Part shown: piece by piece, positions 1 through 64,000 of the stretch
Position numbering within the stretch: position 1 is the stretch's first letter
How the letters are laid out: the number at the start of each line of letters is the position of its first letter
Assembly: GCF_029210385.1 (NCBI RefSeq)
Contig: NZ_JARGDQ010000001.1
Coordinates: 310,001 to 374,000, forward strand
Source: Desulfurivibrio dismutans
Lineage (GTDB): Bacteria > Desulfobacterota > Desulfobulbia > Desulfobulbales > Desulfurivibrionaceae
Direction of reading: 5' to 3'
DNA: 64,000 nt
Position numbers and translations under genes: made by a program
The notes under the pieces: model-generated
Seen by the model: the letters and a program-made list of their open reading frames with translations, nothing else
The model's database searches: none
Told to the model about the DNA's origin: nothing

Positions 1-2782
1 AGACGCCGCCGATGCTGAAATCCCAGACGTTGCGGCGTTCATCGGGCTCGGGATCAAGATTGTAGCCCCATTCCAAGCGCAGCGGCCCCAGAGGGGAGAG
101 CCAGCGGAAGCCGAAACCGACACTGGACTTGAGGTCGTGGACATCCCAGCCCTGGTATTTGGTGTAGACATTGCCGACATCGTAGAAAATCAGCCCTTTC
201 AAATTGATGTCGCGGACAATGGGGAATATCCATTCCGAGTTCATGTACCACATCATCTCGCCGCCGATCCGGTCGTCGTTGTCCGGGTCGGGATCCCGGG
301 GGCTGATGGTGGCGGTTTCAAAGCCGCGCATGGTGCGCAGGCCGCCGAGGAAGAATTTTTCATAAATCGGCAGCCGGTCGGTTTCGTTTTCCTTGATATA
401 GCCGGCGGCACCCTTAAGCCGGAAGGTAGTGTCGTTGAGCCAGTTATTGCGGCTTTCCCGCAGCAGGGGGATGCCTTCCCAGGGGAAGAACTTGGTGCTG
501 GAGGCCTCCACCCTGGTAAAGGCGGTGTCGCCGCCCAGCCAGCCGCCGGCATGCTTCAGGCCGATGTCGTGGAAAGAGCCCCGGGTGGGGTCCAGCCGGT
601 TGTCCCGGGTGTCGCGGTTGAACCCCAGGCGCACGTAGCGGTTGCGTTTCAAGTCCATGGAGTCGATGATCCAGCTGGAGGCGGTGTCTCGGACGTCGGT
701 GAGTTTGTTGGACTCATGGCCGTAACCCCAGTAGGCCCGCCAGTGTTCCCATATCGGGTAACCAAAGCGCACTGCGCCGCCGGTGGATTCCTTGGTGTAA
801 TCGATGTACTCCCGGCGCCAGTTGTAGAGGTCGATGCCGAACAGCAGCCGGGTGTCGTAAAGCCGGGGATCAGTGAAACTGAGGTTATAATGGGTTGCCT
901 TGGAGCTGATGTCGGCCTGCAGGGCCAGGCGCTGTCCTTTGCCCCGGAAGTTTTCCTGGCTGATCTGGCCCATGAACATCAACTGATCCATGGAACTGTA
1001 GCCGGCCCCGATACTGAAGGTGCCGGTGGGTTTTTCCTTGACCTCGATCTCGATATCCATCAGGTCGTCGCGCATCAACGCCGGTTCGGGCTGGATGTTG
1101 ACTTCCTCGAAAAAGTCGAGCCGCTGCAGTCGTTCCATGCTGCGGCGGATGGCCCCGGTGTCCATGATATCGCCTTCCCGCACCTGCATCTCACGGCGGA
1201 TGACGTTGTCCCGGGTGCGGGTGTTGCCGCGGATAACGATGCGGTTGATGTGGACCAGGGTGTTTTTTTGCAGGTTGATGGTGATGTCCATCTGCCGCCG
1301 GTCGTCGTCGCGGCTGACGATGGGCTCGACGTCGGCAAAGGCGTAGCCTTCCTCGGCGTAACGGTCGCTTAGGCGGGTGAGATCGGCCCGCAGGACATCG
1401 CGGCTGAAATATTCCTGCCGGGGCAGTTGCAGCAGTTGCTGCAGTTCCTCTTGCGCGGTGATAAACTCCCCGCTTAGCTTGACCTCACCCACCCGGTAGC
1501 GTTCTCCTTCCTCGATATGGAAGTTGATGATAAAGCGCTTGCCGACCTGCTCCACCTCGGGCTCTCCCACCCGGGCATCGATGAAGCCTTGATTATGGTA
1601 AAAGGCGGCGATTCGAGCCCGGTCCTGTTCCAGCATATCCGGCTGCAGGCGGCCCGAACCGGTCAGCCATGAGAACAGCCCACGTTTTTTGGTGTTCATC
1701 ACCTTACGCAGAGGGCGCGGGCGAAAACTGTCGTTGCCGGTGAAGTTGACCCGGCGGATATAAACCCGATCACCCTCCTCTATCTCAAACCGGACATCAA
1801 CCCGGTTATCATCGACTTCGTCAATCTCGGGGCTAACCTGGGAGTTGTGGTAGCCTTTTTCCTTGTACAGTTGGCGAATGCTCTCCGCCGCTTCCTGGAT
1901 CAGGCTGGTGTTGACGATGGTGTTTGGTACCACGGTGATGTTTTCCCGGATTTCCCGGTCTCGGAGCCGGTCGTTGCCGTTGATGATCACCTGGTCGATC
2001 ACCGGTTTTTCCTGCACCACAAAGGTAAGCCTGGTTCCGGTCGCGGTTTCTTCGGCGACAATCCGGACATCATCAAAAAAACCCATGGCAAATATGGCGC
2101 GCAGATCCTCCCGCAACTGCTCCTGATTGAGCGGCTCTCCGGCCCGGCTGGAAACCCGGCGCAGAATGGCGCCGGAGCCGGTGTTCCGGTTACCTTCGAT
2201 GTGAATGGCGCTGATTCTCGAGGCCGGTTCGGTGAAGGCCATGATCTGGCCCCCCAGTTCGGTAAGTGCTGCGGCTAATTGATCCCGGTAGCTGGACGGC
2301 CCGGTGAAATGGCGGGGTGGATCCTGACTTTCGAGGTCGAACACCTGGGCGTCGACGCTGATTTGTTGGCCGAAAGCGCTCAGGCTGCCGGCAACCAGGT
2401 AGCGGACCCCGGGGGGCAGGCTCAGTGCCGCCAGCTCATCGATCGCCGGGGGCCAGGCGCCGGGAGCGGCCAGCTCCGCCGGCAGTTGTTCCCGCGCCAG
2501 CAGCAGAAAACCTTGTTCGCCGGCCAGTTCCGCCAGCATTTGGTCGGTTTGGCGCTGCAGTTCCGACGGGGCGGTTGTGCCCATAGCCTGGAATGGCAAA
2601 AACGCCGTGGTTGCTGGGGGCGGCGTGGCCGTTGCAGTACCCGTGAGCAGAGCCCAGCCAAGCAAGGCCAGGAGCAGTAGGCGTAACCCCGGCCCGGCTG
2701 CGGTCAGCGGGCGGCCCAAAAAGCCGGCGTCAAATTTGTCGATGGGCAAGGATAAAACCCTGAAAACGGGTTGTAGTTTCAT
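1..2782 (-). CDS. bamA: BamA outer-membrane protein assembly factor (3' end cut by window edge)
   Basis: Outer-membrane Omp85 protein that folds and inserts beta-barrel proteins. Reading leftward from ATG at 2782, 927 codons are open to base 2. A hydrophobic leader lies near residues 32-50. An extra domain follows at about 57-185, then five POTRA-like repeats (for example around ISAIHIEGN and INRIVIRGNTRTRDN), then a 16-strand-type barrel with the lid-loop motif GGLRTMRGF. The last visible residues are WDFSIGGV and the next codon begins with T, which fits the terminal Phe of a beta-signal, so almost nothing is missing. The N-terminal extension resembles the TolB/CsgG-like N domain (opening FLPFQ, later YLVAGSLS) that I recall from deltaproteobacterial BamA. 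It is last in the lysS-lolCE-lolD-bamA cluster, 98 bp after lolD. Confidence 0.96.
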   Translation of the reverse strand, partial: MKLQPVFRVLSLPIDKFDAGFLGRPLTAAGPGLRLLLLALLGWALLTGTATATPPPATTAFLPFQAMGTTAPSELQRQTDQMLAELAGEQGFLLLAREQLPAELAAPGAWPPAIDELAALSLPPGVRYLVAGSLSAFGQQISVDAQVFDLESQDPPRHFTGPSSYRDQLAAALTELGGQIMAFTEPASRISAIHIEGNRNTGSGAILRRVSSRAGEPLNQEQLREDLRAIFAMGFFDDVRIVAEETATGTRLTFVVQEKPVIDQVIINGNDRLRDREIRENITVVPNTIVNTSLIQEAAESIRQLYKEKGYHNSQVSPEIDEVDDNRVDVRFEIEEGDRVYIRRVNFTGNDSFRPRPLRKVMNTKKRGLFSWLTGSGRLQPDMLEQDRARIAAFYHNQGFIDARVGEPEVEQVGKRFIINFHIEEGERYRVGEVKLSGEFITAQEELQQLLQLPRQEYFSRDVLRADLTRLSDRYAEEGYAFADVEPIVSRDDDRRQMDITINLQKNTLVHINRIVIRGNTRTRDNVIRREMQVREGDIMDTGAIRRSMERLQRLDFFEEVNIQPEPALMRDDLMDIEIEVKEKPTGTFSIGAGYSSMDQLMFMGQISQENFRGKGQRLALQADISSKATHYNLSFTDPRLYDTRLLFGIDLYNWRREYIDYTKESTGGAVRFGYPIWEHWRAYWGYGHESNKLTDVRDTASSWIIDSMDLKRNRYVRLGFNRDTRDNRLDPTRGSFHDIGLKHAGGWLGGDTAFTRVEASSTKFFPWEGIPLLRESRNNWLNDTTFRLKGAAGYIKENETDRLPIYEKFFLGGLRTMRGFETATISPRDPDPDNDDRIGGEMMWYMNSEWIFPIVRDINLKGLIFYDVGNVYTKYQGWDVHDLKSSVGFGFRWLSPLGPLRLEWGYNLDPEPDERRNVWDFSIGGV

Positions 2783-2880
2783 GTGTACCTGAAAAGTTGG
2801 AATTGGCATAAGGTAAGGATTACCGCCGGCCAAAGCCGGTGCATAAAATCAGCGTTGATTAGCAGCCCCGGGCATCGGTG

Positions 2881-3651
2881 TCAAGGGGCAATACTGGCCA
2901 GTTGCGCCAGTTGGTCCGGGGCAATTTCCCGCAGGGTGCCGTCGCCGAGGCGCAGCACCCGGTCCAGCCGGGCGGCCAGCTGGTAGTTGTGGGTAACCAT
3001 GACCATGGCCAGTCCCAGTGAAGTGTTGAGCCGGCACAGCAGTTCGAAAATCGCCTCGCCGGTTTGCGGGTCCAGGTTGCCCGTAGGTTCGTCGGCCAGC
3101 AGCAGGTCTGGTTCCATGATCAGGGCGCGGGCGATGGCCACCCGTTGCTGTTCGCCGCCCGAAAGCTCTCCCACCCGGTGCTCGGCCCGGTCCGTCAGGC
3201 CGATCTGGGCCAGCAACTCGGCGGCGCGCTGCTCCACCTCCGGCTTTTCCCGGCCGGCGATGAAACCCGGCAGCATGATATTTTCCCGGGCGGAAAATTC
3301 CGGCAACAGGTGGTGAAATTGGAAGATAAAGCCGATCTGGCGGTTGCGGAACTGCGCCAGCCGGTCGGCCGGGCGGCTGAACAGATCCTCGCCCCGGTAA
3401 AGCACCTGCCCCGCCGAAGGCCGGTCCAGGGCCCCGAGCAAGTGAAGCAGGGTGGTTTTGCCGCTGCCGGAACTACCCACCACGGCCACGGTTTCGCCGG
3501 CCCCGATGGCCAGGTCCACCCCCCGCAGAATAGTAAGCGGTTTGGGGTCGGGAAAACTCTTGCTGACTTGGCGTAGTTCCACCAGCGGCCCTCGGTAACC
3601 GCTGGCCGCCGACTGGCCCTGGAGTTCAGTATCCGTCATGTTAGGTTTCAT
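2881..3651 (-). CDS. lolD: LolD, lipoprotein-releasing ABC transporter ATPase
   Basis: Cytoplasmic ATPase of the Lol system, which extracts mature lipoproteins from the inner membrane for delivery to the outer membrane. The 256 residues carry Walker A GSSGSGKT at 59-66, signature LSGGEQQ at 163-169, Walker B LLLADE at 183-188 and the H-loop His at 221. The Q-loop segment FQFHHLLPEFSA is characteristic of LolD rather than of general MacB-type ATPases. The start could be Met1 or Met5; the conserved core begins near residue 23. The permease gene lies upstream on the same strand, separated by 137 bp that hold a copy of the dispersed palindrome; bamA follows. Confidence 0.95.
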   Translation of the reverse strand: MKPNMTDTELQGQSAASGYRGPLVELRQVSKSFPDPKPLTILRGVDLAIGAGETVAVVGSSGSGKTTLLHLLGALDRPSAGQVLYRGEDLFSRPADRLAQFRNRQIGFIFQFHHLLPEFSARENIMLPGFIAGREKPEVEQRAAELLAQIGLTDRAEHRVGELSGGEQQRVAIARALIMEPDLLLADEPTGNLDPQTGEAIFELLCRLNTSLGLAMVMVTHNYQLAARLDRVLRLGDGTLREIAPDQLAQLASIAP

Positions 3652-3672
3652 CCATCTTCCGTCTTCTCCGGT

Positions 3673-3782
3673 GGCAATCGTTCAGCAGTGCCGCAGGTTC
3701 GGGCAAGCAGCCGGGCGCCGCGTACCCCGTGTACGTAAGCCCGGCTGATCGCCCGAAGATGGGGTGCTGCTGAACGATTACC
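3673..3782. repeat. Dispersed palindromic repeat, copy A
   Basis: A 110-bp imperfect palindrome whose outer arms (3673-3688 and 3767-3782) are near-perfect inverted complements ending in TTCAGCAG and CTGCTGAA. The interior holds GCCGGG, TACGTAAGC and GATCGCCCGAAGATGGGG. It lies inside the lolC-lolD gap. Its reverse complement aligns closely with copy C (37577-37683) and copy D (57923-58031). It has no coding capacity and no U-tract, so it is not a standard terminator. Confidence 0.9.
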
Positions 3783-3788
3783 CCAATT

Positions 3789-5018
3789 TTACTCGTAACG
3801 CAGGGCCACCGCCGGGTCGACCTTGGCCGCGCGCCAGGATGGATATATGGTGGCCAAGAAGGTGATCAGCACCGCTGCCAGCGAGATCAGGGTCACATCC
3901 TGGGGCAGCACCTGCACCGGCAGGGTGGAAATCGGGTAGACGTCCGGCAAGTCGATGAAGCGGTAACGGCTGAGAATTTCACACAGCCCCAACCCCACCG
4001 TTACTCCCAGGCCGGTGCCCAGCGCGCCGATCACCAGGCCTTCATACATAAAAATGCGCATGATGCTGCGGTCGGTGGCGCCCATGGCCTTGAGTATGGC
4101 GATATCCCTGGTTTTTTCCATGACCACCATGATCAGGGTGCTGACGATGTTAAAAGCCGCCACCATCACCACCAGGGTCATGATCACCGACAGGGCAGCT
4201 TTTTCCAGGGCCAGAGCAGAGAAGATCTGGCGGTTCATATTCATCCAGTCCCGGGCGTTATAGGCCGGTCCCAACTCCTCGTTGATGGCCATGGCGATCC
4301 GGTCGGCCCGGTTAATGTCCTGCACCCGTACTTCCAGGCCGTGGACCCGGTCGCCGAGATCCATAAAATCCCGGGCCGAGGCCAGGCTGAGATATACCAG
4401 GGAAGAGTCGTATTCGTACATACCGGAAGCAAAGAGACCTGCCACCCGGAAGGTTTTGATCTGCGGAATCACTCCCATGGGGGTAAGTGGGCCGGAGGCG
4501 GAGATCAGCTTGATCCGGTCATTAAGCCCCACCCCCAGATTTCTCGCCAGATCTTTGCCGAGAATCGCCCCCGGCGCTTCGCGCCCGTTGCTTGTGGGAG
4601 CCAGGCCGGACAGTTCGCCGGCCTCAAGGTAATCCTCAAGTTGCAGTACCTGGTTAACGGTATCCGGGTCAATACCCCGGACAATGGCGCCGGTGCCCCC
4701 CTCCCCGCCGGTGATCATGGCCTGCCCGTAAATATAGGGGGTAACCCCGGTCACGCCGGGAATCGCGGCAATTCGCCGGGCCTGCTCGTGGTAGTTGTCG
4801 ATTTCGTAGCCGGGCTGCTGGACGATGATATGGGAGTTGATTCCCAGGATCTTGTCGCGGAACTCGGCGGTAAATCCGGTCATCACCGCCAGGACCACGA
4901 TCAGGGCCGCTACCCCTACCATGACGCCGGCCACCGAGATCAGCGAGATCAGGGAAATGAAGCCTTTCCGGCGCTTGGCCTGGAGATAGCGCCGGCTGAC
5001 AAACCATGCAAAATTCAT
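3789..5018 (-). CDS. lolC: LolC/LolE-family lipoprotein-releasing permease
   Basis: Inner-membrane subunit of the lipoprotein-releasing ABC transporter. The 409 residues start MNFAWFVSRRYL, the usual LolC/E opening. There is a first transmembrane segment at about 23-47, a large periplasmic MacB-like domain, and three C-terminal membrane segments at roughly 275-300, 325-355 and 370-395, with the conserved cytoplasmic stretch KTRDIAILKAMGAT near 307-320. Only one permease gene is present next to lolD, so the transporter may use a homodimer (LolF type); a second copy elsewhere cannot be excluded. It starts 23 bp after lysS ends and is probably co-transcribed with it. Confidence 0.94.
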   Translation of the reverse strand: MNFAWFVSRRYLQAKRRKGFISLISLISVAGVMVGVAALIVVLAVMTGFTAEFRDKILGINSHIIVQQPGYEIDNYHEQARRIAAIPGVTGVTPYIYGQAMITGGEGGTGAIVRGIDPDTVNQVLQLEDYLEAGELSGLAPTSNGREAPGAILGKDLARNLGVGLNDRIKLISASGPLTPMGVIPQIKTFRVAGLFASGMYEYDSSLVYLSLASARDFMDLGDRVHGLEVRVQDINRADRIAMAINEELGPAYNARDWMNMNRQIFSALALEKAALSVIMTLVVMVAAFNIVSTLIMVVMEKTRDIAILKAMGATDRSIMRIFMYEGLVIGALGTGLGVTVGLGLCEILSRYRFIDLPDVYPISTLPVQVLPQDVTLISLAAVLITFLATIYPSWRAAKVDPAVALRYE

Positions 5019-5041
5019 TGGCTGGCTGTTGCTTCCTTGGT

Positions 5042-6520
5042 TTACGATTGTTTTTCTGGCCGCAGGTGGGGGAACAGGATGACATCGCGGATCGATGGGG
5101 AGTCGGTGAGCAGCATGGCCAGCCGGTCAATCCCGATTCCTTCGCCGGCGGCCGGTGGCATGCCGTATTCCAGGGCCCGGAGGTAGTCTTCGTCCAGAAC
5201 CGGAAAAATCTCTTCATCCTCACCCCGCTCTTCAATCTGTTTCATCAGCCGCCGGCGCTGGTCATCGGGGTCGTTGAGTTCGCTGAAGGCGTTGGCTATC
5301 TCCCGGCCGGTGATAAACAGCTCAAAACGGTCCGTAATTTCATGGTTTTCCTCGTTTTTACGGGCCAATGGCGAGACCTCAGTGGGGTAGGCGGTGATGA
5401 AGGTGGGGTCGATGAGTTTTTCTTCTACTAAACACTCGAACAACTCGGTTTTAACCTTGCCGATGCCGGCCTGGGGCTGCAGGGCGATGCCGTGGCGATC
5501 GGCCAGTGCTTTCAGGGCGTTAAAATCGGTGAGTGTCTCCGGGCTCAACCCGCCGATCTGCTGCAGGGCCTCGTCCATGGTGTAACGCCGCCAGGGTGGG
5601 GCCAGGTCCACCGCTTGCCCTTGATAACTGATCTGCATGGAGCCGCAAACCTCCATCGCCACCCAGGAGATCATCTCTTCGGTGAGTTCCATCAGCTCGT
5701 CATAAGTGGCATAGGCCTGGTAAAATTCCAGCATGGTGAATTCGGGGTTGTGGCGGGTTGACAGCCCTTCGTTGCGGAAATTACGGTTAATCTCGAAAAC
5801 CCTTTCCAGGCCGCCCACCAGCAGGCGCTTGAGATACAACTCCGGGGCGATGCGCAGGTAAAGGTCCAACCCCAGGGCATTATGGTGGGTCTTGAACGGT
5901 TTGGCCGTAGCCCCGCCAGCAATGGCCTGCATCATCGGGGTTTCAACTTCCAGAAAGCCCCGGTTGCTTAAAAAATCGCGGATCAGCCGGATTATTTCCA
6001 CCCGTTTGCGAAAGGTGTCGCGGACCTCGGGATTGACCATCAGGTCCACGTAGCGCTGGCGGTAGCGGGTTTCGATATCGGTCAGACCATGAAATTTTTC
6101 CGGCAGCGGTCGTAGCGATTTGGTCAACAGCCGCAGCGACAGGGCCTGAATGGTTACCTCACCGGTTTTGGTGCGAAACAGCGGACCGGTGAAAGCGGCG
6201 ATATCGCCGATATCGATTTTCTTAAATATCGCGTAGGCCTCATCGCCAACTTCATCGCGCTTGATATGCACCTGAATGCGACCGCTTTCATCCTGGATGT
6301 GCAAAAAGGCGGCTTTGCCGAATTTGCGCAGGGCCATGACCCGGCCGGCTACCGCCATGATGCCGGCGTGGAGAGGTGCTTCGGAGTCGTTGTCGGCCGG
6401 CAGCAAGTCGCCGATACGATGACCGGGCTTGAAATCGTTGGCATAAAGGTTGACGCCCAGGTCGTCCAGTTCCTTCGCCTTCTGCCGGCGTTGGGCGATA
6501 ATCTGATTGCTTTCATCCAT
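5042..6520 (-). CDS. lysS: Lysyl-tRNA synthetase, class II
   Basis: Charges tRNA-Lys with lysine in the cytoplasm. The 492 residues match the usual LysS length. An N-terminal OB-fold anticodon-binding domain spans about residues 55-160. The class II core shows motif 2 ([20 protein letters not shown], near 255-275) and motif 3 ([14 protein letters not shown], near 460-475), with the lysine-pocket region [15 protein letters not shown] at 6520 is preceded by a GAGG-type ribosome-binding site. It heads the minus-strand cluster; genes for lipoprotein export and BamA follow with short gaps, so synthetase and envelope genes are probably expressed together. Confidence 0.97.
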
Positions 6521-6587
6521 GGGGTGGCGGATCCTCTATTTGCTGGTACTGGTAAATAATTAGTAACTATCAAGCTCATTCTGGCAC

Positions 6588-6682
6588 GTAACTGGACAGC
6601 CGTTCCCCAGGTTGCGGTAAGCCAAGTCCAGGTACTCAAGCCGACCTGATCGCCGCAAGATGGGGTGCTGCTGAACAGTCAC
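6588..6682. repeat. Dispersed palindromic repeat, copy B (degenerate)
   Basis: The right half (about 6648-6682: CTGATCGCCGCAAGATGGGG, then TGCTGCTGAAC) matches the right half of copy A. The left arm is eroded (ACTGGACAGC in place of the TTCAGCAG arm). It lies in the 285-bp gap between lysS and the MetE-like gene. The rest of that gap shows no gene. Confidence 0.75.
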
Positions 6683-6805
6683 AATGATTATTCGTTAATG
6701 GCTGGCCGGGCCTCGGTGGGATCGCATAAACGTCCGGGCTGAAGAACGGCGGTAAACGCATGCGGGCGGCGGCCATCGTGCGGGGCCCGGCGAGGTCTTC
6801 TTTTT

Positions 6806-7888
6806 TTAAAGATATCGTTGGCGTAGAATGGCCGAGAGGTCGCGGGTCAGTTCCAGAACCCGCATGGCCTCCTCGATGGTTAACGAGCCGGTACCGCAGC
6901 TGGGGGTGATCAGGGTTTGCTGCAGGATTTTGGCCCGATCCCAGTCTTCATTGACAATCTGTTCGGCCTGTTGTTCCCAACGCTGGGCCAAAGCTTCGGC
7001 AGTTTCCGCCATGATCGCCTTGGGCTCTCCGGTGGGAACCAGCCCCCAGGCCAGGATTCCGCCGCGTTCCAGGAAACGGTAAAGACCTTTTTTGTTGCCG
7101 GCCAGCCGGTCAAAAAAACCGTAGGCGTCAAAACTGAGCACGTCGAGTTGGCGGTCAAGCAGGAAATCCCAGTCGGTGTTGGCGCAAACATGGATTCCGG
7201 CCAGGCCGCCAGCCTCCCGGATCGAGGTCAGCACCTCGTCCAGGCTCTGACCGATGGCCTCAAGGGAAACGCTGATATAGGCCGAGGAGCCCAGTCCGGC
7301 CAGGGCCGGTTCGTCCAGGAAAAGCAGTACCGGTTTTTCGGCGGCGGCCAGGAACCGCACCTGCCAGGCCGCCCGCAGGGCCAGGCCCTTGATTACGATT
7401 TCGTTGATGGTGGGGTCAAACCAGGCGTCCCGCTGCTGCTCATCTTTGAGGCCGGTAAGCAGGGTGAAGGGCCCGGTTATTTGTCCTTTCACCGCCCGCA
7501 GGCCGGCCGGCGGGTTCTCCTGCAGGCGCTGGCGGAACCGGTAGAGCCCGGGCACCCGGTCTTCACTGCTGACAAACGGGGAATTCTCCAGCCCGGCCAG
7601 GTCTTCGGCGGCGGCCAGGTACGCTTCAAAAAAGGCCAGCTGCTGATCGGCGAAATCGGGGTCGCTGGTACGAAAAAAGGCGCGTCCCTCCTCTTCGCAA
7701 AAACCGGGGAAGCCGACGGTGAACTGCTGCAGCATGCCCTCGGTGGGGCTGCCGGGCAGCTGAGGCCAAAGGGGGATTTCCGGGGTATGGTTGAGGATCA
7801 GTTCTAAAGCCTGATCGTAATCTTTTACCGGCAGGCTGCCGATCAGGGTGGCGCTGCCGGCGGGTTTAAACTGAGAGGGGTTGCTCAT
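6806..7888 (-). CDS. MetE C-terminal-like (core-MetE/UROD-fold) methyltransferase
   Basis: A single-domain protein of 360 residues with the TIM-barrel fold shared by the catalytic half of cobalamin-independent methionine synthase and uroporphyrinogen decarboxylase. Zinc-ligand-type motifs are present: GIHVCANTDW (His-x-Cys) and, near the C-terminus, TPSCGTGSL. The MetE N-terminal half and its folate-binding repeats are absent. Known short core-MetE families make methionine from methyl donors other than methyltetrahydrofolate polyglutamate, often a methylated corrinoid protein; that role is an inference here. I chose ATG at 7888 because the 14 residues upstream need a TTG start and are not family-like. 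No operon partner is adjacent, so context does not identify the donor. Confidence 0.8.
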   Translation of the reverse strand: MSNPSQFKPAGSATLIGSLPVKDYDQALELILNHTPEIPLWPQLPGSPTEGMLQQFTVGFPGFCEEEGRAFFRTSDPDFADQQLAFFEAYLAAAEDLAGLENSPFVSSEDRVPGLYRFRQRLQENPPAGLRAVKGQITGPFTLLTGLKDEQQRDAWFDPTINEIVIKGLALRAAWQVRFLAAAEKPVLLFLDEPALAGLGSSAYISVSLEAIGQSLDEVLTSIREAGGLAGIHVCANTDWDFLLDRQLDVLSFDAYGFFDRLAGNKKGLYRFLERGGILAWGLVPTGEPKAIMAETAEALAQRWEQQAEQIVNEDWDRAKILQQTLITPSCGTGSLTIEEAMRVLELTRDLSAILRQRYL

Positions 7889-8320
7889 GATAAATCCGCT
7901 TGCCTGTAAGTTTGAGTTGGAGCAGGTCAAAAACGATGCCGTCGCTCAGGTTACCGATAGCTTCGCCAAAACCCGTTCAACCAGGGTTGAGCGGCAACGC
8001 AAAAGCAAAGAGCTGCAGCGCGTGCCAGGTCGTCAGCGCGTTTTGGGCGCGGTCGACAAGTATACTGACTGCTGGTTAGCTAGCAGTATTATGATGAAAA
8101 GTCAATGGAATTCAAGGTGAAGGCGAGGGGCGGCAGGGCTTTTGCCAAAGCCGTTGCCCTGGGCATGGGGTTGGGTCATGCGACTTGGATGCGGTGCTGC
8201 TGCATGCCCATCATCCTTGACGCTCACTTAAAAGTTGAGTACTCTTACGTGGTTTTTTTCATTCCCGGGCCCGGTGGACGGGGTGGTAAAAAAAAGTTTG
8301 ATGCATATGGTTTTGATGCA
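7889..8320. other. 432-bp gap without a gene
   Basis: This region separates the MetE-like gene from tRNA-Leu. The open frames inside are short and lack family features. It holds a small inverted repeat (ACTGCT...AGCAGT near 8068-8087), a 15-bp match to the end of the dispersed palindrome at 8188-8202, and a promoter-like pair at 8217-8245. Confidence 0.6.
8217..8245 (+). promoter_or_regulatory. Putative sigma70 promoter for tRNA-Leu/tig
   Basis: TTGACG at 8217-8222 and TACTCT at 8240-8245 are separated by 17 bp. The -35 box is close to consensus and the -10 is weaker. It would start transcription about 70 bp before tRNA-Leu(UAG). Confidence 0.45.
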
Positions 8321-8403
8321 GCGAGGGTGGCGGAACTGGTAGACGCACTGGACTTAGGATCCAGCGGGCAACCGTGGGGGTTCGACTCCCCCCTCTCGCA
8401 CCA
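8321..8403 (+). tRNA. tRNA-Leu(UAG)
   Basis: A class II tRNA of 83 nt with a long variable arm. The acceptor strands GCGAGGG and CTCTCGC pair with one G-U. The anticodon loop CTTAGGA gives anticodon UAG, reading CUA. The 3' CCA is encoded. It lies 69 bp before tig. Confidence 0.97.
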
Positions 8404-8472
8404 GCAAGGCCGTGGATGTCGGTTTTAGCATACTGATCTTATTAACTATACCAACTTTATAAGGAAGGCAAA

Positions 8473-9813
8473 ATGCAGGTTCGCGTGGAAGAAGTAAGTA
8501 CGCTCACCCGGAGACTGGACGTTATCCTGCCCCAGGAGATGGTGGCTGGAGAATTGAATGCCGCCTACGATAAACTCAAGGGTGAGGTTAATCTCAAGGG
8601 TTTTCGCAAGGGTAAGGTGCCGCGCAAGGTACTGGAGAAAAATTACGGCCCCAGGGTGGAGTACGACGTTGCCGATCGCCTGGTGCAGGAGAGTTATTTC
8701 GACGCCCTGGAAAAGGCCGGGCTTGATGCCGTGGTTCATCCCGAGGTGCGGGAGCATCGTTTCGAGGAGGACGGCACTTTTTTCTATCAGGCCGAGATTG
8801 ATGTTCGCCCCGACTTTACCCTGGGTGAGTACAAAGAGGTTGCGGTGGAGCAGCCCGAACTGCTGGTCAGCGACCAGGATGTTGATGCCGAACTGGAAAA
8901 ACTTCGTCGGGAGTCGGCGCCGCTGAGGTCGGTTGACGACCGGGCGATTGTCGATGGTGACCTGGCGGTGATCGACTTTACCGCCTTTGACCAGGGTGAG
9001 GAGATGAAACACGTCGGCGGTCACGATTTTACCGTTGATGTGGGCAGCGGCCAGATCGGTCCGGAGTTCGAGGAGCAGTTAAAAGGGCTCAAGGCTGGCG
9101 AGGAGTCAAAATTTACGGTGGATTTCCCGGCTAACTTCCCGAATATGCTGCTGGCCGGCAAATCCATCGAGTTTGCCGTCAAAGTCAAAGATGTCAAGGA
9201 ACGGGTGCTTCCTGAGCTTGATGATGAGTTCGCCAAAGACATTGATGCCAATCTGGCCACCCTGGACGAGTTGCGGGACAAGATTCGGGAAAAACGCCGA
9301 CAGGATATGGAAGCCGCCCGGAGAGGTGATCTGGTGGACCGGGTGATGAAGGTGATTCTGGAAAATCACGATTTTGAGGTGCCCCCCCGGTTGGTGGCCC
9401 ACGAAGTCGATGCCATGATCAAAGAGCTGGAGAGCAATCTGCAGAATCGCGGGCTGAGCCTGGAAGAAGCGGGGGTCAATCGCGATTCGCTGATCGAGAA
9501 ATATAAGGAAGGGGCCGAAAAGCGGGTCCGGGGCGATTTTATCCTGAAGAAAATCGCCGAGGTGGAAGAAATCAAGGTGGCCGATGAGGATATCAGTAAG
9601 GGTTTTCAGCGCATCGCCGATCAGTACAATATGCCGATGGATGAAGTTAAAAAGTATTTTCACAGCCGTAACGAGCTGATGCCTTTTATCCACGAATTGC
9701 TGACCGAAAAGATTCTCGATTTCCTGGTGGAGCAGGCCAGCATCAAAACGGTGCCGGCTGAAAGTGCGGAGGCCGCCTCCGAAACCGCTGCCAACGCTGA
9801 AAAGGAGGCATAA
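8473..9813 (+). CDS. tig: Trigger factor (ribosome-associated chaperone/PPIase)
   Basis: Binds the ribosome exit tunnel and shields nascent chains. The 446 residues have the family layout: N-terminal ribosome-binding domain with signature [17 protein letters not shown] near residues 42-58, FKBP-type peptidyl-prolyl isomerase domain at about 160-245 ([10 protein letters not shown], then [17 protein letters not shown]), and a helical C-terminal chaperone domain. The ATG follows an AAGGAAGG ribosome-binding site. The stop overlaps the clpP start (TAATG), so tig-clpP-clpX-lon reads as a protein-quality-control operon. Confidence 0.98.
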
Positions 9814-10415
9814 TGAGCCTGATACCGTTTGTTATTGAGCAAACCCCCAGAGGGGAGCGCTCTTATGATATTTATTCCCGCCTGCTGAAAGAGCGGATCA
9901 TTTTTTTGGGTACCGGTGTCAACGATGAAGTGGCCAACGTGATCATCGCCCAGATGCTTTTTCTGGAGGCCGATGACCCGGACAAGGACATTACTTTTTA
10001 TATAAACTCTCCCGGCGGGGTGGTGACCGCCGGCCTGGCCATTTACGACACCATGCGTTATATTAAGTGTGATGTAGCCACCTTGTGTTTGGGGCAGGCG
10101 GCCAGCATGGGAGCGGTGCTGCTGGCCGCCGGCACCGAAGGCAAACGCTACGCCCTGCCTAACTCCCGGATCCTGATCCATCAGCCCATGGGCGGTTATC
10201 AGGGGCAGGCGTCTGATATCGATATCCATGCCAGGGAGATCCTGCGGATGCGCCAGGATCTGAACCGGATCCTGGCGTCCCATACCGGTCAGACCCTGAA
10301 AAAAATCCAGAAGGACACCGAGCGTGATTATTTTATGAGCGCCGAAGAGTCCAAGACCTACGGGATCATCGACAAGGTCTTGTACGAAAGGACCAAAACC
10401 AGCGAGGAAGGCTGA
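9813..10415 (+). CDS. clpP: ClpP, ATP-dependent Clp protease proteolytic subunit
   Basis: Serine peptidase that forms the double-heptameric chamber and degrades proteins unfolded by ClpX. The 200 residues contain the catalytic Ser98 in GQAASMGA, His123 in LIHQPMGG and Asp172 in the [10 protein letters not shown] segment, all in family positions. The start overlaps the tig stop by one base and clpX begins 2 bp after the clpP stop, so translation is likely coupled across the trio. Confidence 0.98.
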
Positions 10416-10417
10416 AT

Positions 10418-11677
<1,260 letters not shown>

Positions 11678-11680
11678 GCC

Positions 11681-14101
11681 ATGCACGATTCCGGCAACCA
11701 TAAGATTTACCCTCTGATGCCGCTGCGGGACATTGTCCTTTTCCCCTACATGGTGGCGCCGCTGGTGGTGGGGCGGGAGCGCTCCATCAAGGCCCTGGAA
11801 GAGGCCATGGCCTCCCGTTCCGAGATTTTTCTAGCGGCCCAGAAAGACCCCACCGAAGATGAGCCGGAAGCCGACGGGGTGCACGAAATCGGCACCGTCG
11901 CTTCGGTGATGCAACTACTGCGCCTGCCCGACGGCACCATCAAGGCCCTGGTGGAGGGCAAACGCCGGGCCCGGGTGAACCGCCACCTGCCCCATGCCGA
12001 GATGTTCATGGCGGCGGTGGAGGAGTTGCCGGATCCCACCACCTCACCGGCGGAACTCGTTGCTTTCATGCGGGAGTTGCGCCTGGCTTTCCAGGAATAC
12101 ATCAAGCATTACAAGAAAGTGCCGGCCGAAGTGGTGAAATCTCTGGGGCTAATCAGTGATCCGGCCAAATACGTGGATGTCCTGGTGGTGCATCTGCCGG
12201 TGGACAGCGACAAAAAACAGCAGGTGCTGGCTACGCTGGAATTGGCGGCGCGTTTTGAACTGGTTTTGAACCTGCTGCACCAGGAAATACAGGTCGCCAG
12301 ACTGGAAGAGAACATCCGCGGTCGAGTCAAGAAGAAGCTTGATAAAACCCAGAAGGATTATTACCTGGCCGAGCAGATGCGGGTGATCCAGAAGGAGATG
12401 GGACGGGATGACCCCTCCTCCGACCTGGCCGAGCTGGAAATACAGCTCAAAGCCAAAAAGATGCCCGACAGTGCCCGGGAGAAGGTTGAGCAGGAACTCA
12501 AAAAGCTGAAAATGATGCCGGCCATGAGTGCCGAGGCCACGGTGGTGCGTAACTACGTGGAGTGCATCCTGGGCCTGCCCTGGCAGGAAAAGAGCGACAG
12601 CCGGCTTGACCTGAGGCTGGCGGAACAGGTGCTGGAAGAGGATCATTACGGTCTGAGCAAGCCCAAGGAGCGGATCCTGGAGTACCTGGCGGTCAAAAGC
12701 CAGGTGGACAAACTGAAGGGACCGATCCTCTGCCTGGTGGGCCCGCCGGGGGTGGGCAAGACCTCCATCTGCAAATCGGTGGCCCGCTCCATGGATCGCC
12801 GTTTTGAGCGTCTTTCGTTAGGCGGGGTGCGGGATGAGGCCGAAATACGGGGGCATCGCCGCACCTATATCGGGGCCATGCCGGGCAAGATCCTGCGGGC
12901 CATGCAGGAGGCAAAGGTGGCCAATCCGGTGCTCTGTCTGGATGAAGTCGACAAGATGAGCATGGATTTCCGGGGCGATCCGGCCTCCGCCCTGCTGGAG
13001 GTGCTGGACCCGGAGCAGAACCACAGTTTCAGTGATCACTACCTGGACCTGGAGTACGATCTCTCCGATGTCTTTTTTATCACCACCGCCAATAACCTGG
13101 CCGCCATTCCCGCCCCGCTCCAGGACCGCATGGAGATTATCCGGATCAACGGTTACACCGAGGAAGACAAGGTCAACATCGCCCGCGGCTTCTTGGTTCC
13201 GAAGCAACTTGAGGCCAACGGTTTTGCCCGTGGCGATATTGTCTTTACCGAGGCCGGCCTGCGTGAAATCATTCGCCGTTATACCCGGGAGGCAGGGGTG
13301 CGTAATCTGGATCGGGTCATTGCCTCCATCTGCCGCAAGGTGGCCCGGGATCGCCTTAAACGGGACAGCCGGAAACAGTATCGCCTGACCCCGGCGGCGG
13401 CGGCCCGTTTTCTGGGGGTGCCCAAGCACCGTTATGGTCTGGCTGAGGATGAGGATCGGGTGGGGCTGGCCACCGGTTTGGCCTGGACCGAAGCGGGTGG
13501 CGAGCTGCTGCAGATTGAAACGGCTCTGATGCCAGGCAAGGGCAAGCTCACCGTCACCGGCAAGCTGGGTGACGTGATGCAGGAGTCGGCTCAGGCCGCC
13601 TTAAGCTATGTGCGTACCCGGGCCCGGTGTTTGAATCTGGCGCCGGATTTTTACCAGAAGCTCGACATCCACGTCCATGTGCCGGAAGGGGCCATCCCCA
13701 AGGACGGCCCGTCGGCGGGGATTACCATGGCCACCTCCCTGGTCTCGGCTCTGCTCAAGATCCCGGTGCGCCGGGAGGTGGCCATGACCGGTGAGATCAC
13801 CCTCCGTGGCCGGGTGCTGCCCATCGGCGGCCTGTCGGAGAAACTGCTGGCGGCCAAAAGGGGCAATATCAAGCAGATTTTGATTCCTAAGGAAAATGAG
13901 CGCAATCTGGCGGAGATTCCGGCCAAGATTCTTAAGGGGCTGCGGATCGAACCGGTGGCCAGTGCTGATGAGGTGTTGCAGTTGGCTCTGGCGCTGCCGG
14001 AGGGAGAAATGCTGTTTAAGGAAGACGAGGATGGGGGCGGGGAGCATGCGCATTCGGTGTTGCCCGGCCTGGATCTGGAGTATCCCCGGCCGCACTGCTG
14101 A
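11681..14101 (+). CDS. lon: Lon, ATP-dependent serine protease
   Basis: Cytoplasmic AAA+ protease that degrades misfolded and regulatory proteins. The 806 residues show the N-terminal substrate-binding (LAN) domain from about residue 8, Walker A GPPGVGKT at 354-361, Walker [12 protein letters not shown], and the C-terminal protease domain with the Ser678/Lys721 dyad in [10 protein letters not shown] and LSEKLLAAK, nearly the same positions as E. coli Lon. It is last in the tig-clpP-clpX-lon group. A short hairpin (AATGGCC...GGCCATT, 14106-14139) follows but lacks a strong U-tract. Confidence 0.98.
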
Positions 14102-14175
14102 GTTTAATGGCCAGCGGCGGGAGTTGAGCCAAGGCCATTTATTCTGTATTCAACTCCTGAAACCTCCTTTTTTGC

Positions 14176-14204
14176 TTGACGAAAATTCGGCCCCGTGGTT
14201 AATA
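14176..14204 (+). promoter_or_regulatory. Putative sigma70 promoter for tRNA-Val/tRNA-Asp
   Basis: TTGACG at 14176-14181 and TTAATA at 14199-14204, with a 17-bp spacer. Predicted initiation falls about 10 bp before tRNA-Val, the usual arrangement for a stable-RNA promoter. Confidence 0.7.
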
Positions 14205-14220
14205 GTGGGCCTCAACGGGA

Positions 14221-14296
14221 GGGCGAATAGCTCAGCTGGGAGAGCATCGGCCTTACAAGCCGAGGGTCACAGGTTCGAGCCCTGTTTCGCCCACCA
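14221..14296 (+). tRNA. tRNA-Val(UAC)
   Basis: A 76-nt cloverleaf with acceptor GGGCGAA/TTCGCCC, anticodon stem TCGGC/GCCGA and loop CTTACAA, giving anticodon UAC. CCA is encoded. It is followed 9 bp later by tRNA-Asp. Confidence 0.97.
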
Positions 14297-14305
14297 TCCC
14301 ATCCC

Positions 14306-14382
14306 GGGGTTGTAGCTCAGTTGGTTAGAGTGCTGGCCTGTCACGCCAGAGGTCGCGGGTTCGAGTCCCGTCAACCCCGCCA
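14306..14382 (+). tRNA. tRNA-Asp(GUC)
   Basis: A 77-nt cloverleaf with acceptor GGGGTTG/CAACCCC, discriminator G, encoded CCA, and anticodon loop CTGTCAC giving GUC. It shares a transcript with tRNA-Val and ends before an intrinsic terminator. Confidence 0.97.
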
Positions 14383-14393
14383 GGAAATACAGA

Positions 14394-14434
14394 GGGAAAT
14401 CAGGTTTATGTGCCTGGTTTCCCTTTTTGTTTTT
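14394..14434 (+). terminator. Intrinsic terminator after the tRNA-Val/Asp pair
   Basis: An 11-bp stem, GGGAAATCAGG (14394-14404) pairing with CCTGGTTTCCC (14413-14423), followed by a T-rich run to 14434. Confidence 0.9.
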
Positions 14435-14523
14435 CAGGCTCCGGGGGGAGGATTTGCTTGACAACTTCGGCTGGTGACGGCTAGTTTGTTCACCTTTGTT
14501 GGTCTCACCATTTCTTTGGGTCG

Positions 14524-15351
14524 GTGGGGGGTATAATTCGGGTGAGGTTTCATTCCTTGGCGCTGCTGGCTTACATTGAAAAGGTGGGGGAACGGACCCT
14601 GTACGTGGTCGGGGATCTTGGGCGGATGGGGGTTTTCCTGGTCCGTGCCCTGGCCGGACTGTTTAAGCGGCCGTTCAGGTTTGCCGAGGTGATTCGCCAG
14701 ATTCGCATCATCGGCGCCAATTCCCTGCCGGTTATTTTCTTTACCGCCGCCTTCACCGGCATGGTTCTGGGGTTGCAGGGCTATTACACCTTGCGCAAGT
14801 TCGGCGCCGAAGGGGCCCTGGGTACCATGGTGTCTCTTTCCCTGGTGCGGGAATTGGGGCCGGTGCTCACCGCTCTGATGGTTATCGGCCGGGCCGGTTC
14901 GGCCATGTGCGCCGAGATCGGCATCATGCGCAACTCCGAACAGATTGACGCCCTGGAATGTATGGCCGTCGATCCCTTCCGTTACCTGATCGCCCCTAAA
15001 TTTCTTGCCACCGTCATCTCCATCCCGCTGCTGACCATGATCTTCAACGTGGTAGGAATTTTTGGCGGCTACCTGGCCGGAGTGGTGCTGCTGGGGGTCA
15101 ACGCCGGCTCCTACTTTGCCGCTACGGAGCAGAGCGTACTGGCTCAGGATATCAATATGGGAATCATCAAATCCTTTGTCTTTGCCCTGCTGGTGGTTTG
15201 GATCTGCAGCGGCCGGGGGTATTTTGTGCACCAGCTCCGGGGGGCCGGTTTCGGGGCCGAAGGGGTTAGCCGGGCCACCACCCAGGCGGTGGTGGTTGCC
15301 TCCATTTCGGTGCTGCTTTGGAACTATCTGTTGACGGCCATTCTGTTATGA
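14524..15351 (+). CDS. mlaE: MlaE-family phospholipid ABC transporter permease
   Basis: Inner-membrane permease of the Mla system, which moves phospholipids between inner and outer membranes to keep lipid asymmetry. It has up to 275 residues with five to six hydrophobic segments and the conserved MlaE core: a GMVLGLQG segment, LVRELGPVLTALMVIGRAGSA and EIGIMRNSEQIDALECM. The listed start is GTG at 14524; GTG at 14542, about 10 bp behind a G-rich stretch, is an equally possible start. The stop overlaps the mlaF start (ATGA), and the tRNA terminator upstream isolates this operon. Confidence 0.93.
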   Translation: MGGIIRVRFHSLALLAYIEKVGERTLYVVGDLGRMGVFLVRALAGLFKRPFRFAEVIRQIRIIGANSLPVIFFTAAFTGMVLGLQGYYTLRKFGAEGALGTMVSLSLVRELGPVLTALMVIGRAGSAMCAEIGIMRNSEQIDALECMAVDPFRYLIAPKFLATVISIPLLTMIFNVVGIFGGYLAGVVLLGVNAGSYFAATEQSVLAQDINMGIIKSFVFALLVVWICSGRGYFVHQLRGAGFGAEGVSRATTQAVVVASISVLLWNYLLTAILL

Positions 15352-16139
15352 GCAGTCCGATTATTCAATTCCAACAGGTCAGCAAGTCCTTTGGCCGGCA
15401 ACGGGTGTTGGACGGGGTGGATTTTGCCATTGGCGGTGGTCGCACCACGGTGATTGCCGGGGCCAGCGGCCAGGGCAAGAGTGTGACCCTGAAGCTTATC
15501 CTGGGGCTGCTGCGGCCGGATTCGGGCCGGGTGCTGGTGCAGGGGCGAGATATAGCTCGGCTCCGAAGTCGGGAGCTTAAAGAGATTCGAGCCAATTTTG
15601 GGGTGCTGTTTCAGGGGGCGGCGCTGCTTGATTCGCTCACCGTTTTTGACAATGTGGCGTTGCCCCTGGAGGAGCGCACCGACCTGGGGGCTGCAGAGAT
15701 TCGCCGGCGGGTGCTGGAAACCCTGGCGCAGCTTGGCCTGGAAGGGCACGAGGATAAATTTCCGGCCCAGCTCTCTGGCGGCATGAAAAAACGGGTTGGC
15801 CTGGCCCGGGCCCTGATGCTGCAGCCGGAAATCATGCTTTTTGATGAACCGACAACCGGTCTGGATCCCGAAAAAGCCCTGGAGATTTACCGGCTCTTTC
15901 TCGAAACCCAACAAAAATTCGGCTACACTGCGGTTATTGTCAGCCATGATATTCCCAAGATCTTCAATCTGGCCGACCAGGTGATCATCATGGGGCAGGG
16001 CGGGGCCAAGAGTTTTGCCACCCCGGAAGATATTCAGCGCAGTAGTGACCCGGAGATCCGTGAATTCGTCCGGATCACCATGGGCGAAATTTATCTGAGT
16101 AAAACCATGGAAAACGATTATGAACAGAGTAAAACTTGA
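15348..16139 (+). CDS. mlaF: MlaF, phospholipid ABC transporter ATPase
   Basis: Cytoplasmic ATPase that powers MlaE. The 263 residues contain Walker A GASGQGKS at 38-45, the signature LSGGMKKRVGLARAL and Walker B IMLFDEPTTGLDPE. The KKR after the signature is typical of MlaF. I start it at the ATG overlapping the mlaE TGA, because the ten residues upstream lie inside mlaE and are not family-like. It overlaps mlaD by 20 bp. No MlaB (STAS) gene is in the operon. Confidence 0.95.
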   Translation: MSSPIIQFQQVSKSFGRQRVLDGVDFAIGGGRTTVIAGASGQGKSVTLKLILGLLRPDSGRVLVQGRDIARLRSRELKEIRANFGVLFQGAALLDSLTVFDNVALPLEERTDLGAAEIRRRVLETLAQLGLEGHEDKFPAQLSGGMKKRVGLARALMLQPEIMLFDEPTTGLDPEKALEIYRLFLETQQKFGYTAVIVSHDIPKIFNLADQVIIMGQGGAKSFATPEDIQRSSDPEIREFVRITMGEIYLSKTMENDYEQSKT

Positions 16140-16566
16140 TCTGGTGGTGGGGCTCTTTGTACTGGCCGGCTTTTTCGCTTTTGTCTACCTGTCGGTGCAG
16201 CTGGGGGATTTTGCTCCGCTGAGCAAGCGGCAGCAGTACCAACTGCAGGCCGAGTTTGGTAATATTTCCGGGTTGCGCCAGGGGGCGGTGGTGGAAATAG
16301 CCGGTGTCGGGGTGGGTCGGGTTGGCGCCATCGGGTTAAGTGATCGACAACGGGCCCTGGTTACCATGTATATTGACCGGTCGGTGGAGTTGAGTGAAGA
16401 TTCCATCGCCTCGGTGAAAACCCAGGGGATTATCGGCGAGAAATATATCACTATCAGTCCCGGTGGCTCTGATCTGCTGCTGGCCGATGGGGACTGGCTA
16501 CTGGAGACCGAGTCGGCCCTTGACCTGGAAGAACTGGTAAGCAAATATATTTTCGGCGGCGTTTGA
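16120..16566 (+). CDS. mlaD: MlaD, membrane-anchored MCE-domain lipid-binding protein
   Basis: Periplasmic ring-forming subunit anchored to MlaEF by one N-terminal helix. The 148 residues comprise a membrane helix at about 8-27 (LVVGLFVLAGFFAFVYLSV) and a single MCE domain at roughly 40-117 with SGLRQGAVVEIAGVGVGRV and IIGEKYITISPGG. This is the short, single-MCE form. Its 3' end overlaps the mlaA start. Confidence 0.94.
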   Translation: MNRVKLDLVVGLFVLAGFFAFVYLSVQLGDFAPLSKRQQYQLQAEFGNISGLRQGAVVEIAGVGVGRVGAIGLSDRQRALVTMYIDRSVELSEDSIASVKTQGIIGEKYITISPGGSDLLLADGDWLLETESALDLEELVSKYIFGGV

Positions 16567-17612
16567 CCAGCAAGCTTGTAAGCGTTTCGCACTGTCGGGG
16601 ATGGAGAAGGATGGTCAGTCGGGATGAGAAAGAGCATCGGCAGCCGTGGCGTGGGAAGCCCGCATGGCCGGTGCTGCTGGTGCTGTTGGGTTGTCTGCTG
16701 TTGCCGGCCTCGATGGCAGCCGGTGATGATGCCGGAGATGCGGCGGAACTTGGGTTTGGGAGCGAGGAGTCTTACGATCCTTGGGATGATGACCTTTGGG
16801 ATGACGACCCATGGGCCACCGATGCCTTGGCCGCTGCCCGCCTGGCCGATCCTTTTGAGCCGGTTAATCGGGTGGTTTTTAGGTTCAACGACCGCTTCTA
16901 CGTCCGGGTGCTGGATCCGGTAGCCCGGGGTTATGCCGCCACCTTGCCGGAGGATATCAGGCTTTGTTTTCGGCGTTTTTTTCGTAACCTGACGGCGCCT
17001 GTGCGGGTGGTGAATCATTTGCTTCAAGGCCGGGTGCGCGACAGCGGCACGGAGTTGCTGCGCTTTACCATTAACACCACCATCGGGATTGCCGGTTTGG
17101 CCGATCCCGCCGCCGACAGCTTTGGGATCCGGCAGCGGCACGCCGACTTCGGGCAAACCTTGGGGGTTTACGGTTTTGGCGCCGGTTTTTATATTAACTG
17201 GCCTTTTCTGGGGCCTTCAACCCTGCGCGACTCGGTGGGGATGGCGGGAGACTCGCTGGTTAATCCTGCTTCCCGGTTGCTGCTGGATGATCCGCGGACC
17301 GGCGGCGCGGTTTACGCCGGTCGGAGCGTCAATGCCGCCTCTTTCCATGTGGGTGAATATGAGCGGTTGACCAAGGCTGCTTTCGACCCTTATATCGCGG
17401 TGCGGGATGCTTATTGGCAATATCGGCGCCAGCAGATTTTGGATCGGGGAAAAGCACGGGAAGCGCCCAAGCTGTTTCGAGAGGCAACCGGCGACGGTTG
17501 GAGTGACCTCCGCGAGGAGGAGCCGGCGGCGGCAGATGTCAGGCAGGACAGGGCTGGAGCGTTGTCTGTTGAAGAAGATGTGCGGCGGGACAATATAAGC
17601 CAGGAGGATTAA
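16563..17612 (+). CDS. mlaA: MlaA (VacJ)-like outer-membrane lipoprotein
   Basis: Outer-membrane component that removes phospholipids from the outer leaflet and passes them to MlaC. It has up to 349 residues. A leader near 35-50 contains LLGC, a plausible lipobox. An acidic, Trp/Asp-rich stretch (about 70-83) precedes the VacJ domain, which starts DPFEPVNRVVFRFND and continues with INTTIGIAGLADPA and a FGQTLGVYGFG segment. The TTG start at 16563 overlaps the mlaD stop; ATG at 16611 is an alternative that still keeps the signal. The acidic linker and the long charged C-terminal tail are longer than in E. coli MlaA. Confidence 0.93.
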   Translation: MTSKLVSVSHCRGWRRMVSRDEKEHRQPWRGKPAWPVLLVLLGCLLLPASMAAGDDAGDAAELGFGSEESYDPWDDDLWDDDPWATDALAAARLADPFEPVNRVVFRFNDRFYVRVLDPVARGYAATLPEDIRLCFRRFFRNLTAPVRVVNHLLQGRVRDSGTELLRFTINTTIGIAGLADPAADSFGIRQRHADFGQTLGVYGFGAGFYINWPFLGPSTLRDSVGMAGDSLVNPASRLLLDDPRTGGAVYAGRSVNAASFHVGEYERLTKAAFDPYIAVRDAYWQYRRQQILDRGKAREAPKLFREATGDGWSDLREEEPAAADVRQDRAGALSVEEDVRRDNISQED

Positions 17613-17615
17613 AAA

Positions 17616-18281
17616 GTGTGGAGAGGAAAAACTTTCTTGCCGGCAAGGTTTGCCTTTTGTTACCCGGCCCTGCTGGCGGCGGCGTTTTGCTGGCTGCTGG
17701 CAGCGGGTGTTGGCCCGACCCTGGCAGTAGCGGCGGACCCTCGAGAAACTGTGGCCCTGGCGGTGGATGAGATCATCGGCGTGCTTACCGACCCAAAACT
17801 GGCCGGCGAGGAAAATCGTGAGGCGCGGTATGGTAGGGTGGTGGTGCTGGTGGAGAATTTTTTTGACTTCGAAGAGATCTCCATGCGCACCCTGGGGCCG
17901 CGCTGGCGGGAACTGGACACTGAGAAGCGACAACTTTTTATCGGTTTGTTCAAGCAATACCTGGAACGTAATTACGTCGACCAAGTTGATTCTTACTCCG
18001 GGGAACAGGTGGTGGTGGGTGACCAGGAGATCCGTGAAGATCGCCGGGGTAACCTTTTTGCCCGGGTGGCCACCGATTTCGTGATGAATGATCAGGCGGT
18101 GCCGGTTAATTACCGGATGCGGGAGAAAAAGGGCCGCTGGGTGGTCTATGATGTGGATATTGAAGGAGTCAGCCTGGTGCGCAATTTTCGCAGCCAGTTT
18201 GAGCCCTATTCCTTTGACGAACTGATCCGACGGATGGAAGAAAGCATTGCCAGCGGGCGAGAGTTGGATAGCCAGTCATGA
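17616..18281 (+). CDS. mlaC: MlaC (Ttg2D)-like periplasmic phospholipid carrier
   Basis: Soluble shuttle between MlaA and MlaD. The 221 residues have a long N-terminal hydrophobic signal (about 10-37) and the MlaC/Tol-toluene-tolerance fold, with FFDFEEISMRTLGPRW and the C-terminal strands RWVVYDVDIEGVSLVRNFRSQF. GTG at 17616 is supported by AGGAGG at 17602-17607. The 3' end overlaps the next gene by 4 bp, so the operon continues past the canonical Mla set. Confidence 0.94.
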   Translation: MWRGKTFLPARFAFCYPALLAAAFCWLLAAGVGPTLAVAADPRETVALAVDEIIGVLTDPKLAGEENREARYGRVVVLVENFFDFEEISMRTLGPRWRELDTEKRQLFIGLFKQYLERNYVDQVDSYSGEQVVVGDQEIREDRRGNLFARVATDFVMNDQAVPVNYRMREKKGRWVVYDVDIEGVSLVRNFRSQFEPYSFDELIRRMEESIASGRELDSQS

Positions 18282-18790
18282 CCGTCAATGAAGATGTTGT
18301 CGGCGCTGGCGACGAGGCCAGCGGTGAGTTCGAATTGGCGGTAAATACCGCCGAGGTCGCCAAGGTGCTGCCTTTCCTGGAGCCCGACGAGATTTCGCGT
18401 TTGGCTGCGGCCGGGGAAGTGCGCCGCTGGGAGACCGGCCAGGTGGTTATGGGGGATCGGCAACCGGCGGGATTTCTGGCCGTTGTGCTGGCCGGCAAAC
18501 TGGCGATAAAAAAAGCTTCCACTTTCCCCGGTCGTTATGTCTTGCTGGCTGAGATTGAGTGTGGCGGCATGGTGGGTGAGGGGGCGGTGGTGCCCCAAGG
18601 AGAACTTGATGGCGGCGGCACCGTGGTGGAGACGGCGGCGGCATCTCGCCTGTTGGTGCTGCCCCGGGAACGTTTGCAGCAGTTGTTGGCCGAGGACCGG
18701 GTGCTGGGGCAGAAATTGTTTGTCCGGATTATCCAGATCTTGCGTCGGCGTTTGCGCGGGGCCGGAGAGCGGTTGGCGTGGATTCTTTAA
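18278..18790 (+). CDS. Cyclic-nucleotide-binding-fold (CRP N-domain-like) protein
   Basis: A 170-residue protein with a predicted cNMP-binding beta-roll at about 25-150: LPFLEPDEISRLAAAGEVRRW, then GFLAVVLAGKLAIKK, ending in a basic helix (IIQILRRRLRGAGERL). No DNA-binding helix-turn-helix follows, so it is not a CRP-type transcription factor as it stands. The phosphate-binding cassette (family pattern GExAL...RxA) is poorly kept; I see MVGEGAVVPQGELDGG, so nucleotide binding is uncertain. It overlaps mlaC (4 bp) and the next gene (13 bp), suggesting a link to Mla lipid transport, perhaps as a sensor. That link is inference. Confidence 0.7.
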   Translation: MTVNEDVVGAGDEASGEFELAVNTAEVAKVLPFLEPDEISRLAAAGEVRRWETGQVVMGDRQPAGFLAVVLAGKLAIKKASTFPGRYVLLAEIECGGMVGEGAVVPQGELDGGGTVVETAAASRLLVLPRERLQQLLAEDRVLGQKLFVRIIQILRRRLRGAGERLAWIL

Positions 18791-19281
18791 TCTCCCTGGG
18801 GCCCTCCTCTTTGGTCCGCCGGGCCTTACCCTGCGCGCTGCTGGTCTTCCTGCTCAGTGCTTATTTTCTGTTTTCCCGGGGGGTAAGCTGGTCCGTCACC
18901 CTGCTGGTGCTGCTGCTTTCCCTGCCGCTGGGAGGGCTGTTCGGGCTGGCGGCGTCGGCGTTGGACCGCCTGCTGCAAACCGCCGCCGCCCTTCTTCGGC
19001 GGCGGGTGCCGGCCGTGGTCGCTCGTTTTTTGCTTTTTTTCAGTTATCTGCTTGGCTATATCATCCTTTTTGTCGCCATGGTGGCCTATCCCCTGGGATT
19101 GATCATGGTCGCCGGAGAAGCGGCCAAGGCGCCGGCGCTAGATTTTAAGCTTTACAGCATTAACTTTGTTCTGTTGCTGGGTTTGTGGTCGTGGCTTGAT
19201 ACTCGACGCCAGTGGGGCGGAGCTGTGCTGGGGTGGTTGCGTTTTTGGCTGGCCAAAACCAGAAGGCAGGAAACTCCTTGA
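18778..19281 (+). CDS. Small multi-pass membrane protein, function unknown
   Basis: 167 residues starting on GTG inside the 3' end of the cNMP-fold gene. There are four hydrophobic segments: about 17-35, 39-60, 80-108 (LLFFSYLLGYIILFVAMVAY) and 127-142. The loops and tail are Arg-rich. I recognise no family. The tight overlap indicates it is translated with the preceding gene; a membrane partner for the cNMP-fold protein or an Mla accessory protein are possible readings. Confidence 0.65.
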   Translation: MDSLISLGPSSLVRRALPCALLVFLLSAYFLFSRGVSWSVTLLVLLLSLPLGGLFGLAASALDRLLQTAAALLRRRVPAVVARFLLFFSYLLGYIILFVAMVAYPLGLIMVAGEAAKAPALDFKLYSINFVLLLGLWSWLDTRRQWGGAVLGWLRFWLAKTRRQETP

Positions 19282-19348
19282 CAGAACGGTTAAATATTCT
19301 ATACTCCCCCGTTTTGGTATTTTTGTCCGCATTACCTATTGGTCGCCC

Positions 19349-19870
19349 ATGCAGATCAGATTTGCTGAAATTCCTCCCCAGGGTATGACCCTGGAGATTG
19401 CGGACCAGTCGTGGTTTCCAGCCCATGAACTGGAGCGTCACGGTGTGGCACGGGCGACGGTAACCCTGAGCCGCGATGGGGAGCGAGTTGTCTTCGCCGG
19501 CCGGCTGGAGACGGCCTTCACTCTGACCTGTGATCGCTGTCTGGAATGTTATCGTCACTGGCTGGAAGCTGACTTTCGCCTGCACCTGGAACGTTCCGCG
19601 CCAGATCCACTGGCGGTTGCCGACGAGCGGGAGCACAGTTGCCGCCCGGAAGAGATGGATACCGTCTTTCTGGATGAAGAACTGGTGGATGTGCTCGACC
19701 TGCTCAGTCAGCAGTTTTACCTTAACCTGCCGGCCAAAAGCCTGTGTCGGGCCGACTGCCGCGGGTTATGCTCCCGCTGCGGGGCTGATCTTAATCAGGG
19801 CGACTGTGGCTGCGCTGCTGAAGGGGATAATTCGCCTTTTACCGCCCTGCGGGCTATGAAGAACAGTTGA
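19349..19870 (+). CDS. yceD: YceD/DUF177 family protein
   Basis: 173 residues of the YceD/DUF177 family, whose gene is very often next to rpmF and which is linked to 23S rRNA and ribosome biogenesis. The family Cys motifs are clear: CDRCLECY at about 61-68 and, near the C-terminus, CRADCRGLCSRCGADLNQGD, which probably bind zinc. The open frame extends further upstream, but ATG at 19349 is chosen because homology starts there (MQIRFAEIPPQG). rpmF follows 61 bp downstream. Confidence 0.9.
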   Translation: MQIRFAEIPPQGMTLEIADQSWFPAHELERHGVARATVTLSRDGERVVFAGRLETAFTLTCDRCLECYRHWLEADFRLHLERSAPDPLAVADEREHSCRPEEMDTVFLDEELVDVLDLLSQQFYLNLPAKSLCRADCRGLCSRCGADLNQGDCGCAAEGDNSPFTALRAMKNS

Positions 19871-19931
19871 GTTTTGTTGCATTTGTTTCAGATCCCCTAG
19901 TTACTCCGAATAACACCTGGAGGTATATAAA

Positions 19932-20114
19932 ATGGCCCTGCCGAAAAAGCGTAAATCACATTCCCGGACCAGAACCCGTCGGGCCCATGACGCCCTGTCC
20001 GGTCCGTCCGTGGCCAACTGTGCCCAGTGCGGCGAACCCAAGCTGCCCCATCGCCTGTGCCCCGGCTGCGGTTCCTATAAAGGGCGCACGGTTATCAAGC
20101 TTGATGCCGAGTAA
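19932..20114 (+). CDS. rpmF: Ribosomal protein bL32
   Basis: 60-residue large-subunit protein. The basic N-terminus ([20 protein letters not shown]) and the four-Cys zinc form ([18 protein letters not shown]) are diagnostic. A CTGGAGG ribosome-binding site precedes the ATG. The neighbouring yceD and plsX give the classical order coupling ribosome and lipid synthesis. Confidence 0.97.
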
Positions 20115-20124
20115 CTGAGCCTAC

Positions 20125-21192
20125 ATGTCCGGCAAGTTGCGCATTGCCCTGGACGCCATGGGTGGTGACCGGGGACCGGAAGAGATGGTGGCCGGGGCAG
20201 TTCTGGCGGCTCGCCAGGATGATCTGTCCGTGACCCTGTTGGGCGATCAGGCCCGGATTGAGACGGCCATCGCTGACTGCAATTTGCCGGCCGAGGTGGC
20301 TCGTCGCCTGGATGTGGTCCCCACTACTCAGGTGGTGGGGATGGATGAATCGCCCTTTGAGGCGATTCGCCGCAAGAAGGACTCCTCCATCATGCGCGCC
20401 TTTGCTCTCCACAAGGAGGGCAAGGTTGATGCCGTGGTCAGTGCCGGAAACTCCGGAGCCACCATGGCCGCCGGTTTGAAGTATCTTGGCCGGCTGGAGA
20501 ATATTTCCCGCCCCGGGATTGCCAACTCCTTTCCCACCATGAAAGGGCCGGTGGTGATGATGGATGTCGGGGCCAATGTCGACTGTCGGCCGCGCCATCT
20601 TTTCGAATTCGGGGTAATGGCCGCTGCCTTTGCTCGGGTGCTGTCCGGGATTGAACGCCCCCGGATCGGCTTGCTCAACATCGGCGAGGAAGGCGGCAAG
20701 GGTAACCTGCTGGTCCGCCATACCCATTATCTCTTTCAGCAAAGTTCCCTCAATTACATTGGCAACGTGGAGGGTCAGCAAACCTTCCAGGGCGATATCG
20801 ACGTTATAGTCTGTGACGGCTTTGTCGGCAATGTCTGCCTTAAGCTCAGCGAGGGGCTGGCTGAGGTGGTGGTCTCCATGCTGGGCGATGAGATCAGGAA
20901 ACGCTTTCTGTCTAAAGTCGGCTACCTGCTGGCCAGGGATGCTTTTGCCGCCTTTCGCCGCCGAGTGGATTATGCCGAGTATGGCGGGGCGCCCCTGTTG
21001 GGATTGCAGGGCACCGGGGTGATCTGCCATGGCCGCTCCAGTGACGTGGCCATCAAAAACGCCATCCGGGTAGCCTCCGAGATGGTGCGCAACCGGGTCA
21101 ACGATCACATCATAAGCCTGCTGGCGGCCGACGATTTTCTGGCGAAGAAGGCTGAGGCCGCCGAAAGCGAACAGCTTCCCGAGGCCGATTGA
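20125..21192 (+). CDS. plsX: PlsX, phosphate acyltransferase
   Basis: Converts acyl-ACP to acyl-phosphate, the acyl donor for PlsY in phospholipid synthesis; peripheral membrane enzyme. The 355 residues match family length, with the N-terminal signature IALDAMGGDRGP, the SAGNSGATMAAGL segment and GFVGNVCLKLSEGLAE. The ATG lies 10 bp after the rpmF stop and the stop overlaps fabH (ATGA), so plsX-fabH are coupled. Confidence 0.97.
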   Translation: MSGKLRIALDAMGGDRGPEEMVAGAVLAARQDDLSVTLLGDQARIETAIADCNLPAEVARRLDVVPTTQVVGMDESPFEAIRRKKDSSIMRAFALHKEGKVDAVVSAGNSGATMAAGLKYLGRLENISRPGIANSFPTMKGPVVMMDVGANVDCRPRHLFEFGVMAAAFARVLSGIERPRIGLLNIGEEGGKGNLLVRHTHYLFQQSSLNYIGNVEGQQTFQGDIDVIVCDGFVGNVCLKLSEGLAEVVVSMLGDEIRKRFLSKVGYLLARDAFAAFRRRVDYAEYGGAPLLGLQGTGVICHGRSSDVAIKNAIRVASEMVRNRVNDHIISLLAADDFLAKKAEAAESEQLPEAD

Positions 21193-22169
21193 TGAAGCGG
21201 ACGGTGATCACCGGTACCGGTTCGCTGCTTCCCCACCGGGTGCTTAGCAATACCGATCTCGAAGGGATGGTGGAGACCTCCGATGAATGGATTACCACCC
21301 GTACCGGGATCAAAACCCGCCGGATTGCCGGACCGGGCGAGGAAACCTCCCGGCTGGCGGCCGGGGCCGCCGGTCGGGCGCTGGCCATGGCGGAGTTGGA
21401 GCCGGATGACCTGGACCTGATTCTGGTCGGTACCATAACTCCCGATATGACCATGCCCTCCTGCGCCTGTTTGGTGCAGAAGGAGCTTAAGGCCCGGCGC
21501 GCATTTGCCATGGACCTTAATGCCGCCTGTTCCGGTTTTCTTTACGCCCTGGATGTGGCCGACAAGTATATCCGCAGCGATCCTGCCATGAATATCCTGG
21601 TAATCGGGGCCGAGACCCTTTCCAGCCGAGTCGACTGGCAGGACCGCAACACCTGTGTGCTGTTCGGTGACGGGGCCGGAGCCTGTGTGGTTACCGGGCG
21701 GGAAGGAGTCGGCGGCTATCTGGCCGGCCGCCTGTTCGCCGATGGCAATCTTTGGCAACTGCTGCACCTGGAAGGGGCGCCGGGGCACAATCCGGATCTG
21801 CGGGCCAATGAGTATGAAGATCCCAGCATCAGGATGTACGGTCGTGAAGTTTTTCGGTATGCGGTCAGGGCCATGGCCGATGCGGTCGGCCAGGTCCTGG
21901 CCGACCAGGGGGTGGCGCCGGCGGAGCTCAGCCTGGTGATTCCCCACCAGGCCAATATCCGGATTATCCGTAGTTTAGCCGATCACCTGGCCCTGCCCAT
22001 GGAAAATGTCTATGTTAATGTGGACAAATATGGTAATACGTCGGCGGCTACCATCCCCATCGCCTTGGATGAAGCCAACCGCCAGGGAAGACTGAGCAAA
22101 GGGGACCTGTTGCTGCTCTGTTCGTTTGGTGGCGGTTTTACCTGGGGCGCGTCGCTGATTCGCTGGTAA
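21189..22169 (+). CDS. fabH: FabH, beta-ketoacyl-ACP synthase III
   Basis: Initiates fatty acid synthesis by condensing an acyl-CoA primer with malonyl-ACP. The 326 residues have the complete catalytic triad: Cys113 in LNAACSGFLYAL, His252 in VIPHQANIRI and Asn282 in KYGNTSAATIP. Normally fabD would come next; here an acyl-CoA dehydrogenase gene follows after a 151-bp gap. Confidence 0.97.
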   Translation: MMKRTVITGTGSLLPHRVLSNTDLEGMVETSDEWITTRTGIKTRRIAGPGEETSRLAAGAAGRALAMAELEPDDLDLILVGTITPDMTMPSCACLVQKELKARRAFAMDLNAACSGFLYALDVADKYIRSDPAMNILVIGAETLSSRVDWQDRNTCVLFGDGAGACVVTGREGVGGYLAGRLFADGNLWQLLHLEGAPGHNPDLRANEYEDPSIRMYGREVFRYAVRAMADAVGQVLADQGVAPAELSLVIPHQANIRIIRSLADHLALPMENVYVNVDKYGNTSAATIPIALDEANRQGRLSKGDLLLLCSFGGGFTWGASLIRW

Positions 22170-22201
22170 TAATCGTTGATGTGCGATTACTTCGCAATAC
22201 T

Positions 22202-22229
22202 GTTAATGAATTCGTAAGAAGTCATTAAC
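22202..22229. promoter_or_regulatory. Inverted repeat upstream of the acyl-CoA dehydrogenase gene
   Basis: GTTAATGA (22202-22209) and TCATTAAC (22222-22229) are perfect 8-bp complements with a 12-bp centre in the fabH-dehydrogenase gap. There is no U-tract, so an operator is more likely than a terminator; the binding protein is unknown. Confidence 0.4.
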
Positions 22230-22320
22230 GCGCCATATGGACGGATTTTTTGCGGATTCATCACTGTTGGGTATAAATAAAAAGCTGTCGGGCGGAGAGC
22301 CGCACCGGAAAGGGGGAGTC

Positions 22321-23472
22321 TTGGATTATTTTCTTACTGAAGAGCAGGAGATGATTGTCGATGTGGCTCGGCGGATCTGTGATGAAATGATCGTCCCGCA
22401 GCGGGCCCACCTGGACGAAACCGAGGAGTATCCCCGGGAGATTCTCAACGCCATGGCCCAAGCCGACCTTTACGGCCTTTACATACCTGAAGAGTACGGT
22501 GGTTTCGGCGGCGGTGCCTTTGAGATGGCTCTGGCCCTGGAACAGGTGGCCCGAGGCTGCACCGGAGTGGCCACCGCCTTTGCCGCCAGCGGTCTGGGGG
22601 CCTATCCCATCCTGGTCTCCGGCAGCGAGGAGATGAAGGAGAAGTACCTGCCTGATATTGCAGCTGGCAAGCGTTTTGCCGCCTTTGCCCTCACCGAATC
22701 CGGGGCTGGCAGCGATGCCTCCGGCATTCAGACCACCGCCGTCCAGGATGGCGATCATTGGGTGTTGAACGGCACCAAGCAGTGGATCACCAATGCCGGT
22801 GAGGCGGGTATCTATACCGTCATCGCCATCACCGACCGCAAACGCGGCGCCCGTGGGGCCACCATGTTCGTGGTGGAAGATACCGATCCCGGCTTTTCCG
22901 TCGGTCCCAAGGAAAAGAAGATGGGGATTCGCTGTTCCTCCACCCGCGAGGTTATTTTAAAAGACTGCCGGATTCCCGCTGATCGGGTCATTGGTCGGCA
23001 AGGGCTGGGGTTTATCACCGTGATGAAAACCCTGGATCTTTCCCGGCCCGGAATCGCCATCCTGGGAGTGGGGCTAGGGCAGGCGGCCTTGGATGAAGCG
23101 GTGCGTTACGCTAAGCAGCGGGTGCAGTTTGGTAAACCCATCATTTCGTTCCAGGCGGTGAGCCATATGCTGGCCGACATGGCCATCCAGGTGGAAGCCG
23201 CCCGGGCCCTGGTTTATGCCGCCGCCCGCCACGTGGATGCTCATCCCGACAAAGCTTCCAAGCCCTCCTCCGTCTGCAAAACCTTTGCCACCGACATGGC
23301 GATGAAGGTCACCGTCGATGCGGTGCAGGTGCTGGGCGGATACGGTTTCATGCGCGAATATCCGGTGGAGAAGATGATGCGTGACGCCAAGATCCTGCAA
23401 ATCTACGAGGGTACCAACCAGATCCAGCGCAATGTGATCGGTCAGGAGCTGAATAAGGAGTATACCAAGTGA
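22321..23472 (+). CDS. Acyl-CoA dehydrogenase (short/medium-chain type)
   Basis: FAD enzyme that interconverts acyl-CoA and 2-enoyl-CoA, exchanging electrons with ETF. With the TTG start at 22321 it is 383 residues, the normal family size, and begins MDYFLTEEQEM; a GGGGGAG ribosome-binding site lies just upstream. An extension to 22237 would add 28 atypical residues. Signatures include ALTESGAGSDASG, the segment WITNAG, and the catalytic-base Glu363 in IYEGTNQIQRNVIGQ. It is translationally coupled to etfB (4-bp overlap). The position between fabH and fabG is unusual and raises the possibility of a fatty-acid-synthesis-linked enoyl reduction. Confidence 0.94.
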   Translation: MDYFLTEEQEMIVDVARRICDEMIVPQRAHLDETEEYPREILNAMAQADLYGLYIPEEYGGFGGGAFEMALALEQVARGCTGVATAFAASGLGAYPILVSGSEEMKEKYLPDIAAGKRFAAFALTESGAGSDASGIQTTAVQDGDHWVLNGTKQWITNAGEAGIYTVIAITDRKRGARGATMFVVEDTDPGFSVGPKEKKMGIRCSSTREVILKDCRIPADRVIGRQGLGFITVMKTLDLSRPGIAILGVGLGQAALDEAVRYAKQRVQFGKPIISFQAVSHMLADMAIQVEAARALVYAAARHVDAHPDKASKPSSVCKTFATDMAMKVTVDAVQVLGGYGFMREYPVEKMMRDAKILQIYEGTNQIQRNVIGQELNKEYTK

Positions 23473-24248
23473 AAATTGTTATCTGCATCAAGCAGGTACC
23501 GGACGCCAAGGATGTCCGACTGGATCCCCAAACCAACACCCTGGCCCGGGAAGGGGTGCAGTCCATCATGAACCCCTATGACCGCCACGCCCTGGAAGAA
23601 GGAGTGCGCTTGGCCGGCGAGCAGGGCGGCACAGTGACGGTGCTCAGCATGGGACCGCCCCAGGCCCAGGAAGTGCTGCGCGAGGCGGTGGCCTGCGGGG
23701 CCGATGAGGCGGTGCTGGTTTCCGATCGGGCATTTGCCGGGGCCGATACCTGGGCCACCACCCACACCCTGGCCCAGGCCATCAGGACCATCGGCGGCGC
23801 CGACCTGGTGCTCTGCGGCAAGCAGGCCATCGACGGCGATACCGCCCAGGTGGGGCCGGGGCTGGCTGAACGGTTGGGCTTCCCTTACGCCACTTGCGTC
23901 AAAAAAGTGCTCAGTTGTACCGACGGCGTCATGCAGGTGCAGCGCCTGATGGATGACGGTTACGACACCATGGCGGTGCAGTTGCCGGCCCTGCTCACCG
24001 TGGTCAAAGAGATCAACGAGCCGCGGCTGCCCTCGCTTAAGGGCAAGATGAAGGCCAAGAAGCTGGCCATCAAGACCCTGAGCGCCGCCGATATCGATGC
24101 CGACCCGGCCCAGATCGGCCTGCCTGGCTCTCCTACCCAGGTGGTGCGGGTGTTTTCACCCCAGGCCCGGGGTGAGCGGACAATCTTCCAGGGCAGTGTC
24201 GACGAGCAAGTGGCGCAACTGGCCCGGGAACTGCAGCAGATTATTTGA
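23469..24248 (+). CDS. etfB: Electron transfer flavoprotein beta subunit
   Basis: Small ETF subunit that pairs with EtfA and carries electrons to or from the acyl-CoA dehydrogenase. The 259 residues start MKIVICIKQVPDA and contain the family segments DLVLCGKQAIDGDTAQVGPGLAE and LPALLTVVKEINEPRLPSLKGKMKA. The GTG start overlaps the dehydrogenase stop. In bifurcating ETFs, EtfB holds a second FAD; the LCGKQAIDGDTAQVGP region would be the place to check, but I cannot decide this by eye. Confidence 0.95.
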   Translation: MKIVICIKQVPDAKDVRLDPQTNTLAREGVQSIMNPYDRHALEEGVRLAGEQGGTVTVLSMGPPQAQEVLREAVACGADEAVLVSDRAFAGADTWATTHTLAQAIRTIGGADLVLCGKQAIDGDTAQVGPGLAERLGFPYATCVKKVLSCTDGVMQVQRLMDDGYDTMAVQLPALLTVVKEINEPRLPSLKGKMKAKKLAIKTLSAADIDADPAQIGLPGSPTQVVRVFSPQARGERTIFQGSVDEQVAQLARELQQII

Positions 24249-24319
24249 ACTGCAGCGGGGTCTTTGGGGGCGGTTGGCCAAACCTTCCTGATTAATCCAG
24301 AGTTGAAAAGAGTCGGAAT

Positions 24320-25537
24320 ATGCTGAAAATTGATGCCGAGGCCTGTATCGGATGTGGGCTCTGTGAAGATGCCTGTACCTTCGCCGCCATCCGGGTGGAA
24401 GATGGCCTGGCGGTGGTGGGCGACAATTGCACTCTGTGCGGAGCCTGTGTCGAGGTTTGTGAAGAGGGCGCTTTGAGCATCCCCCGGCAGGAAGGAGAAG
24501 CGCCGGCGGATCTTTCCTCCTGGTCCGGGGTATGGGTTTATGCCGAATACCGCCGGGGCCGACTGGCGCCGGTGGCTCTGGAACTGCTTGGGGCCGGCCG
24601 CCGACTGGCCGATAAACGTAGCGTGGAAGTGGCCGCCGTGCTGCTGGGTTCCGGCTTGCAGGCCGCCGATGAAGGCGGTCTGGAGGCGGCAGCCAGGGAA
24701 CTGATCGCCCATGGCGCCGATCGGGTTTATCTGGCCGATGACTCCGGCCTGGCCGATTTTTCCGACGACGCCTACGGCAACATCCTGGCCGAACTGGTCC
24801 GGCAGTACCGGCCGGAAATTGTTCTGGCCGGGGCCACTGCCATTGGCCGTTCCTTTATTCCCCGGGTGGCCACCATGCTGGCCGCCGGCTTGACCGCCGA
24901 TTGCACCGAGCTTGATGTGCGCGCGGAGGATGGGGCTCTGCTGCAGACCCGGCCGGCCTTTGGCGGCAACATCATGGCCACCATCGTTTGTCCCCGCACC
25001 CGTCCCCAGATGGCCACCGTTCGGCCCATGGTGATGAAGCCGTTGGCCCGGGATGAAAGCCGGAAAGGTGAAATTGTCCGCATCGAGCCGGCCGCTGCCT
25101 GGCTGAGTTCCCGCACCAAGGTGCTGGAGAGCGTTACCGCCGCGCTTGATCAGGTTAATCTGGCCGAGGCCGATATTGTAGTGGCCGGCGGCCGGGGGCT
25201 GGAAAATGCCGAGGGCTTTGCCATGATCAGGCAACTGGCCGACACCTTGGGTGGAGCGATGGCGGCCTCCCGGGCCGCCGTTGATTCGGGCTGGATTCCT
25301 TACCCCCACCAGGTCGGTCAGACCGGCAAGACGGTGGCCCCCAAGGTCTATATTGCCTGCGGCATTTCCGGTGCCATTCAGCATCTGGTGGGGATGCAGT
25401 CGGCGGAGACCATCATCGCCATCAACCGTGACCCCGAAGCGCCGATTTTCAATGTGGCCACTTACGGGATTGTCGGTGATGTCTTTGAAGTGGTCCCCAA
25501 ACTGATCGAACAGTTGCAACGGAGGAGTGACTCGTGA
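24320..25537 (+). CDS. etfA: Electron transfer flavoprotein alpha subunit with N-terminal 2x[4Fe-4S] ferredoxin domain
   Basis: 405 residues, about 80 more than plain EtfA. The first 60 form a bacterial ferredoxin domain with two CxxCxxCxxxC sets: Cys9, 12, 15, 19 and Cys37, 40, 43, 47. The EtfA domain follows, with its C-terminal FAD-binding part (VGQTGKTVAPKVYIACGISG, near 325-345, then IIAINRDPEAPIF). Such fusions are known in anaerobes and suggest electron exchange with low-potential iron-sulfur partners. It sits 71 bp after etfB and overlaps fabG at its stop, tying it to the fatty acid cluster. Confidence 0.95.
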   Translation: MLKIDAEACIGCGLCEDACTFAAIRVEDGLAVVGDNCTLCGACVEVCEEGALSIPRQEGEAPADLSSWSGVWVYAEYRRGRLAPVALELLGAGRRLADKRSVEVAAVLLGSGLQAADEGGLEAAARELIAHGADRVYLADDSGLADFSDDAYGNILAELVRQYRPEIVLAGATAIGRSFIPRVATMLAAGLTADCTELDVRAEDGALLQTRPAFGGNIMATIVCPRTRPQMATVRPMVMKPLARDESRKGEIVRIEPAAAWLSSRTKVLESVTAALDQVNLAEADIVVAGGRGLENAEGFAMIRQLADTLGGAMAASRAAVDSGWIPYPHQVGQTGKTVAPKVYIACGISGAIQHLVGMQSAETIIAINRDPEAPIFNVATYGIVGDVFEVVPKLIEQLQRRSDS

Positions 25538-26280
25538 GTCTGCAGGATAAAATCGCACTGGTTACCGGCGGCAGCCGGGGGATCGGCCGGGCCGTGGCGC
25601 TGCGGCTGGCGGCCATGGGGGCGCTGACCATTATCAATTATGTCAGTCGGCCCGAGGCGGCGCAAGCCGTGGCCGATGAGATTACCCAGGCCGGCGGCCG
25701 GGCGGAAATCTGTCCTTTTAACGTGGCCGATACCGCCGAGAGTGAAGCGGCCATTAAAAAAATTCTGGACGCTCACGGTCGGCTTGATATTCTGGTCAAC
25801 AACGCTGGCATTACCCGCGACGGCCTGCTGATGAAGATGAAGGAGGCCCAGTGGGACGAAGTGCTGGCCACCAATCTCAAGGGAGCCTTTACCTGCACCA
25901 AGGCGGTGAGCCGGGCGATGATGAAACAGCGCTGGGGCCGGATCGTCAATATCTCCTCGGTGATCGGCTTTGCCGGTAATGCCGGTCAGAGTAACTACGC
26001 CGCCGCCAAGGCCGGCCTGGTTGGCCTGACTCGCTCGGTGGCCCGGGAACTGGCGCCGCGTAATATTACCGTCAACGGAGTGGCGCCGGGCTACATTGTC
26101 ACCGATATGACCAAAGATCTGTCCGAGGAGATCAATGATCGGATCCGGGCAGAGATTCCCCTGGGAGTGCTGGGCGAGGCCGAGGACGTGGCGGCGGCGG
26201 TTGCCTACCTGGTTTCCGATGAGGCCCGTTATGTTACCGGGCAGTTTATCCACGTAAACGGCGGCATGTACATGGGGTAA
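25534..26280 (+). CDS. fabG: FabG, 3-oxoacyl-ACP reductase
   Basis: NADPH-dependent short-chain dehydrogenase that reduces 3-oxoacyl-ACP in the elongation cycle. The 248 residues have the cofactor motif TGGSRGIG at 11-18, NNAG at 89-92 and the catalytic Ser142, Tyr155 and Lys159. The GTG start overlaps the etfA stop. A strong hairpin covers the stop codon and the following 28 bp. Confidence 0.96.
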   Translation: MSLQDKIALVTGGSRGIGRAVALRLAAMGALTIINYVSRPEAAQAVADEITQAGGRAEICPFNVADTAESEAAIKKILDAHGRLDILVNNAGITRDGLLMKMKEAQWDEVLATNLKGAFTCTKAVSRAMMKQRWGRIVNISSVIGFAGNAGQSNYAAAKAGLVGLTRSVARELAPRNITVNGVAPGYIVTDMTKDLSEEINDRIRAEIPLGVLGEAEDVAAAVAYLVSDEARYVTGQFIHVNGGMYMG

Positions 26281-26308
26281 ACGGGCAGCAGTAGTGCTGG
26301 CCGTTTAC
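26277..26308 (+). promoter_or_regulatory. Strong hairpin at the fabG 3' end
   Basis: GTAAACGG (26277-26284) pairs with CCGTTTAC (26301-26308) and encloses an inner CAGCA...TGCTG stem. It is followed by A-rich rather than T-rich sequence, so it more likely stabilises the upstream mRNA or marks a processing point, separating fabG from highly expressed acpP. Confidence 0.6.
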
Positions 26309-26405
26309 GAAAAAAATTTGTTGCGGATTTGTGGTGTTTGGTGTTAGGGCTGAAAAGCTTAATCTTTGTCTGTTAAGTTAACCAACATTTGTAAGGAGAA
26401 AGAAC

Positions 26406-26636
26406 ATGGCGGTTGAGGAAAAACTGATTGATATCATTGCGGACCAGTTGAGCGTTGATAAGGCCAAAGTGGTTCCCGGCGCTTCTTTTATTGATGATCT
26501 CGGGGCCGATTCTCTGGACCTGGTGGAGTTGATCATGGCCATGGAAGAGGCTTTTGATATTGAGATCGCTGATGAGGTCGCCGAGAAGATCGTTACCGTT
26601 CAGGACGCCATTGATCATATCAATAAAATTTCCTGA
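26406..26636 (+). CDS. acpP: Acyl carrier protein
   Basis: 76-residue acidic carrier of acyl intermediates. Ser36 in the [13 protein letters not shown] motif is the 4'-phosphopantetheine site. AAGGAG precedes the ATG. It lies between fabG and fabF in the standard order. Confidence 0.98.
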
Positions 26637-26663
26637 AAAACTTAAGCGAGCTGCGGGAGCTTC

Positions 26664-27908
26664 ATGGTGAAGAGACGAGTCGTGGTAACCGGAATCGGGC
26701 TGGTTTCTCCGGTGGGAACCGGGGTTGAGCGGAGCTGGGAAGCCCTTTGCGCCGGCCGGAGCGGGATCGGTCACATTACCCGTTACGATGCCTCCGGCCA
26801 GGCGGTGCGGATCGCTGCCGAGGTCAAGGATTATAACTCCGATGAGCATTTCGAGCCCAAACAGGCTCGCCACCTTGAACTGTTTGTCCAATACGCGGTG
26901 GTGGCGGCTCGTGAGGCGCTGAAGGATTCCGGCTTTCAGATTACCCCGGAAAACGCCCCCCGGGTCGGCAGTATTATCGGCTGCGGCATGGGGGGGCTTC
27001 CCGTTATCGAAAAATATGTTCAGGTTTTGCACACGAAAGGCGAGCGACGGATTACGCCCTTCTTTATTCCCATGGCGATTCCCAATATGGGCGCCGGTCA
27101 GGTGTCGATCTTTTTGGGTACCAAAGGGCCGAATCTTTCGCTGACCACCGCCTGTGCCGCCGGCACCCACGCTGTGGGCGAGGCCTTCCGGGCCATCAGT
27201 ACCGGGGATTGCGATCTGGCCTTTACCGGCGGCAGTGAAGGGGTGATCTGCCCCATGGCCTTCGCCGGTTTCCATGCCATGAAGGCTCTCTCCACCCGTA
27301 ATGATGAACCGGAAAAGGCCTCGCGGCCGTTTGACCGGGACCGGGACGGTTTTATCATCGGTGAAGGCGGCGGCGTTCTGCTGCTGGAAGAGTTGGAGCA
27401 CGCCAAGGCCAGGGGGGCCAAGATATACGCGGAAATGGCCGGTTACGGTATGTCCGGAGATGCCTACCATATCGCTGCCCCGCCCGAGGATGGCGGCGGT
27501 GCGATCCTGTGTATGGGAAACGCCCTGGCGGATGCCGGGATGGGCCCCGGCGATATTGACTACATCAACGCCCATGGTACTTCGACGCCCCTGAATGACG
27601 AAATTGAAACCCGGGCCATTAAAAAGGTGTTCGGCGAGCAGGCAGCCCGGCTGGCGGTAAGTTCCACCAAGTCCATGACCGGTCATCTGCTGGGCGGGGC
27701 TGGAGGCATTGAGGCGGTGATCACCGCCCTGGCGCTTAAGCACCAGATGGCGCCTCCAACCATCAACCTGGAGCAGCCGGGACCGGAATGTGACCTTGAC
27801 TACGTGCCCGGTCAGGCCCGGGCCATGGAAATCCGGGCGGCCATGTCCAACTCCTTTGGTTTTGGCGGCACCAATGCGGTAATGATCATGAAGAGATATG
27901 AACCATGA
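26664..27908 (+). CDS. fabF: FabF, beta-ketoacyl-ACP synthase II
   Basis: Elongating condensing enzyme. The 414 residues carry Cys164 in TACAAGTHAVGEAF, His304 in NAHGTSTPLND and His341 in MTGHLLGGAGG, the Cys-His-His triad of KAS I/II. It begins 27 bp after acpP and overlaps rpiB by 4 bp, joining the fatty acid block to the folate/riboflavin block. Confidence 0.98.
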   Translation: MVKRRVVVTGIGLVSPVGTGVERSWEALCAGRSGIGHITRYDASGQAVRIAAEVKDYNSDEHFEPKQARHLELFVQYAVVAAREALKDSGFQITPENAPRVGSIIGCGMGGLPVIEKYVQVLHTKGERRITPFFIPMAIPNMGAGQVSIFLGTKGPNLSLTTACAAGTHAVGEAFRAISTGDCDLAFTGGSEGVICPMAFAGFHAMKALSTRNDEPEKASRPFDRDRDGFIIGEGGGVLLLEELEHAKARGAKIYAEMAGYGMSGDAYHIAAPPEDGGGAILCMGNALADAGMGPGDIDYINAHGTSTPLNDEIETRAIKKVFGEQAARLAVSSTKSMTGHLLGGAGGIEAVITALALKHQMAPPTINLEQPGPECDLDYVPGQARAMEIRAAMSNSFGFGGTNAVMIMKRYEP

Positions 27909-28333
27909 AGATTGCCTTGGGATGTGATCACGGCGGTTTCGGGCTGAAAGAAACGGTGTTGACCGTGCTGCAGCAACTGGGGCATGAAATCCGGGACTGC
28001 GGCACCTTGGATGGCCAGGCCGTTGATTACCCGGATATTGCCGTCGCCGTTTGTGAGTTGGTGGCTAAAGGAGAATGTGAGCGGGGGATTCTGATCTGCG
28101 GAACCGGCATCGGCATTTCCATGGCTGCCAACCGTAATCCTGCCATTCGGGCGGCTCTCTGTGCCGAGGCTTTCTCTGCCCGAATGAGCCGGGAGCATAA
28201 TGATGCCAACGTACTGTGCCTGGGGGGAAGAACCATCGGTCCCGGTCAGGCGGAAGAAATTGTCCGGATCTGGCTGGACGCGGAGTTTGCCGGCGGCCGG
28301 CACCTGCGCCGTATCCAGATGTTTCAGCAGTAA
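27905..28333 (+). CDS. rpiB: RpiB, ribose-5-phosphate isomerase B
   Basis: Interconverts ribose-5-phosphate and ribulose-5-phosphate. The 142 residues contain the substrate loops GCDHGGFGLKE and CGTGIGISMAANR and the segment HNDANVLCLGGR typical of RpiB/LacAB. The start overlaps the fabF stop. Ribulose-5-phosphate is the substrate of the RibB half of RibBA encoded downstream. The 140 bp after it show no gene. Confidence 0.95.
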   Translation: MKIALGCDHGGFGLKETVLTVLQQLGHEIRDCGTLDGQAVDYPDIAVAVCELVAKGECERGILICGTGIGISMAANRNPAIRAALCAEAFSARMSREHNDANVLCLGGRTIGPGQAEEIVRIWLDAEFAGGRHLRRIQMFQQ

Positions 28334-28473
28334 CGGCTCCGTATTTCAAGCGACAATGGGCTCGGTTCCACTGAACCGCCCCCGCCGTTTGCAGCCAGAA
28401 ATAAGGTGCGGTTGCACAGCTACCCCAGGCATGCGCAGCAGATACCCCAAAAAACAACTTCGGGAAAATACCA

Positions 28474-29745
28474 GTGTCTTATTTAGCCAGCAGTGATCCG
28501 GAAATTCACCGTGCCATTCGCGGGGAGCTGAAGCGCCAGTACAATCAGCTGGAGATGATCGCTTCGGAGAATATCGTCAGCCCTGCCGTGCTGGAGGCCC
28601 AGGGGTCGATTTTTACCAACAAGTATGCCGAGGGCTATCCCGGTCGGCGCTACTACGGCGGTTGCGAGTATGCCGACCAGGTTGAGGCGCTGGCGATCAG
28701 TCGGGCCCGGGAGCTGTTCGGCGCTGAGTATGCCAACGTCCAGGCCCATTCCGGCAGCCAGGCCAACATGGCGGTTTACTTTGCCTGCCTCAAGCCCGGT
28801 GATACGGTGTTGGGCATGGATTTGGCCCACGGCGGCCATCTCAGCCACGGCAGCGCGGTCAATTTTTCTGGCCAGCTGTATAACTTTATCTCCTATGGGG
28901 TGTCGCGGGAGACGGAACGGCTGGATATGGATGAGGTGCGGCGCCTGGCTCTGGAGCATCGTCCTAAAATGATCGTCGCCGGGGCCAGCGCCTATCCCAG
29001 GGTGATCGATTTTGCCGCTTTTCGCCGGATTGCCGATGAGGTCGGGGCGCTGCTCATGGTGGATATGGCGCATATCGCCGGACTGGTAGCCGCTGGTGTT
29101 CATCCTTCGCCGGTGCCCCATGCCGATTTCGTTACTACCACCACCCACAAAACTCTGCGCGGCCCCCGCGGCGGGTTGATTCTGGCCAAAGAAGAGTTTG
29201 GCAAAAAGTTGGACAGCAAGATCTTTCCCGGCATTCAGGGCGGTCCCCTGGTCCACGTGATTGCCGCCAAGGCGGTGGTGTTTAAAGAGGCCATGAGTGA
29301 GGAGTTTCGCCGGAACATGGTTCAGGTGGTCAAAAACGCCCAGGTTCTGGGGCAGGCCCTGGTTGCCCGCGGGTTCCGTCTGGTCTCCGGCGGAACCGAC
29401 AACCATCTGCTGTTGGTGGACCTGACGCCGAAAAAGATCACCGGCAAGGCCGCTGAAGAGCTTCTCGAAGCCGCCAGCATCACCGTCAACAAGAACGCCA
29501 TTCCCTTTGATGCCGAAAAACGTTTCGTCACCAGCGGTATTCGGATCGGTACCCCGGCGGTCACCACTCGTGGGCTCAAGGAGCCGGAGATGGGGCAGAT
29601 CGCTGACTGGATGGACCGGGCCCTGGCTGCCGCCGGCGAGTCGCCTGACCAGGCGGTTTTGGCGGAAATTCGTCGGGAGGTGAGGCGCCTTTGTGACCGG
29701 TTTCCCATTTATCCTGATATGCAGCCGGAAGTTGAGGCCGGCTGA
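28474..29745 (+). CDS. glyA: Serine hydroxymethyltransferase
   Basis: PLP enzyme that converts serine and tetrahydrofolate to glycine and methylene-tetrahydrofolate. The 423 residues are standard length, with Lys226 in [14 protein letters not shown] forming the internal aldimine and [19 protein letters not shown] near the N-terminus. The GTG start at 28474 is inferred from the conserved beginning. The deaminase gene follows 19 bp later. Confidence 0.97.
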
Positions 29746-29764
29746 GCCGCCGGCTTAATTCAAG

Positions 29765-30235
29765 ATGGCCAAAGAGCTGGAAAGACCCTCCTGGGAAGAG
29801 TATTTCATGGCGATTACCGACCTGGTGGCCCAGCGGGCCACCTGTGTGCGGCGCAAGGTGGGGGCTATTCTGGTGCGTGATCGGCGGATTGTCGCCACCG
29901 GCTACAACGGAGCCCCCAGCGGCATTCGGCACTGCCTGGAAGTCGGTTGTCTGCGGGACGAGTTGGCTGTGCCCTCTGGGGAGCGGCATGAACTGTGCCG
30001 TGGCCTGCATGCCGAACAAAATGCCATCATCCAGGCCGCCTTGCACGGGGTCAGTCTTCAGAGCTCCATGCTGTTCTGCACCAACATGCCCTGTTCCATC
30101 TGCAGCAAGATGTTGATAAACGCCGGCATCACCAAAATTTATTACCGCGAAGGTTATGCCGATACCATGGCGGCGGAGATGCTGGCTGAGGCCGGAGTAC
30201 CCCTGCTTAAGCTTACCGGGTCAGGCAAGCCATGA
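29765..30235 (+). CDS. Deoxycytidylate (dCMP) deaminase family protein
   Basis: Zinc deaminase of 156 residues that produces dUMP for thymidylate synthesis. The active-site motifs are HAE at 82-84 ([10 protein letters not shown]) and PCSIC with Cys110 and Cys113; GYNGAPSG is the nucleotide-binding loop typical of dCMP deaminase/ComEB. It overlaps nrdR by 4 bp. Proximity to glyA (methylene-tetrahydrofolate) and nrdR (ribonucleotide reductase control) fits a deoxynucleotide role. Confidence 0.92.
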
Positions 30236-30699
30236 AATGCCCCTACTGTGGCCACCTGGAAAACCGGGTGGTGGATTCCCGGCTCAACAAGGACTTTACC
30301 ATTACCCGCCGGCGACGGATGTGCGAAGCTTGCCAGCGGCGTTTCACGACTTACGAGCGGCTGGAAGTCACCATGCCGATGCTGATCAAGAAAGATGGCC
30401 GGCGTGAGGCCTGGGATCGGCACAAGGTGGTGGATGGGATCAAAAAGGCCTGCGAAAAGCGGCCGGTGAGCATTGAGCAGATCGAGGAATTCGCCGACGA
30501 ACTGGAAAAGGAGTTGCAGGACCTGGGTGAGCGGGAAATTCCCGTCGGCCGGGTTGGGGAACGGGTGATGGACGGCCTGCGCCGCCTCGATGGGGTGGCC
30601 TATGTACGCTTTGCCTCCGTTTACCGCCAGTTCAAGGATCTTAACGAGTTCATGCACGAGTTGAAAAGCATGCTCACCACTCCGCCGGAGCAGGAATAA
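30232..30699 (+). CDS. nrdR: NrdR, ribonucleotide reductase repressor
   Basis: Zinc-ribbon/ATP-cone repressor that senses ATP/dATP and binds NrdR boxes before nrd operons. The 155 residues have Cys3, Cys6, Cys31 and Cys34 (CPYCG, then [12 protein letters not shown]) and an ATP-cone at about 49-139. It is in the common order with ribD downstream. Confidence 0.97.
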
Positions 30700-30760
30700 C
30701 AACCGGAGTTGCCCGGTGGTATCCATGACCGTTTACTCCTGGTTGCTCCTTTGATCGCAT

Positions 30761-31888
30761 ATGGCCGTGGACTTGTCAACTGATCAGGCATATATGAAAA
30801 TGGCCCTGGGGCTGGCCCGCAGGGGCCTGGGCCGGACTTCGCCCAATCCCTGCGTGGGAGCGGTGGTGGTTAAGGGCGGCCAGGTGGTGGGTAAGGGCTG
30901 GCATCGGCGGGCCGGAGAACCCCATGCGGAAATCAATGCCCTGTCGGCGGCCGGTGAACTGGCCCGGGGGGGTACCATTTACGTGACCCTGGAGCCCTGT
31001 AACCACCATGGCCGCACTCCTCCCTGCAGCAAAGCCATCCTGGCCGCCGGCATCAGCCGGGTGGTTTACGGCATGGCCGATCCCAACCCGATGGCCGGCG
31101 GCGGTGGCGCCTGCCTGGCCGGCGGCGGTCTGGAAGTGGTGGCCGGGGTACTGGCTGATGATTGCCGGCGGCTTAATCTGTCTTTCAGTAAAAGAGTGAA
31201 CACCGGTCGTCCCTGGGTTTTACTTAAGGCCGCCGTCAGCCTGGATGGCCGGATTGCCACGGCGTCCGGTCGCAGCAAATGGATTACCGGCGAGCAGGCC
31301 CGTCACCTGGTGCATCGACTGCGTGATCGGAATGATGCCATTTTAGTGGGTTCCGGTACTGTGCTGGCCGATGATCCCTCCCTGACCACCCGGTTACCGG
31401 GAGGCGTCGGGCGAGATCCCCTGCGGGTTATTCTTGACCGCCACCTGACGACCCCGCCCGCCGCCAAAGTGGTGGCACATAATTCCCCGGCTGCCACCTG
31501 GATCTTCTGCGGCCCGGAGGCCGAGGCAGACAAGGAGCAGCGGCTGCAGCGACCGGGGGTGGAGATCCGCCGGGTGGGGTTGGAGGCCGACGGTACCTTG
31601 CGGTTGGGCGAGGTGCTGGATCAGTTGGGCCAGGCTGGAATCACCACGTTGCTGGTGGAAGGCGGCGGTCGGGTGCATGGGTCTTTTCTGCGGCTGGAAC
31701 TGGCCGATGAGGTGGCCTTTTTTATCGCGCCTTTACTGATCGGCGGTGATGGCATGGCCGTGGTAGGGGAACTGGGGCTGACCGATCTTGGTCGGGCGCC
31801 GCGGCTCCACGAAATTGAGCGCCGCCGCTGCGGGGAAGATTTCCTGATCCGCGGACTGTTGCGGCCGCTCACCGGGCAAGGGAGCTGA
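30761..31888 (+). CDS. ribD: RibD, bifunctional deaminase/reductase of riboflavin synthesis
   Basis: Carries out the second and third steps of riboflavin synthesis. The 375 residues comprise a cytidine-deaminase-like N-domain with HAE at 55-57 and zinc-site Cys80 and Cys89 (LEPCNHHGRTPPC), and an NADPH-dependent reductase C-domain (KAAVSLDGRIATASGRSKWI). The ATG at 30761 follows a weak ribosome-binding site. ribE starts 2 bp after the stop. Confidence 0.96.
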   Translation: MAVDLSTDQAYMKMALGLARRGLGRTSPNPCVGAVVVKGGQVVGKGWHRRAGEPHAEINALSAAGELARGGTIYVTLEPCNHHGRTPPCSKAILAAGISRVVYGMADPNPMAGGGGACLAGGGLEVVAGVLADDCRRLNLSFSKRVNTGRPWVLLKAAVSLDGRIATASGRSKWITGEQARHLVHRLRDRNDAILVGSGTVLADDPSLTTRLPGGVGRDPLRVILDRHLTTPPAAKVVAHNSPAATWIFCGPEAEADKEQRLQRPGVEIRRVGLEADGTLRLGEVLDQLGQAGITTLLVEGGGRVHGSFLRLELADEVAFFIAPLLIGGDGMAVVGELGLTDLGRAPRLHEIERRRCGEDFLIRGLLRPLTGQGS

Positions 31889-31890
31889 AG

Positions 31891-32559
31891 ATGTTTACCG
31901 GTATTATTCTGGGCAAAGGAAAGATCATCGCCAAAAGACCGGCCGGCGGCGGCATGATCTTTGAGCTTGAAACCGACTTCCCGCTGCCGGATCCGGTAGA
32001 AGGGGAGAGTATCGCGGTCAACGGGGTCTGTCTGACCGCCCGGGACATTCGCGGTCAGCGTTTTCTCGCCGATGTTTCTCCGGAAAGCCTGGCCCGGACC
32101 AACTTGGGCCGACTGGGGGTGGGAAACCTGGTCAATCTGGAGCGGGCCTTGCGACTCAGCGACCGGCTGGGGGGGCACATGGTCAGCGGCCATGTTGATG
32201 CCGTTACCAAGGTCCTGGCCCGCCGCCCGCTGGGCAATTTTACCCTCTTTGATTTTGCCGTGCCTCCAGGCCTGGGCAAGTACATCATCGGCAAAGGCTC
32301 GGTGGCTCTGGACGGCATCAGCCTCACCGTCAACCAGGTCGATGACGAACGTTTTTCGATTTCCATCATCCCCCACACCCTGGAAATTACCACCCTGGGT
32401 GCATTGGCGGTGGGCGACGGGGTTAATCTGGAGGTGGATATGATCGGTAAATATGTAGAAAAACTGCTTTCCCCCAATGATCCTCCCGGCTCCCCTCTGG
32501 ACGCCGGGAGTTCCGGCCTGGACCAGGCTTTTCTGGCCAAACACGGCTTTTTAAGGTAG
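31891..32559 (+). CDS. ribE: RibE, riboflavin synthase alpha chain
   Basis: Dismutates two lumazines to riboflavin. The 222 residues are two lumazine-binding domains in tandem: MFTGIILGKGKI opens the first, YIIGKGSVALDGISLTVNQV lies in the second, and GGHMVSGHVDAVTKV lies between them. The C-terminal tail after about residue 200 is extra and low in complexity. The 111 bp to ribBA show no FMN riboswitch pattern. Confidence 0.96.
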   Translation: MFTGIILGKGKIIAKRPAGGGMIFELETDFPLPDPVEGESIAVNGVCLTARDIRGQRFLADVSPESLARTNLGRLGVGNLVNLERALRLSDRLGGHMVSGHVDAVTKVLARRPLGNFTLFDFAVPPGLGKYIIGKGSVALDGISLTVNQVDDERFSISIIPHTLEITTLGALAVGDGVNLEVDMIGKYVEKLLSPNDPPGSPLDAGSSGLDQAFLAKHGFLR

Positions 32560-32670
32560 TATGGCCACTTGGTTTATTTATTGATAATCAGTTAGCCGTA
32601 AACATTCAGCGACGCCGGACCGTGGCTTGCCGGCCGCTGGTGGTTCACGGGCAAGGGAGAATTTGCAAAA

Positions 32671-33912
32671 ATGATCAGCCCCATAGAAGATGTCATTGAG
32701 GATATTAAAGCCGGTAAGATGATCATCCTGGTGGATGACGAAGACCGGGAAAACGAAGGCGATCTCTTCATGGCGGCGGAGATGGTCACCCCGGAGGCCA
32801 TCAACTTCATGGCCACCCACGGTCGGGGGCTGATCTGCCTGACCCTGACCCCCGAGCAGTTGGACCGGCTGCAGTTGCCCATGATGGTGCAGAACAACCG
32901 CTCGCCTTATGAAACTGCTTTCACCGTCAGCATCGAGGCGCGGACCGGGGTCACCACCGGCATCTCAGCCGCCGACCGGGCTCGCACCATTGAGGTGGCG
33001 GCCAACCCCGAAGCCAGGCCGGAGGATCTGGTCAGTCCGGGCCATATTTTCCCCCTGCGGGCCAAACCCGGCGGCGTACTGGTGCGCACCGGCCAGACCG
33101 AAGGCTCGGTGGACCTGGCCCGCCTGGCCGGATGCAACCCATCCGGGGTGATCTGCGAGATCATGAAAGACGACGGCACCATGGCCCGGATGCCGGATCT
33201 GCAAGAATTTGCCCGGCAGCACGACCTGAAGATCGCCACCATCGCCGATCTGGTTGCCTATCGAGTCCGCAAGGACAAGCTGGTTCACCGGGCCGCCGAG
33301 GTGGTGCTGCCCACCATGCATGGCGAGTTTCAGGCCATCGTCTACCAGAACGATGTGGACAACCTGGAACATGTGGCTCTGGTTAAGGGGAAAATCGATT
33401 CGGAACAGGATATCATGGTGCGGGTCCATTCCGCCTGCCTTACCGGCGATGTCTTTGCTTCCAAACGCTGCGACTGCGGCGGTCAACTGCATAACGCTTT
33501 GCGGATGATCGACCGTGAGGGTTCCGGGGTACTGCTGTACATGATGCAGGAAGGCCGCGGCATCGGGCTGGTCAACAAGCTCAAGGCCTACGCCCTGCAG
33601 GACCAGGGGATGGATACAGTGGAGGCCAACCTGGAACTGGGGTTCAAGCCCGATCTGCGGGATTATGGGATCGGCGCCCAGATTCTGCGTGACCTGGGGG
33701 TGCGCAAGATGCGGCTGCTGACCAACAACCCCAAGAAAATCATCGGCCTGGAGGGTTATGACCTGAAGGTGACCGATCGGCTGCCCATTGAAATGGAGGC
33801 CGAGCCTGAAAACGTGCAGTATCTCAAAACCAAAAAGGACAAAATGGGCCATATGCTGGAGCGGTTGGCTTACAGTAAGGCGCTTAATCAGTTGTCCAGA
33901 AATGAACCATAA
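32671..33912 (+). CDS. ribBA: RibBA, DHBP synthase/GTP cyclohydrolase II
   Basis: Bifunctional first-step enzyme of riboflavin synthesis. The N-terminal RibB domain (1-200) has the acidic loop [10 protein letters not shown] at 22-31 and Glu163 in ICEIMKDDG. At the GHTEA position, where E. coli RibB has a metal-binding His, this protein has Gln142 ([12 protein letters not shown]). The C-terminal GTP cyclohydrolase II domain has zinc-site Cys256, Cys267 and Cys269. I recall GQTEG in related RibBA proteins, so it may be a lineage variant rather than a defect. It lies between ribE and ribH. Confidence 0.95.
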
Positions 33913-33994
33913 GCGTTCCGTGGGGCTGTTGTCCCGATTGTTCCAATGATTTGCCAATCTGCATAATGAACCTGTAAACGGGGAGATGGGAGTG

Positions 33995-34462
33995 ATGGTT
34001 AAATATATTGACGGTAGTTTGCGGGCCGAGGGCAAGAAATTCGGGATTATTGTTTCCCGTTTCAACTCTTTTATCGCCGAGCGGCTGTTGGAAGGGGCCC
34101 TTGATACCCTGACCCGTTCCGGCGCCGCTGCCGATGATATTGAAGTGGCACGGGTGCCGGGGGCTTACGAGATCCCCATGGTGGCCGGAAAAATGGCGAA
34201 AAACGGCCGTTATGACGCGGTGATCTGCCTGGGAGTGATTATCCGCGGCGCCACCCCGCACTTTGATTTCGTGGCCAATGAGGCGGCCAAAGGGATTGCC
34301 CAAGTGGGGATGGAGACCGGTTTACCGGTGATTTTCGGCGTGTTGACCACCGACACCATCGAGCAGGCCATTGAACGGGCCGGCTCCAAGGCCGGCAACA
34401 AGGGCTCGGAGTGCGCCGCGGCGGCAGTGGAAATGGTCGACCTGCTTCAGCAGTTGGCCTGA
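33995..34462 (+). CDS. ribH: RibH, lumazine synthase
   Basis: Condenses the RibD and RibBA products to lumazine in an icosahedral or pentameric shell. The 155 residues show [19 protein letters not shown], the VPGAYEIP active-site loop and [19 protein letters not shown] with its catalytic His. I prefer ATG at 33995, with GGGGAG 9 bp upstream, over ATG at 33986, which directly abuts the same ribosome-binding site. nusB follows after 6 bp. Confidence 0.95.
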
Positions 34463-34468
34463 GCACCC

Positions 34469-34876
34469 ATGGGTGCACGGCGCAAATCACGTGAACTGGC
34501 TTTGCAGGCCCTCTACCAGGCGGATATGAGTTCGCTCTCCGCCCTTGACACCCTGCCGATGTTGTGTGAAAATTTCGAGGTCAGCCGTAAGGCTTTGCCT
34601 TACGGTCGGGAACTGGTGGACGGGGTGGTGGGCAACCAGGCGGCCATCGACCGGGTGATTGAGGCGGGTTCCGCCCACTGGCGGGTTTCCCGGATGTCGT
34701 GCATCGACCGCAACATTATCCGGATCGCCGTTTATGAGTTCAATATCAGGGAAGACGTGCCGGCTGGAGTGGCGATCAACGAGGCCATTGAATTGGCCAA
34801 GCGTTTCGGCGCCGAAGATTCGCCGGCCTTTATCAACGGAGTGCTGGACGCCATTCGTAAAACCCTGAACCGTTAA
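34469..34876 (+). CDS. nusB: NusB transcription antitermination factor
   Basis: Binds boxA RNA with S10 in rRNA antitermination complexes. The 135 residues contain the family opening MGARRKSRELALQALYQAD and the C-terminal RFGAEDSPAFINGVLDAI. The ribH-nusB order is widespread. It ends 57 bp before the ftsK start chosen here. Confidence 0.96.
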   Translation: MGARRKSRELALQALYQADMSSLSALDTLPMLCENFEVSRKALPYGRELVDGVVGNQAAIDRVIEAGSAHWRVSRMSCIDRNIIRIAVYEFNIREDVPAGVAINEAIELAKRFGAEDSPAFINGVLDAIRKTLNR

Positions 34877-34933
34877 GGCCGGCGGTTGCGGGTCGTTTTG
34901 GGGGTGTTTTTCCAGCGGGATCGGTTTGACTTT

Positions 34934-37225
34934 ATGGCATCCAGCAACGGACAAGCTCCCGGGCTGGGGCGGGAAATCGCTTCGGTGGCCGGTATTTTTC
35001 TGGCCCTTTTTCTTTTCATCTGCTTTGGCAGTTATTCGCTGCCCACCTCGGTCGGCGGCGCCGAGTTGCTGCGCTCCGGCGGTGAGGTGGCCGTGCCACT
35101 TGGCGAAACGGCTGCCATCAACTGGGGCGGGGTGGTGGGCCAGGTCATCGCCGGGCTGGTGATGAATTTCCTGGGCATCAGCGCCTTTTTGCTGCCGCTG
35201 CTGATCCTGGCCGTTGCCCTGCAGTCCTTTTCCCCCGTTTTTTCCCTTCGTCGTCTCCCCGTGGTGCTGCTGGGGGCCAGCGGTCTGTTGCTGGCCGGCA
35301 GTTCACTGGCCGGGCTCGGGGGCGGTAATGCCCTGCACCTGTTCGGCAATCTTTATCCCCAGGCCGGCTATTTGGGCGGCCTGTTGGCCGACCTGGGTCA
35401 GCGGATCCTGGGCGGTCCCGGTTCGCTGCTTTTCTTTCTGGCCCTTTTTGTGGTTTCCCTGATGCTTACCCTGGAGTTTTCCCCCTATCTGTTTGTCCGC
35501 CGGGTCGTTTCCGGCGGCCGGGCGGTGGTGGTGCGCCTTTGGGGGTCCAGTGACTCGCTGCGGGGGTGGCTTGGGGTGTTGGTCCGCCGGCGGGCCGGGA
35601 GGCCGGGAGTTCGAGCCGGCCAACCGGGCAAAAGGGGCGAAGAGCGCCGGCAGGAGAGTCCTGCCGAAAGTAAGACGGAATTACCGTCGTTTAATTTGTT
35701 TGAGCCAGAGCCTTTCACGCTGGAGCTGCCCCCGCCGGGGAACAGTGCTGAACCCCAAGACGGCTCGAAGAATGAGGCGTGGGATCTTGACAGGGATTTC
35801 CAGCTGCTCCCCCCTGATACCCCCAATGAGTATCGCCTGCCGACCCTAGACCTGCTGGATCGGCCAGCCAGCCGCGAACTTAACCTGGATAAGGAGTATT
35901 ATTTCGAGGTCAGCCGTCAACTGGAAGAAAAGCTGGCCGACTTCAACGTGGTTGGCAAAGTGGTGGGTATCTCGCCGGGCCCGGTGATTACCACTTACGA
36001 GTTCGCTCCGGCTCCGGGGGTCAAGATTAACCGTATCGTCTCTCTGGCCGAAGACCTGGCCCTGGGGTTGAGAGTGGAAAGCGTGCGGATCGCCGGTTCC
36101 CTGCCCGGCAAGGGTGCGATCGGGATTGAAATTCCCAATCCCGAGCGCCAGACCGTGCCCATTCGCGATATTTTCGCCCATGAGAGCTTTCAGAAAGCCT
36201 CTTCCCGACTGACCATCGGCCTGGGGATGGATGTGGTGGGCAATCCGGTGGTGGCGGACCTGGCCAAGATGCCGCATCTGCTCATTGCCGGGGCAACCGG
36301 TTCCGGCAAGAGTGTGGCGGTCAACACCATCATCTGCAGCATTCTCTATAATGCCACCCCCGATCAGGTACGTCTGCTGCTGGTGGATCCCAAACGGATC
36401 GAGCTTTCCGGTTATGAGGCGATTCCCCACCTGCTGCATCCGGTGGTGGTGGACCCCAAACTGGCCAGCCGGGCTCTGCAGTGGGCGGTGCGGGAGATGG
36501 AGCGGCGCTATCAGCTGATGGAAGAGGCCCGGGTCAAGAGCCTGGCGGGCTACAACCAGGAGGCCGAAGAAAAGCTGCCCTTGATCGTGATCATCATCGA
36601 CGAGCTGGCCGACCTGATGATGGTCTCCTCCCGAGAGGTGGAAGACGCCGTGGCTCGTCTGGCCCAGATGGCCCGGGCCGCCGGCATGCACCTGATTCTT
36701 GCCACCCAGCGCCCCTCGGTGGATGTGCTCACCGGCCTGATCAAGGCCAACTTCCCCACCAGGATGTCGTTCAAGGTGTCGTCCAAGATTGATTCCCGTA
36801 CCATTTTGGACGGCAGCGGGGCGGAACATCTGCTGGGGGCCGGTGATATGCTATTTTTGCCGCCGGGGGCCGCCAAACTGCAGCGGATTCACGGGGCCTA
36901 CATCTCCGAGCAGGAGAGCCAGCGGATTGTTGCTTTCCTCAAAGCGCAGGGGGCGGCGGAATATGACCCCTCGGTGCTGGAGATCGCCGAAGAGCCGGAG
37001 GAGGGCAACGGCGACGGGGAAGACGGCACCATGGATGAACATTATGACCGGGCGGTGGCCCTGGTCACCGAAACCGGCCAGGCATCAATCTCCATGGTTC
37101 AGCGCCGCCTGCGGGTGGGGTACAACCGGGCCGCCCGGATGATCGAAACCATGGAGAAGGAAGGAATCATCGGCCCGGCCGACGGCGCCAAGCCCCGGGA
37201 GGTGCTGGTGCGGAAAAGCTATTGA
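34934..37225 (+). CDS. ftsK: FtsK/SpoIIIE DNA translocase
   Basis: Septum-anchored hexameric motor that pumps chromosomal DNA and activates XerCD at dif. The 763 residues have four N-terminal membrane segments within about 15-180, a short Pro/Glu-rich linker (roughly 215-300, far shorter than in E. coli), an alpha domain, the RecA-like motor with Walker A GATGSGKS at 453-460 and Walker B LIVIIIDELADLMM, and a C-terminal gamma winged helix (SISMVQRRLRVGYNRAARMI) that reads KOPS sites. I start at ATG 34934; a TTG at 34886 would add 16 residues. A short linker suggests SpoIIIE-like architecture. Confidence 0.96.
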   Translation: MASSNGQAPGLGREIASVAGIFLALFLFICFGSYSLPTSVGGAELLRSGGEVAVPLGETAAINWGGVVGQVIAGLVMNFLGISAFLLPLLILAVALQSFSPVFSLRRLPVVLLGASGLLLAGSSLAGLGGGNALHLFGNLYPQAGYLGGLLADLGQRILGGPGSLLFFLALFVVSLMLTLEFSPYLFVRRVVSGGRAVVVRLWGSSDSLRGWLGVLVRRRAGRPGVRAGQPGKRGEERRQESPAESKTELPSFNLFEPEPFTLELPPPGNSAEPQDGSKNEAWDLDRDFQLLPPDTPNEYRLPTLDLLDRPASRELNLDKEYYFEVSRQLEEKLADFNVVGKVVGISPGPVITTYEFAPAPGVKINRIVSLAEDLALGLRVESVRIAGSLPGKGAIGIEIPNPERQTVPIRDIFAHESFQKASSRLTIGLGMDVVGNPVVADLAKMPHLLIAGATGSGKSVAVNTIICSILYNATPDQVRLLLVDPKRIELSGYEAIPHLLHPVVVDPKLASRALQWAVREMERRYQLMEEARVKSLAGYNQEAEEKLPLIVIIIDELADLMMVSSREVEDAVARLAQMARAAGMHLILATQRPSVDVLTGLIKANFPTRMSFKVSSKIDSRTILDGSGAEHLLGAGDMLFLPPGAAKLQRIHGAYISEQESQRIVAFLKAQGAAEYDPSVLEIAEEPEEGNGDGEDGTMDEHYDRAVALVTETGQASISMVQRRLRVGYNRAARMIETMEKEGIIGPADGAKPREVLVRKSY

Positions 37226-37379
37226 GCCTTGAGTGCTTGTCTTTCGCCCCTTATCAACCGTCGGTGGCGGTATGACGCCTTCTTTAAGGACGGGGCTTGT
37301 CAATGCCGATACGATGATTAGAGTACTGAGTCGCATGTGGCGACAATTTTTCCCGATCCTGACCCGCGAGGTTTAAGAT

Positions 37380-37571
37380 ATGCATAAAATAACCAGCAGT
37401 ACCATTGATCTCTCCAAGGTGCGGGCGGTGGTTTACCATTTGCCCGACGGCGACAGTTTTGCCATCCCCATTGAAAACTTCGAACAATTTTTTGAGCTTG
37501 GTGTGGGTAAGGTCTGCGACACCTCGGAGGTGGACGGTTTTGTTCATTTCTTTCCCCGAGGCAACGCCTGA
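37380..37571 (+). CDS. Small conserved-looking protein, function unknown
   Basis: 63 residues (MHKITSSTIDLSKVRAVVYH..., ending FVHFFPRGNA), acidic and soluble, with no signal or metal motif. I do not recognise a family. It has an ATG, a weak GAGG upstream and balanced composition, and is flanked by ftsK (154 bp) and palindromic copy C. A minus-strand open frame across the same bases looks like a shadow. Confidence 0.5.
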   Translation: MHKITSSTIDLSKVRAVVYHLPDGDSFAIPIENFEQFFELGVGKVCDTSEVDGFVHFFPRGNA

Positions 37572-37576
37572 TTCGT

Positions 37577-37683
37577 GGTAATCGTTCAGCAGCACCCATC
37601 TTCGGGCGATCAGCCGGGTCTACGTAAGCGAGGTACGTGGCGCCAGGATGCTTGCCCGAATCTACGTCACTGCTGAACGATTG
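37577..37683. repeat. Dispersed palindromic repeat, copy C
   Basis: About 107 bp, with arms GGTAATCGTTCAGCAG (37577-37592) and TGCTGAACGATT (37671-37682). The interior CATCTTCGGGCGATCAGCCG is the reverse complement of the matching part of copy A. It lies between the 63-residue gene and the PHP gene. Confidence 0.9.
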
Positions 37684-37725
37684 CGGCCCGTTATATCGAC
37701 TGATTACCGGGCCAGGTGAACGGTT

Positions 37726-38508
37726 ATGATTAGTGTAATGCCCACGCTTGATTTGACCACCGACGGCCATGTCCATACTTCTCTTTGTCTGCACGCTGCC
37801 GGGAATATGGAGGAGTACGTGGAGGCGGCGCTGGCCAAGGGGTTGCGGCGGCTGGTTTTTCTGGAGCATTTCGAGGCTGGGATTAACTCGCCCCGTCGGA
37901 CCTGGCTGACGCCCGATGATTTCGAGATCTATCGCCGGGAAGGGGCGCGTTTGCAGCAGCGTTACGCCGGCCGAATTGAAATCGGCCTGGGGGTGGAGGT
38001 TGGTTACAACCCCCGGGAGGTCGAGGCCACCTTGGTCTTTCTGCGGGATCACGCCTGGGACCGGGTGGGGATTTCCTGCCACTTTCTGGAGATCGCCGGC
38101 CGTCATTACAATCTGCTGAGCCGCAATGAACAGACCCTGGCGGCTTTCAGCACCTACGGGGTGGACCGGGCCCTGGCCGAATATTTTGCCCTGCTGGCCC
38201 AAGCGGTGGAGCAACTGCCGGGCACGGTGCTTTGTCATCTGGACGCGGCACTACGCCATCATCCGGAGATTGCTCCGGCCCTGGCCGCACAAACTCAATC
38301 TCCGGTGCTGGAGCGCATCTTCAAGCTTCTAGCGGCCAAAAAGATGGCTTTGGAAATCAACACCTCAGGCTTTGCCCACCACCGCCGTCAGGCCTATCCC
38401 GCCCCCGCCCTGCTGGCCCGGGCCGCCGCCCACCATCTCCCCTTGGCGATCGGCTCCGATGCCCACGCCCCGGCGGAGGTCGGCCGTTATTTCAACTTTA
38501 TGCAGTAG
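37726..38508 (+). CDS. PHP-domain phosphoesterase (histidinol-phosphatase-like)
   Basis: 260-residue TIM-barrel metallohydrolase of the PHP family. Metal-binding motifs are present in order: DGHVHT at 13-18, EHFE near 45-48, the GVEVGY segment near 89, CHLDAA, and SDAH near the C-terminus. This resembles HisK-type histidinol-phosphate phosphatase, but no his genes are nearby, so the substrate is open. ATG at 37738 is an alternative start. It converges on and overlaps by 11 bp the minus-strand gene that follows. Confidence 0.85.
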   Translation: MISVMPTLDLTTDGHVHTSLCLHAAGNMEEYVEAALAKGLRRLVFLEHFEAGINSPRRTWLTPDDFEIYRREGARLQQRYAGRIEIGLGVEVGYNPREVEATLVFLRDHAWDRVGISCHFLEIAGRHYNLLSRNEQTLAAFSTYGVDRALAEYFALLAQAVEQLPGTVLCHLDAALRHHPEIAPALAAQTQSPVLERIFKLLAAKKMALEINTSGFAHHRRQAYPAPALLARAAAHHLPLAIGSDAHAPAEVGRYFNFMQ

Positions 38509-38902
38509 AAAGTTTGATGATCAGGGGCATCATGTGCAAAGACTTGGAGGCCTGCCGGGTGGCGCCCAGGCGCCATTCCTGGCAGTTCGCCCGGTCCCCC
38601 AGCAGTTTGTCGATTTCGGCCACCAGGCCGTTGAGATTGATTATGGGATGCCGGGAAAAAACTTCCGGCAGGCCGTAGGTAAGGTTGCAGGCCAGGCATT
38701 TGCCGGGCCGCTCGTGGAGTTCCAAGGTCAGTTGCAGGGTTTGTTCTTTGGGGTTGTACTGTGGATGACCCAACTTGATGTCATAGGAGCCTTCGGCGGC
38801 ATCGCCCAGCAGAGCTTCGAAAAATTCATCGGCTCGGCCCGGGGGCAGCAGTTCGGTCAGTTTTTCCTCGGTGAACAGTTGCTGGATGTCGTTCTGGTCC
38901 AT
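38498..38902 (-). CDS. Conserved hypothetical protein, possible metal site
   Basis: 134 residues, acidic N-terminal half (DQNDIQQLFTEEKLTELLPP, then RADEFFEALLGDA), a central CLAC pair in KCLACNLTYGLP, and a third Cys in NCQEWR. I cannot assign a named family or function. The frame is open throughout with a plausible ATG at 38902. It is divergent from the helicase gene, sharing a 126-bp intergenic region that holds an 8-bp inverted repeat (AAAATGCA...TGCATTTT, 38959-38978). Confidence 0.7.
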   Translation of the reverse strand: MDQNDIQQLFTEEKLTELLPPGRADEFFEALLGDAAEGSYDIKLGHPQYNPKEQTLQLTLELHERPGKCLACNLTYGLPEVFSRHPIINLNGLVAEIDKLLGDRANCQEWRLGATRQASKSLHMMPLIIKLSTA

Positions 38903-39028
38903 GATGGTTGCTCCGCGCGCTCTTGGTTAATCTGGTTGTGGGCAGGAAGCACCCCGATAAAATGCACCGCTGCATTTTAGCAGCGCGACGCAGAAGTTCA
39001 ACTTTTTTCTCCGCCCGGCCGGGCTTCT

Positions 39029-41350
39029 ATGTTACATTCGACGGCCATGCAACGCTCCCTTTTCAACCCTGAAAGCTCAGCTGATACTCCTCCTGCTCCC
39101 GACGCTGCCGCCAGTGCCGGAGCTCTGGCCGGCTTGAATCCGGCCCAGCGGGAGGCGGTCTGCGCCCCGGCCGGACCGATTCTGGTGATTGCCGGCGCCG
39201 GCAGCGGCAAGACCCGGACACTTGTGCACCGTTTGGCCTATCTGGTGGAACAGGGGCTTCCGCCGGAAAACCTGCTGTTGCTGACCTTTACCCGCAAGGC
39301 CGCCCAGGAAATGATCGTCCGGGCCGGCCGGCTGCTGGCCCATGCTTCCTGCCGGCAGATTACCGGCGGCACCTTCCATGCCACCGCCAACCTGATTCTG
39401 CGCCGTTATGCGGCCCATATCGGTTACCGCGCCAACTTCACTATTCTTGACCAGAGTGACGCCGAGGGGATCGTCAACCTGCTCAAGTCCTCCCTGGGGT
39501 TGGGCGGCGCCGGGCGGCGTTTTCCCAGTCGCCGCCTGTTGCTGGGCATCATCAGCAAAGCGGTGAATACCGAGACCGGTATCGCTGATCTGGTGGAGTC
39601 TCAATACCTGCACCTGCTGGAGTTCCTTGATGATATCCTGCTGATTGCCGAGCACTATCAGCAGTTCAAGCTCTCCCACGGGCTGATGGATTATGATGAC
39701 CTGCTGGTCCACTGGCGTAGGTTGTTGCGGGAAAATCAGGACGTGCGGGCCGAGCTGGCCCGCCGCTTTCAGGTGCTGCTGGTGGATGAGTACCAGGATA
39801 CCAACCCGGTGCAGGCGGAAATTGTTCGCCTGCTGGCCGCACCGCGCAACGACGTGATGGCGGTGGGTGATGACGCCCAGTCCATTTACAGCTTCCGGGG
39901 GGCGGATTTCCGCAATATCATGGAATTTCCCAGGCAGTTTCCCGGCACCCGGGTGATCCGCCTGGAGGAAAACTATCGGTCCACCCCGGAGATTCTGCAG
40001 GTCAGTAACGCCATCATCGCCCCGGCCCCGGAGCAGTACCGCAAAAACCTTTTCAGCCAGCTGGCCGGCGGTGGCCGGCCGGTGCTGTGCGCGGCCCGCA
40101 ACGAAGGGGCCCAGGCCCGTTTTGTGGTGGAAAAAATCAGGGAACTGCAGGTCTCCGGTCTGCCGGAAGAAGAAATCGCCGTCCTTTTTCGTTCCGGTTT
40201 TCACTCCTACAAGCTGGAACTGGAGCTTACCGCCGCCGGTATCGATTTTGAAAAGCGCGGCGGGCTCAAACTTACCGAATCGGCCCATATTAAAGATGTG
40301 CTGGCCCATTTTCGGGTGCTTTGCAATCCCGTCGACCGGCTTTCCTGGCACCGGCTGCTGCTGTTAATCGATAAGATCGGACCCAAAACCGCCGGTAATA
40401 TCATTGATCGTTTCCCGGCGGTGGCGGCGACGGCGGACGGCGAAGAGGGAGCATCGGCCGAGGCCGAGGAAACCAGCCAACCGCTGGCTGCTCATCTGCA
40501 GGTGCTGGCCGATTACCCTGCCGGTAAAGGCTGGCGTGATGGGTTGGGCAGGTTGCGTGAGCTGCTGGACGATCTCCAGGCGGCCGGCTCTCCCCCGCTG
40601 ACCCTGCTGGAACTGGTCCTGGCTTATTATCAGCCGATTTTTCAGCGCCTCTATCCCGATGATTACCCACGGCGGCAGCGCGATCTGGAGCAGCTACGGC
40701 CGTTGCTGGCCGGTTATCAGGATATTCGCGATTTTCTGGCCGATACCGCTCTTGATCCGCCGACTCCCAACGCCGGCGAGGCCGAAGGTCTGCCGCCCCG
40801 GCTGGTGCTTTCCACCGTCCATTCCGCCAAGGGGTTGGAGTGGGACAGTGTGTTCATTATCCACTTGGCCGAGGGCAAGTTTCCCGCTGGTCAGGCGGAA
40901 GACGACGACCAGTACGAGGAGGAGCGGCGGCTCTTTTATGTTGCCGCCACCCGGGCCAAACGCAACCTCTACCTTCTTTATCCCCGAGAGGTGACTGGCA
41001 TGGACCGGCGGCCGGCGCTTTGTCATCCTTCGCCCTTCCTGGCGGAGGTGCCGTCCCGCCTGCTGGAGCTGGCCGGTTCCGCCCGGCCGGTAGCAAGTGC
41101 CGCCGATTACCAGGAAAGAGAGCTTTTCCGTCCTCGGAATGTCGGCACCACCACCGGCGGCGGAGATGACGCCGTCGCCCCCTCGGCCGCCGCAGGGCAG
41201 CCCCTGGCGGTGGGCGCCCGGGTCCGACATCCTTTCTTCGGTCCGGGAGTGGTGGTGAAAATGGTGGCTCCCCGTACGGTGGATGTCCGCTTTGACCGTC
41301 ACGGTTTTAAGACTTTGCACTTGGACTACGCCAAGCTTGAATCGCTGTAA
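39029..41350 (+). CDS. UvrD/PcrA/Rep-type superfamily 1 DNA helicase
   Basis: 3'-5' SF1A helicase for repair or replication restart. The 773 residues contain the Q-motif region LNPAQREAVCAPAG, Walker A GAGSGKT at 56-62, motif II DEYQDTN at 253-259 (Tyr in place of the more common Phe), motif III GDDAQSIYSFRGA, motif IV LEENYRST, motif V LSTVHSAKGLEWD and motif VI LFYVAATRAKRNL. The C-terminus ends in an SH3-like UvrD/PcrA RNA-polymerase-binding tail (RVRHPFFGPGVV, then VRFDRHGFKTLHLDYAKL). ATG 39047 is an alternative start. Confidence 0.95.
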   Translation: MLHSTAMQRSLFNPESSADTPPAPDAAASAGALAGLNPAQREAVCAPAGPILVIAGAGSGKTRTLVHRLAYLVEQGLPPENLLLLTFTRKAAQEMIVRAGRLLAHASCRQITGGTFHATANLILRRYAAHIGYRANFTILDQSDAEGIVNLLKSSLGLGGAGRRFPSRRLLLGIISKAVNTETGIADLVESQYLHLLEFLDDILLIAEHYQQFKLSHGLMDYDDLLVHWRRLLRENQDVRAELARRFQVLLVDEYQDTNPVQAEIVRLLAAPRNDVMAVGDDAQSIYSFRGADFRNIMEFPRQFPGTRVIRLEENYRSTPEILQVSNAIIAPAPEQYRKNLFSQLAGGGRPVLCAARNEGAQARFVVEKIRELQVSGLPEEEIAVLFRSGFHSYKLELELTAAGIDFEKRGGLKLTESAHIKDVLAHFRVLCNPVDRLSWHRLLLLIDKIGPKTAGNIIDRFPAVAATADGEEGASAEAEETSQPLAAHLQVLADYPAGKGWRDGLGRLRELLDDLQAAGSPPLTLLELVLAYYQPIFQRLYPDDYPRRQRDLEQLRPLLAGYQDIRDFLADTALDPPTPNAGEAEGLPPRLVLSTVHSAKGLEWDSVFIIHLAEGKFPAGQAEDDDQYEEERRLFYVAATRAKRNLYLLYPREVTGMDRRPALCHPSPFLAEVPSRLLELAGSARPVASAADYQERELFRPRNVGTTTGGGDDAVAPSAAAGQPLAVGARVRHPFFGPGVVVKMVAPRTVDVRFDRHGFKTLHLDYAKLESL

Positions 41351-41416
41351 AGCGTGGACAATGCTCAATTCACCGATAACTTTACTGATTGCCTACGTTG
41401 ACAGGACCAAAACACC

Positions 41417-42787
41417 ATGATGGACTACCAGCAGGCCTGGGATTATCTCGATCGTCTGCAGTTTTTTAAAATCAAGCTGGGGCTGGACAGCATGGAGCGC
41501 TTTCTGGGGCGGCTGGGAGAGCCCCAACGGCAGTTGCGCTTCATTCATGTGGCCGGCACCAACGGGAAAGGATCGGTGGCCTCGGCCTTGCTGGCCGTGC
41601 TTTCCCGGGCCGGCTACCGGGCGGGTTTGTACACCTCGCCTCACTTGAGCTGTGTGCGGGAGCGGTTCCGGATCAACGATGAGTTTATCAGTCGTGATGA
41701 TTTTGCCCGCCAGGCCACGGCCATCCATGACGTGCTGGGCGGCGACCAGATCACCTATTTTGAATTTACCACCGCCTTGGCCCTGCTCTGGTTTGCCACC
41801 CGCCAGGTTGATGTGGCCATCCTGGAGGTGGGTTTGGGCGGGCGGCTGGATGCCACCAACGTGATCACTCCCCAGGTGGGGGTGATCACCAACGTGTCCA
41901 TGGATCACCAGGCCTACCTCGGCAATACTTTAGCCGAGGTGGCGGCGGAAAAGGCCGGGATCATTAAACCAGGAGTGCCTCTGGTCTCCGGGGTGGCAGC
42001 CGATGAATCCCGGGCGGTGGTTGCGCGGCGTTGCCGGGAACTGTCCGCACCGCTGTATCTGCTGGGACGGGATTTTGCCTGGTATCCTGACGACAAGGAC
42101 GCGACGGTGGCACCGGGCGATGAGTCGTCTGCCGCCGAGGCCGGGGCGGCGGCGGGCGCTGCCTGGAACTATCGGGGCTTGCATGATGAAATCGGCGGGC
42201 TGCGCTGCCGGCTGCGGGGGCGGCATCAGCAGGACAACCTCAGCCTGGCATTGGCGACGCTGGAACTGCTGACGCCGGTTTTACCGGTGACGGTCGACGA
42301 TATCCGGGCTGGAATCGGCGAGGTAAGCTGGCCGGGGCGGCTGGAATACCTGGAGGTCCATCCGTCGGAAGTTGATGGGCCGCGGCGGGTGCTGCTGGAT
42401 GGCGCCCATAACCCGGCTGGAATTGCCGCCCTGGTGGCCGCGCTTAAAGATGACTTTTCCGGCTGGCGGTTGGTCGTGGTCTGGGCCAGCATGGTGGACA
42501 AGGATGTGGCCGCCGGCCTGGGGCAGATCGCACCTCTTGCCGATGAGCTGATACTGACCCGGCCGGAGAGTGAGCGTTCCGCCACCCCGGCGGCCATGCG
42601 GCAAATGCTGCCAGTGGCCGCGCGGGGAAAAGCCCGGGAGGTTGATGATACCGCCATGGCCCTGGAACAGGCCTGGCGGTTGACTCGGCCCGAGGATCTG
42701 GTGGTGGTGGCCGGCTCACTTTACCTGGTGGGGGCGGCCCGGCGACTGCTGGCCGGTGAACTGGTGAGAGATGAACCGCCTGAATAA
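41417..42787 (+). CDS. folC: FolC, folylpolyglutamate/dihydrofolate synthase
   Basis: Mur-ligase-like enzyme that adds glutamates to folates and may make dihydrofolate. The 456 residues have the P-loop GTNGKGS at 47-53, the HLSCVRERFRIN segment, the segment LEVGLGGRLDATN, and DGAHNPAGIAALV in the C-domain. A short Ala/Glu/Asp-rich insert lies near 228-250. The HNH gene starts 13 bp downstream. Confidence 0.95.
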   Translation: MMDYQQAWDYLDRLQFFKIKLGLDSMERFLGRLGEPQRQLRFIHVAGTNGKGSVASALLAVLSRAGYRAGLYTSPHLSCVRERFRINDEFISRDDFARQATAIHDVLGGDQITYFEFTTALALLWFATRQVDVAILEVGLGGRLDATNVITPQVGVITNVSMDHQAYLGNTLAEVAAEKAGIIKPGVPLVSGVAADESRAVVARRCRELSAPLYLLGRDFAWYPDDKDATVAPGDESSAAEAGAAAGAAWNYRGLHDEIGGLRCRLRGRHQQDNLSLALATLELLTPVLPVTVDDIRAGIGEVSWPGRLEYLEVHPSEVDGPRRVLLDGAHNPAGIAALVAALKDDFSGWRLVVVWASMVDKDVAAGLGQIAPLADELILTRPESERSATPAAMRQMLPVAARGKAREVDDTAMALEQAWRLTRPEDLVVVAGSLYLVGAARRLLAGELVRDEPPE

Positions 42788-42800
42788 GCGCAGGTAAAAC

Positions 42801-43091
42801 ATGATGGACGAATATTGTAATGGTCTGGACGGGGTGGATGGGGCCGTTGTCCGGCGAGAGAAGGCCAGGGCCCGGGAGCTGCGCAAGTCCCGCTGGTGGC
42901 AGCAGAAGCTGGCCCATGGGGTCTGTCATTACTGTGGCGGCAGGTTCGCTCCCGAAGAGTTGACCATGGATCACGTGGTACCGCTGGCCCGGGGTGGCCT
43001 AAGCCGAAAAAACAACCTGGTACCCTGCTGCAAGACCTGTAACACCGATAAAAAAAGCCGCTTACTCCAGGAATGGGAAGGCTACGGCTGA
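42801..43091 (+). CDS. Small HNH-family nuclease-like protein
   Basis: 96 residues with a full HNH/zinc arrangement: CHYC (Cys42, Cys45), the DH pair at 57-58 in [12 protein letters not shown], Asn71/72, and CCKTC (Cys77, Cys80). Single-domain HNH proteins of this size are common and mostly uncharacterised; roles in DNA cleavage or repair are possible. It lies downstream of folC and overlaps tail-to-tail by 10 bp with the giant signalling gene. No restriction or toxin partner is adjacent. Confidence 0.85.
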
Positions 43092-46000
43092 CCATGGTTG
43101 GAGGGAGGTAAACGTTCGTGCAGAAAGCGAGTAATTTCCGCCGCCGGCAGGGGGCGGCTGAAATGGTAGCCCTGAAAGGTGTCGCAGCCTTTTTCCCGCA
43201 GAAAGGCCGCCTGGTCGGCGGTTTCCACTCCTTCCGCCACTACCTCCATCTTGAGGCTGTGGGCCAGGGTGATGATGGTGATCACCACCGCCCGGTCATC
43301 GTCGTGGGTGGTGATGTCGTTGACGAAAGTCCGATCGATCTTGAGGCTGTTGATGGGGAAGCTCTTCAGATAGCCCAGAGAAGAATAGCCGGTGCCGAAG
43401 TCATCCAGGGCCAGGGTAATGCCCATTTCCTGCAGCTGTCGCAGGGTGGCCACGGTGGTATCCAGGTTTTCCATGATGATGCTTTCAGTGATCTCCAGCT
43501 CCAGAAAATCGGGGATTAAGCCGCTTTCCCGGATGATGCCGGCGATGGAAGCGGCAAGTTGCGGTTGCTGAAACTGTACCGCCGAGAGGTTGACCGCAAT
43601 CCGCAGGGGCGGTAGTCCTTCTTTTTGCCACTGCCGGCTCTGTTTGCATGCCTGGCGCAGCACCCATTCGCCGATGGGTACGATCAGCCCGGTTTCTTCC
43701 GCCAGGGGGATAAACTCCGCCGGGCTGATCGGTCCGCGCTCTGGCTGGACCCAGCGGATCAGGGCCTCAACTCCCCGGACCGTCAGGTCGTTGGCGTCGA
43801 TTTTGGGCTGATAATAAAGCTCGAACTCCTCGAATTCCAGGGCCTGCCGCAGGCGGTTTTTCAGGGTCATGCGGGCCAGCACCGTTTCAAACATCGAGGC
43901 CTGGAAAAAATGGAAGTTGTTACCGCCGTTTTTCTTGGTGTGATACATGGCGGTGTCGGCGTTTTTGATCAGCGTTTCGGTGTCGTCGGCGTCGTCGGGA
44001 AAAAGCGAGATGCCGATACTGGGGGTCAGGTGCAGATCGTGGCCGCCGAATTGGAAGGGCTGGGTAAAAAGACCGAGAATTACCTGGGCGGCCTGGGCTA
44101 CTTCGTCGAGGTTGTCCACCCTGGTGAGCAGCAGGCAGAATTCGTCGCCACCCAGGCGGCAGATGCTGTCGGCGTCGTCCTTGATCCGGGTCAGGCGTTC
44201 GGCCACTTCTCCGAGGATAAAATCGCCGGCGCTGTGGCCTAAAGTGTCGTTGACCTCCTTAAAACGGTCCAGGTCGAACATCAGCAGGGCGGACTGATGA
44301 TTACCGCGCCGGGCCCGGGTGAGGGCCTGTTGCAGGCGCTCGTGGAAAAGCAGGCGATTGGGCAGGCCGGTAAGCTGATCAAAGTGGGCCAGGTTTTCCA
44401 ACTGATCCTGGGTCTGCTTGATGGCCGTCAGGTCGCTGGAAATCCCCACGTAATGGGTGGTGCGCCCCCGGCGGTCGGTGACGGCGCTGATCGACAGCCA
44501 TTTGGGGTGAACTTCGCTGTTTTTACGGCGGCTCCAGATCTCACCTTCCCAGTGTCCGGTGGTGGTCAACTGATGCCACATCTGCCGGTAAAACTCCTCG
44601 CCATGATGGCCGGATTTGAGAATGCGCGGGTTGTCGCCGATCACTTCCTCCCGGTGGTATCCGGTGACTTTTTCAAAGGCGCGGTTGACTTCGATGATCC
44701 TGGCGTCGGCATCGGTGATCACCACCGCCTCACTGGTTTCTTCCAGGAATTGGTGGGAAAGGCGGATTTTCTCTTCGCTTTGCTTGCGTTGGGTGATGTC
44801 CCGGGCGTAACAAATCATCCCGCTGCTGGTCATCCCGCTGCTGGTTGGGCCGCCGGCGCCGTCGTCGTTGAGTAGCGAAAGTGAAAAGTCGGCATGTCGT
44901 TGCAGGCCGCTTTTGGTCCGAATTTCAATTTCAAACTGGTGATTGCCCTTTTCCAGCACCTGCGGCAGAATTTCGGTCTGGAAGAAATCAAGCTCATGGG
45001 GGGGCAGGAAAAAGGGTAATGGGTTTTTCCGGGCTTCGGCGGCGGTGTAGCCAAACAGCCGCTCGGCCCCCCGGTTCCAGTTGCTGATCAGGCCGTCGGG
45101 GGTGGTGGTGATGATGGCGTCGTGGAGTTCCTCGATGATCCTGGCTCTGATCTGCAGTCGTTCTTCCGCCTGTTTGCGTTCCAGGCCCAGGGCGATGATA
45201 TCGGCCACCGTGGTCAGGGACTCGATGATGGACTGGGGCAGGTGGTGGCGGGTAAAAAAGGCCATGACTCCAACTACTTTGCCGTCGATGATCAGGGGGT
45301 GCCCGGCCATGGCCCGCAGCCGGTTTTCTTCCACCCATTGGGGGTTCTTGATCTGGGGGTCGTTGAGCAGTTGGTTGGAGACCTTGGCTCGGCGGTGCAG
45401 GGCAATGTCGCCGATTTTAGTCCGGGGGTCGATGGGCACCCGGGAGAATTCGCCGTTTATCCGGGTGTGCAGGCCGGCGCTGGCGGTCAGGACCAAGGTG
45501 CGTTCCGGTTCCGGAATTAGCCAGATCCGGGCCAGGGCGGCGTCCAGGTGTTTGACCATGGCCTCGCAGCAATCCTGGATGGTGGTTTCCAGGGGGTTGT
45601 TGCGGGTCAGCATCATGCCGGTTTCAGCGGTTAAGGTCAGCATCTGCATGCGATAATGCAGTTCCTGTTCTGCGGTTTTCTGGGCTGTAATATCTTGGGC
45701 CGTGCCCAGCATTCTATGCGGCTTGCCGTGTTGGTCGAAAAGCAGTTCGCCGGTTTCGCGCAGAATCTTTTCCTCCCCTCCCGGCAGCATGATGCGGTGT
45801 TCGACACTATAGGGTAAATGATCTTCCAGGGTGCGGTCGACCGCCTCCTGGACCCGCTCCCGGTCATCGGGGGGAATGGTGGCCAGGAAGGCCTGGTAAC
45901 TGACCGGAAACTGTTCTGGGTGACGCTCAAAGATCCGGTACAGTTCCGAAGACCAGAACAGATGCTGACTACTGATGTCCCATTCCCAGTGGCCGATCTG

Positions 46001-46273
46001 GGCGATCCGCTGAGATTCCTCCAGCCGGTTCTTACTCAGTTGCAGTTCATTCCGAGCCCGACGCAGCATGCTGGTCTGGCGCAGGATGAGCCAGAGGATC
46101 AGGTTGGTAACCAGAGCGGCGACCGTCAGCCAACTGTAAAGGCCCCGCAGTTCCAGGTCGGTCAAAGAAAGGTCGGTGAAACTGAACAGCACCGCCACTC
46201 CGGTCGCCTGCAGGGTAACAAAGCCCAGCAGCCAAGGCCAGGTTTTAAAATGTAACGCGGTGGATGGTGGCAT
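43082..46273 (-). CDS. Membrane-anchored PAS/GAF sensor with GGDEF and EAL domains
   Basis: 1063 residues for cyclic-di-GMP turnover. Two membrane segments lie at about 11-31 and 44-64, followed by PAS (about 95-190, [13 protein letters not shown]), GAF (about 215-360), two further PAS domains (about 385-500 and 515-635, the second with [21 protein letters not shown]), GGDEF near residue 708 with intact RLGGDEF, and EAL near 834 (VEALIRW), with downstream EITESI and [13 protein letters not shown]. Both catalytic signatures are intact, so it could synthesise and degrade c-di-GMP under sensory control. It lies 3 bp downstream of pfkA on the same strand. Confidence 0.95.
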
Positions 46274-46276
46274 GGC

Positions 46277-47374
46277 TTAATTGCTGTCCCCGAAACAGAT
46301 GCCGATCTCCCGGGCGGTGAGCAGTTTATCGCTGTTGACCTCCACCTTTTTGCGCCCCTTGACCGCCTCGGCCAAGGGAATCGCTGCCATATCCGGTGTT
46401 TTGAGGGCCACCATATGATCGAAAAGCTCAAGTTCCGCCATGCGGACTGCGGCCCCGCCAAAACGCAGGGCAAGCAGGCGGTCGAAGGTGGTGGGGGAAC
46501 CGCCCCGCTGCAGATGCCCCAGGGTCAGCGAGCGGGTATCTTTGCCCGTGAGCTTGCGGATATGTTCCGCCACCCATTCGCCGATTCCCCCCAACAGTTC
46601 GCTGTCCCGGCCCAGTTCGCTGCTTTTTTTGCATACCGCCTTTTTCATGCCCTGGGCCTTGGCGCCCTCGGCCACCACCACGATGGCGTAATTCTTGTCC
46701 CGCAGTTCGTTGTCGTTGATTTTCCGGCAGACCACATCGATGTCAAAGGGGATCTCGGGGATTAAAATAACATCGGCCCCGCCGGAAATACCGGCATTCA
46801 AGGCAATCCAACCGGAATCGCGGCCCATGACCTCCACCACCATAACCCGGTCGTGGGATTTGGCGGTGGAGTGGAGTTTGTCCAGGGCTTCGGTGGCGGT
46901 GGAGACAGCGGTATCGAAACCGAAGGTGCGCTGGGTGGCTTCCAGGTCGTTGTCGATGGTTTTGGGCACCCCTATCACCGGCATCCCCTTTTCCGTGGCG
47001 AACCTATGGGCGATTTCCAGGCTGCCGTCACCACCCACCGCGATGTGGCAGAAAAAGCCAAGTCGGCGGAAGTTCCGCATGATCCGGTCGGAAAGATCCA
47101 GGGTCTGAATCTCGCCGGCCAGGTTTTCCACCGGCATGGCAAAAGGATTACCCTTGTTGGTGGAGCCCAGGATGGTGCCCCCCAAGGGCATGATGTCTTC
47201 CACTTTTTCCGGGGTCAGGCGGATCAGTTCATCGGGGTCCAGCAGCCCCCGGTAGCCGCTTTTACTGCCGTAAATCTCCCAGCCCCGCTGATAGGCCGAC
47301 TTGGTCACCGCGTAAATTACGGCGTTAAGGCCGGGAGCATCACCGCCGCCGGTGGAAATAACAATTTTTTTCAT
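46277..47374 (-). CDS. pfkA: 6-phosphofructokinase (PfkA family, mixed ATP/PPi-type residues)
   Basis: Phosphorylates fructose-6-phosphate in glycolysis. The 365 residues show STGGGDAPGLNAV, GGDGS at 114-118, PKTIDND at 137-143, GRDSGWIAL and GHLQRGGSP. At the two positions used to predict the phosphoryl donor, this protein has Gly117 (as in ATP enzymes) and Lys138 (as in PPi enzymes); this Gly/Lys combination is typical of the group III branch, so donor specificity cannot be read from sequence. Transcription is divergent from the selenoprotein gene and the sensor gene follows 3 bp downstream. Confidence 0.93.
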   Translation of the reverse strand: MKKIVISTGGGDAPGLNAVIYAVTKSAYQRGWEIYGSKSGYRGLLDPDELIRLTPEKVEDIMPLGGTILGSTNKGNPFAMPVENLAGEIQTLDLSDRIMRNFRRLGFFCHIAVGGDGSLEIAHRFATEKGMPVIGVPKTIDNDLEATQRTFGFDTAVSTATEALDKLHSTAKSHDRVMVVEVMGRDSGWIALNAGISGGADVILIPEIPFDIDVVCRKINDNELRDKNYAIVVVAEGAKAQGMKKAVCKKSSELGRDSELLGGIGEWVAEHIRKLTGKDTRSLTLGHLQRGGSPTTFDRLLALRFGGAAVRMAELELFDHMVALKTPDMAAIPLAEAVKGRKKVEVNSDKLLTAREIGICFGDSN

Positions 47375-47518
47375 GGTGTAAGGCCTCCCTTGGTTGCCGC
47401 CACCTGGCGGACATGAACGTACTTTGGTGATTCATAGTAAGGTTTGCTGATAAGGTCAATACCCCGCCGTGGTAAGCGGGTGCCGCGCCTTTTTCTTTAA
47501 GATTATCCACCCAGCCCC

Positions 47519-47565
47519 TTGACTTATCGCAGGGAATAGCTTAAGTTTTCTCTAAAGTTTATAAT
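47519..47565 (+). promoter_or_regulatory. Putative promoter(s) for the selenoprotein gene
   Basis: TTGACT at 47519-47524 with TAAGTT at 47542-47547 (17-bp spacing), and a consensus TATAAT at 47560-47565 with a poor -35. Both point toward the selenoprotein gene in the 248-bp region shared with divergent pfkA. Confidence 0.5.
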
Positions 47566-47622
47566 GGTTGCGGTGAATTTAACCAACCTTTTAACAACCT
47601 TAAGGTTTCAAGGAGGCATCTT

Positions 47623-47961
47623 ATGCTGGAAGTAACTGATTTGGCAAGTAAAAAACTGAAGGCCTATCTGGCGGACAACAGTATCGAATCTCCGGTGCGC
47701 GTTGCCTTGATGCAGGGCGGTTGAGCCGGTCCCTCGCTGGGATTGGCTCTGGATGAGCCAAAAGAAAACGACACCACCCACACTCAGGACGGCGTCAAGT
47801 ACCTGATTGACAACGGCTTGAGCCAGCAGTGCGGTTCGGTGAAGATCGACTTCATCGACGCCGGGGCTCGCTCCGGTTTTTCCATCACCCCGGCCAACCC
47901 CTTGGGTGGCAGTGGTTGTGGCAGTTCCTGCAGCACGGCAGGCGGTTCCTGCGGCTGCTAA
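47623..47961 (+). CDS. HesB/IscA-like selenoprotein with in-frame UGA (selenocysteine)
   Basis: 112 residues when TGA at 47722-47724 is read as selenocysteine (residue 34, context MQGG-U-AGPSLGLALDEP). The start is supported by AGGAGG at 47611-47616, 6 bp before ATG 47623, and the frame stays open through the TGA to TAA at 47959. The fold is the small A-type iron-sulfur carrier (HesB/IscA) family; Sec occupies the first ligand-Cys region and the C-terminus is Cys-rich (GCGSSCSTAGGSCGC). A perfect 9-bp hairpin starts right after the UGA. HesB-related selenoproteins are known in anaerobes; the exact role (Fe-S or Se handling) is not established here. Confidence 0.9.
47722..47747 (+). promoter_or_regulatory. 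UGA codon plus SECIS-like hairpin
   Basis: GCCGGTCCC (47725-47733) pairs with GGGATTGGC (47739-47747) over nine positions including two G-U pairs, with a 5-nt loop TCGCT. It begins one base after the TGA. The stem-loop is closer to the codon than in E. coli fdhF, so its use by SelB is an inference. Confidence 0.65.
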
Positions 47962-47990
47962 GCTCGACCGTTATGCTTTTTGGCAGGTTC

Positions 47991-48024
47991 AAACCCTCGG
48001 TGTCTGTGACACCGGGGGTTTTTT
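47991..48024 (+). terminator. Intrinsic terminator after the selenoprotein gene
   Basis: CCCTCGGTGTC (47994-48004) pairs with GACACCGGGGG (48008-48018), followed by a run of six T. It separates the selenoprotein gene from the AMMECR1 gene. Confidence 0.9.
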
Positions 48025-48075
48025 GTTGGCTTTTGGGCATTGCCATTGCAATCAGCGTTAAGGAGGTTAGCAGCC

Positions 48076-48678
48076 ATGGCTTCAGATGTATCGACGGCGG
48101 CCGGCATGCTTACGGTGGAGGAAGGGGGAGCTCTGCTGGAACTGGCCCGGCAGGCTATTGCCCGTCGTCTTGATCGGGCCGTTGACGTTCCGGCCAATGT
48201 TGCCCAAACCCTGGCGGCGCCGCGACTGCAGGAGCGGCGTGGGGTCTTTGTGACTCTGAAGAGCAACGGCCGCCTGAGGGGGTGCATCGGTAGCCTGCAG
48301 CCGGTGGGCAGTATTGTGGAAGGAGTACAAGACAATGCACTGAAAGCCGCCTTTGGTGATCCCCGTTTCCCCGGGTTGAGCGTCGAGGAATTGCCGGCGG
48401 TGCAAATCGAGGTCAGTGTGCTGACCCCACTGTCGCCCCTGTCCTACCATGGCTCCGACGATCTGGTAGCGCGTCTGCGGCCCGGTCGCGACGGGGTGCT
48501 GATTGAACAGGGCGGCCTGTCCGCCACTTTTTTGCCCCAGGTTTGGGAGCAGCTGCCTCAGCCGGAGCATTTTTTAGGGCAGCTCTGCCTAAAAGCCGGC
48601 CTGCCGGCGGCGGCCTGGCGGGAAGGGCGACTGCGGGTGGAGACTTACCAGGTTCAGTCTTTTGTCGAACAGAGGTGA
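48076..48678 (+). CDS. AMMECR1-domain protein (AmmeMemoRadiSam protein A-like)
   Basis: 200 residues with a full AMMECR1 domain: GVFVTLKSNGRLRGCIGSLQP at about 61-81 contains the invariant LRGCIG hexapeptide, followed by DNALKAAFGDPRFPGLS and LSPLSYHGSDDL. ATG at 48076 is preceded by AAGGAGG 9 bp upstream, which decides against the longer frame from 48040. The Memo and radical-SAM partners seen in other genomes are not adjacent. The family function is unknown. Confidence 0.93.
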   Translation: MASDVSTAAGMLTVEEGGALLELARQAIARRLDRAVDVPANVAQTLAAPRLQERRGVFVTLKSNGRLRGCIGSLQPVGSIVEGVQDNALKAAFGDPRFPGLSVEELPAVQIEVSVLTPLSPLSYHGSDDLVARLRPGRDGVLIEQGGLSATFLPQVWEQLPQPEHFLGQLCLKAGLPAAAWREGRLRVETYQVQSFVEQR

Positions 48679-48757
48679 GGCCCTTTTTGGTTATCCCAGG
48701 GGTTGGTCGTCGTAATCTTGCTTTTTTGCAGGCCCTGTGGTACATCCCGCAAGATCG

Positions 48758-48782
48758 CCCCTGCCGTTGGCCGGGGTTTTTT
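48758..48782 (+). terminator. Probable terminator of the AMMECR1 gene
   Basis: CCCC-TG-CC / GG-CC-GGGG hairpin (48758-48776) followed by six T to 48782. It lies just 20 bp before tRNA-Leu(UAA), leaving little room for a tRNA promoter in between, so it may be leaky. Confidence 0.6.
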
Positions 48783-48802
48783 CATCAACGACCGTGCAAA
48801 AA

Positions 48803-48889
48803 GCCCGGATGGCGGAACAGGTAGACGCAAGGGACTTAAAATCCCTCGGCCGTTAGGCTGTGCGAGTTCGATTCTCGCTCCGGGCACCA
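48803..48889 (+). tRNA. tRNA-Leu(UAA), integration target
   Basis: An 87-nt class II tRNA, acceptor GCCCGGA/TCCGGGC, anticodon loop CTTAAAA giving UAA, encoded CCA. Its last 58 bp (48832-48889) are repeated at 56405-56462, marking the left attachment site of the integrative element. The gene stays intact. Confidence 0.97.
48832..48889 (+). repeat. attL, left 58-bp direct repeat
   Basis: Begins GGACTTAAAATCCCTC in the anticodon arm of tRNA-Leu(UAA) and runs to the encoded CCA. It is identical to 56405-56462 except at 48854 (T here, A at 56427). Confidence 0.95.
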
Positions 48890-48935
48890 GTAAAAACAAG
48901 GGGTTACGGGTTTTTTCCTGTAAGCCCTTTTTCTT

Positions 48936-48967
48936 TGCTTACGCGGAAGTAAGCACTATGTAAGCAG
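48936..48967. repeat. Left-end GTAAGCA cluster (putative integrase arm sites)
   Basis: GTAAGCA at 48949-48955 and 48960-48966 (11-bp pitch) plus the inverted copy TGCTTAC at 48936-48942. The 19-bp stretch 48949-48967 recurs exactly at 56270-56288 near the other end. Confidence 0.75.
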
Positions 48968-48996
48968 TATGAGCAAAAAACTTTTTTCTCGATCAA

Positions 48997-49034
48997 ACAA
49001 AAAAAAGCCCGCCTCCCTCGAAGGGAAAGCGGGC
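48997..49034 (-). terminator. Intrinsic terminator ending the element's minus-strand transcript
   Basis: GCCCGC (49007-49012) and GCGGGC (49029-49034) flank an inner CCCT..AGGG stem. On the minus strand the hairpin is followed by a run of T (A-run 48997-49006 on the plus strand). It follows the last element gene. Confidence 0.9.
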
Positions 49035-49055
49035 CGGTGCCGAAGGGGGCCAGGT

Positions 49056-49412
49056 TTACACGCGGTTAAAACCAAGCGCCTCAAAAATAGCGGCGTACCG
49101 CTCCCGGCTGTGCCGCTCAACCTCCCACAAGGGGAAGGCTTCGCCAAGGGCCAGCTCACCAACACGGTCGATCAAGACCCTTGCCGACCGGGCTTGATCC
49201 CGAGACTCAAGCGCGTCGATAACCAGCAACATCCGTGCGCGGTCGGTGATCGCGTGTTCCCGCATGATCTCCGCGAAATGGAGCTTTGATTCATCACCGA
49301 GCCGCGAGATGAAAAGCTCCTGCTGCTCGTCGGCATTGGTGCCGTCAAACGGGTTGCCGTTGCCCTGAGTCAGAGCCTTTTCGGTGGGGTTCAGAACGTT
49401 TTTTTTCAACAT
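49056..49412 (-). CDS. Element protein, function unknown (118 aa)
   Basis: A 118-residue protein from ATG 49412, which has GAGGTG 6 bp upstream; the longer open frame to 49544 lacks this. It is highly charged and helical (EQQELFISRLGDESKLHF, then AIIMREHAIT-type segments and IDALESRDQARSARVLID), soluble, without Cys motifs. I recognise no family. It is the most promoter-distal gene of the element and ends just before the terminator; a 173-bp palindrome-rich gap separates it from the next gene. Confidence 0.7.
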   Translation of the reverse strand: MLKKNVLNPTEKALTQGNGNPFDGTNADEQQELFISRLGDESKLHFAEIMREHAITDRARMLLVIDALESRDQARSARVLIDRVGELALGEAFPLWEVERHSRERYAAIFEALGFNRV

Positions 49413-49453
49413 GTTGCACCTCAAAAAATAGAATTGAAAGTTTCCCTTGCGGG

Positions 49454-49592
49454 GGGTTAGCCCCTGATCTCGCCCAGGGGGGCGGCCAGCCGTGCGGGGC
49501 GAGTGTCCGCCGCTGGCTCTGTGGGGTTTTAGGGCACTCCGCACAGTTGCCCGGCCGATTGGGGAATGGCTGACCCCCAGGGCGGCTAACCC
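49454..49592. repeat. Large imperfect palindrome inside the element
   Basis: Outer arms GGGTTAGCC (49454-49462) and GGCTAACCC (49584-49592) enclose CCCCTG/CAGGGG (49461-49480) and a GTGCGG..GAGTG / CACTC-CGCAC pair (about 49492-49505 and 49535-49544). The region is largely non-coding. It could be a structured RNA, a single-strand origin or a processing signal. Confidence 0.6.
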
Positions 49593-50353
49593 TGCTGTAA
49601 GCTATCCCAGCCGCCGGTCATGTCGGTGCGGTTCACGATCCCGGCCAATTTCTGCTCGGCCTCGGAGGCTCTGTGCGAATCTTCCTGAAACTGCTTGCGG
49701 GCCGCTGGTGAGCCTTGGGCTTCGATGGAAATTTCAACGCTGCTATCCAGGACATCAGCAGTCAGCTTTTTTGCCCTCTGGATTTCGGCCCGTTGCGCCA
49801 CAAGGTCAGGTGTCATTTTGTTTTCCGCCATTTTGCGAAACGCTGCCAGCTCCCTGGCTTCAAAACTTACGGTCAGGGGTTGGCCGCCCAATACGGCGCT
49901 AACCACCGCACTGTCGCCCTCTTGAATGGCGCGGGACACGGCCGCCGACCGGTCAGCGGGGTTCATAGCCCTCAACACTGCCCGAATTTCCCCGGCATCT
50001 TGGGTAGGGGTCAGCAGTTGCTCGGAAATTTTTCGGTTCAGTTCACCTTCCCTGAGCTTGAGCCGGTCAAAAGCGGACCTGGCCCGGCTGACGACGGTGT
50101 TGAGCGTTTTTGTGGTCAGCGCCTCGACGCGGCCCAAATGAGCGGCGGCCGTGGATTTCGGGTCTTTGTGCCGCCTGACTCCGTCCAGGGCTTCCCAAGC
50201 GGTAGCGGCGTGGCGTTGGGCGGCCAAGGCCTCCCGGATCGCGCTGTCGGCGGTGTCGCCGTTAAAGCTCTTGTGCCAGCCATCAGCGGCCGTCAGCGGG
50301 GAGGGCAAATTCAGGGGCGGCAATCCTACGTTATACTCCGGTTTTTTCGTCAT
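49586..50353 (-). CDS. Element protein, function unknown (255 aa, coiled-coil)
   Basis: 255 residues from ATG 50353, which has GAGG upstream; the longer frame to 50437 overlaps the preceding gene. It is rich in Ala, Arg, Glu and Gln and mostly predicted helical (AIREALAAQRHAATAWEALD, then ARSAFDRLKLREGELNRKIS). The pattern suggests a long coiled coil, as in phage scaffold, tail-chaperone or minor virion proteins, but no motif identifies it. It is 1 bp after the 94-residue gene. Confidence 0.7.
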   Translation of the reverse strand: MTKKPEYNVGLPPLNLPSPLTAADGWHKSFNGDTADSAIREALAAQRHAATAWEALDGVRRHKDPKSTAAAHLGRVEALTTKTLNTVVSRARSAFDRLKLREGELNRKISEQLLTPTQDAGEIRAVLRAMNPADRSAAVSRAIQEGDSAVVSAVLGGQPLTVSFEARELAAFRKMAENKMTPDLVAQRAEIQRAKKLTADVLDSSVEISIEAQGSPAARKQFQEDSHRASEAEQKLAGIVNRTDMTGGWDSLQQG

Positions 50354-50354
50354 T

Positions 50355-50639
50355 TTATACCTCTTCGGTGATGGTTTCGGCCGGGATCGACCATAGAATC
50401 GGCAAAGCGCCGGGGTTCTCTTCTTTGGCTGCTGCAATGGCTCGGGCCGTCAGGGCCGGGTCAGACTCTCCAGGGTCGCGCATAATCTGGCGGCCGGTGG
50501 TCAGCTCCCAGCCGCCGACCTCATCAATGGCGGGGCCGCCGTCTGGCCCTGGTTTGACTGTTACGATTTTGACGCACTCCGGGCCGGTGGTCAGGTGTTG
50601 GGCCTCCAGGCGGGCAAGGCGTTTCTGTAGATCGCTCAT
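50355..50639 (-). CDS. Element protein, function unknown (94 aa)
   Basis: 94 residues. The N-terminus (MSDLQKRLARLEAQHLTTGPE) has the same short helical opening (xxLQKRLxRLEAQ) as the 73-residue protein at 51239-51460 and the 52-residue protein at 50636-50794, hinting at repeated or modular small proteins. The ATG overlaps the stop of the 52-residue gene. Confidence 0.65.
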   Translation of the reverse strand: MSDLQKRLARLEAQHLTTGPECVKIVTVKPGPDGGPAIDEVGGWELTTGRQIMRDPGESDPALTARAIAAAKEENPGALPILWSIPAETITEEV

Positions 50640-50794
50640 GGTTTCAGCACCTCCCCCGGCTGAATGGTGCGGAATTTTCCGCCGGGCAAAGTGATCTTGA
50701 TCGGCCCTTTCGCCGGTTCCACCGTGAATAGAAACGAAAGGGGCGGTGGCGGTGGCTGGTTCAGCTTCTCAAGGGCTTCAATTCGTCGTTTCAT
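50636..50794 (-). CDS. Small element protein, function unknown (52 aa)
   Basis: A 52-residue frame beginning MKRRIEALEKLNQPPPPP and ending TIQPGEVLKP. The ATG overlaps the upstream stop (ATGA at 50791-50794) and its own stop overlaps the next ATG (50636-50639). Such double coupling argues that it is a real gene despite its size. A helical lead followed by a Pro run suggests a small adaptor. Confidence 0.6.
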   Translation of the reverse strand: MKRRIEALEKLNQPPPPPLSFLFTVEPAKGPIKITLPGGKFRTIQPGEVLKP

Positions 50795-51246
50795 CGGTTG
50801 CATTTTCCTTGCTCCTGTCTGTTTTCGATCTCTGTTAATCTGGCTTCAATCTCTGTTAATTCAAGCACTTTGGCATGATCGGACACCACGCGGGCCAGGG
50901 TTGCCGCCTCGCCGGGCATCAGATCCCCGATTGAAACGGCTTCCAGTATTGCCCCGGTAAGTTCCGACAATTCGCGGCTGGCGGTGATCTTGGGCAACCG
51001 CAGCTTGACGGCTTTTTCCTTGGCAACCGGCACCAGCCTTTCAATGCAAAGGCGCAAGGCTTGAATATCGCCGTTTAAGGCCAGTTCTACGGCTTTTCGG
51101 GTCAAGCCCTCTAGTTCCCCCTCTAGCAACTCCAGGGCCGCCAGGGTGGCTTTGTTTCGGCTTCCTTTGGGCCTTCCTTTGGGGTTCCCGCTTTGCCCCG
51201 GCTTGAACAGGTGCGGGGCTGTTTCTGATTCTGCTTTGTCAGTCAT
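50791..51246 (-). CDS. DUF5681-like element protein
   Basis: 151 residues from ATG 51246, inside the 3' end of the preceding gene. The N-terminal motif FKPGQSGNPKGRPKGSRNKAT (about residues 13-33) is characteristic of the DUF5681 family, common in phage and mobile elements and sometimes next to terminase genes. The C-terminal half is helical and acidic (LTEIEARLTEIENRQEQGK). The biochemical function is unknown; the basic KGRPKGSRNK segment suggests nucleic-acid contact. Confidence 0.75.
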   Translation of the reverse strand: MTDKAESETAPHLFKPGQSGNPKGRPKGSRNKATLAALELLEGELEGLTRKAVELALNGDIQALRLCIERLVPVAKEKAVKLRLPKITASRELSELTGAILEAVSIGDLMPGEAATLARVVSDHAKVLELTEIEARLTEIENRQEQGKCNR

Positions 51247-51460
51247 GGGGGGCCTCTTTGGTGGGCATTGGAACGCCTCGATCATGCAAGCGCCCTATTA
51301 GCAGGGCCAGCAATTCGGGGAGGGGGTGCTTGTTTGCCAGGTCACGGGCCGCCTCTTCCTGCTCCGGGCCTTCATGGTCCAGACCGGCCAGGGCAAGGGC
51401 GATATAGTTTGTGGTCCCGTCTTGGCCCTCAAGCCTCTTCAGTCTCTGTTTTGCGTTCAT
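51239..51460 (-). CDS. Small element protein, function unknown (73 aa)
   Basis: 73 residues, MNAKQRLKRLEGQDGTTNYI..., acidic C-terminus. The opening helix resembles those of the 94- and 52-residue element proteins. It overlaps the DUF5681-like gene. Upstream lies a 170-bp gap with paired TGCTTAC sites and part of the TGTTCCGC repeat array. Confidence 0.6.
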   Translation of the reverse strand: MNAKQRLKRLEGQDGTTNYIALALAGLDHEGPEQEEAARDLANKHPLPELLALLIGRLHDRGVPMPTKEAPHD

Positions 51461-51474
51461 CGTTTTTGCCTCCG

Positions 51475-51492
51475 TGCTTACAAGGTGCTTAC
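51475..51492. repeat. Internal paired TGCTTAC sites
   Basis: TGCTTAC (inverse of GTAAGCA) at 51475-51481 and 51486-51492, again at 11-bp pitch. It is in the gap after the primase gene, so the pair is not confined to the element ends. Confidence 0.7.
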
Positions 51493-51613
51493 ATTCTGGC
51501 CGGGCTGTTTTGTAAGGTCTTGCCGCTGGCCGCTTTTTTTCTTGCCAACAAGGGATAGGGTGTCCCTTGCTTTTTGGTGGGGGTACGGAACATGGAACAA
51601 CCCCCTAGGGTGC

Positions 51614-51815
51614 TGTTCCGTGTGTTCCGCTTAGACCCGTGGAACATGTTCCCTTAATGTTCCGCTTGTGTTCCGCTGTTCCGCTTCATCGTTAATCCCT
51701 GTATTGACGGGGTTTTCCAGGATTTCACCGGTCATAAAATCAATGTTCCCCTGGTCCATTTCTGCCCCGTTGTCAGCCTGGTGTTCCGCTGGGGGCAAAT
51801 GTTCCGCTGTTCCGC
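51614..51815. repeat. TGTTCCGC iteron-like repeats
   Basis: Exact TGTTCCGC at 51623, 51658, 51669, 51677, 51782, 51800 and 51808, with TGTTCCGT at 51614 and a GGAACATGTTCC palindrome at 51641-51652. Two pairs are in direct tandem (51669/51677 and 51800/51808). They span the last codons of the primase gene and the gap after it. The layout resembles replication iterons. Confidence 0.7.
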
Positions 51816-53808
51816 TGTCCCGGTCGCCGGAAAAAGCCTTTTCAATCTCCCGCTCCCGAAGTCCTGCATCGGGGGTGGTCATCCGGTAAAGGTCATTTTT
51901 CGCGGTTGCCATGCCGTCAGCGGTAAGGGCCTTTCTCAACCGCTGGAAGGCCATTTTTTTTGCTGGCGCATTATCGGCGGTGCTGATCTCGTAGAAAACC
52001 GGCCGCCAGTCCTCCAGGTGCAAGCCCAGAAAAGATCCGTCATCGTTTAGGGTGGGGGCCTTTTCGGCGGCGCACCAGAAAGAGGCCACGCCCTGCCGTT
52101 GGCTTTCGGTCATGATCTTTGCCCGTTTCAGGCTGTCCCGGCTGTCAACTTTGATCGCGCAACTGGTGATGGGGTCGCCATCATCGTCAATGCCCAGGTT
52201 GACCACCTCAAGGGAAAAGGGGTGTTCCGTGCCGTCTAAGCCCTCTTTCACCTTGTCGGCCCGCCATAGTCGTTGCTGCCCTCGGCGCTTCACCTCTATG
52301 GAAGCATCAAGGGCCGGAAGCTGGCTAGAATGGCCCCGTGCGCCCTTTGTTGCGTCTTTGCCGGTATGGGCTATCAAAAGGGCGAAACCTTCAATAGTTG
52401 CGGCCAGGGTCTTGGCCCCGTCGATAATTTGGCCCATGTCCTTGCCTGAATTTTCGTCAGCATCAGGGGCGGCGCAAGCCTGCGTGTCGATAACCACTAT
52501 GGCACCTTTGGGCGACACGGTGGCCAGGTCGGCCACGTCTTGCGGCTGGTTAATGCGGAATGGCTGCATGACCATGAAAAAATCACGGGGCAGGCTATCC
52601 CGGCCGTTTGCCTTCTTCCAGGCTTCGGCCCGCAACTTGAAACCGGCTTCACCCTCAAGGGCCAGGTAAACCACCGGCCGCTGTTTGACGCGATAGCCGA
52701 ACCAGTCCCGGCCCTCGGCAACGTGACAAACCATGTCCCATACAAGGAACGATTTACCCTCTTTGCTTGGCCCGAATGTTTGACCAAGGCCACGGCTAGG
52801 CAAAACGCCCTTGATTACCCATTCCACCGGGGGCAGGGCCTCAAGGTCGGCACCGGTCAGCAGCTTAAAGCGGGGGCCGGTCTCTTTGTTGCTCCCGGCT
52901 GTTTCTGTCGCCCTGGTTTCATTCGCAAGCGCCCGTGCTGCCGCCCGGAAGTCCCCGCCGTGTTCGTAGGCGGTGAACAATCCGAAAGCGGTATAAGATC
53001 GCTCAGGCTCAAGCGGTCCCGCGTTGCTGCTCCAGCAATAGAAATTGCCTGTTTTGTCCAGCAGGACACCGGAACAACCTTCACCTTTACCGGGGCGGGT
53101 CCATGCTTCCCCGGCCGTGGTGCGGTCGCCAGGCTTCCAGCCGTGGGCCGCCAGTAGCTCGGCCGCGCTGTGGTTGCGGTTGTAGATGTCGCCGGGGTTG
53201 TCTGTGGTGGGCGGGGTCAGCGGGAGTGAAGATAAAAGATCGCTTTTCGCGGTCAGGTCCGGGGCGGGCCGCAAGTCAAAGGCTTTGGCCGCCCGGTGAA
53301 GGGTTGCCACCTCATCGGCCGACAAGGTGGGGCAGTCGGTCAGACTCCCGGCAAGCGGGGTATAACCGGGGCTGGGAGCGGTCAGGAAATAGCCACCCTC
53401 GCCGCGTGTCTCAATCCGTACCTGTTTCTTGTCAGACGAAACGGCCAGTTTTTGGTTGCCCTTAACCGGGTCATTGCACCGATACGCCAGGTGATAACCG
53501 CCGCTTGGTGTTTGGAAACGGGGTAAACGGTCAGCCAGGCCGGGGGCCATCTGCTCCAGCGTTTCAAGGAACGGCTGAAAGGCTTTGGGGTCGTCAAAAT
53601 CTAACAACTCAAGGCCGCCGGAAACCTTGCCCGCAACCACGGCCAGCCGTGCGCCGTTGCTGAATTTCTGCCGGGCTGTTTCCGGGGTCATGGGCTGGCC
53701 CTGGTAGTCTTGCCACCGCCCCCGCGGGGTCTTGTCGGCGTTCACTGGAATAACCGAGAAACCGGCCGCCAGGAAGTCAAGCGCCGCCTGTTGGGTGCTG
53801 GCCGTCAT
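51631..53808 (-). CDS. Primase-polymerase/AAA helicase-like replication protein
   Basis: 725 residues. The N-terminal primase-polymerase-like domain (about 1-175) has the acidic DFDD motif (Asp70, Asp72) and His106 in GGYHLAYR. A middle part has a zinc-ribbon-like CSGVLLDKTGNFYCWS. A RecA/DnaB-like AAA domain (about 320-560) has Walker A GPSKEGKS at 346-353 and Walker B IVVID at 437-441. Such fusions initiate replication of plasmids, satellites and integrative elements. Iteron-like repeats overlap its 3' end. It starts where the stop of the 98-residue gene overlaps. Confidence 0.85.
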   Translation of the reverse strand: MTASTQQAALDFLAAGFSVIPVNADKTPRGRWQDYQGQPMTPETARQKFSNGARLAVVAGKVSGGLELLDFDDPKAFQPFLETLEQMAPGLADRLPRFQTPSGGYHLAYRCNDPVKGNQKLAVSSDKKQVRIETRGEGGYFLTAPSPGYTPLAGSLTDCPTLSADEVATLHRAAKAFDLRPAPDLTAKSDLLSSLPLTPPTTDNPGDIYNRNHSAAELLAAHGWKPGDRTTAGEAWTRPGKGEGCSGVLLDKTGNFYCWSSNAGPLEPERSYTAFGLFTAYEHGGDFRAAARALANETRATETAGSNKETGPRFKLLTGADLEALPPVEWVIKGVLPSRGLGQTFGPSKEGKSFLVWDMVCHVAEGRDWFGYRVKQRPVVYLALEGEAGFKLRAEAWKKANGRDSLPRDFFMVMQPFRINQPQDVADLATVSPKGAIVVIDTQACAAPDADENSGKDMGQIIDGAKTLAATIEGFALLIAHTGKDATKGARGHSSQLPALDASIEVKRRGQQRLWRADKVKEGLDGTEHPFSLEVVNLGIDDDGDPITSCAIKVDSRDSLKRAKIMTESQRQGVASFWCAAEKAPTLNDDGSFLGLHLEDWRPVFYEISTADNAPAKKMAFQRLRKALTADGMATAKNDLYRMTTPDAGLREREIEKAFSGDRDSGTAEHLPPAEHQADNGAEMDQGNIDFMTGEILENPVNTGINDEAEQRNTSGTLREHVPRV

Positions 53809-54104
53809 TATTCACGCTCCAGGGTGTACTTGGCCACCCTGTGCATTTTGCCGCTTGCACCTGGTTCCCAAACCCAATGGGTCAGTATTTTGTAGCCCAT
53901 CTTCCGCAGCTCGCAGACACGGCCGCCGGGGTGTAAAACTCCGAGATGGTCACGGCTGTAAATTGTCGTCAGGCTGTGGCTTGCCAGGTGGTTAAGCATC
54001 GCTTGACGTTGGGCCGCTGCCCCGCTATAGTTGTTTTGCCGTTTGTTGTTTTGCCCCTGCCCGTGGTTGCCGCCATTGGTGGGGGCGCTTTGGTTCTGGC
54101 TCAT
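53808..54104 (-). CDS. Small helix-turn-helix-like element protein
   Basis: 98 residues. The N-terminal third is Asn/Gln/Gly-rich and disordered. The remainder (QRQAMLNHLASHSLTTIYSR, then HPGGRVCELRKMGYKI) matches the winged-helix pattern of small phage helix-turn-helix proteins that read DNA or aid replication. It overlaps the primase start by one base and so is co-translated. Confidence 0.7.
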   Translation of the reverse strand: MSQNQSAPTNGGNHGQGQNNKRQNNYSGAAAQRQAMLNHLASHSLTTIYSRDHLGVLHPGGRVCELRKMGYKILTHWVWEPGASGKMHRVAKYTLERE

Positions 54105-54201
54105 TTTTTCACCTCTTTGCTTTCAGGGTGCTTTCAGCCCTGGATTTCTCCAGGCATTTTCACGCTAAAACAGGTAGTTCCGTGCATTTTCCGCAGGATT
54201 A

Positions 54202-54402
54202 CTAATCCTTTGCGGTGGAGTTGCGCGAACAGCCAGCAAGGAACCGGTCCAGGTCCTCGGCACGGTATCGCACGGCACGGCCGATTTTCAGGAAAGCAGG
54301 GCCTCGGCCTTGAACGCGCCAAACTTCGAGCGTTCCGGGTTTGACTCCAAGAATCGGTGCGGCTTGTTCAGTGGTCAGGGGTGGTGCGGTGGGGTGTTCC
54401 AT
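54202..54402 (-). CDS. AlpA/excisionase-like MerR-type regulator
   Basis: 66-residue helix-turn-helix protein: LTTEQAAPILGVKPGTLEVW is the DNA-reading segment and AVRYRAEDLDRFL the wing of the AlpA/HTH_17 family. In P4-like elements, AlpA activates the integrase and promotes excision. The ATG at 54402 has AGGCC upstream. The promoter side carries inverted GCGGAAC and a TGCTTAC site. 97 bp to the next gene show no other gene. Confidence 0.85.
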   Translation of the reverse strand: MEHPTAPPLTTEQAAPILGVKPGTLEVWRVQGRGPAFLKIGRAVRYRAEDLDRFLAGCSRNSTAKD

Positions 54403-54456
54403 GGTATGGCCTCCATAAGTGTTTGTTTAACTCATGTGGCCATCATAGGGCGGGGG

Positions 54457-54484
54457 GCGGAACGGTGCTTACTTCCAGTTCCGC
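54457..54484. repeat. Inverted GCGGAAC repeat upstream of the AlpA-like gene
   Basis: GCGGAAC (54457-54463) and GTTCCGC (54478-54484) with TGCTTAC (54466-54472) between. The same GCGGAAC core makes up the iteron-like array in and after the primase gene, so a single protein may bind both. Confidence 0.6.
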
Positions 54485-54502
54485 TTTTGTTTGTGGTGGG
54501 CT

Positions 54503-55021
54503 TTACAGTCCTGCATCATTTAAAATTTTACTGATATAACGGGATGATACGCCTTTCCTTCCCGCTATGATTCCGGCTATTTCTCGCCTTGGCTTGCCAT
54601 TTTCAAGCAGATTAAGGGCGATTTTTGCCACCTCATCCCGGTTGATCGCCGTTTCTCGTTTCGCCGCGCCGCCCTTTTTGCCGCCATCGGAGCAGCCGCC
54701 TTGACGGCCCAGGTCCCGCTTTACGTTCCGCTCGCTGGCCTCCAGGATGATTAGGCTTTCGGCTTTCTCTTCCAGCAGGGCGAACCGGTCCCGCAATTCG
54801 GTAGGTAATCCCGCGTCACCTTCAAGCAGGGCCTCGGCTTCGTCTATAAGGTCCGCTGCTTCCCCGCCCACCATTGCCGACCATTGCCGCAAGCGGTCAA
54901 TCCGGCCCTCTGGTGAATGTGCCCGCACCCATTGATAGACACCGTTGAGGGTCTGCATGGTGGGGGTACACATTTCAATCATGATGGGGGTGCCTTTGAG
55001 TCTCTTCCATTCCTTTTTCAT
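54503..55021 (-). CDS. Element protein with C-terminal HTH-like region
   Basis: 172 residues. A helical, acidic N-terminal part (QWSAMVGGEAADLIDEAEAL) is followed by a Gly/Lys-rich hinge (CSDGGKKGGAAKRE) and a C-terminal segment (RREIAGIIAGRKGVSSRYIS) that resembles a resolvase-type or recombination-directionality helix-turn-helix. The first codons overlap the integrase stop (4 bp), so integrase and this protein are co-expressed. Function unknown. Confidence 0.65.
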   Translation of the reverse strand: MKKEWKRLKGTPIMIEMCTPTMQTLNGVYQWVRAHSPEGRIDRLRQWSAMVGGEAADLIDEAEALLEGDAGLPTELRDRFALLEEKAESLIILEASERNVKRDLGRQGGCSDGGKKGGAAKRETAINRDEVAKIALNLLENGKPRREIAGIIAGRKGVSSRYISKILNDAGL

Positions 55022-56250
55022 GCCGTGGCCCTCCGGGTTTCAAGGTCAACAACTTTGGCGGCGGCAAGCTTGGCCTGTCGCAATATCCAGGCGGCTATAA
55101 GATCGGCTTCCGGCTTCAAATATCGCAAGTCGGAAGTTTCCGTGTAATGCTTAATGGTTACATCGTTTCCGGGCTTGTGGTTCATCAAAAGCTTGGTTTT
55201 CCAATACTCCACGGCGGCCGCGCCAGCAATGGCCCGGAAGCACCGCCGCAGGTCATGGGGTGACACATGCCCCCCGGCTGCCGTCTCAAGCTTACTGAAA
55301 ACGCCTCTAGGGTCTTTCAGGTGGCCGCTTTGGGTCCTGGACGGGAAAACATATTCACTTGTCCGGGGGCGGGCCTCCAGGATAGCCAGGGCGGGGCCAG
55401 AAAGGGGCAGGGTGACGGGGTTCCGGTTCTTGGGGTCTAGCAGCCTGAAAAAGCCTTCTTCCAGGTCTACAAGCTCCCAGGTCAGGGTTGCCGCTTCACT
55501 CCACCGGGTTCCAGTCAGTAGCAGGAAGGCCACAATATCGGCGGTTGTGCGGCTGATCGTGGTTTGTTCCGGGGCTTCCCGCAAGGCTTGAAGCTGGTTC
55601 CAGGTGTCGCCCAATCTCTCAAGCTGAATGGTCCGGGAACGGGGCTTGATGTTGTTCCACAACTTGGCATCAGAAAGGATGGTGCAGGGGTTTTCCGGTA
55701 ACAGGGGGGCATCGTCTGGCCGGTAGGTGGCCCGCGCGTAATTCAAAAGCGCCCGCAAGACGCGGAAACTTTGGTTTGCTTGGGCGGGGCTTTCGGCTGT
55801 TTTCTGCCTAAACCGGGTGGCTACTTTATCGCGGGTAATGGCTGCCGCCGGCTTGTTGGCCCATGCTTTAAAGGTGGTCTTGATATGGCGGCGTATATTG
55901 TCCACGCTGGCCTGTTTAAGGTCGCGGCGGTCTGATATGTAAGCCTCGGCCACTTCGGCCAGGGTGACAGAAAGCGCCCGTGCTTTTTGCTTTTCGGCGG
56001 TGGGGTCTTTGCCTTCACCTAGGGCGGCCAGGGCTTGCTTTGCCTTCCGGCGGGCTTCGTCGGTGGTTATCACCCCGTGACGGCCAAGAGAAACGCGGCG
56101 GGTTCGGCCATTTACCCGGCCTTGGATAATGTAAGTTTTGCCCCCTGGTGTCATCCGAAGGCCAAAGCCGCGTGTATAATCATCCCAGATTAGCACTTGT
56201 CCGGCATCGGGTAAGGCCAGTTTTTCCACGCCAGTCTTGGTAAGTTTCAT
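55018..56250 (-). CDS. int: Tyrosine-recombinase integrase (DUF4102/P4 family)
   Basis: 410 residues. An N-terminal arm-binding DUF4102-type domain (about 3-85, RGFGLRMTPGGKTYI), a core-binding domain (about 95-185) and a catalytic domain with Arg249 (TGTRWSEAATL), His332/Arg335 (PHDLRRCFRA), His358 and nucleophile Tyr369 (KHYTE) are present. ATG 56250 has AGGGGGC upstream and matches the family start. Adjacency to attR and the tRNA-Leu target agree. It catalyses integration and, with a directionality factor, excision. Confidence 0.95.
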   Translation of the reverse strand: MKLTKTGVEKLALPDAGQVLIWDDYTRGFGLRMTPGGKTYIIQGRVNGRTRRVSLGRHGVITTDEARRKAKQALAALGEGKDPTAEKQKARALSVTLAEVAEAYISDRRDLKQASVDNIRRHIKTTFKAWANKPAAAITRDKVATRFRQKTAESPAQANQSFRVLRALLNYARATYRPDDAPLLPENPCTILSDAKLWNNIKPRSRTIQLERLGDTWNQLQALREAPEQTTISRTTADIVAFLLLTGTRWSEAATLTWELVDLEEGFFRLLDPKNRNPVTLPLSGPALAILEARPRTSEYVFPSRTQSGHLKDPRGVFSKLETAAGGHVSPHDLRRCFRAIAGAAAVEYWKTKLLMNHKPGNDVTIKHYTETSDLRYLKPEADLIAAWILRQAKLAAAKVVDLETRRATA

Positions 56251-56269
56251 TTTCGCCCCCTGTTTTTCT

Positions 56270-56288
56270 GTAAGCACTATGTAAGCAG
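56270..56288. repeat. Right-end paired GTAAGCA sites
   Basis: GTAAGCA at 56270-56276 and 56281-56287, 11-bp pitch; the whole 19 bp matches 48949-48967 exactly. A further inverted copy lies at 56361-56367. It lies upstream of int, between it and attR. Confidence 0.75.
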
Positions 56289-56404
56289 ACTAGGTAAAAA
56301 ACCATTAAACTACATGGGATTTAATCTAGGGCAAGACTGTTGATATGTCAAGGAAAATGCTGCTTACAAAAACAGGGTAAAGGATGGTAAAACAGGACTA
56401 CATA

Positions 56405-56462
56405 GGACTTAAAATCCCTCGGCCGTAAGGCTGTGCGAGTTCGATTCTCGCTCCGGGCACCA
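56405..56462 (+). repeat. attR, right 58-bp direct repeat (tRNA-Leu 3' fragment)
   Basis: A copy of the tRNA-Leu(UAA) 3' half, with one difference (A at 56427 instead of T). It lacks the 5' half, so it is not a tRNA gene. Confidence 0.95.
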
Positions 56463-56495
56463 ATTCATAGTCCAGCGTGATGCGCTGGAGTCCAG

Positions 56496-56525
56496 AAAGC
56501 CCTGATACATCAGGGCTTTTCTTTA
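56496..56525 (+). terminator. Intrinsic terminator originally serving tRNA-Leu(UAA)
   Basis: AAAGCCCTGA (56496-56505) and TCAGGGCTTT (56510-56519) form a 10-bp stem with a TACA loop and a T-rich tail. It lies just past attR, so the element probably inserted between the tRNA and this terminator. A second hairpin, TCCAGCG/CGCTGGA, is at 56471-56489. Confidence 0.85.
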
Positions 56526-56687
56526 GCCGGGCAGGGCGGAGGCCATGGCTCTCTCAATTGGCTGTAAAGCAGGTGTATTGAGGGTTCCCAGGTTTTTTCG
56601 GGAAGCCCTTATTTGATTTGACGACCGCTCTTTGAAAGTCCTAAAATGAGTCATCATCAATGGGCCTTTGGTGGCGGAGGAAAGAAT

Positions 56688-57497
56688 ATGAGCCTGGGGA
56701 TTAATTCCGATATCAGCAGTATGTTTGCCTTGGGTAGCCTGCAGAAAATCCAGCAGGGGCAGGCGTCGGCCCTGGCCAGGATTTCGTCGGGCCAGCGGCT
56801 CACCGGCGCCGCCGATGACGCCGCCGGTATGCGGATTGCCAACCTGCTGAAGAGTCAGGCGCTGGGGGCCGGGCAGAGCCTGCGCAATGCCGCCGACAGC
56901 ATTGCCATGACCCAGATTGCCGAAAGTGCTTTGGGGCAGGGCAGTCAAATTCTGATGAGCATCCGGGAAAAGGCTTTGCAGGCCGCTAACGCCAGCCAGT
57001 CGGCGGAGTCTCGGCAGGCCATTCAGGCAGATGTCAACCGTAGGCTTGGGGTTTACAATGAGATCGCCGGGACCACCACCTTTGCCGGCCAACGAGTGCT
57101 GAGCGAAGAGGTGAGAATCGCGGTGCCTGCCAGCGAATCCGTCGATGGCGCCGAAGAGTCACCTGGCGGGCTGATTTCCGGTGGGATCGATGTCACCACC
57201 CGGGAAGGGGCCGAGGTGGCGGTGGGGGCCATCGACCAGGCCCTGGGGCGGCTAAGCGCCATGCGGGGGGAATTCGGGGCCACGCAGAATCAACTGGTTT
57301 CGGAAATGGCCGGCCTTGCCACCGCCGCCATCAATATCTGGTCGGCCCAGTCCCAGATGGCTGATGCCGACCTGGCCGAAGAATCCATGATCCTGGCCCG
57401 AATTAACATGCTGCGCCAAAGCGGCCTGTTTGCCTTAACCCAAAGCATGAACCTCGGCCAGACCAGGATCATGGACCTGCTTCAGGGCAAGTCTTAG
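56688..57497 (+). CDS. Compact flagellin-family protein
   Basis: 269 residues from ATG 56688, with GGAGG 7 bp upstream. It has an N-terminal D0/D1 helix region (QASALARISSGQRLTGAADD, then AGMRIANLLKSQALGAGQSL), a very small centre, and a C-terminal D1/D0 region (LRQSGLFALTQSMNLGQTRI). The hypervariable surface domains are almost absent. No other flagellar gene is in the window, so it is an orphan flagellin or a flagellin-like filament protein; 225 bp upstream hold no gene. Confidence 0.85.
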   Translation: MSLGINSDISSMFALGSLQKIQQGQASALARISSGQRLTGAADDAAGMRIANLLKSQALGAGQSLRNAADSIAMTQIAESALGQGSQILMSIREKALQAANASQSAESRQAIQADVNRRLGVYNEIAGTTTFAGQRVLSEEVRIAVPASESVDGAEESPGGLISGGIDVTTREGAEVAVGAIDQALGRLSAMRGEFGATQNQLVSEMAGLATAAINIWSAQSQMADADLAEESMILARINMLRQSGLFALTQSMNLGQTRIMDLLQGKS

Positions 57498-57668
57498 CCC
57501 CCGCCCGGTCTCTTTGTTGACGGCCGTGGCCGGCTTGTTGGCTGTCTTTTGTCTGTCCGGCGCCAATTTCTGATTTTGTCCTTTTAAAAAATGATAAATC
57601 ATTGTAGACTGCCCGGATTCGTGCGGAATCCAAACCGGGTTGACCGTACGTATACCAAATGAGTGCCC

Positions 57669-57756
<88 letters not shown>

Positions 57757-57810
57757 TTGGCGTGCTCTTTTAAAGACCAGCGCGCTGTTCAAAGCGAGTT
57801 TTTCAGTTTG

Positions 57811-57912
57811 ATAGCCGGGTCCCGCGCAACAGAGGCTTGCAAACCCCGTCAGATCCGGGAGGAAGCAGCGGTAGCGAGTTTATCTGTGTGCCGCGGGGGT
57901 GCCTGGCTATCA
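57811..57912 (+). ncRNA. ffs: SRP RNA (4.5S, bacterial small type)
   Basis: About 100 nt. The 5' ATAGCCGGGTCCCGCG and 3' CGCGGGGGTGCCTGGCTAT pair to form a long stem. The apical region contains GTCAGATCCGGGAGGAAGCA, matching the conserved SRP-RNA tetraloop and Ffh-binding symmetric loop. A T-run (57913-57920) after the stem terminates it. Confidence 0.92.
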
Positions 57913-57922
57913 TTTTTTTTTA

Positions 57923-58031
57923 CGTCAGCGTTCAGCAGCACCGCATCTTGCAGCGATCGGCCCGGCTTGCGTACTGGTGTACGCGGCGCCAGGCCGCTTG
58001 CCGCAACCTGCGGCACTGCTGAACGCTGACG
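57923..58031. repeat. Dispersed palindromic repeat, copy D
   Basis: 109 bp. Arms CGTCAGCGTTCAGCAG (57923-57938) and CTGCTGAACGCTGACG (58016-58031) are perfect complements. The interior has CGATCGGCCCGGCTTGCGTA and GGCGCC. It is in the same orientation as copy C, lying between ffs and dnaX. Confidence 0.92.
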
Positions 58032-58129
58032 GCGCAGTGGTTTTCTCTTGGTTTTGTTTCTTTGATTTTGGTATCCGTTTACCAGGGTTAATAATCTGCT
58101 GAGTGTTTACCTTTTGATTCAGGGGTGGC

Positions 58130-60184
58130 ATGTCTTATCTTGTACTTGCCAGGAAGTGGCGGCCCCGGACCTTTGGTGAGGTGGTGGGGCAGCGGCCGGT
58201 GGTGCGAACCCTGCAGAACGCCTTGCGGCTGGAGCGGGTGGCTCATGCCATGCTGTTTTCCGGCGTGCGGGGAGTGGGCAAGACCACCCTGGCCCGGCTC
58301 ATGGCCAAGGCTCTGAATTGCCTGGCGACGGAGGCTGAGCAACGCCCATGCAACCAGTGTGATTCCTGTCGGGTCTTTAATGCCGGCAGTGCCATCGAAC
58401 TGCATGAGATCGACGGTGCCAGTAATCGTGGCATCCAGGAGATCCGCGAGCTCAAGGAAAATATCCGCTTCATGCCGGTTGTCGGCAAGTACAAGATTGT
58501 CATCATCGATGAAGTGCACATGCTCACCACCGAGGCCTTCAACGCCCTGTTGAAGACCCTGGAGGAACCGCCGGCCCATGTCTACTTCATGTTTGCCACC
58601 ACCGAACTGCACAAAATCCCCGTCACCATCCTCTCCCGGTGCCAGCGTTATGAGTTGACCCGGGTACCATTTGCCGAATTGCTGGACTTCTTTCGGCGGG
58701 TAGCGGCGGCCGAAGAGGTGGCGGTTCCCGACTCGGCCTTGGAGATGATCGTCCGCGAGGCCGACGGCAGTGTGCGGGACGGTCTTAGTCTGCTGGATCA
58801 GGTTTTTTCCTTTGGCGGTCGGCAGGTAACCGATGAAGATGTTCGCCAGATGCTGGGTCTGGTGGATCGCCAGACCTTTGAACACCTGGCCCGGGCCTTG
58901 CTGGCCCCCGACCTGGCCCGCTGCCTGGAGCTGTTTGATCAGTGTTACCGGGCCGGCCTGGATCTCAAACGCTTTGCCGGCGATCTGCTCAACTATTTCC
59001 GTAATCTGGTGGTCTGCCGCCAGGCCGGCAGAGCCGCCGGCCTGCTGGACCTGGCCGACCGGGAACTGGCCGCCCTGGAGGAAATCGCTGCCGCCCACAG
59101 TCCCGAGACCCTGCTGTACTGCTTTAACCTGCTGCTGAAAGGGGTGGAGGAAATGCAGTATGCCACCCGGCCCAAGCTGGTGCTGGAGATGACCTTTGTG
59201 CGGGCCGCCCAGGCCGGTGATATCGTTTCCACCGGCGAGGTGCTGGGGCGGCTGGAGCAGTTGCTGGCCGGCTTGCCCGCTTTCCCGCCGACCGATGGAG
59301 CCGCCGGGCCGGCGAACGGGGGTGTTGCCGCCAGTCGTGAAAAAGGTGCACGGCAGGCTAGTGACCAACAACCAGCGGCGTCGGGAGACGGGACTGACGC
59401 CATCGCGGTCGGGGAGCGGCAATTTACGGATAAGGCCGCAGCTCCCGATGTCCCGCGCCTTGCCGAACCAGCCCCGGAGTTGCCCGCCGGGAACGCTTCT
59501 CCGGCGGTGGCTGGCAGGCGAGAGCTGGAGCAACAAAAAACGGCGGTTGACGACGGCCCCAAAAAAGTGGAAAGAGGTGAACATGATGCAAATGATCCTG
59601 CGATTGCTGGTGCGGATGGCCCTGCGCACGATGTTTCGGGGAATGCTGCGAGGGCGATTCCGCCTTTAGGCGAGGCGGCGTTGTTGGCTGAAGCGCCGAC
59701 GGTCAGTGCGGCGGCACCCGTCGAAGTGAATGGGGCGCCGCCAGCCGGGCCGGCAGCCAAGATGGGGCCGGTGGAAAAAAGTCAGGCGGAGCTGTCGTCC
59801 GGGGGCGGTCGTGATCTGCGGCCGGACTGGGATGGCTTTGTCGCCTACGTGCGGCAGCGCAAGGTCTGGATGTCCCCGGTACTGGATATGGCCGCCGGCG
59901 CCCGGGAGGAAGACGGTCAGCTGCTGATCCGCTACGATGATCTGGCCGACTGCAAACTTTTGGAAGAGCCGGAAAACAATCGCTTGCTCACCGAGTTCGC
60001 CCAAGATTATTTTCAGCGTGAACTCACCGTGCGTTTGCGTATCCGGGGCAGCAGCACGATGGAGGTAGGCGGGGGCGAGATGCCCCGGGAAGAGCGCCGG
60101 GCGCTGGCCAATGACCCCCTGGTGCGGACAGTGGTGGAGATTTTTAACGGTGATGTGGCCGGGGTACGGACCGGCCGCAGTTAG
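58130..60184 (+). CDS. dnaX: DNA polymerase III tau/gamma subunit
   Basis: Clamp-loader ATPase and replisome organiser. The 684 residues have Walker A GVRGVGKT at 45-52, zinc Cys64, 74, 77 and 80, DEVH at 127-130 and the arginine-finger SRCQ at 169-172; domains I-III end near 370. An Ala/Pro/Glu-rich linker (about 385-560) is followed by a C-terminal tau-type domain. Two A6 tracts in the linker could allow production of a shorter gamma form. The dnaX-ybaB-recR order is classical. Confidence 0.96.
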   Translation: MSYLVLARKWRPRTFGEVVGQRPVVRTLQNALRLERVAHAMLFSGVRGVGKTTLARLMAKALNCLATEAEQRPCNQCDSCRVFNAGSAIELHEIDGASNRGIQEIRELKENIRFMPVVGKYKIVIIDEVHMLTTEAFNALLKTLEEPPAHVYFMFATTELHKIPVTILSRCQRYELTRVPFAELLDFFRRVAAAEEVAVPDSALEMIVREADGSVRDGLSLLDQVFSFGGRQVTDEDVRQMLGLVDRQTFEHLARALLAPDLARCLELFDQCYRAGLDLKRFAGDLLNYFRNLVVCRQAGRAAGLLDLADRELAALEEIAAAHSPETLLYCFNLLLKGVEEMQYATRPKLVLEMTFVRAAQAGDIVSTGEVLGRLEQLLAGLPAFPPTDGAAGPANGGVAASREKGARQASDQQPAASGDGTDAIAVGERQFTDKAAAPDVPRLAEPAPELPAGNASPAVAGRRELEQQKTAVDDGPKKVERGEHDANDPAIAGADGPAHDVSGNAARAIPPLGEAALLAEAPTVSAAAPVEVNGAPPAGPAAKMGPVEKSQAELSSGGGRDLRPDWDGFVAYVRQRKVWMSPVLDMAAGAREEDGQLLIRYDDLADCKLLEEPENNRLLTEFAQDYFQRELTVRLRIRGSSTMEVGGGEMPREERRALANDPLVRTVVEIFNGDVAGVRTGRS

Positions 60185-60196
60185 GAGGATTTTGTT

Positions 60197-60505
60197 ATGG
60201 ATATGCAGCAGATTATGCAGCAGGCCCAGCAGTTTCAGCAGAAAATGGCCGGCCTTCAGGCCGAACTGGCTGAACGGACGGTGACTTCCAGTGTCGGCGG
60301 TGGCATGGTGCAGGTCACGGTCAACGGCCGTCATCAACTGGTGGAACTGAAGATTGAGCCGGCAGTGATCAACCCCGAGGATCCGGAGATGCTCCGGGAT
60401 CTGGTGGTGGCGGCGGTTAACGACGCCATGGCCAAAGCCCAAGAGATGATTCAGGCGGAAATGGGCAAACTCACTGGCGGTATGAATATCCCTGGTCTTT
60501 TTTAA
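60197..60505 (+). CDS. ybaB: YbaB/EbfC nucleoid-associated protein
   Basis: 102-residue dimeric DNA-binding protein. It begins MDMQQIMQQAQQFQQKMAGL and has the family core TVNGRHQLVELKIEPAVINP. AGGAGG precedes the ATG, which is 12 bp after the dnaX stop. Confidence 0.95.
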   Translation: MDMQQIMQQAQQFQQKMAGLQAELAERTVTSSVGGGMVQVTVNGRHQLVELKIEPAVINPEDPEMLRDLVVAAVNDAMAKAQEMIQAEMGKLTGGMNIPGLF

Positions 60506-60547
60506 TTTTTTCATCATGTTCCTCCCGTTACCCCGGCTACCTTTGTT

Positions 60548-61150
60548 ATGAACGTAATCCCTCCCGCGCTGGCCCGGCTGATCGCTGATTTCGGGCGTCT
60601 GCCAGGGGTCGGCCGCAAGACCGCCAGCCGTTTGGCCATGCATCTTTTGCGCCGGTCACCGGTGGAGGCTTTGGCTCTGGCCAAAAGCTTAACCGAACTC
60701 CATCAGTTGATTACCATGTGCTCAACCTGCTGCGCTTTTTCTGAAGAGGATCCCTGCGAGATCTGTCGCAACCCCGCCCGCGACGAGGGCCTGGTGTGTG
60801 TGGTGGAGGAGTCCGGTGACCTGATTGCCATTGAAAAGACCTCTTCTTTCAAGGGCAAATACCACATTCTCCACGGCGTGCTTTCGCCGGCGGACGGCAT
60901 CGGGCCCGGCGAACTGAAAATAGACCAGTTGCTGGCCAGGATCCGCCGCGATCGGGTGCGCGAAGTGTTGATCGCCACCAGTTCCACGGTGCCGGGAGAG
61001 GCCACCGCCGCTTACCTGATCCGGCATCTGCAGGAAAACAGCCAGGTAAGAATTACCCGGCTGGCCTGCGGTATTCCCATGGGAATGGATATAAAGTATG
61101 CTGATGAACTGACCCTGGCCCGGGCCATCGCCGCCCGTCAGGATCAGTAA
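60548..61150 (+). CDS. recR: RecR recombination mediator
   Basis: Zinc-finger/Toprim protein that works with RecO/RecF in gap repair. The 200 residues have the HhH region LPGVGRKTASRLAMHLL, four zinc ligands in CSTCCAF...DPCEIC, and the Toprim segment VCVVEESGDLIAIEKT, ending in the GIPMGMDIKYADELTLA motif. It is the last gene of the dnaX group. Confidence 0.97.
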   Translation: MNVIPPALARLIADFGRLPGVGRKTASRLAMHLLRRSPVEALALAKSLTELHQLITMCSTCCAFSEEDPCEICRNPARDEGLVCVVEESGDLIAIEKTSSFKGKYHILHGVLSPADGIGPGELKIDQLLARIRRDRVREVLIATSSTVPGEATAAYLIRHLQENSQVRITRLACGIPMGMDIKYADELTLARAIAARQDQ

Positions 61151-61169
61151 ATTACCGTTGATTGCACCC

Positions 61170-61205
61170 GATCGCCGCACGGCGGAGTGCCGCTGAACAG
61201 TTACC
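61170..61205. repeat. Partial copy of the dispersed palindrome
   Basis: GATCGCCGCACGGCGGAGTG, then CCGCTGAACAGTTACC, matches the right end of copies A and B with several changes. The left half is not recognisable. It lies between recR and tRNA-Val(GAC). Confidence 0.5.
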
Positions 61206-61217
61206 GGTGATTTAAAC

Positions 61218-61246
61218 TTGACAGCAGCCCGGGTACTTGGTAATTC
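61218..61246 (+). promoter_or_regulatory. Putative sigma70 promoter for tRNA-Val(GAC)
   Basis: Consensus TTGACA at 61218-61223 and TAATTC at 61241-61246, separated by 17 bp. Initiation would be about 15 bp before the tRNA. Confidence 0.7.
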
Positions 61247-61268
61247 CTTTCCGCTTCGGACCCAACGC

Positions 61269-61343
61269 AGGCGCGTAGCTCAGTGGGAGAGCGCTACCTT
61301 GACATGGTAGAAGTCGGCGGTTCAATCCCGCCCGCGCCTACCA
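61269..61343 (+). tRNA. tRNA-Val(GAC)
   Basis: A 75-nt cloverleaf with acceptor AGGCGCG/CGCGCCT, anticodon stem CTACC/GGTAG, loop TTGACAT giving GAC, and encoded CCA. It lies 118 bp before thrS. Confidence 0.96.
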
Positions 61344-61356
61344 GTACAACACCGGG

Positions 61357-61412
61357 GCTCCGTGAGGGTTTCCAGTCCCGGCTGGATTAATCCTGGCGGA
61401 GCTTCGTTTTTT
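61357..61412 (+). terminator. Terminator-like structure between tRNA-Val and thrS
   Basis: GCTCCG (61357-61362) pairs with CGGAGC (61397-61402), enclosing CCAG/CTGG, followed by TTCG and a T-run (61407-61412). It ends the tRNA transcript or attenuates thrS; no T-box is visible. Confidence 0.55.
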
Positions 61413-61426
61413 GCCCATTTGCCCAT

Positions 61427-61445
61427 GACGTCTCGCAGAGACGTC
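61427..61445 (+). promoter_or_regulatory. Perfect hairpin before the thrS start
   Basis: GACGTCTC (61427-61434) and GAGACGTC (61438-61445) flank a 3-nt loop, ending 15 bp before ATG 61461. It may affect ribosome access; it does not resemble the tRNA-Thr-like operator of E. coli thrS. Confidence 0.5.
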
Positions 61446-61460
61446 CGAGTTGGACTGCCC

Positions 61461-63386
61461 ATGACTGAAATCACCCTGACCACCGCCGACCAGAGTCGGA
61501 ATTTTCCCGTCGGCACCACCGCTGCCGAAGTGCTCAAGGAGATGTTCTCCAACAAGGTACGCAAACGGGCCCTGGCCCTGCGGGTGGGTGACCGCCTGGT
61601 CGATCTGGCCGCCCCCCTGGTGGCCGGCGGTGAGGTGGCGGCCATCACCCCGGAAAGCCCCGAGGCCCTGGAGATCCTGCGGCACAGTGCCGCCCACGTA
61701 ATGGCCGAGGCGGTGCTGGAGCTGTTCGGTGATGATGTCCAGGTCGCCATCGGGCCGGCCACCGCCGACGGTTTTTACTACGATTTTGATCGCGAGCAAC
61801 CCTTTACCCCGAATGATCTCGAAAAAATTGAAGAATTGATGGCCGAGATCGCCGCCACCGACCGCCCCTTTGAGCGCCGGGAGCTGAGCCGGGCCGAGGC
61901 CCTGGAAATGTTCCGTCGGCAGGGGCAGCGTTACAAGGTGGAACTGCTCGACGAGATCGAGGCCGACCAGGTAAGCCTGTACAGCCAGGGTAACTTCGTT
62001 GATCTGTGCCGGGGGCCGCATCTGCCCTCCACCGGCTGGTTGAAAGCCTTCAAGCTGACCCGCCTGGCCGGGGCCTACTGGCGCGGTGAAGAAAAAAACA
62101 AGATGCTGCAGCGCATTTACGGCACCGCCTTTTTTGACAAAAAAGAGCTGCGCGCCCATCTCGAGCGCCTGGAAGAGGCCAAGAAGCGGGATCACCGCAA
62201 GCTGGGCAAGGAGCTGGAGCTGTTCACCATCAATGACCAGATCGGCCCGGGGCTGATTTTGTGGCAGCCCAAGGGGGCCCTGCTGCGGCGACTGATTGAA
62301 GACTACTGGCGTGATGAGCACTACCGCCACGACTACGAACTGCTCTCCACCCCCCATATCGCCCGCCGCGAGTTGTGGCAGACCAGTGGTCATCTCGATT
62401 TCTACAGCGAGAACATGTACGCGCCCATGGAGGTCGAGGAGGTGCAGTATCAGCTTAAGCCCATGAACTGTCCCTTCCATATCGCCATCTATAAAACCCG
62501 CAAGCGCAGCTACCGGGAGTTTCCCCTGCGCTGGTGCGAGTTGGGCACCGTCTACCGCTTTGAAAAGACCGGCGCCCTGCACGGGTTGATGCGGGTGCGG
62601 GGCTTTACCCAGGATGACGCCCATATCTTCTGCCGGCCCGATCACCTGGAAGATGAGATCTTCCGCATTCTCGATCTCAATCTCAATATCCTGCAGGCCT
62701 TCGGTTTCAGCGATTACGATATCTATCTGTCCACCCGCCCGGACAAGTACGTCGGCAGCGACGAACACTGGGACCGTTCCACCGCCGCGCTGCAGACGGC
62801 ATTGGAGAAAAAGGGCCTGAACTACAGCCTGGACCCCGGCGAGGGGGTCTTCTACGGCCCCAAGATCGACATCAAGATCAAGGATGTGCTGGGCCGGTCC
62901 TGGCAGTGTTCCACCATCCAGGTGGATTTCAACCTGCCGGAGCGTTTCGAGTTGGGTTACACCGGCGAGGACGGCCACGAGCACCGGCCCATCATGATCC
63001 ATCGGGCCCTGATGGGTTCCCTGGAGCGTTTTTTTGGGGTGCTCATCGAGCACTATGCCGGCGCTTTTCCGTTGTGGCTGGCGCCGGTGCAGGCCCGCAT
63101 CTGCAACATCACTGATGCCCAGCTTGACTACGGGGAAGAGGTCTATGCCGCCTTGCGCCGGGCCGGCGTGCGGGTGGAAAAGGATCTGCGCAACGAGAAG
63201 CTCAACTACAAGATCCGTGAAGCCCAGCTACAGAAAATTCCTTACATGCTCATAGTCGGCGATAAGGAAGCGGCCGAAAAAACGGTAACCGTGCGGCAGC
63301 GGGACGGCAAAAACCTGCCGCCCATGCCGGTGAGCGACTTTGCCGCCCTGGTGGCGGCCGAATGTGCGCGTAAGGGCCAGCTCTAA
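61461..63386 (+). CDS. thrS: Threonyl-tRNA synthetase
   Basis: Charges and proofreads tRNA-Thr. The 641 residues have the TGS domain (1-65), the editing domain with HSAAHVMAEAV, and the class II core with zinc-binding Cys in LKPMNCPFH, plus motif 2 (CELGTVYRFEKTGALHGLMR) and motif 3 near HRALMGSLERFFGVLIEHY, then the anticodon-binding C-domain. I chose ATG 61461 because upstream in-frame codons lie in the leader hairpins. infC follows 288 bp later, a frequent arrangement. Confidence 0.97.
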   Translation: MTEITLTTADQSRNFPVGTTAAEVLKEMFSNKVRKRALALRVGDRLVDLAAPLVAGGEVAAITPESPEALEILRHSAAHVMAEAVLELFGDDVQVAIGPATADGFYYDFDREQPFTPNDLEKIEELMAEIAATDRPFERRELSRAEALEMFRRQGQRYKVELLDEIEADQVSLYSQGNFVDLCRGPHLPSTGWLKAFKLTRLAGAYWRGEEKNKMLQRIYGTAFFDKKELRAHLERLEEAKKRDHRKLGKELELFTINDQIGPGLILWQPKGALLRRLIEDYWRDEHYRHDYELLSTPHIARRELWQTSGHLDFYSENMYAPMEVEEVQYQLKPMNCPFHIAIYKTRKRSYREFPLRWCELGTVYRFEKTGALHGLMRVRGFTQDDAHIFCRPDHLEDEIFRILDLNLNILQAFGFSDYDIYLSTRPDKYVGSDEHWDRSTAALQTALEKKGLNYSLDPGEGVFYGPKIDIKIKDVLGRSWQCSTIQVDFNLPERFELGYTGEDGHEHRPIMIHRALMGSLERFFGVLIEHYAGAFPLWLAPVQARICNITDAQLDYGEEVYAALRRAGVRVEKDLRNEKLNYKIREAQLQKIPYMLIVGDKEAAEKTVTVRQRDGKNLPPMPVSDFAALVAAECARKGQL

Positions 63387-63441
63387 ACAACACCGGGGCG
63401 ATCACCGGGCAGAGGCGCTGCTCACAGCGGTTACGATTTTA

Positions 63442-63471
63442 TTGGCACAACCTTAGGTGAATGTGTTATAT
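63442..63471 (+). promoter_or_regulatory. Putative infC promoter
   Basis: TTGGCA at 63442-63447 and TTATAT at 63466-63471 with an 18-bp spacer, about 200 bp before the infC start. The 288-bp thrS-infC gap also holds a CTTCCGG/CCGGAAG hairpin (63488-63506) and no gene. Confidence 0.5.
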
Positions 63472-63674
63472 ATCCCCGTTTACGTAGCTTCCGGTTGTGC
63501 CGGAAGAAGTTTGCCGCGCCTGGCGGGGTGAAAAGTTGTTGACCTCGCTGGTGTGTTGCCGGATGGGCACGCACTGTCGATCTTTTTTGCCTTGCCGGTC
63601 AACACGTTGGCAGTTTTTTACGAGGCTGTCAAAGTGGGGCTGTCGCTGTTATCTGAAACGGGAGGACGGGTACC

Positions 63675-64000
63675 ATTAAGGGAAGACGCAAAGAGCCGGA
63701 AAAAAAGGAAGTTCGGGCCAGAACCAATCAGCAGATCCGTTGTGATGAGGTGCGGCTGATTGATGAGGACGGCGCTCAGCTGGGGCTTATGACGCCCCGG
63801 GAGGCCCTGATGAAGGCGGAAGAAAGCGGGTTGGACCTGGTGGAGGTTTCCCCCACCGCCAAACCCCCGGTTTGTCGGATCATGGATTACGGCAAATACC
63901 GCTATGAGTTGAGCAAAAAACAGCAGGACGCCAAGAAAAAACAGGCGGTGGTCGAGGTCAAGGAAATCAAATTGCGACCCAAGACCGAAAAACACGACCT
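63675..64000 (+). CDS. infC: Translation initiation factor IF-3 (AUU start, 3' end beyond window)
   Basis: Discriminates against non-canonical start codons on the 30S subunit. From ATT at 63675 the frame reads 108 codons to the edge. IF-3 signatures include [17 protein letters not shown], the [20 protein letters not shown] segment and [20 protein letters not shown] lies about 10 bp upstream and no ATG or GTG is available between them. The AUU start is the conserved autoregulatory feature of infC: scarce IF-3 lets ribosomes use it. Confidence 0.95.

Follow-up and report, generated by a model that had tools for sequence, protein, structure and literature searches.

Gram-negative PICIs are defined by int, alpA and primase genes that run in one direction, with int pointing inward, and by the order int, alpA, replication genes and late genes (PMC10111431). 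They occupy att sites that prophages never use. AlpA triggers the induction of these islands and also that of PICMI (PMC10111431, PMC6092414, PMC10803314), and in helper-embedded PICIs attP is reported to be flanked by a doubled motif (PMC10111431). PICMI, a 6-8 kb element that resides downstream of fis in Vibrionaceae, works without TerS and depends for its excision on a gene with an ATGA overlap (PMC10803314). P4-like satellites combine an integrase, an AlpA/Vis-type regulator and a primase-helicase with a tRNA site.

We have analyzed a 64,000-nucleotide stretch of the Desulfurivibrio dismutans genome (contig NZ_JARGDQ010000001.1, positions 310,001 to 374,000; hereafter the window), in which an island of 7.57 kb (48832-56462) is inserted in a tRNA-Leu(TAA) gene (48803..48889, plus strand, found by ARAGORN and Rfam). 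The island is bounded by a 58-bp direct repeat, the left copy of which (48832-48889) forms nucleotides 30-87 of the tRNA, while the distal copy (56405-56462, plus strand) is identical to it at 57 of the 58 positions; the att repeats proposed in a first-pass annotation of the window are thereby confirmed. Since the window tRNA differs from the distal repeat by one base and a sister genome, G106, carries the distal version, the present 3′ end of the window tRNA probably came with the island.

The island contains 11 genes, all on the minus strand, and its coding density is 88.5%. All 11 start with ATG and have a GC3 that exceeds GC2, most have a plausible ribosome site, and several overlap. A promoter-like site (10/12 match) is present ahead of int, and a strong terminator-like hairpin (49006..49035, minus strand) closes the operon. 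By these features, together with the coding density, the island ORFs look genuine. Three starts were corrected: that of int is best placed at the ATG at 56250, a 283-aa ORF is shortened to start at 50353 (255 aa), and a 162-aa ORF to start at 49412 (118 aa). No pseudogenes are seen in the island, and the operon and the att sites are intact.

From the int end, the gene order is integrase, a 172-aa protein, an AlpA-like regulator, an HTH_39 protein and a PrimPol-AAA_25 replicase, followed by a late block coding for proteins of 73 aa, 164 aa (DUF5681), 55, 94, 255 and 118 aa. The inward-pointing tyrosine integrase (410 aa, 55018..56250) was recognized by PHROGs and by the Pfam domains Arm-DNA-bind_3 (2.5e-15) and Phage_integrase (4e-14). 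The 172-aa gene (P0002, 54503..55021) overlaps int by ATGA and is the positional counterpart of PICMI iolg; neither homology to such positional counterparts nor sequence relatives were found for it. The putative AlpA-like regulator/excisionase (54202..54402) matches HTH_17 (1.6e-12) in Pfam as well as PHROGs, and the HTH_39 winged-helix protein (P0004, 53808..54104, Pfam) has relatives in islands L326, L333 and L168. The RepA-like replication protein (725 aa, 51631..53808; Pfam and PHROGs) combines Prim-Pol (1.5e-15) and AAA_25 (2.6e-31) domains. Pfam domains thus bear out the integrase, the AlpA-like regulator and the primase/helicase-like protein named in the first-pass annotation. Of the genes that it left unassigned, seven stay without an assigned function (P0002, P0004, which is the HTH_39 protein, P0006, P0008, P0009, P0012 and P0011), whereas P0007 proved to be a DUF5681 protein.

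Compared with Gram-negative PICIs (e.g., EcCICFT073; PMC10111431, PMC6092414), the island has the same genes in the same order and direction, including the inward int. It is likewise small (the PICI average is 9.5 kb; PMC10803314) and free of structural and lytic genes, it has a similar variable late zone, and Prim-Pol is counted among PICI primases. It differs in the host order, in the PrimPol-AAA_25 composition of its replicase, and in its late zone, where DUF5681 is found instead of the recognized TerS that some PICIs carry; induction of the island by a phage is a prediction. With PICMI (PMC10803314), the island shares int, the ATGA-overlap gene, alpA, a primase, a few genes of no assigned function, the lack of a capsid-remodelling gene and a size within 6-8 kb. 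However, it occupies tRNA-Leu(TAA) in Desulfobulbales and not the site downstream of fis in Vibrionaceae, its replicase is Prim-Pol plus AAA_25 where the PICMI primase is DUF3987 plus DUF5906, and DUF5681 is an addition. The likeness to P4-like satellites extends to the integrase, the regulator, a primase-helicase and the tRNA site, but no P4-type alpha primase-helicase or marker gene was detected in the island with Pfam, PHROGs and NCBIfam profiles, so the statement that the remaining genes are unlike those of P4 was correct. Because order, direction, size and the absence of structural genes agree with PICIs, while PICMI departs in site and primase and P4 in gene content, we consider it likely that the island is a phage satellite that operates in the way of a Gram-negative PICI or PICMI, and the DUF5681 protein is a candidate for the factor that would direct its DNA to a helper terminase.

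The gene content also bears on whether the island could be an IME, i.e., a self-replicating integrative element mobilized in trans by a conjugative element. Such an element would likewise have its own replicase and integrase and lack phage structural genes, and some relatives of the replicase are plasmid-borne, though they cover only 43-46% of it. No mobilization, relaxase or defense gene was detected among the island genes scanned with Pfam, PHROGs and NCBIfam profiles, nor did profile searches of the island find phage structural, lytic, conjugation or plasmid-partition genes; relatives of the island have TerS, TerL and capsid genes instead. We therefore hold mobilization by conjugation to be improbable. 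The same searches uphold the earlier statement that the island has no mobilization or defense gene, while its packaging part is qualified by the presence of DUF5681. Exact peptide patterns of the replicase retrieved no close relative from IMG/VR or GTDB contigs, and alignment was required. A PrimPol with 51% identity was observed in L131 (DYOB01000162.1), a cave MAG contig labeled Borreliella garinii, an organism label that is doubtful.

Five genomes of the genus were available for comparison. In G106, the left and right flanks join without a gap across the tRNA and the hairpin that comes after it (score 24, against 7.0 +/- 1.3 and at most 13.5 for shuffles), and the tRNA site sought for in the first-pass annotation is therefore empty there. 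An empty site looked likely in G114 as well, but the short match was not beyond shuffles and this candidate was rejected. In G004, a different island of ca. 8 kb (L297:1956-10200) occupies the same tRNA and carries int (28% identity to the window int), an ATGA-overlapping gene, AlpA, a DNA primase and TerL (3.4e-32); no capsid gene was seen in it, and its TerL has no match in other Desulfobulbales. The G004 island brings its own complete tRNA-Leu, which differs in sequence, and the old tRNA is split into nucleotides 1-42 and 30-87. The 13-nt overlap of the two halves, GGACTTAAAATCC, marks the crossover, and the window repeat begins at the same nucleotide 30; we infer from this split tRNA that the crossover core of the window island is the same sequence, in the tRNA-Leu anticodon stem-loop. 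Only other islands were seen as occupants of this tRNA-Leu within the genus.

An empty site together with a re-occupied tRNA shows recent movement, and the comparison indicates that the island is mobile in evolution, neither fixed nor decayed in the genus. This bears on the view of the island as a decaying prophage remnant that has lost its structural genes. Among full-length relatives, the best match to the replicase does lie in a prophage-like locus, L140, adjoining TerL, portal and capsid genes. Yet recent movement, the intact operon and att sites noted above, and the occurrence of the same compact layout at several tRNAs and in several species argue against decay, and a remnant appears quite unlikely. 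Doubled copies of GTAAGCA with 11-bp spacing, found by motif search, are present in the same orientation near both ends of the island (48949..48966 and 56270..56287, both plus strand), ca. 120 and 132 bp from the att core, as candidate integrase/AlpA arm sites resembling the att-flanking doubled motif of helper-embedded PICIs. An inverted doubled copy just upstream of the late block (51475..51492, minus strand) is a possible operator. In total, GTAAGCA occurs nine times in the element against 0.67 expected, and the inner copies may regulate alpA and the late block. A doubled 11-bp-spaced motif common to both ends was found in 7 of 11 islands tested but in only 3 of 2689 pairs of randomly drawn stretches.

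The late block (49056-51460) had been singled out for helper interference or capsid redirection; a packaging-related module is plausible there, while no capsid-size or interference gene was identified in it. Three of its products, P0006 (73 aa, 51239..51460, minus strand), P0008 (55 aa, 50636..50803, minus strand; RIEALE) and P0009 (94 aa, 50355..50639, minus strand), have a common N-terminal RLxRLE-type motif, and a relative of P0009 adjoins DUF5681 in L333 (7.8e-6). Among 215 small genes called in viral loci the motif is present in a single one, which lies beside DUF5681, and RLxRLE-type proteins come after DUF5681 in L047, L048, L049, L056, L328 and L333. The two last proteins, P0012 (255 aa, 49586..50353, minus strand) and P0011 (118 aa, 49056..49412, minus strand), found no relatives in profile and relative searches, and the structure model of P0012 is all-helical, of low confidence (pLDDT 56) and unusable. 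The cargo is not that of a well-described satellite family.

P0007 (164 aa, 50791..51285, minus strand; Pfam 1.5e-15) shares the N-terminal KPGQSGNPxGRPKG domain with DUF5681 phage proteins (PF18932), which usually adjoin TerL in the loci read. P0007 differs in having an extra C-terminal helical hairpin and in lying after the replicase in an island that has no TerL. Its AF2 model is helical (pLDDT 85); the fold search returned no PDB match, no solved TerS and only weak viral matches, including the phBC6A51 homeodomain, and PHROGs gave no TerS profile match. Ribosomal S20-like matches in the fold search were rejected as generic helical noise.

In IMG/VR, DUF5681 lies directly before TerL in 62 of 80 loci, a figure that is not an unbiased rate, since the loci were found mainly via a KPGQSGNP seed and some are near-duplicates; the TerL models behind this count derive from two clusters that PHROGs had identified (1e-42 or better). 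The complete annotated phage MW202710 has DUF5681, TerL and connector in this order, and in phiPMW DUF5681 is located three genes ahead of TerL. DUF5681 of the FelixO1 group was rejected as a control for the TerS position, its neighbor being an RNA-binding protein and not TerL. Since the usual position of DUF5681 in free phages is that of the packaging-selector gene, the island probably travels in the particles of another phage.

The recruitment of the terminase by DUF5681 is the weakest step of the satellite reading, because P0007-type genes mostly do not adjoin TerL (those of L047, L048, L049 and L056 lie away from it), both DUF5681 and TerS occur in a sister island of the same genome, and the P0007 model matches no solved TerS. 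The first two of these facts, and the ability of PICMI to work without TerS (PMC10803314), favor a satellite in which DUF5681 is a DNA-binding regulator or accessory late protein and packaging is passive (headful or through helper pac/cos-like sites). Set against this are the position directly before TerL, the commonest one for viral DUF5681, and a P0007-type gene inside the TerL-portal cluster of L069. We regard passive packaging as a possible but less favored explanation, and P0007 as a candidate TerS-like packaging factor, an assignment that falls somewhat short of an even chance.

The DUF5681 family is present in 14 of 258 Desulfobulbales genomes, 11 above the cut-off. Among ten further loci, five have an integrase upstream (L326, L328, L333, L334 and L335), separated from DUF5681 in most of these by AlpA and a replication gene, and four of the five have clear tRNA att repeats that delimit islands of 7.2, 8.2, 9.7 and 13.6 kb. 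AlpA is also present in L330 and L332, while L327, L329 and L331 are truncated or ambiguous. In Desulfobulbales, DUF5681 recurs in int-AlpA-rep islands of 7-25 kb at other tRNAs, where it comes after the replication gene, and it persists while the replication modules vary (AAA_25, RepB_primase, Toprim-AAA_25, DUF3987). The lack of TerL in these islands is provisional, since the TerL genes of L037 and L069 escape our models. Most plausibly, DUF5681 and the RLxRLE small proteins form a recurrent, packaging-related late module of phages and satellites. A second recurrent family (ca. 155-183 aa, starting with MDIxKKIYQxLTPKQRA, no Pfam match) follows DUF5681 directly in several islands (L329:10090-10620, L330:4769-5320, L332:6568-7101, L335:10366-11477 and L025:12474-13488) and is doubled in two. 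The DUF5681 island in tRNA-Leu(CAA) also contains two genes (L335:12271-16749) that, judged by eye, are likely a restriction-modification system.

Across the order, 20 of 258 genomes code for the replicase itself (E<=1e-30), mostly with an integrase and in several cases with AlpA; where the contig allows, repeats are located at tRNA-Lys, tRNA-Arg and others. The sister island (G000:C12 ~111465-136795; L025 from 5466, L310 to 17824) is 25.3 kb long, resides at a tRNA-Arg and codes for int, PrimPol (55% identity), DUF5681 and a frameshifted TerS (Terminase_2, 2e-11); since it holds both, its DUF5681 and TerS may do different jobs. Its cargo includes Lamassu (LmuA/B/C, LmuB 1.7e-131) and a type I restriction-modification system. 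An intact TerS is found in L032, a fused capsid-protease in L035 (11371-13212), and TerS, TerL and a head-morphogenesis gene in L037 (2185-6375), the last two resembling capsid-forming satellites or reduced prophages. Architecture, the empty site, the re-use of the same tRNA and this family of like islands support the first-pass description of a satellite or minimal replicating island.

The genes suggest how excision, replication, phage induction and packaging of such a satellite might proceed. The integrase and AlpA, probably with the int-overlapping protein, would recombine the att sites within the anticodon stem-loop of tRNA-Leu and so excise the island, with the doubled motifs serving as arm sites, and the PrimPol-AAA_25 protein would replicate the excised circle. 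The late block would be expressed next, and the DUF5681 protein would mark island DNA, in the manner of TerS, for packaging by a helper-phage terminase, the particles being made entirely by the helper. A search of the genome for a helper prophage gave no convincing candidate; its phrog_2 matches are weak and come from a model that also matches most control genomes.

A literature search found no report of PICI- or PICMI-style satellites in Desulfobulbales, where the island would now place them. More tentatively, DUF5681 may be an unrecognized class of TerS common to environmental tailed phages and to widespread Desulfobulbales satellites (int-AlpA-rep-DUF5681, some with defense cargo), kept while replication modules are swapped and redirecting helper terminases. 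DUF5681, a family without a function, would thereby gain a testable role, and a satellite gene that is kept across unrelated replication modules would point to the parasitic step, the choice of whose DNA gets packaged.
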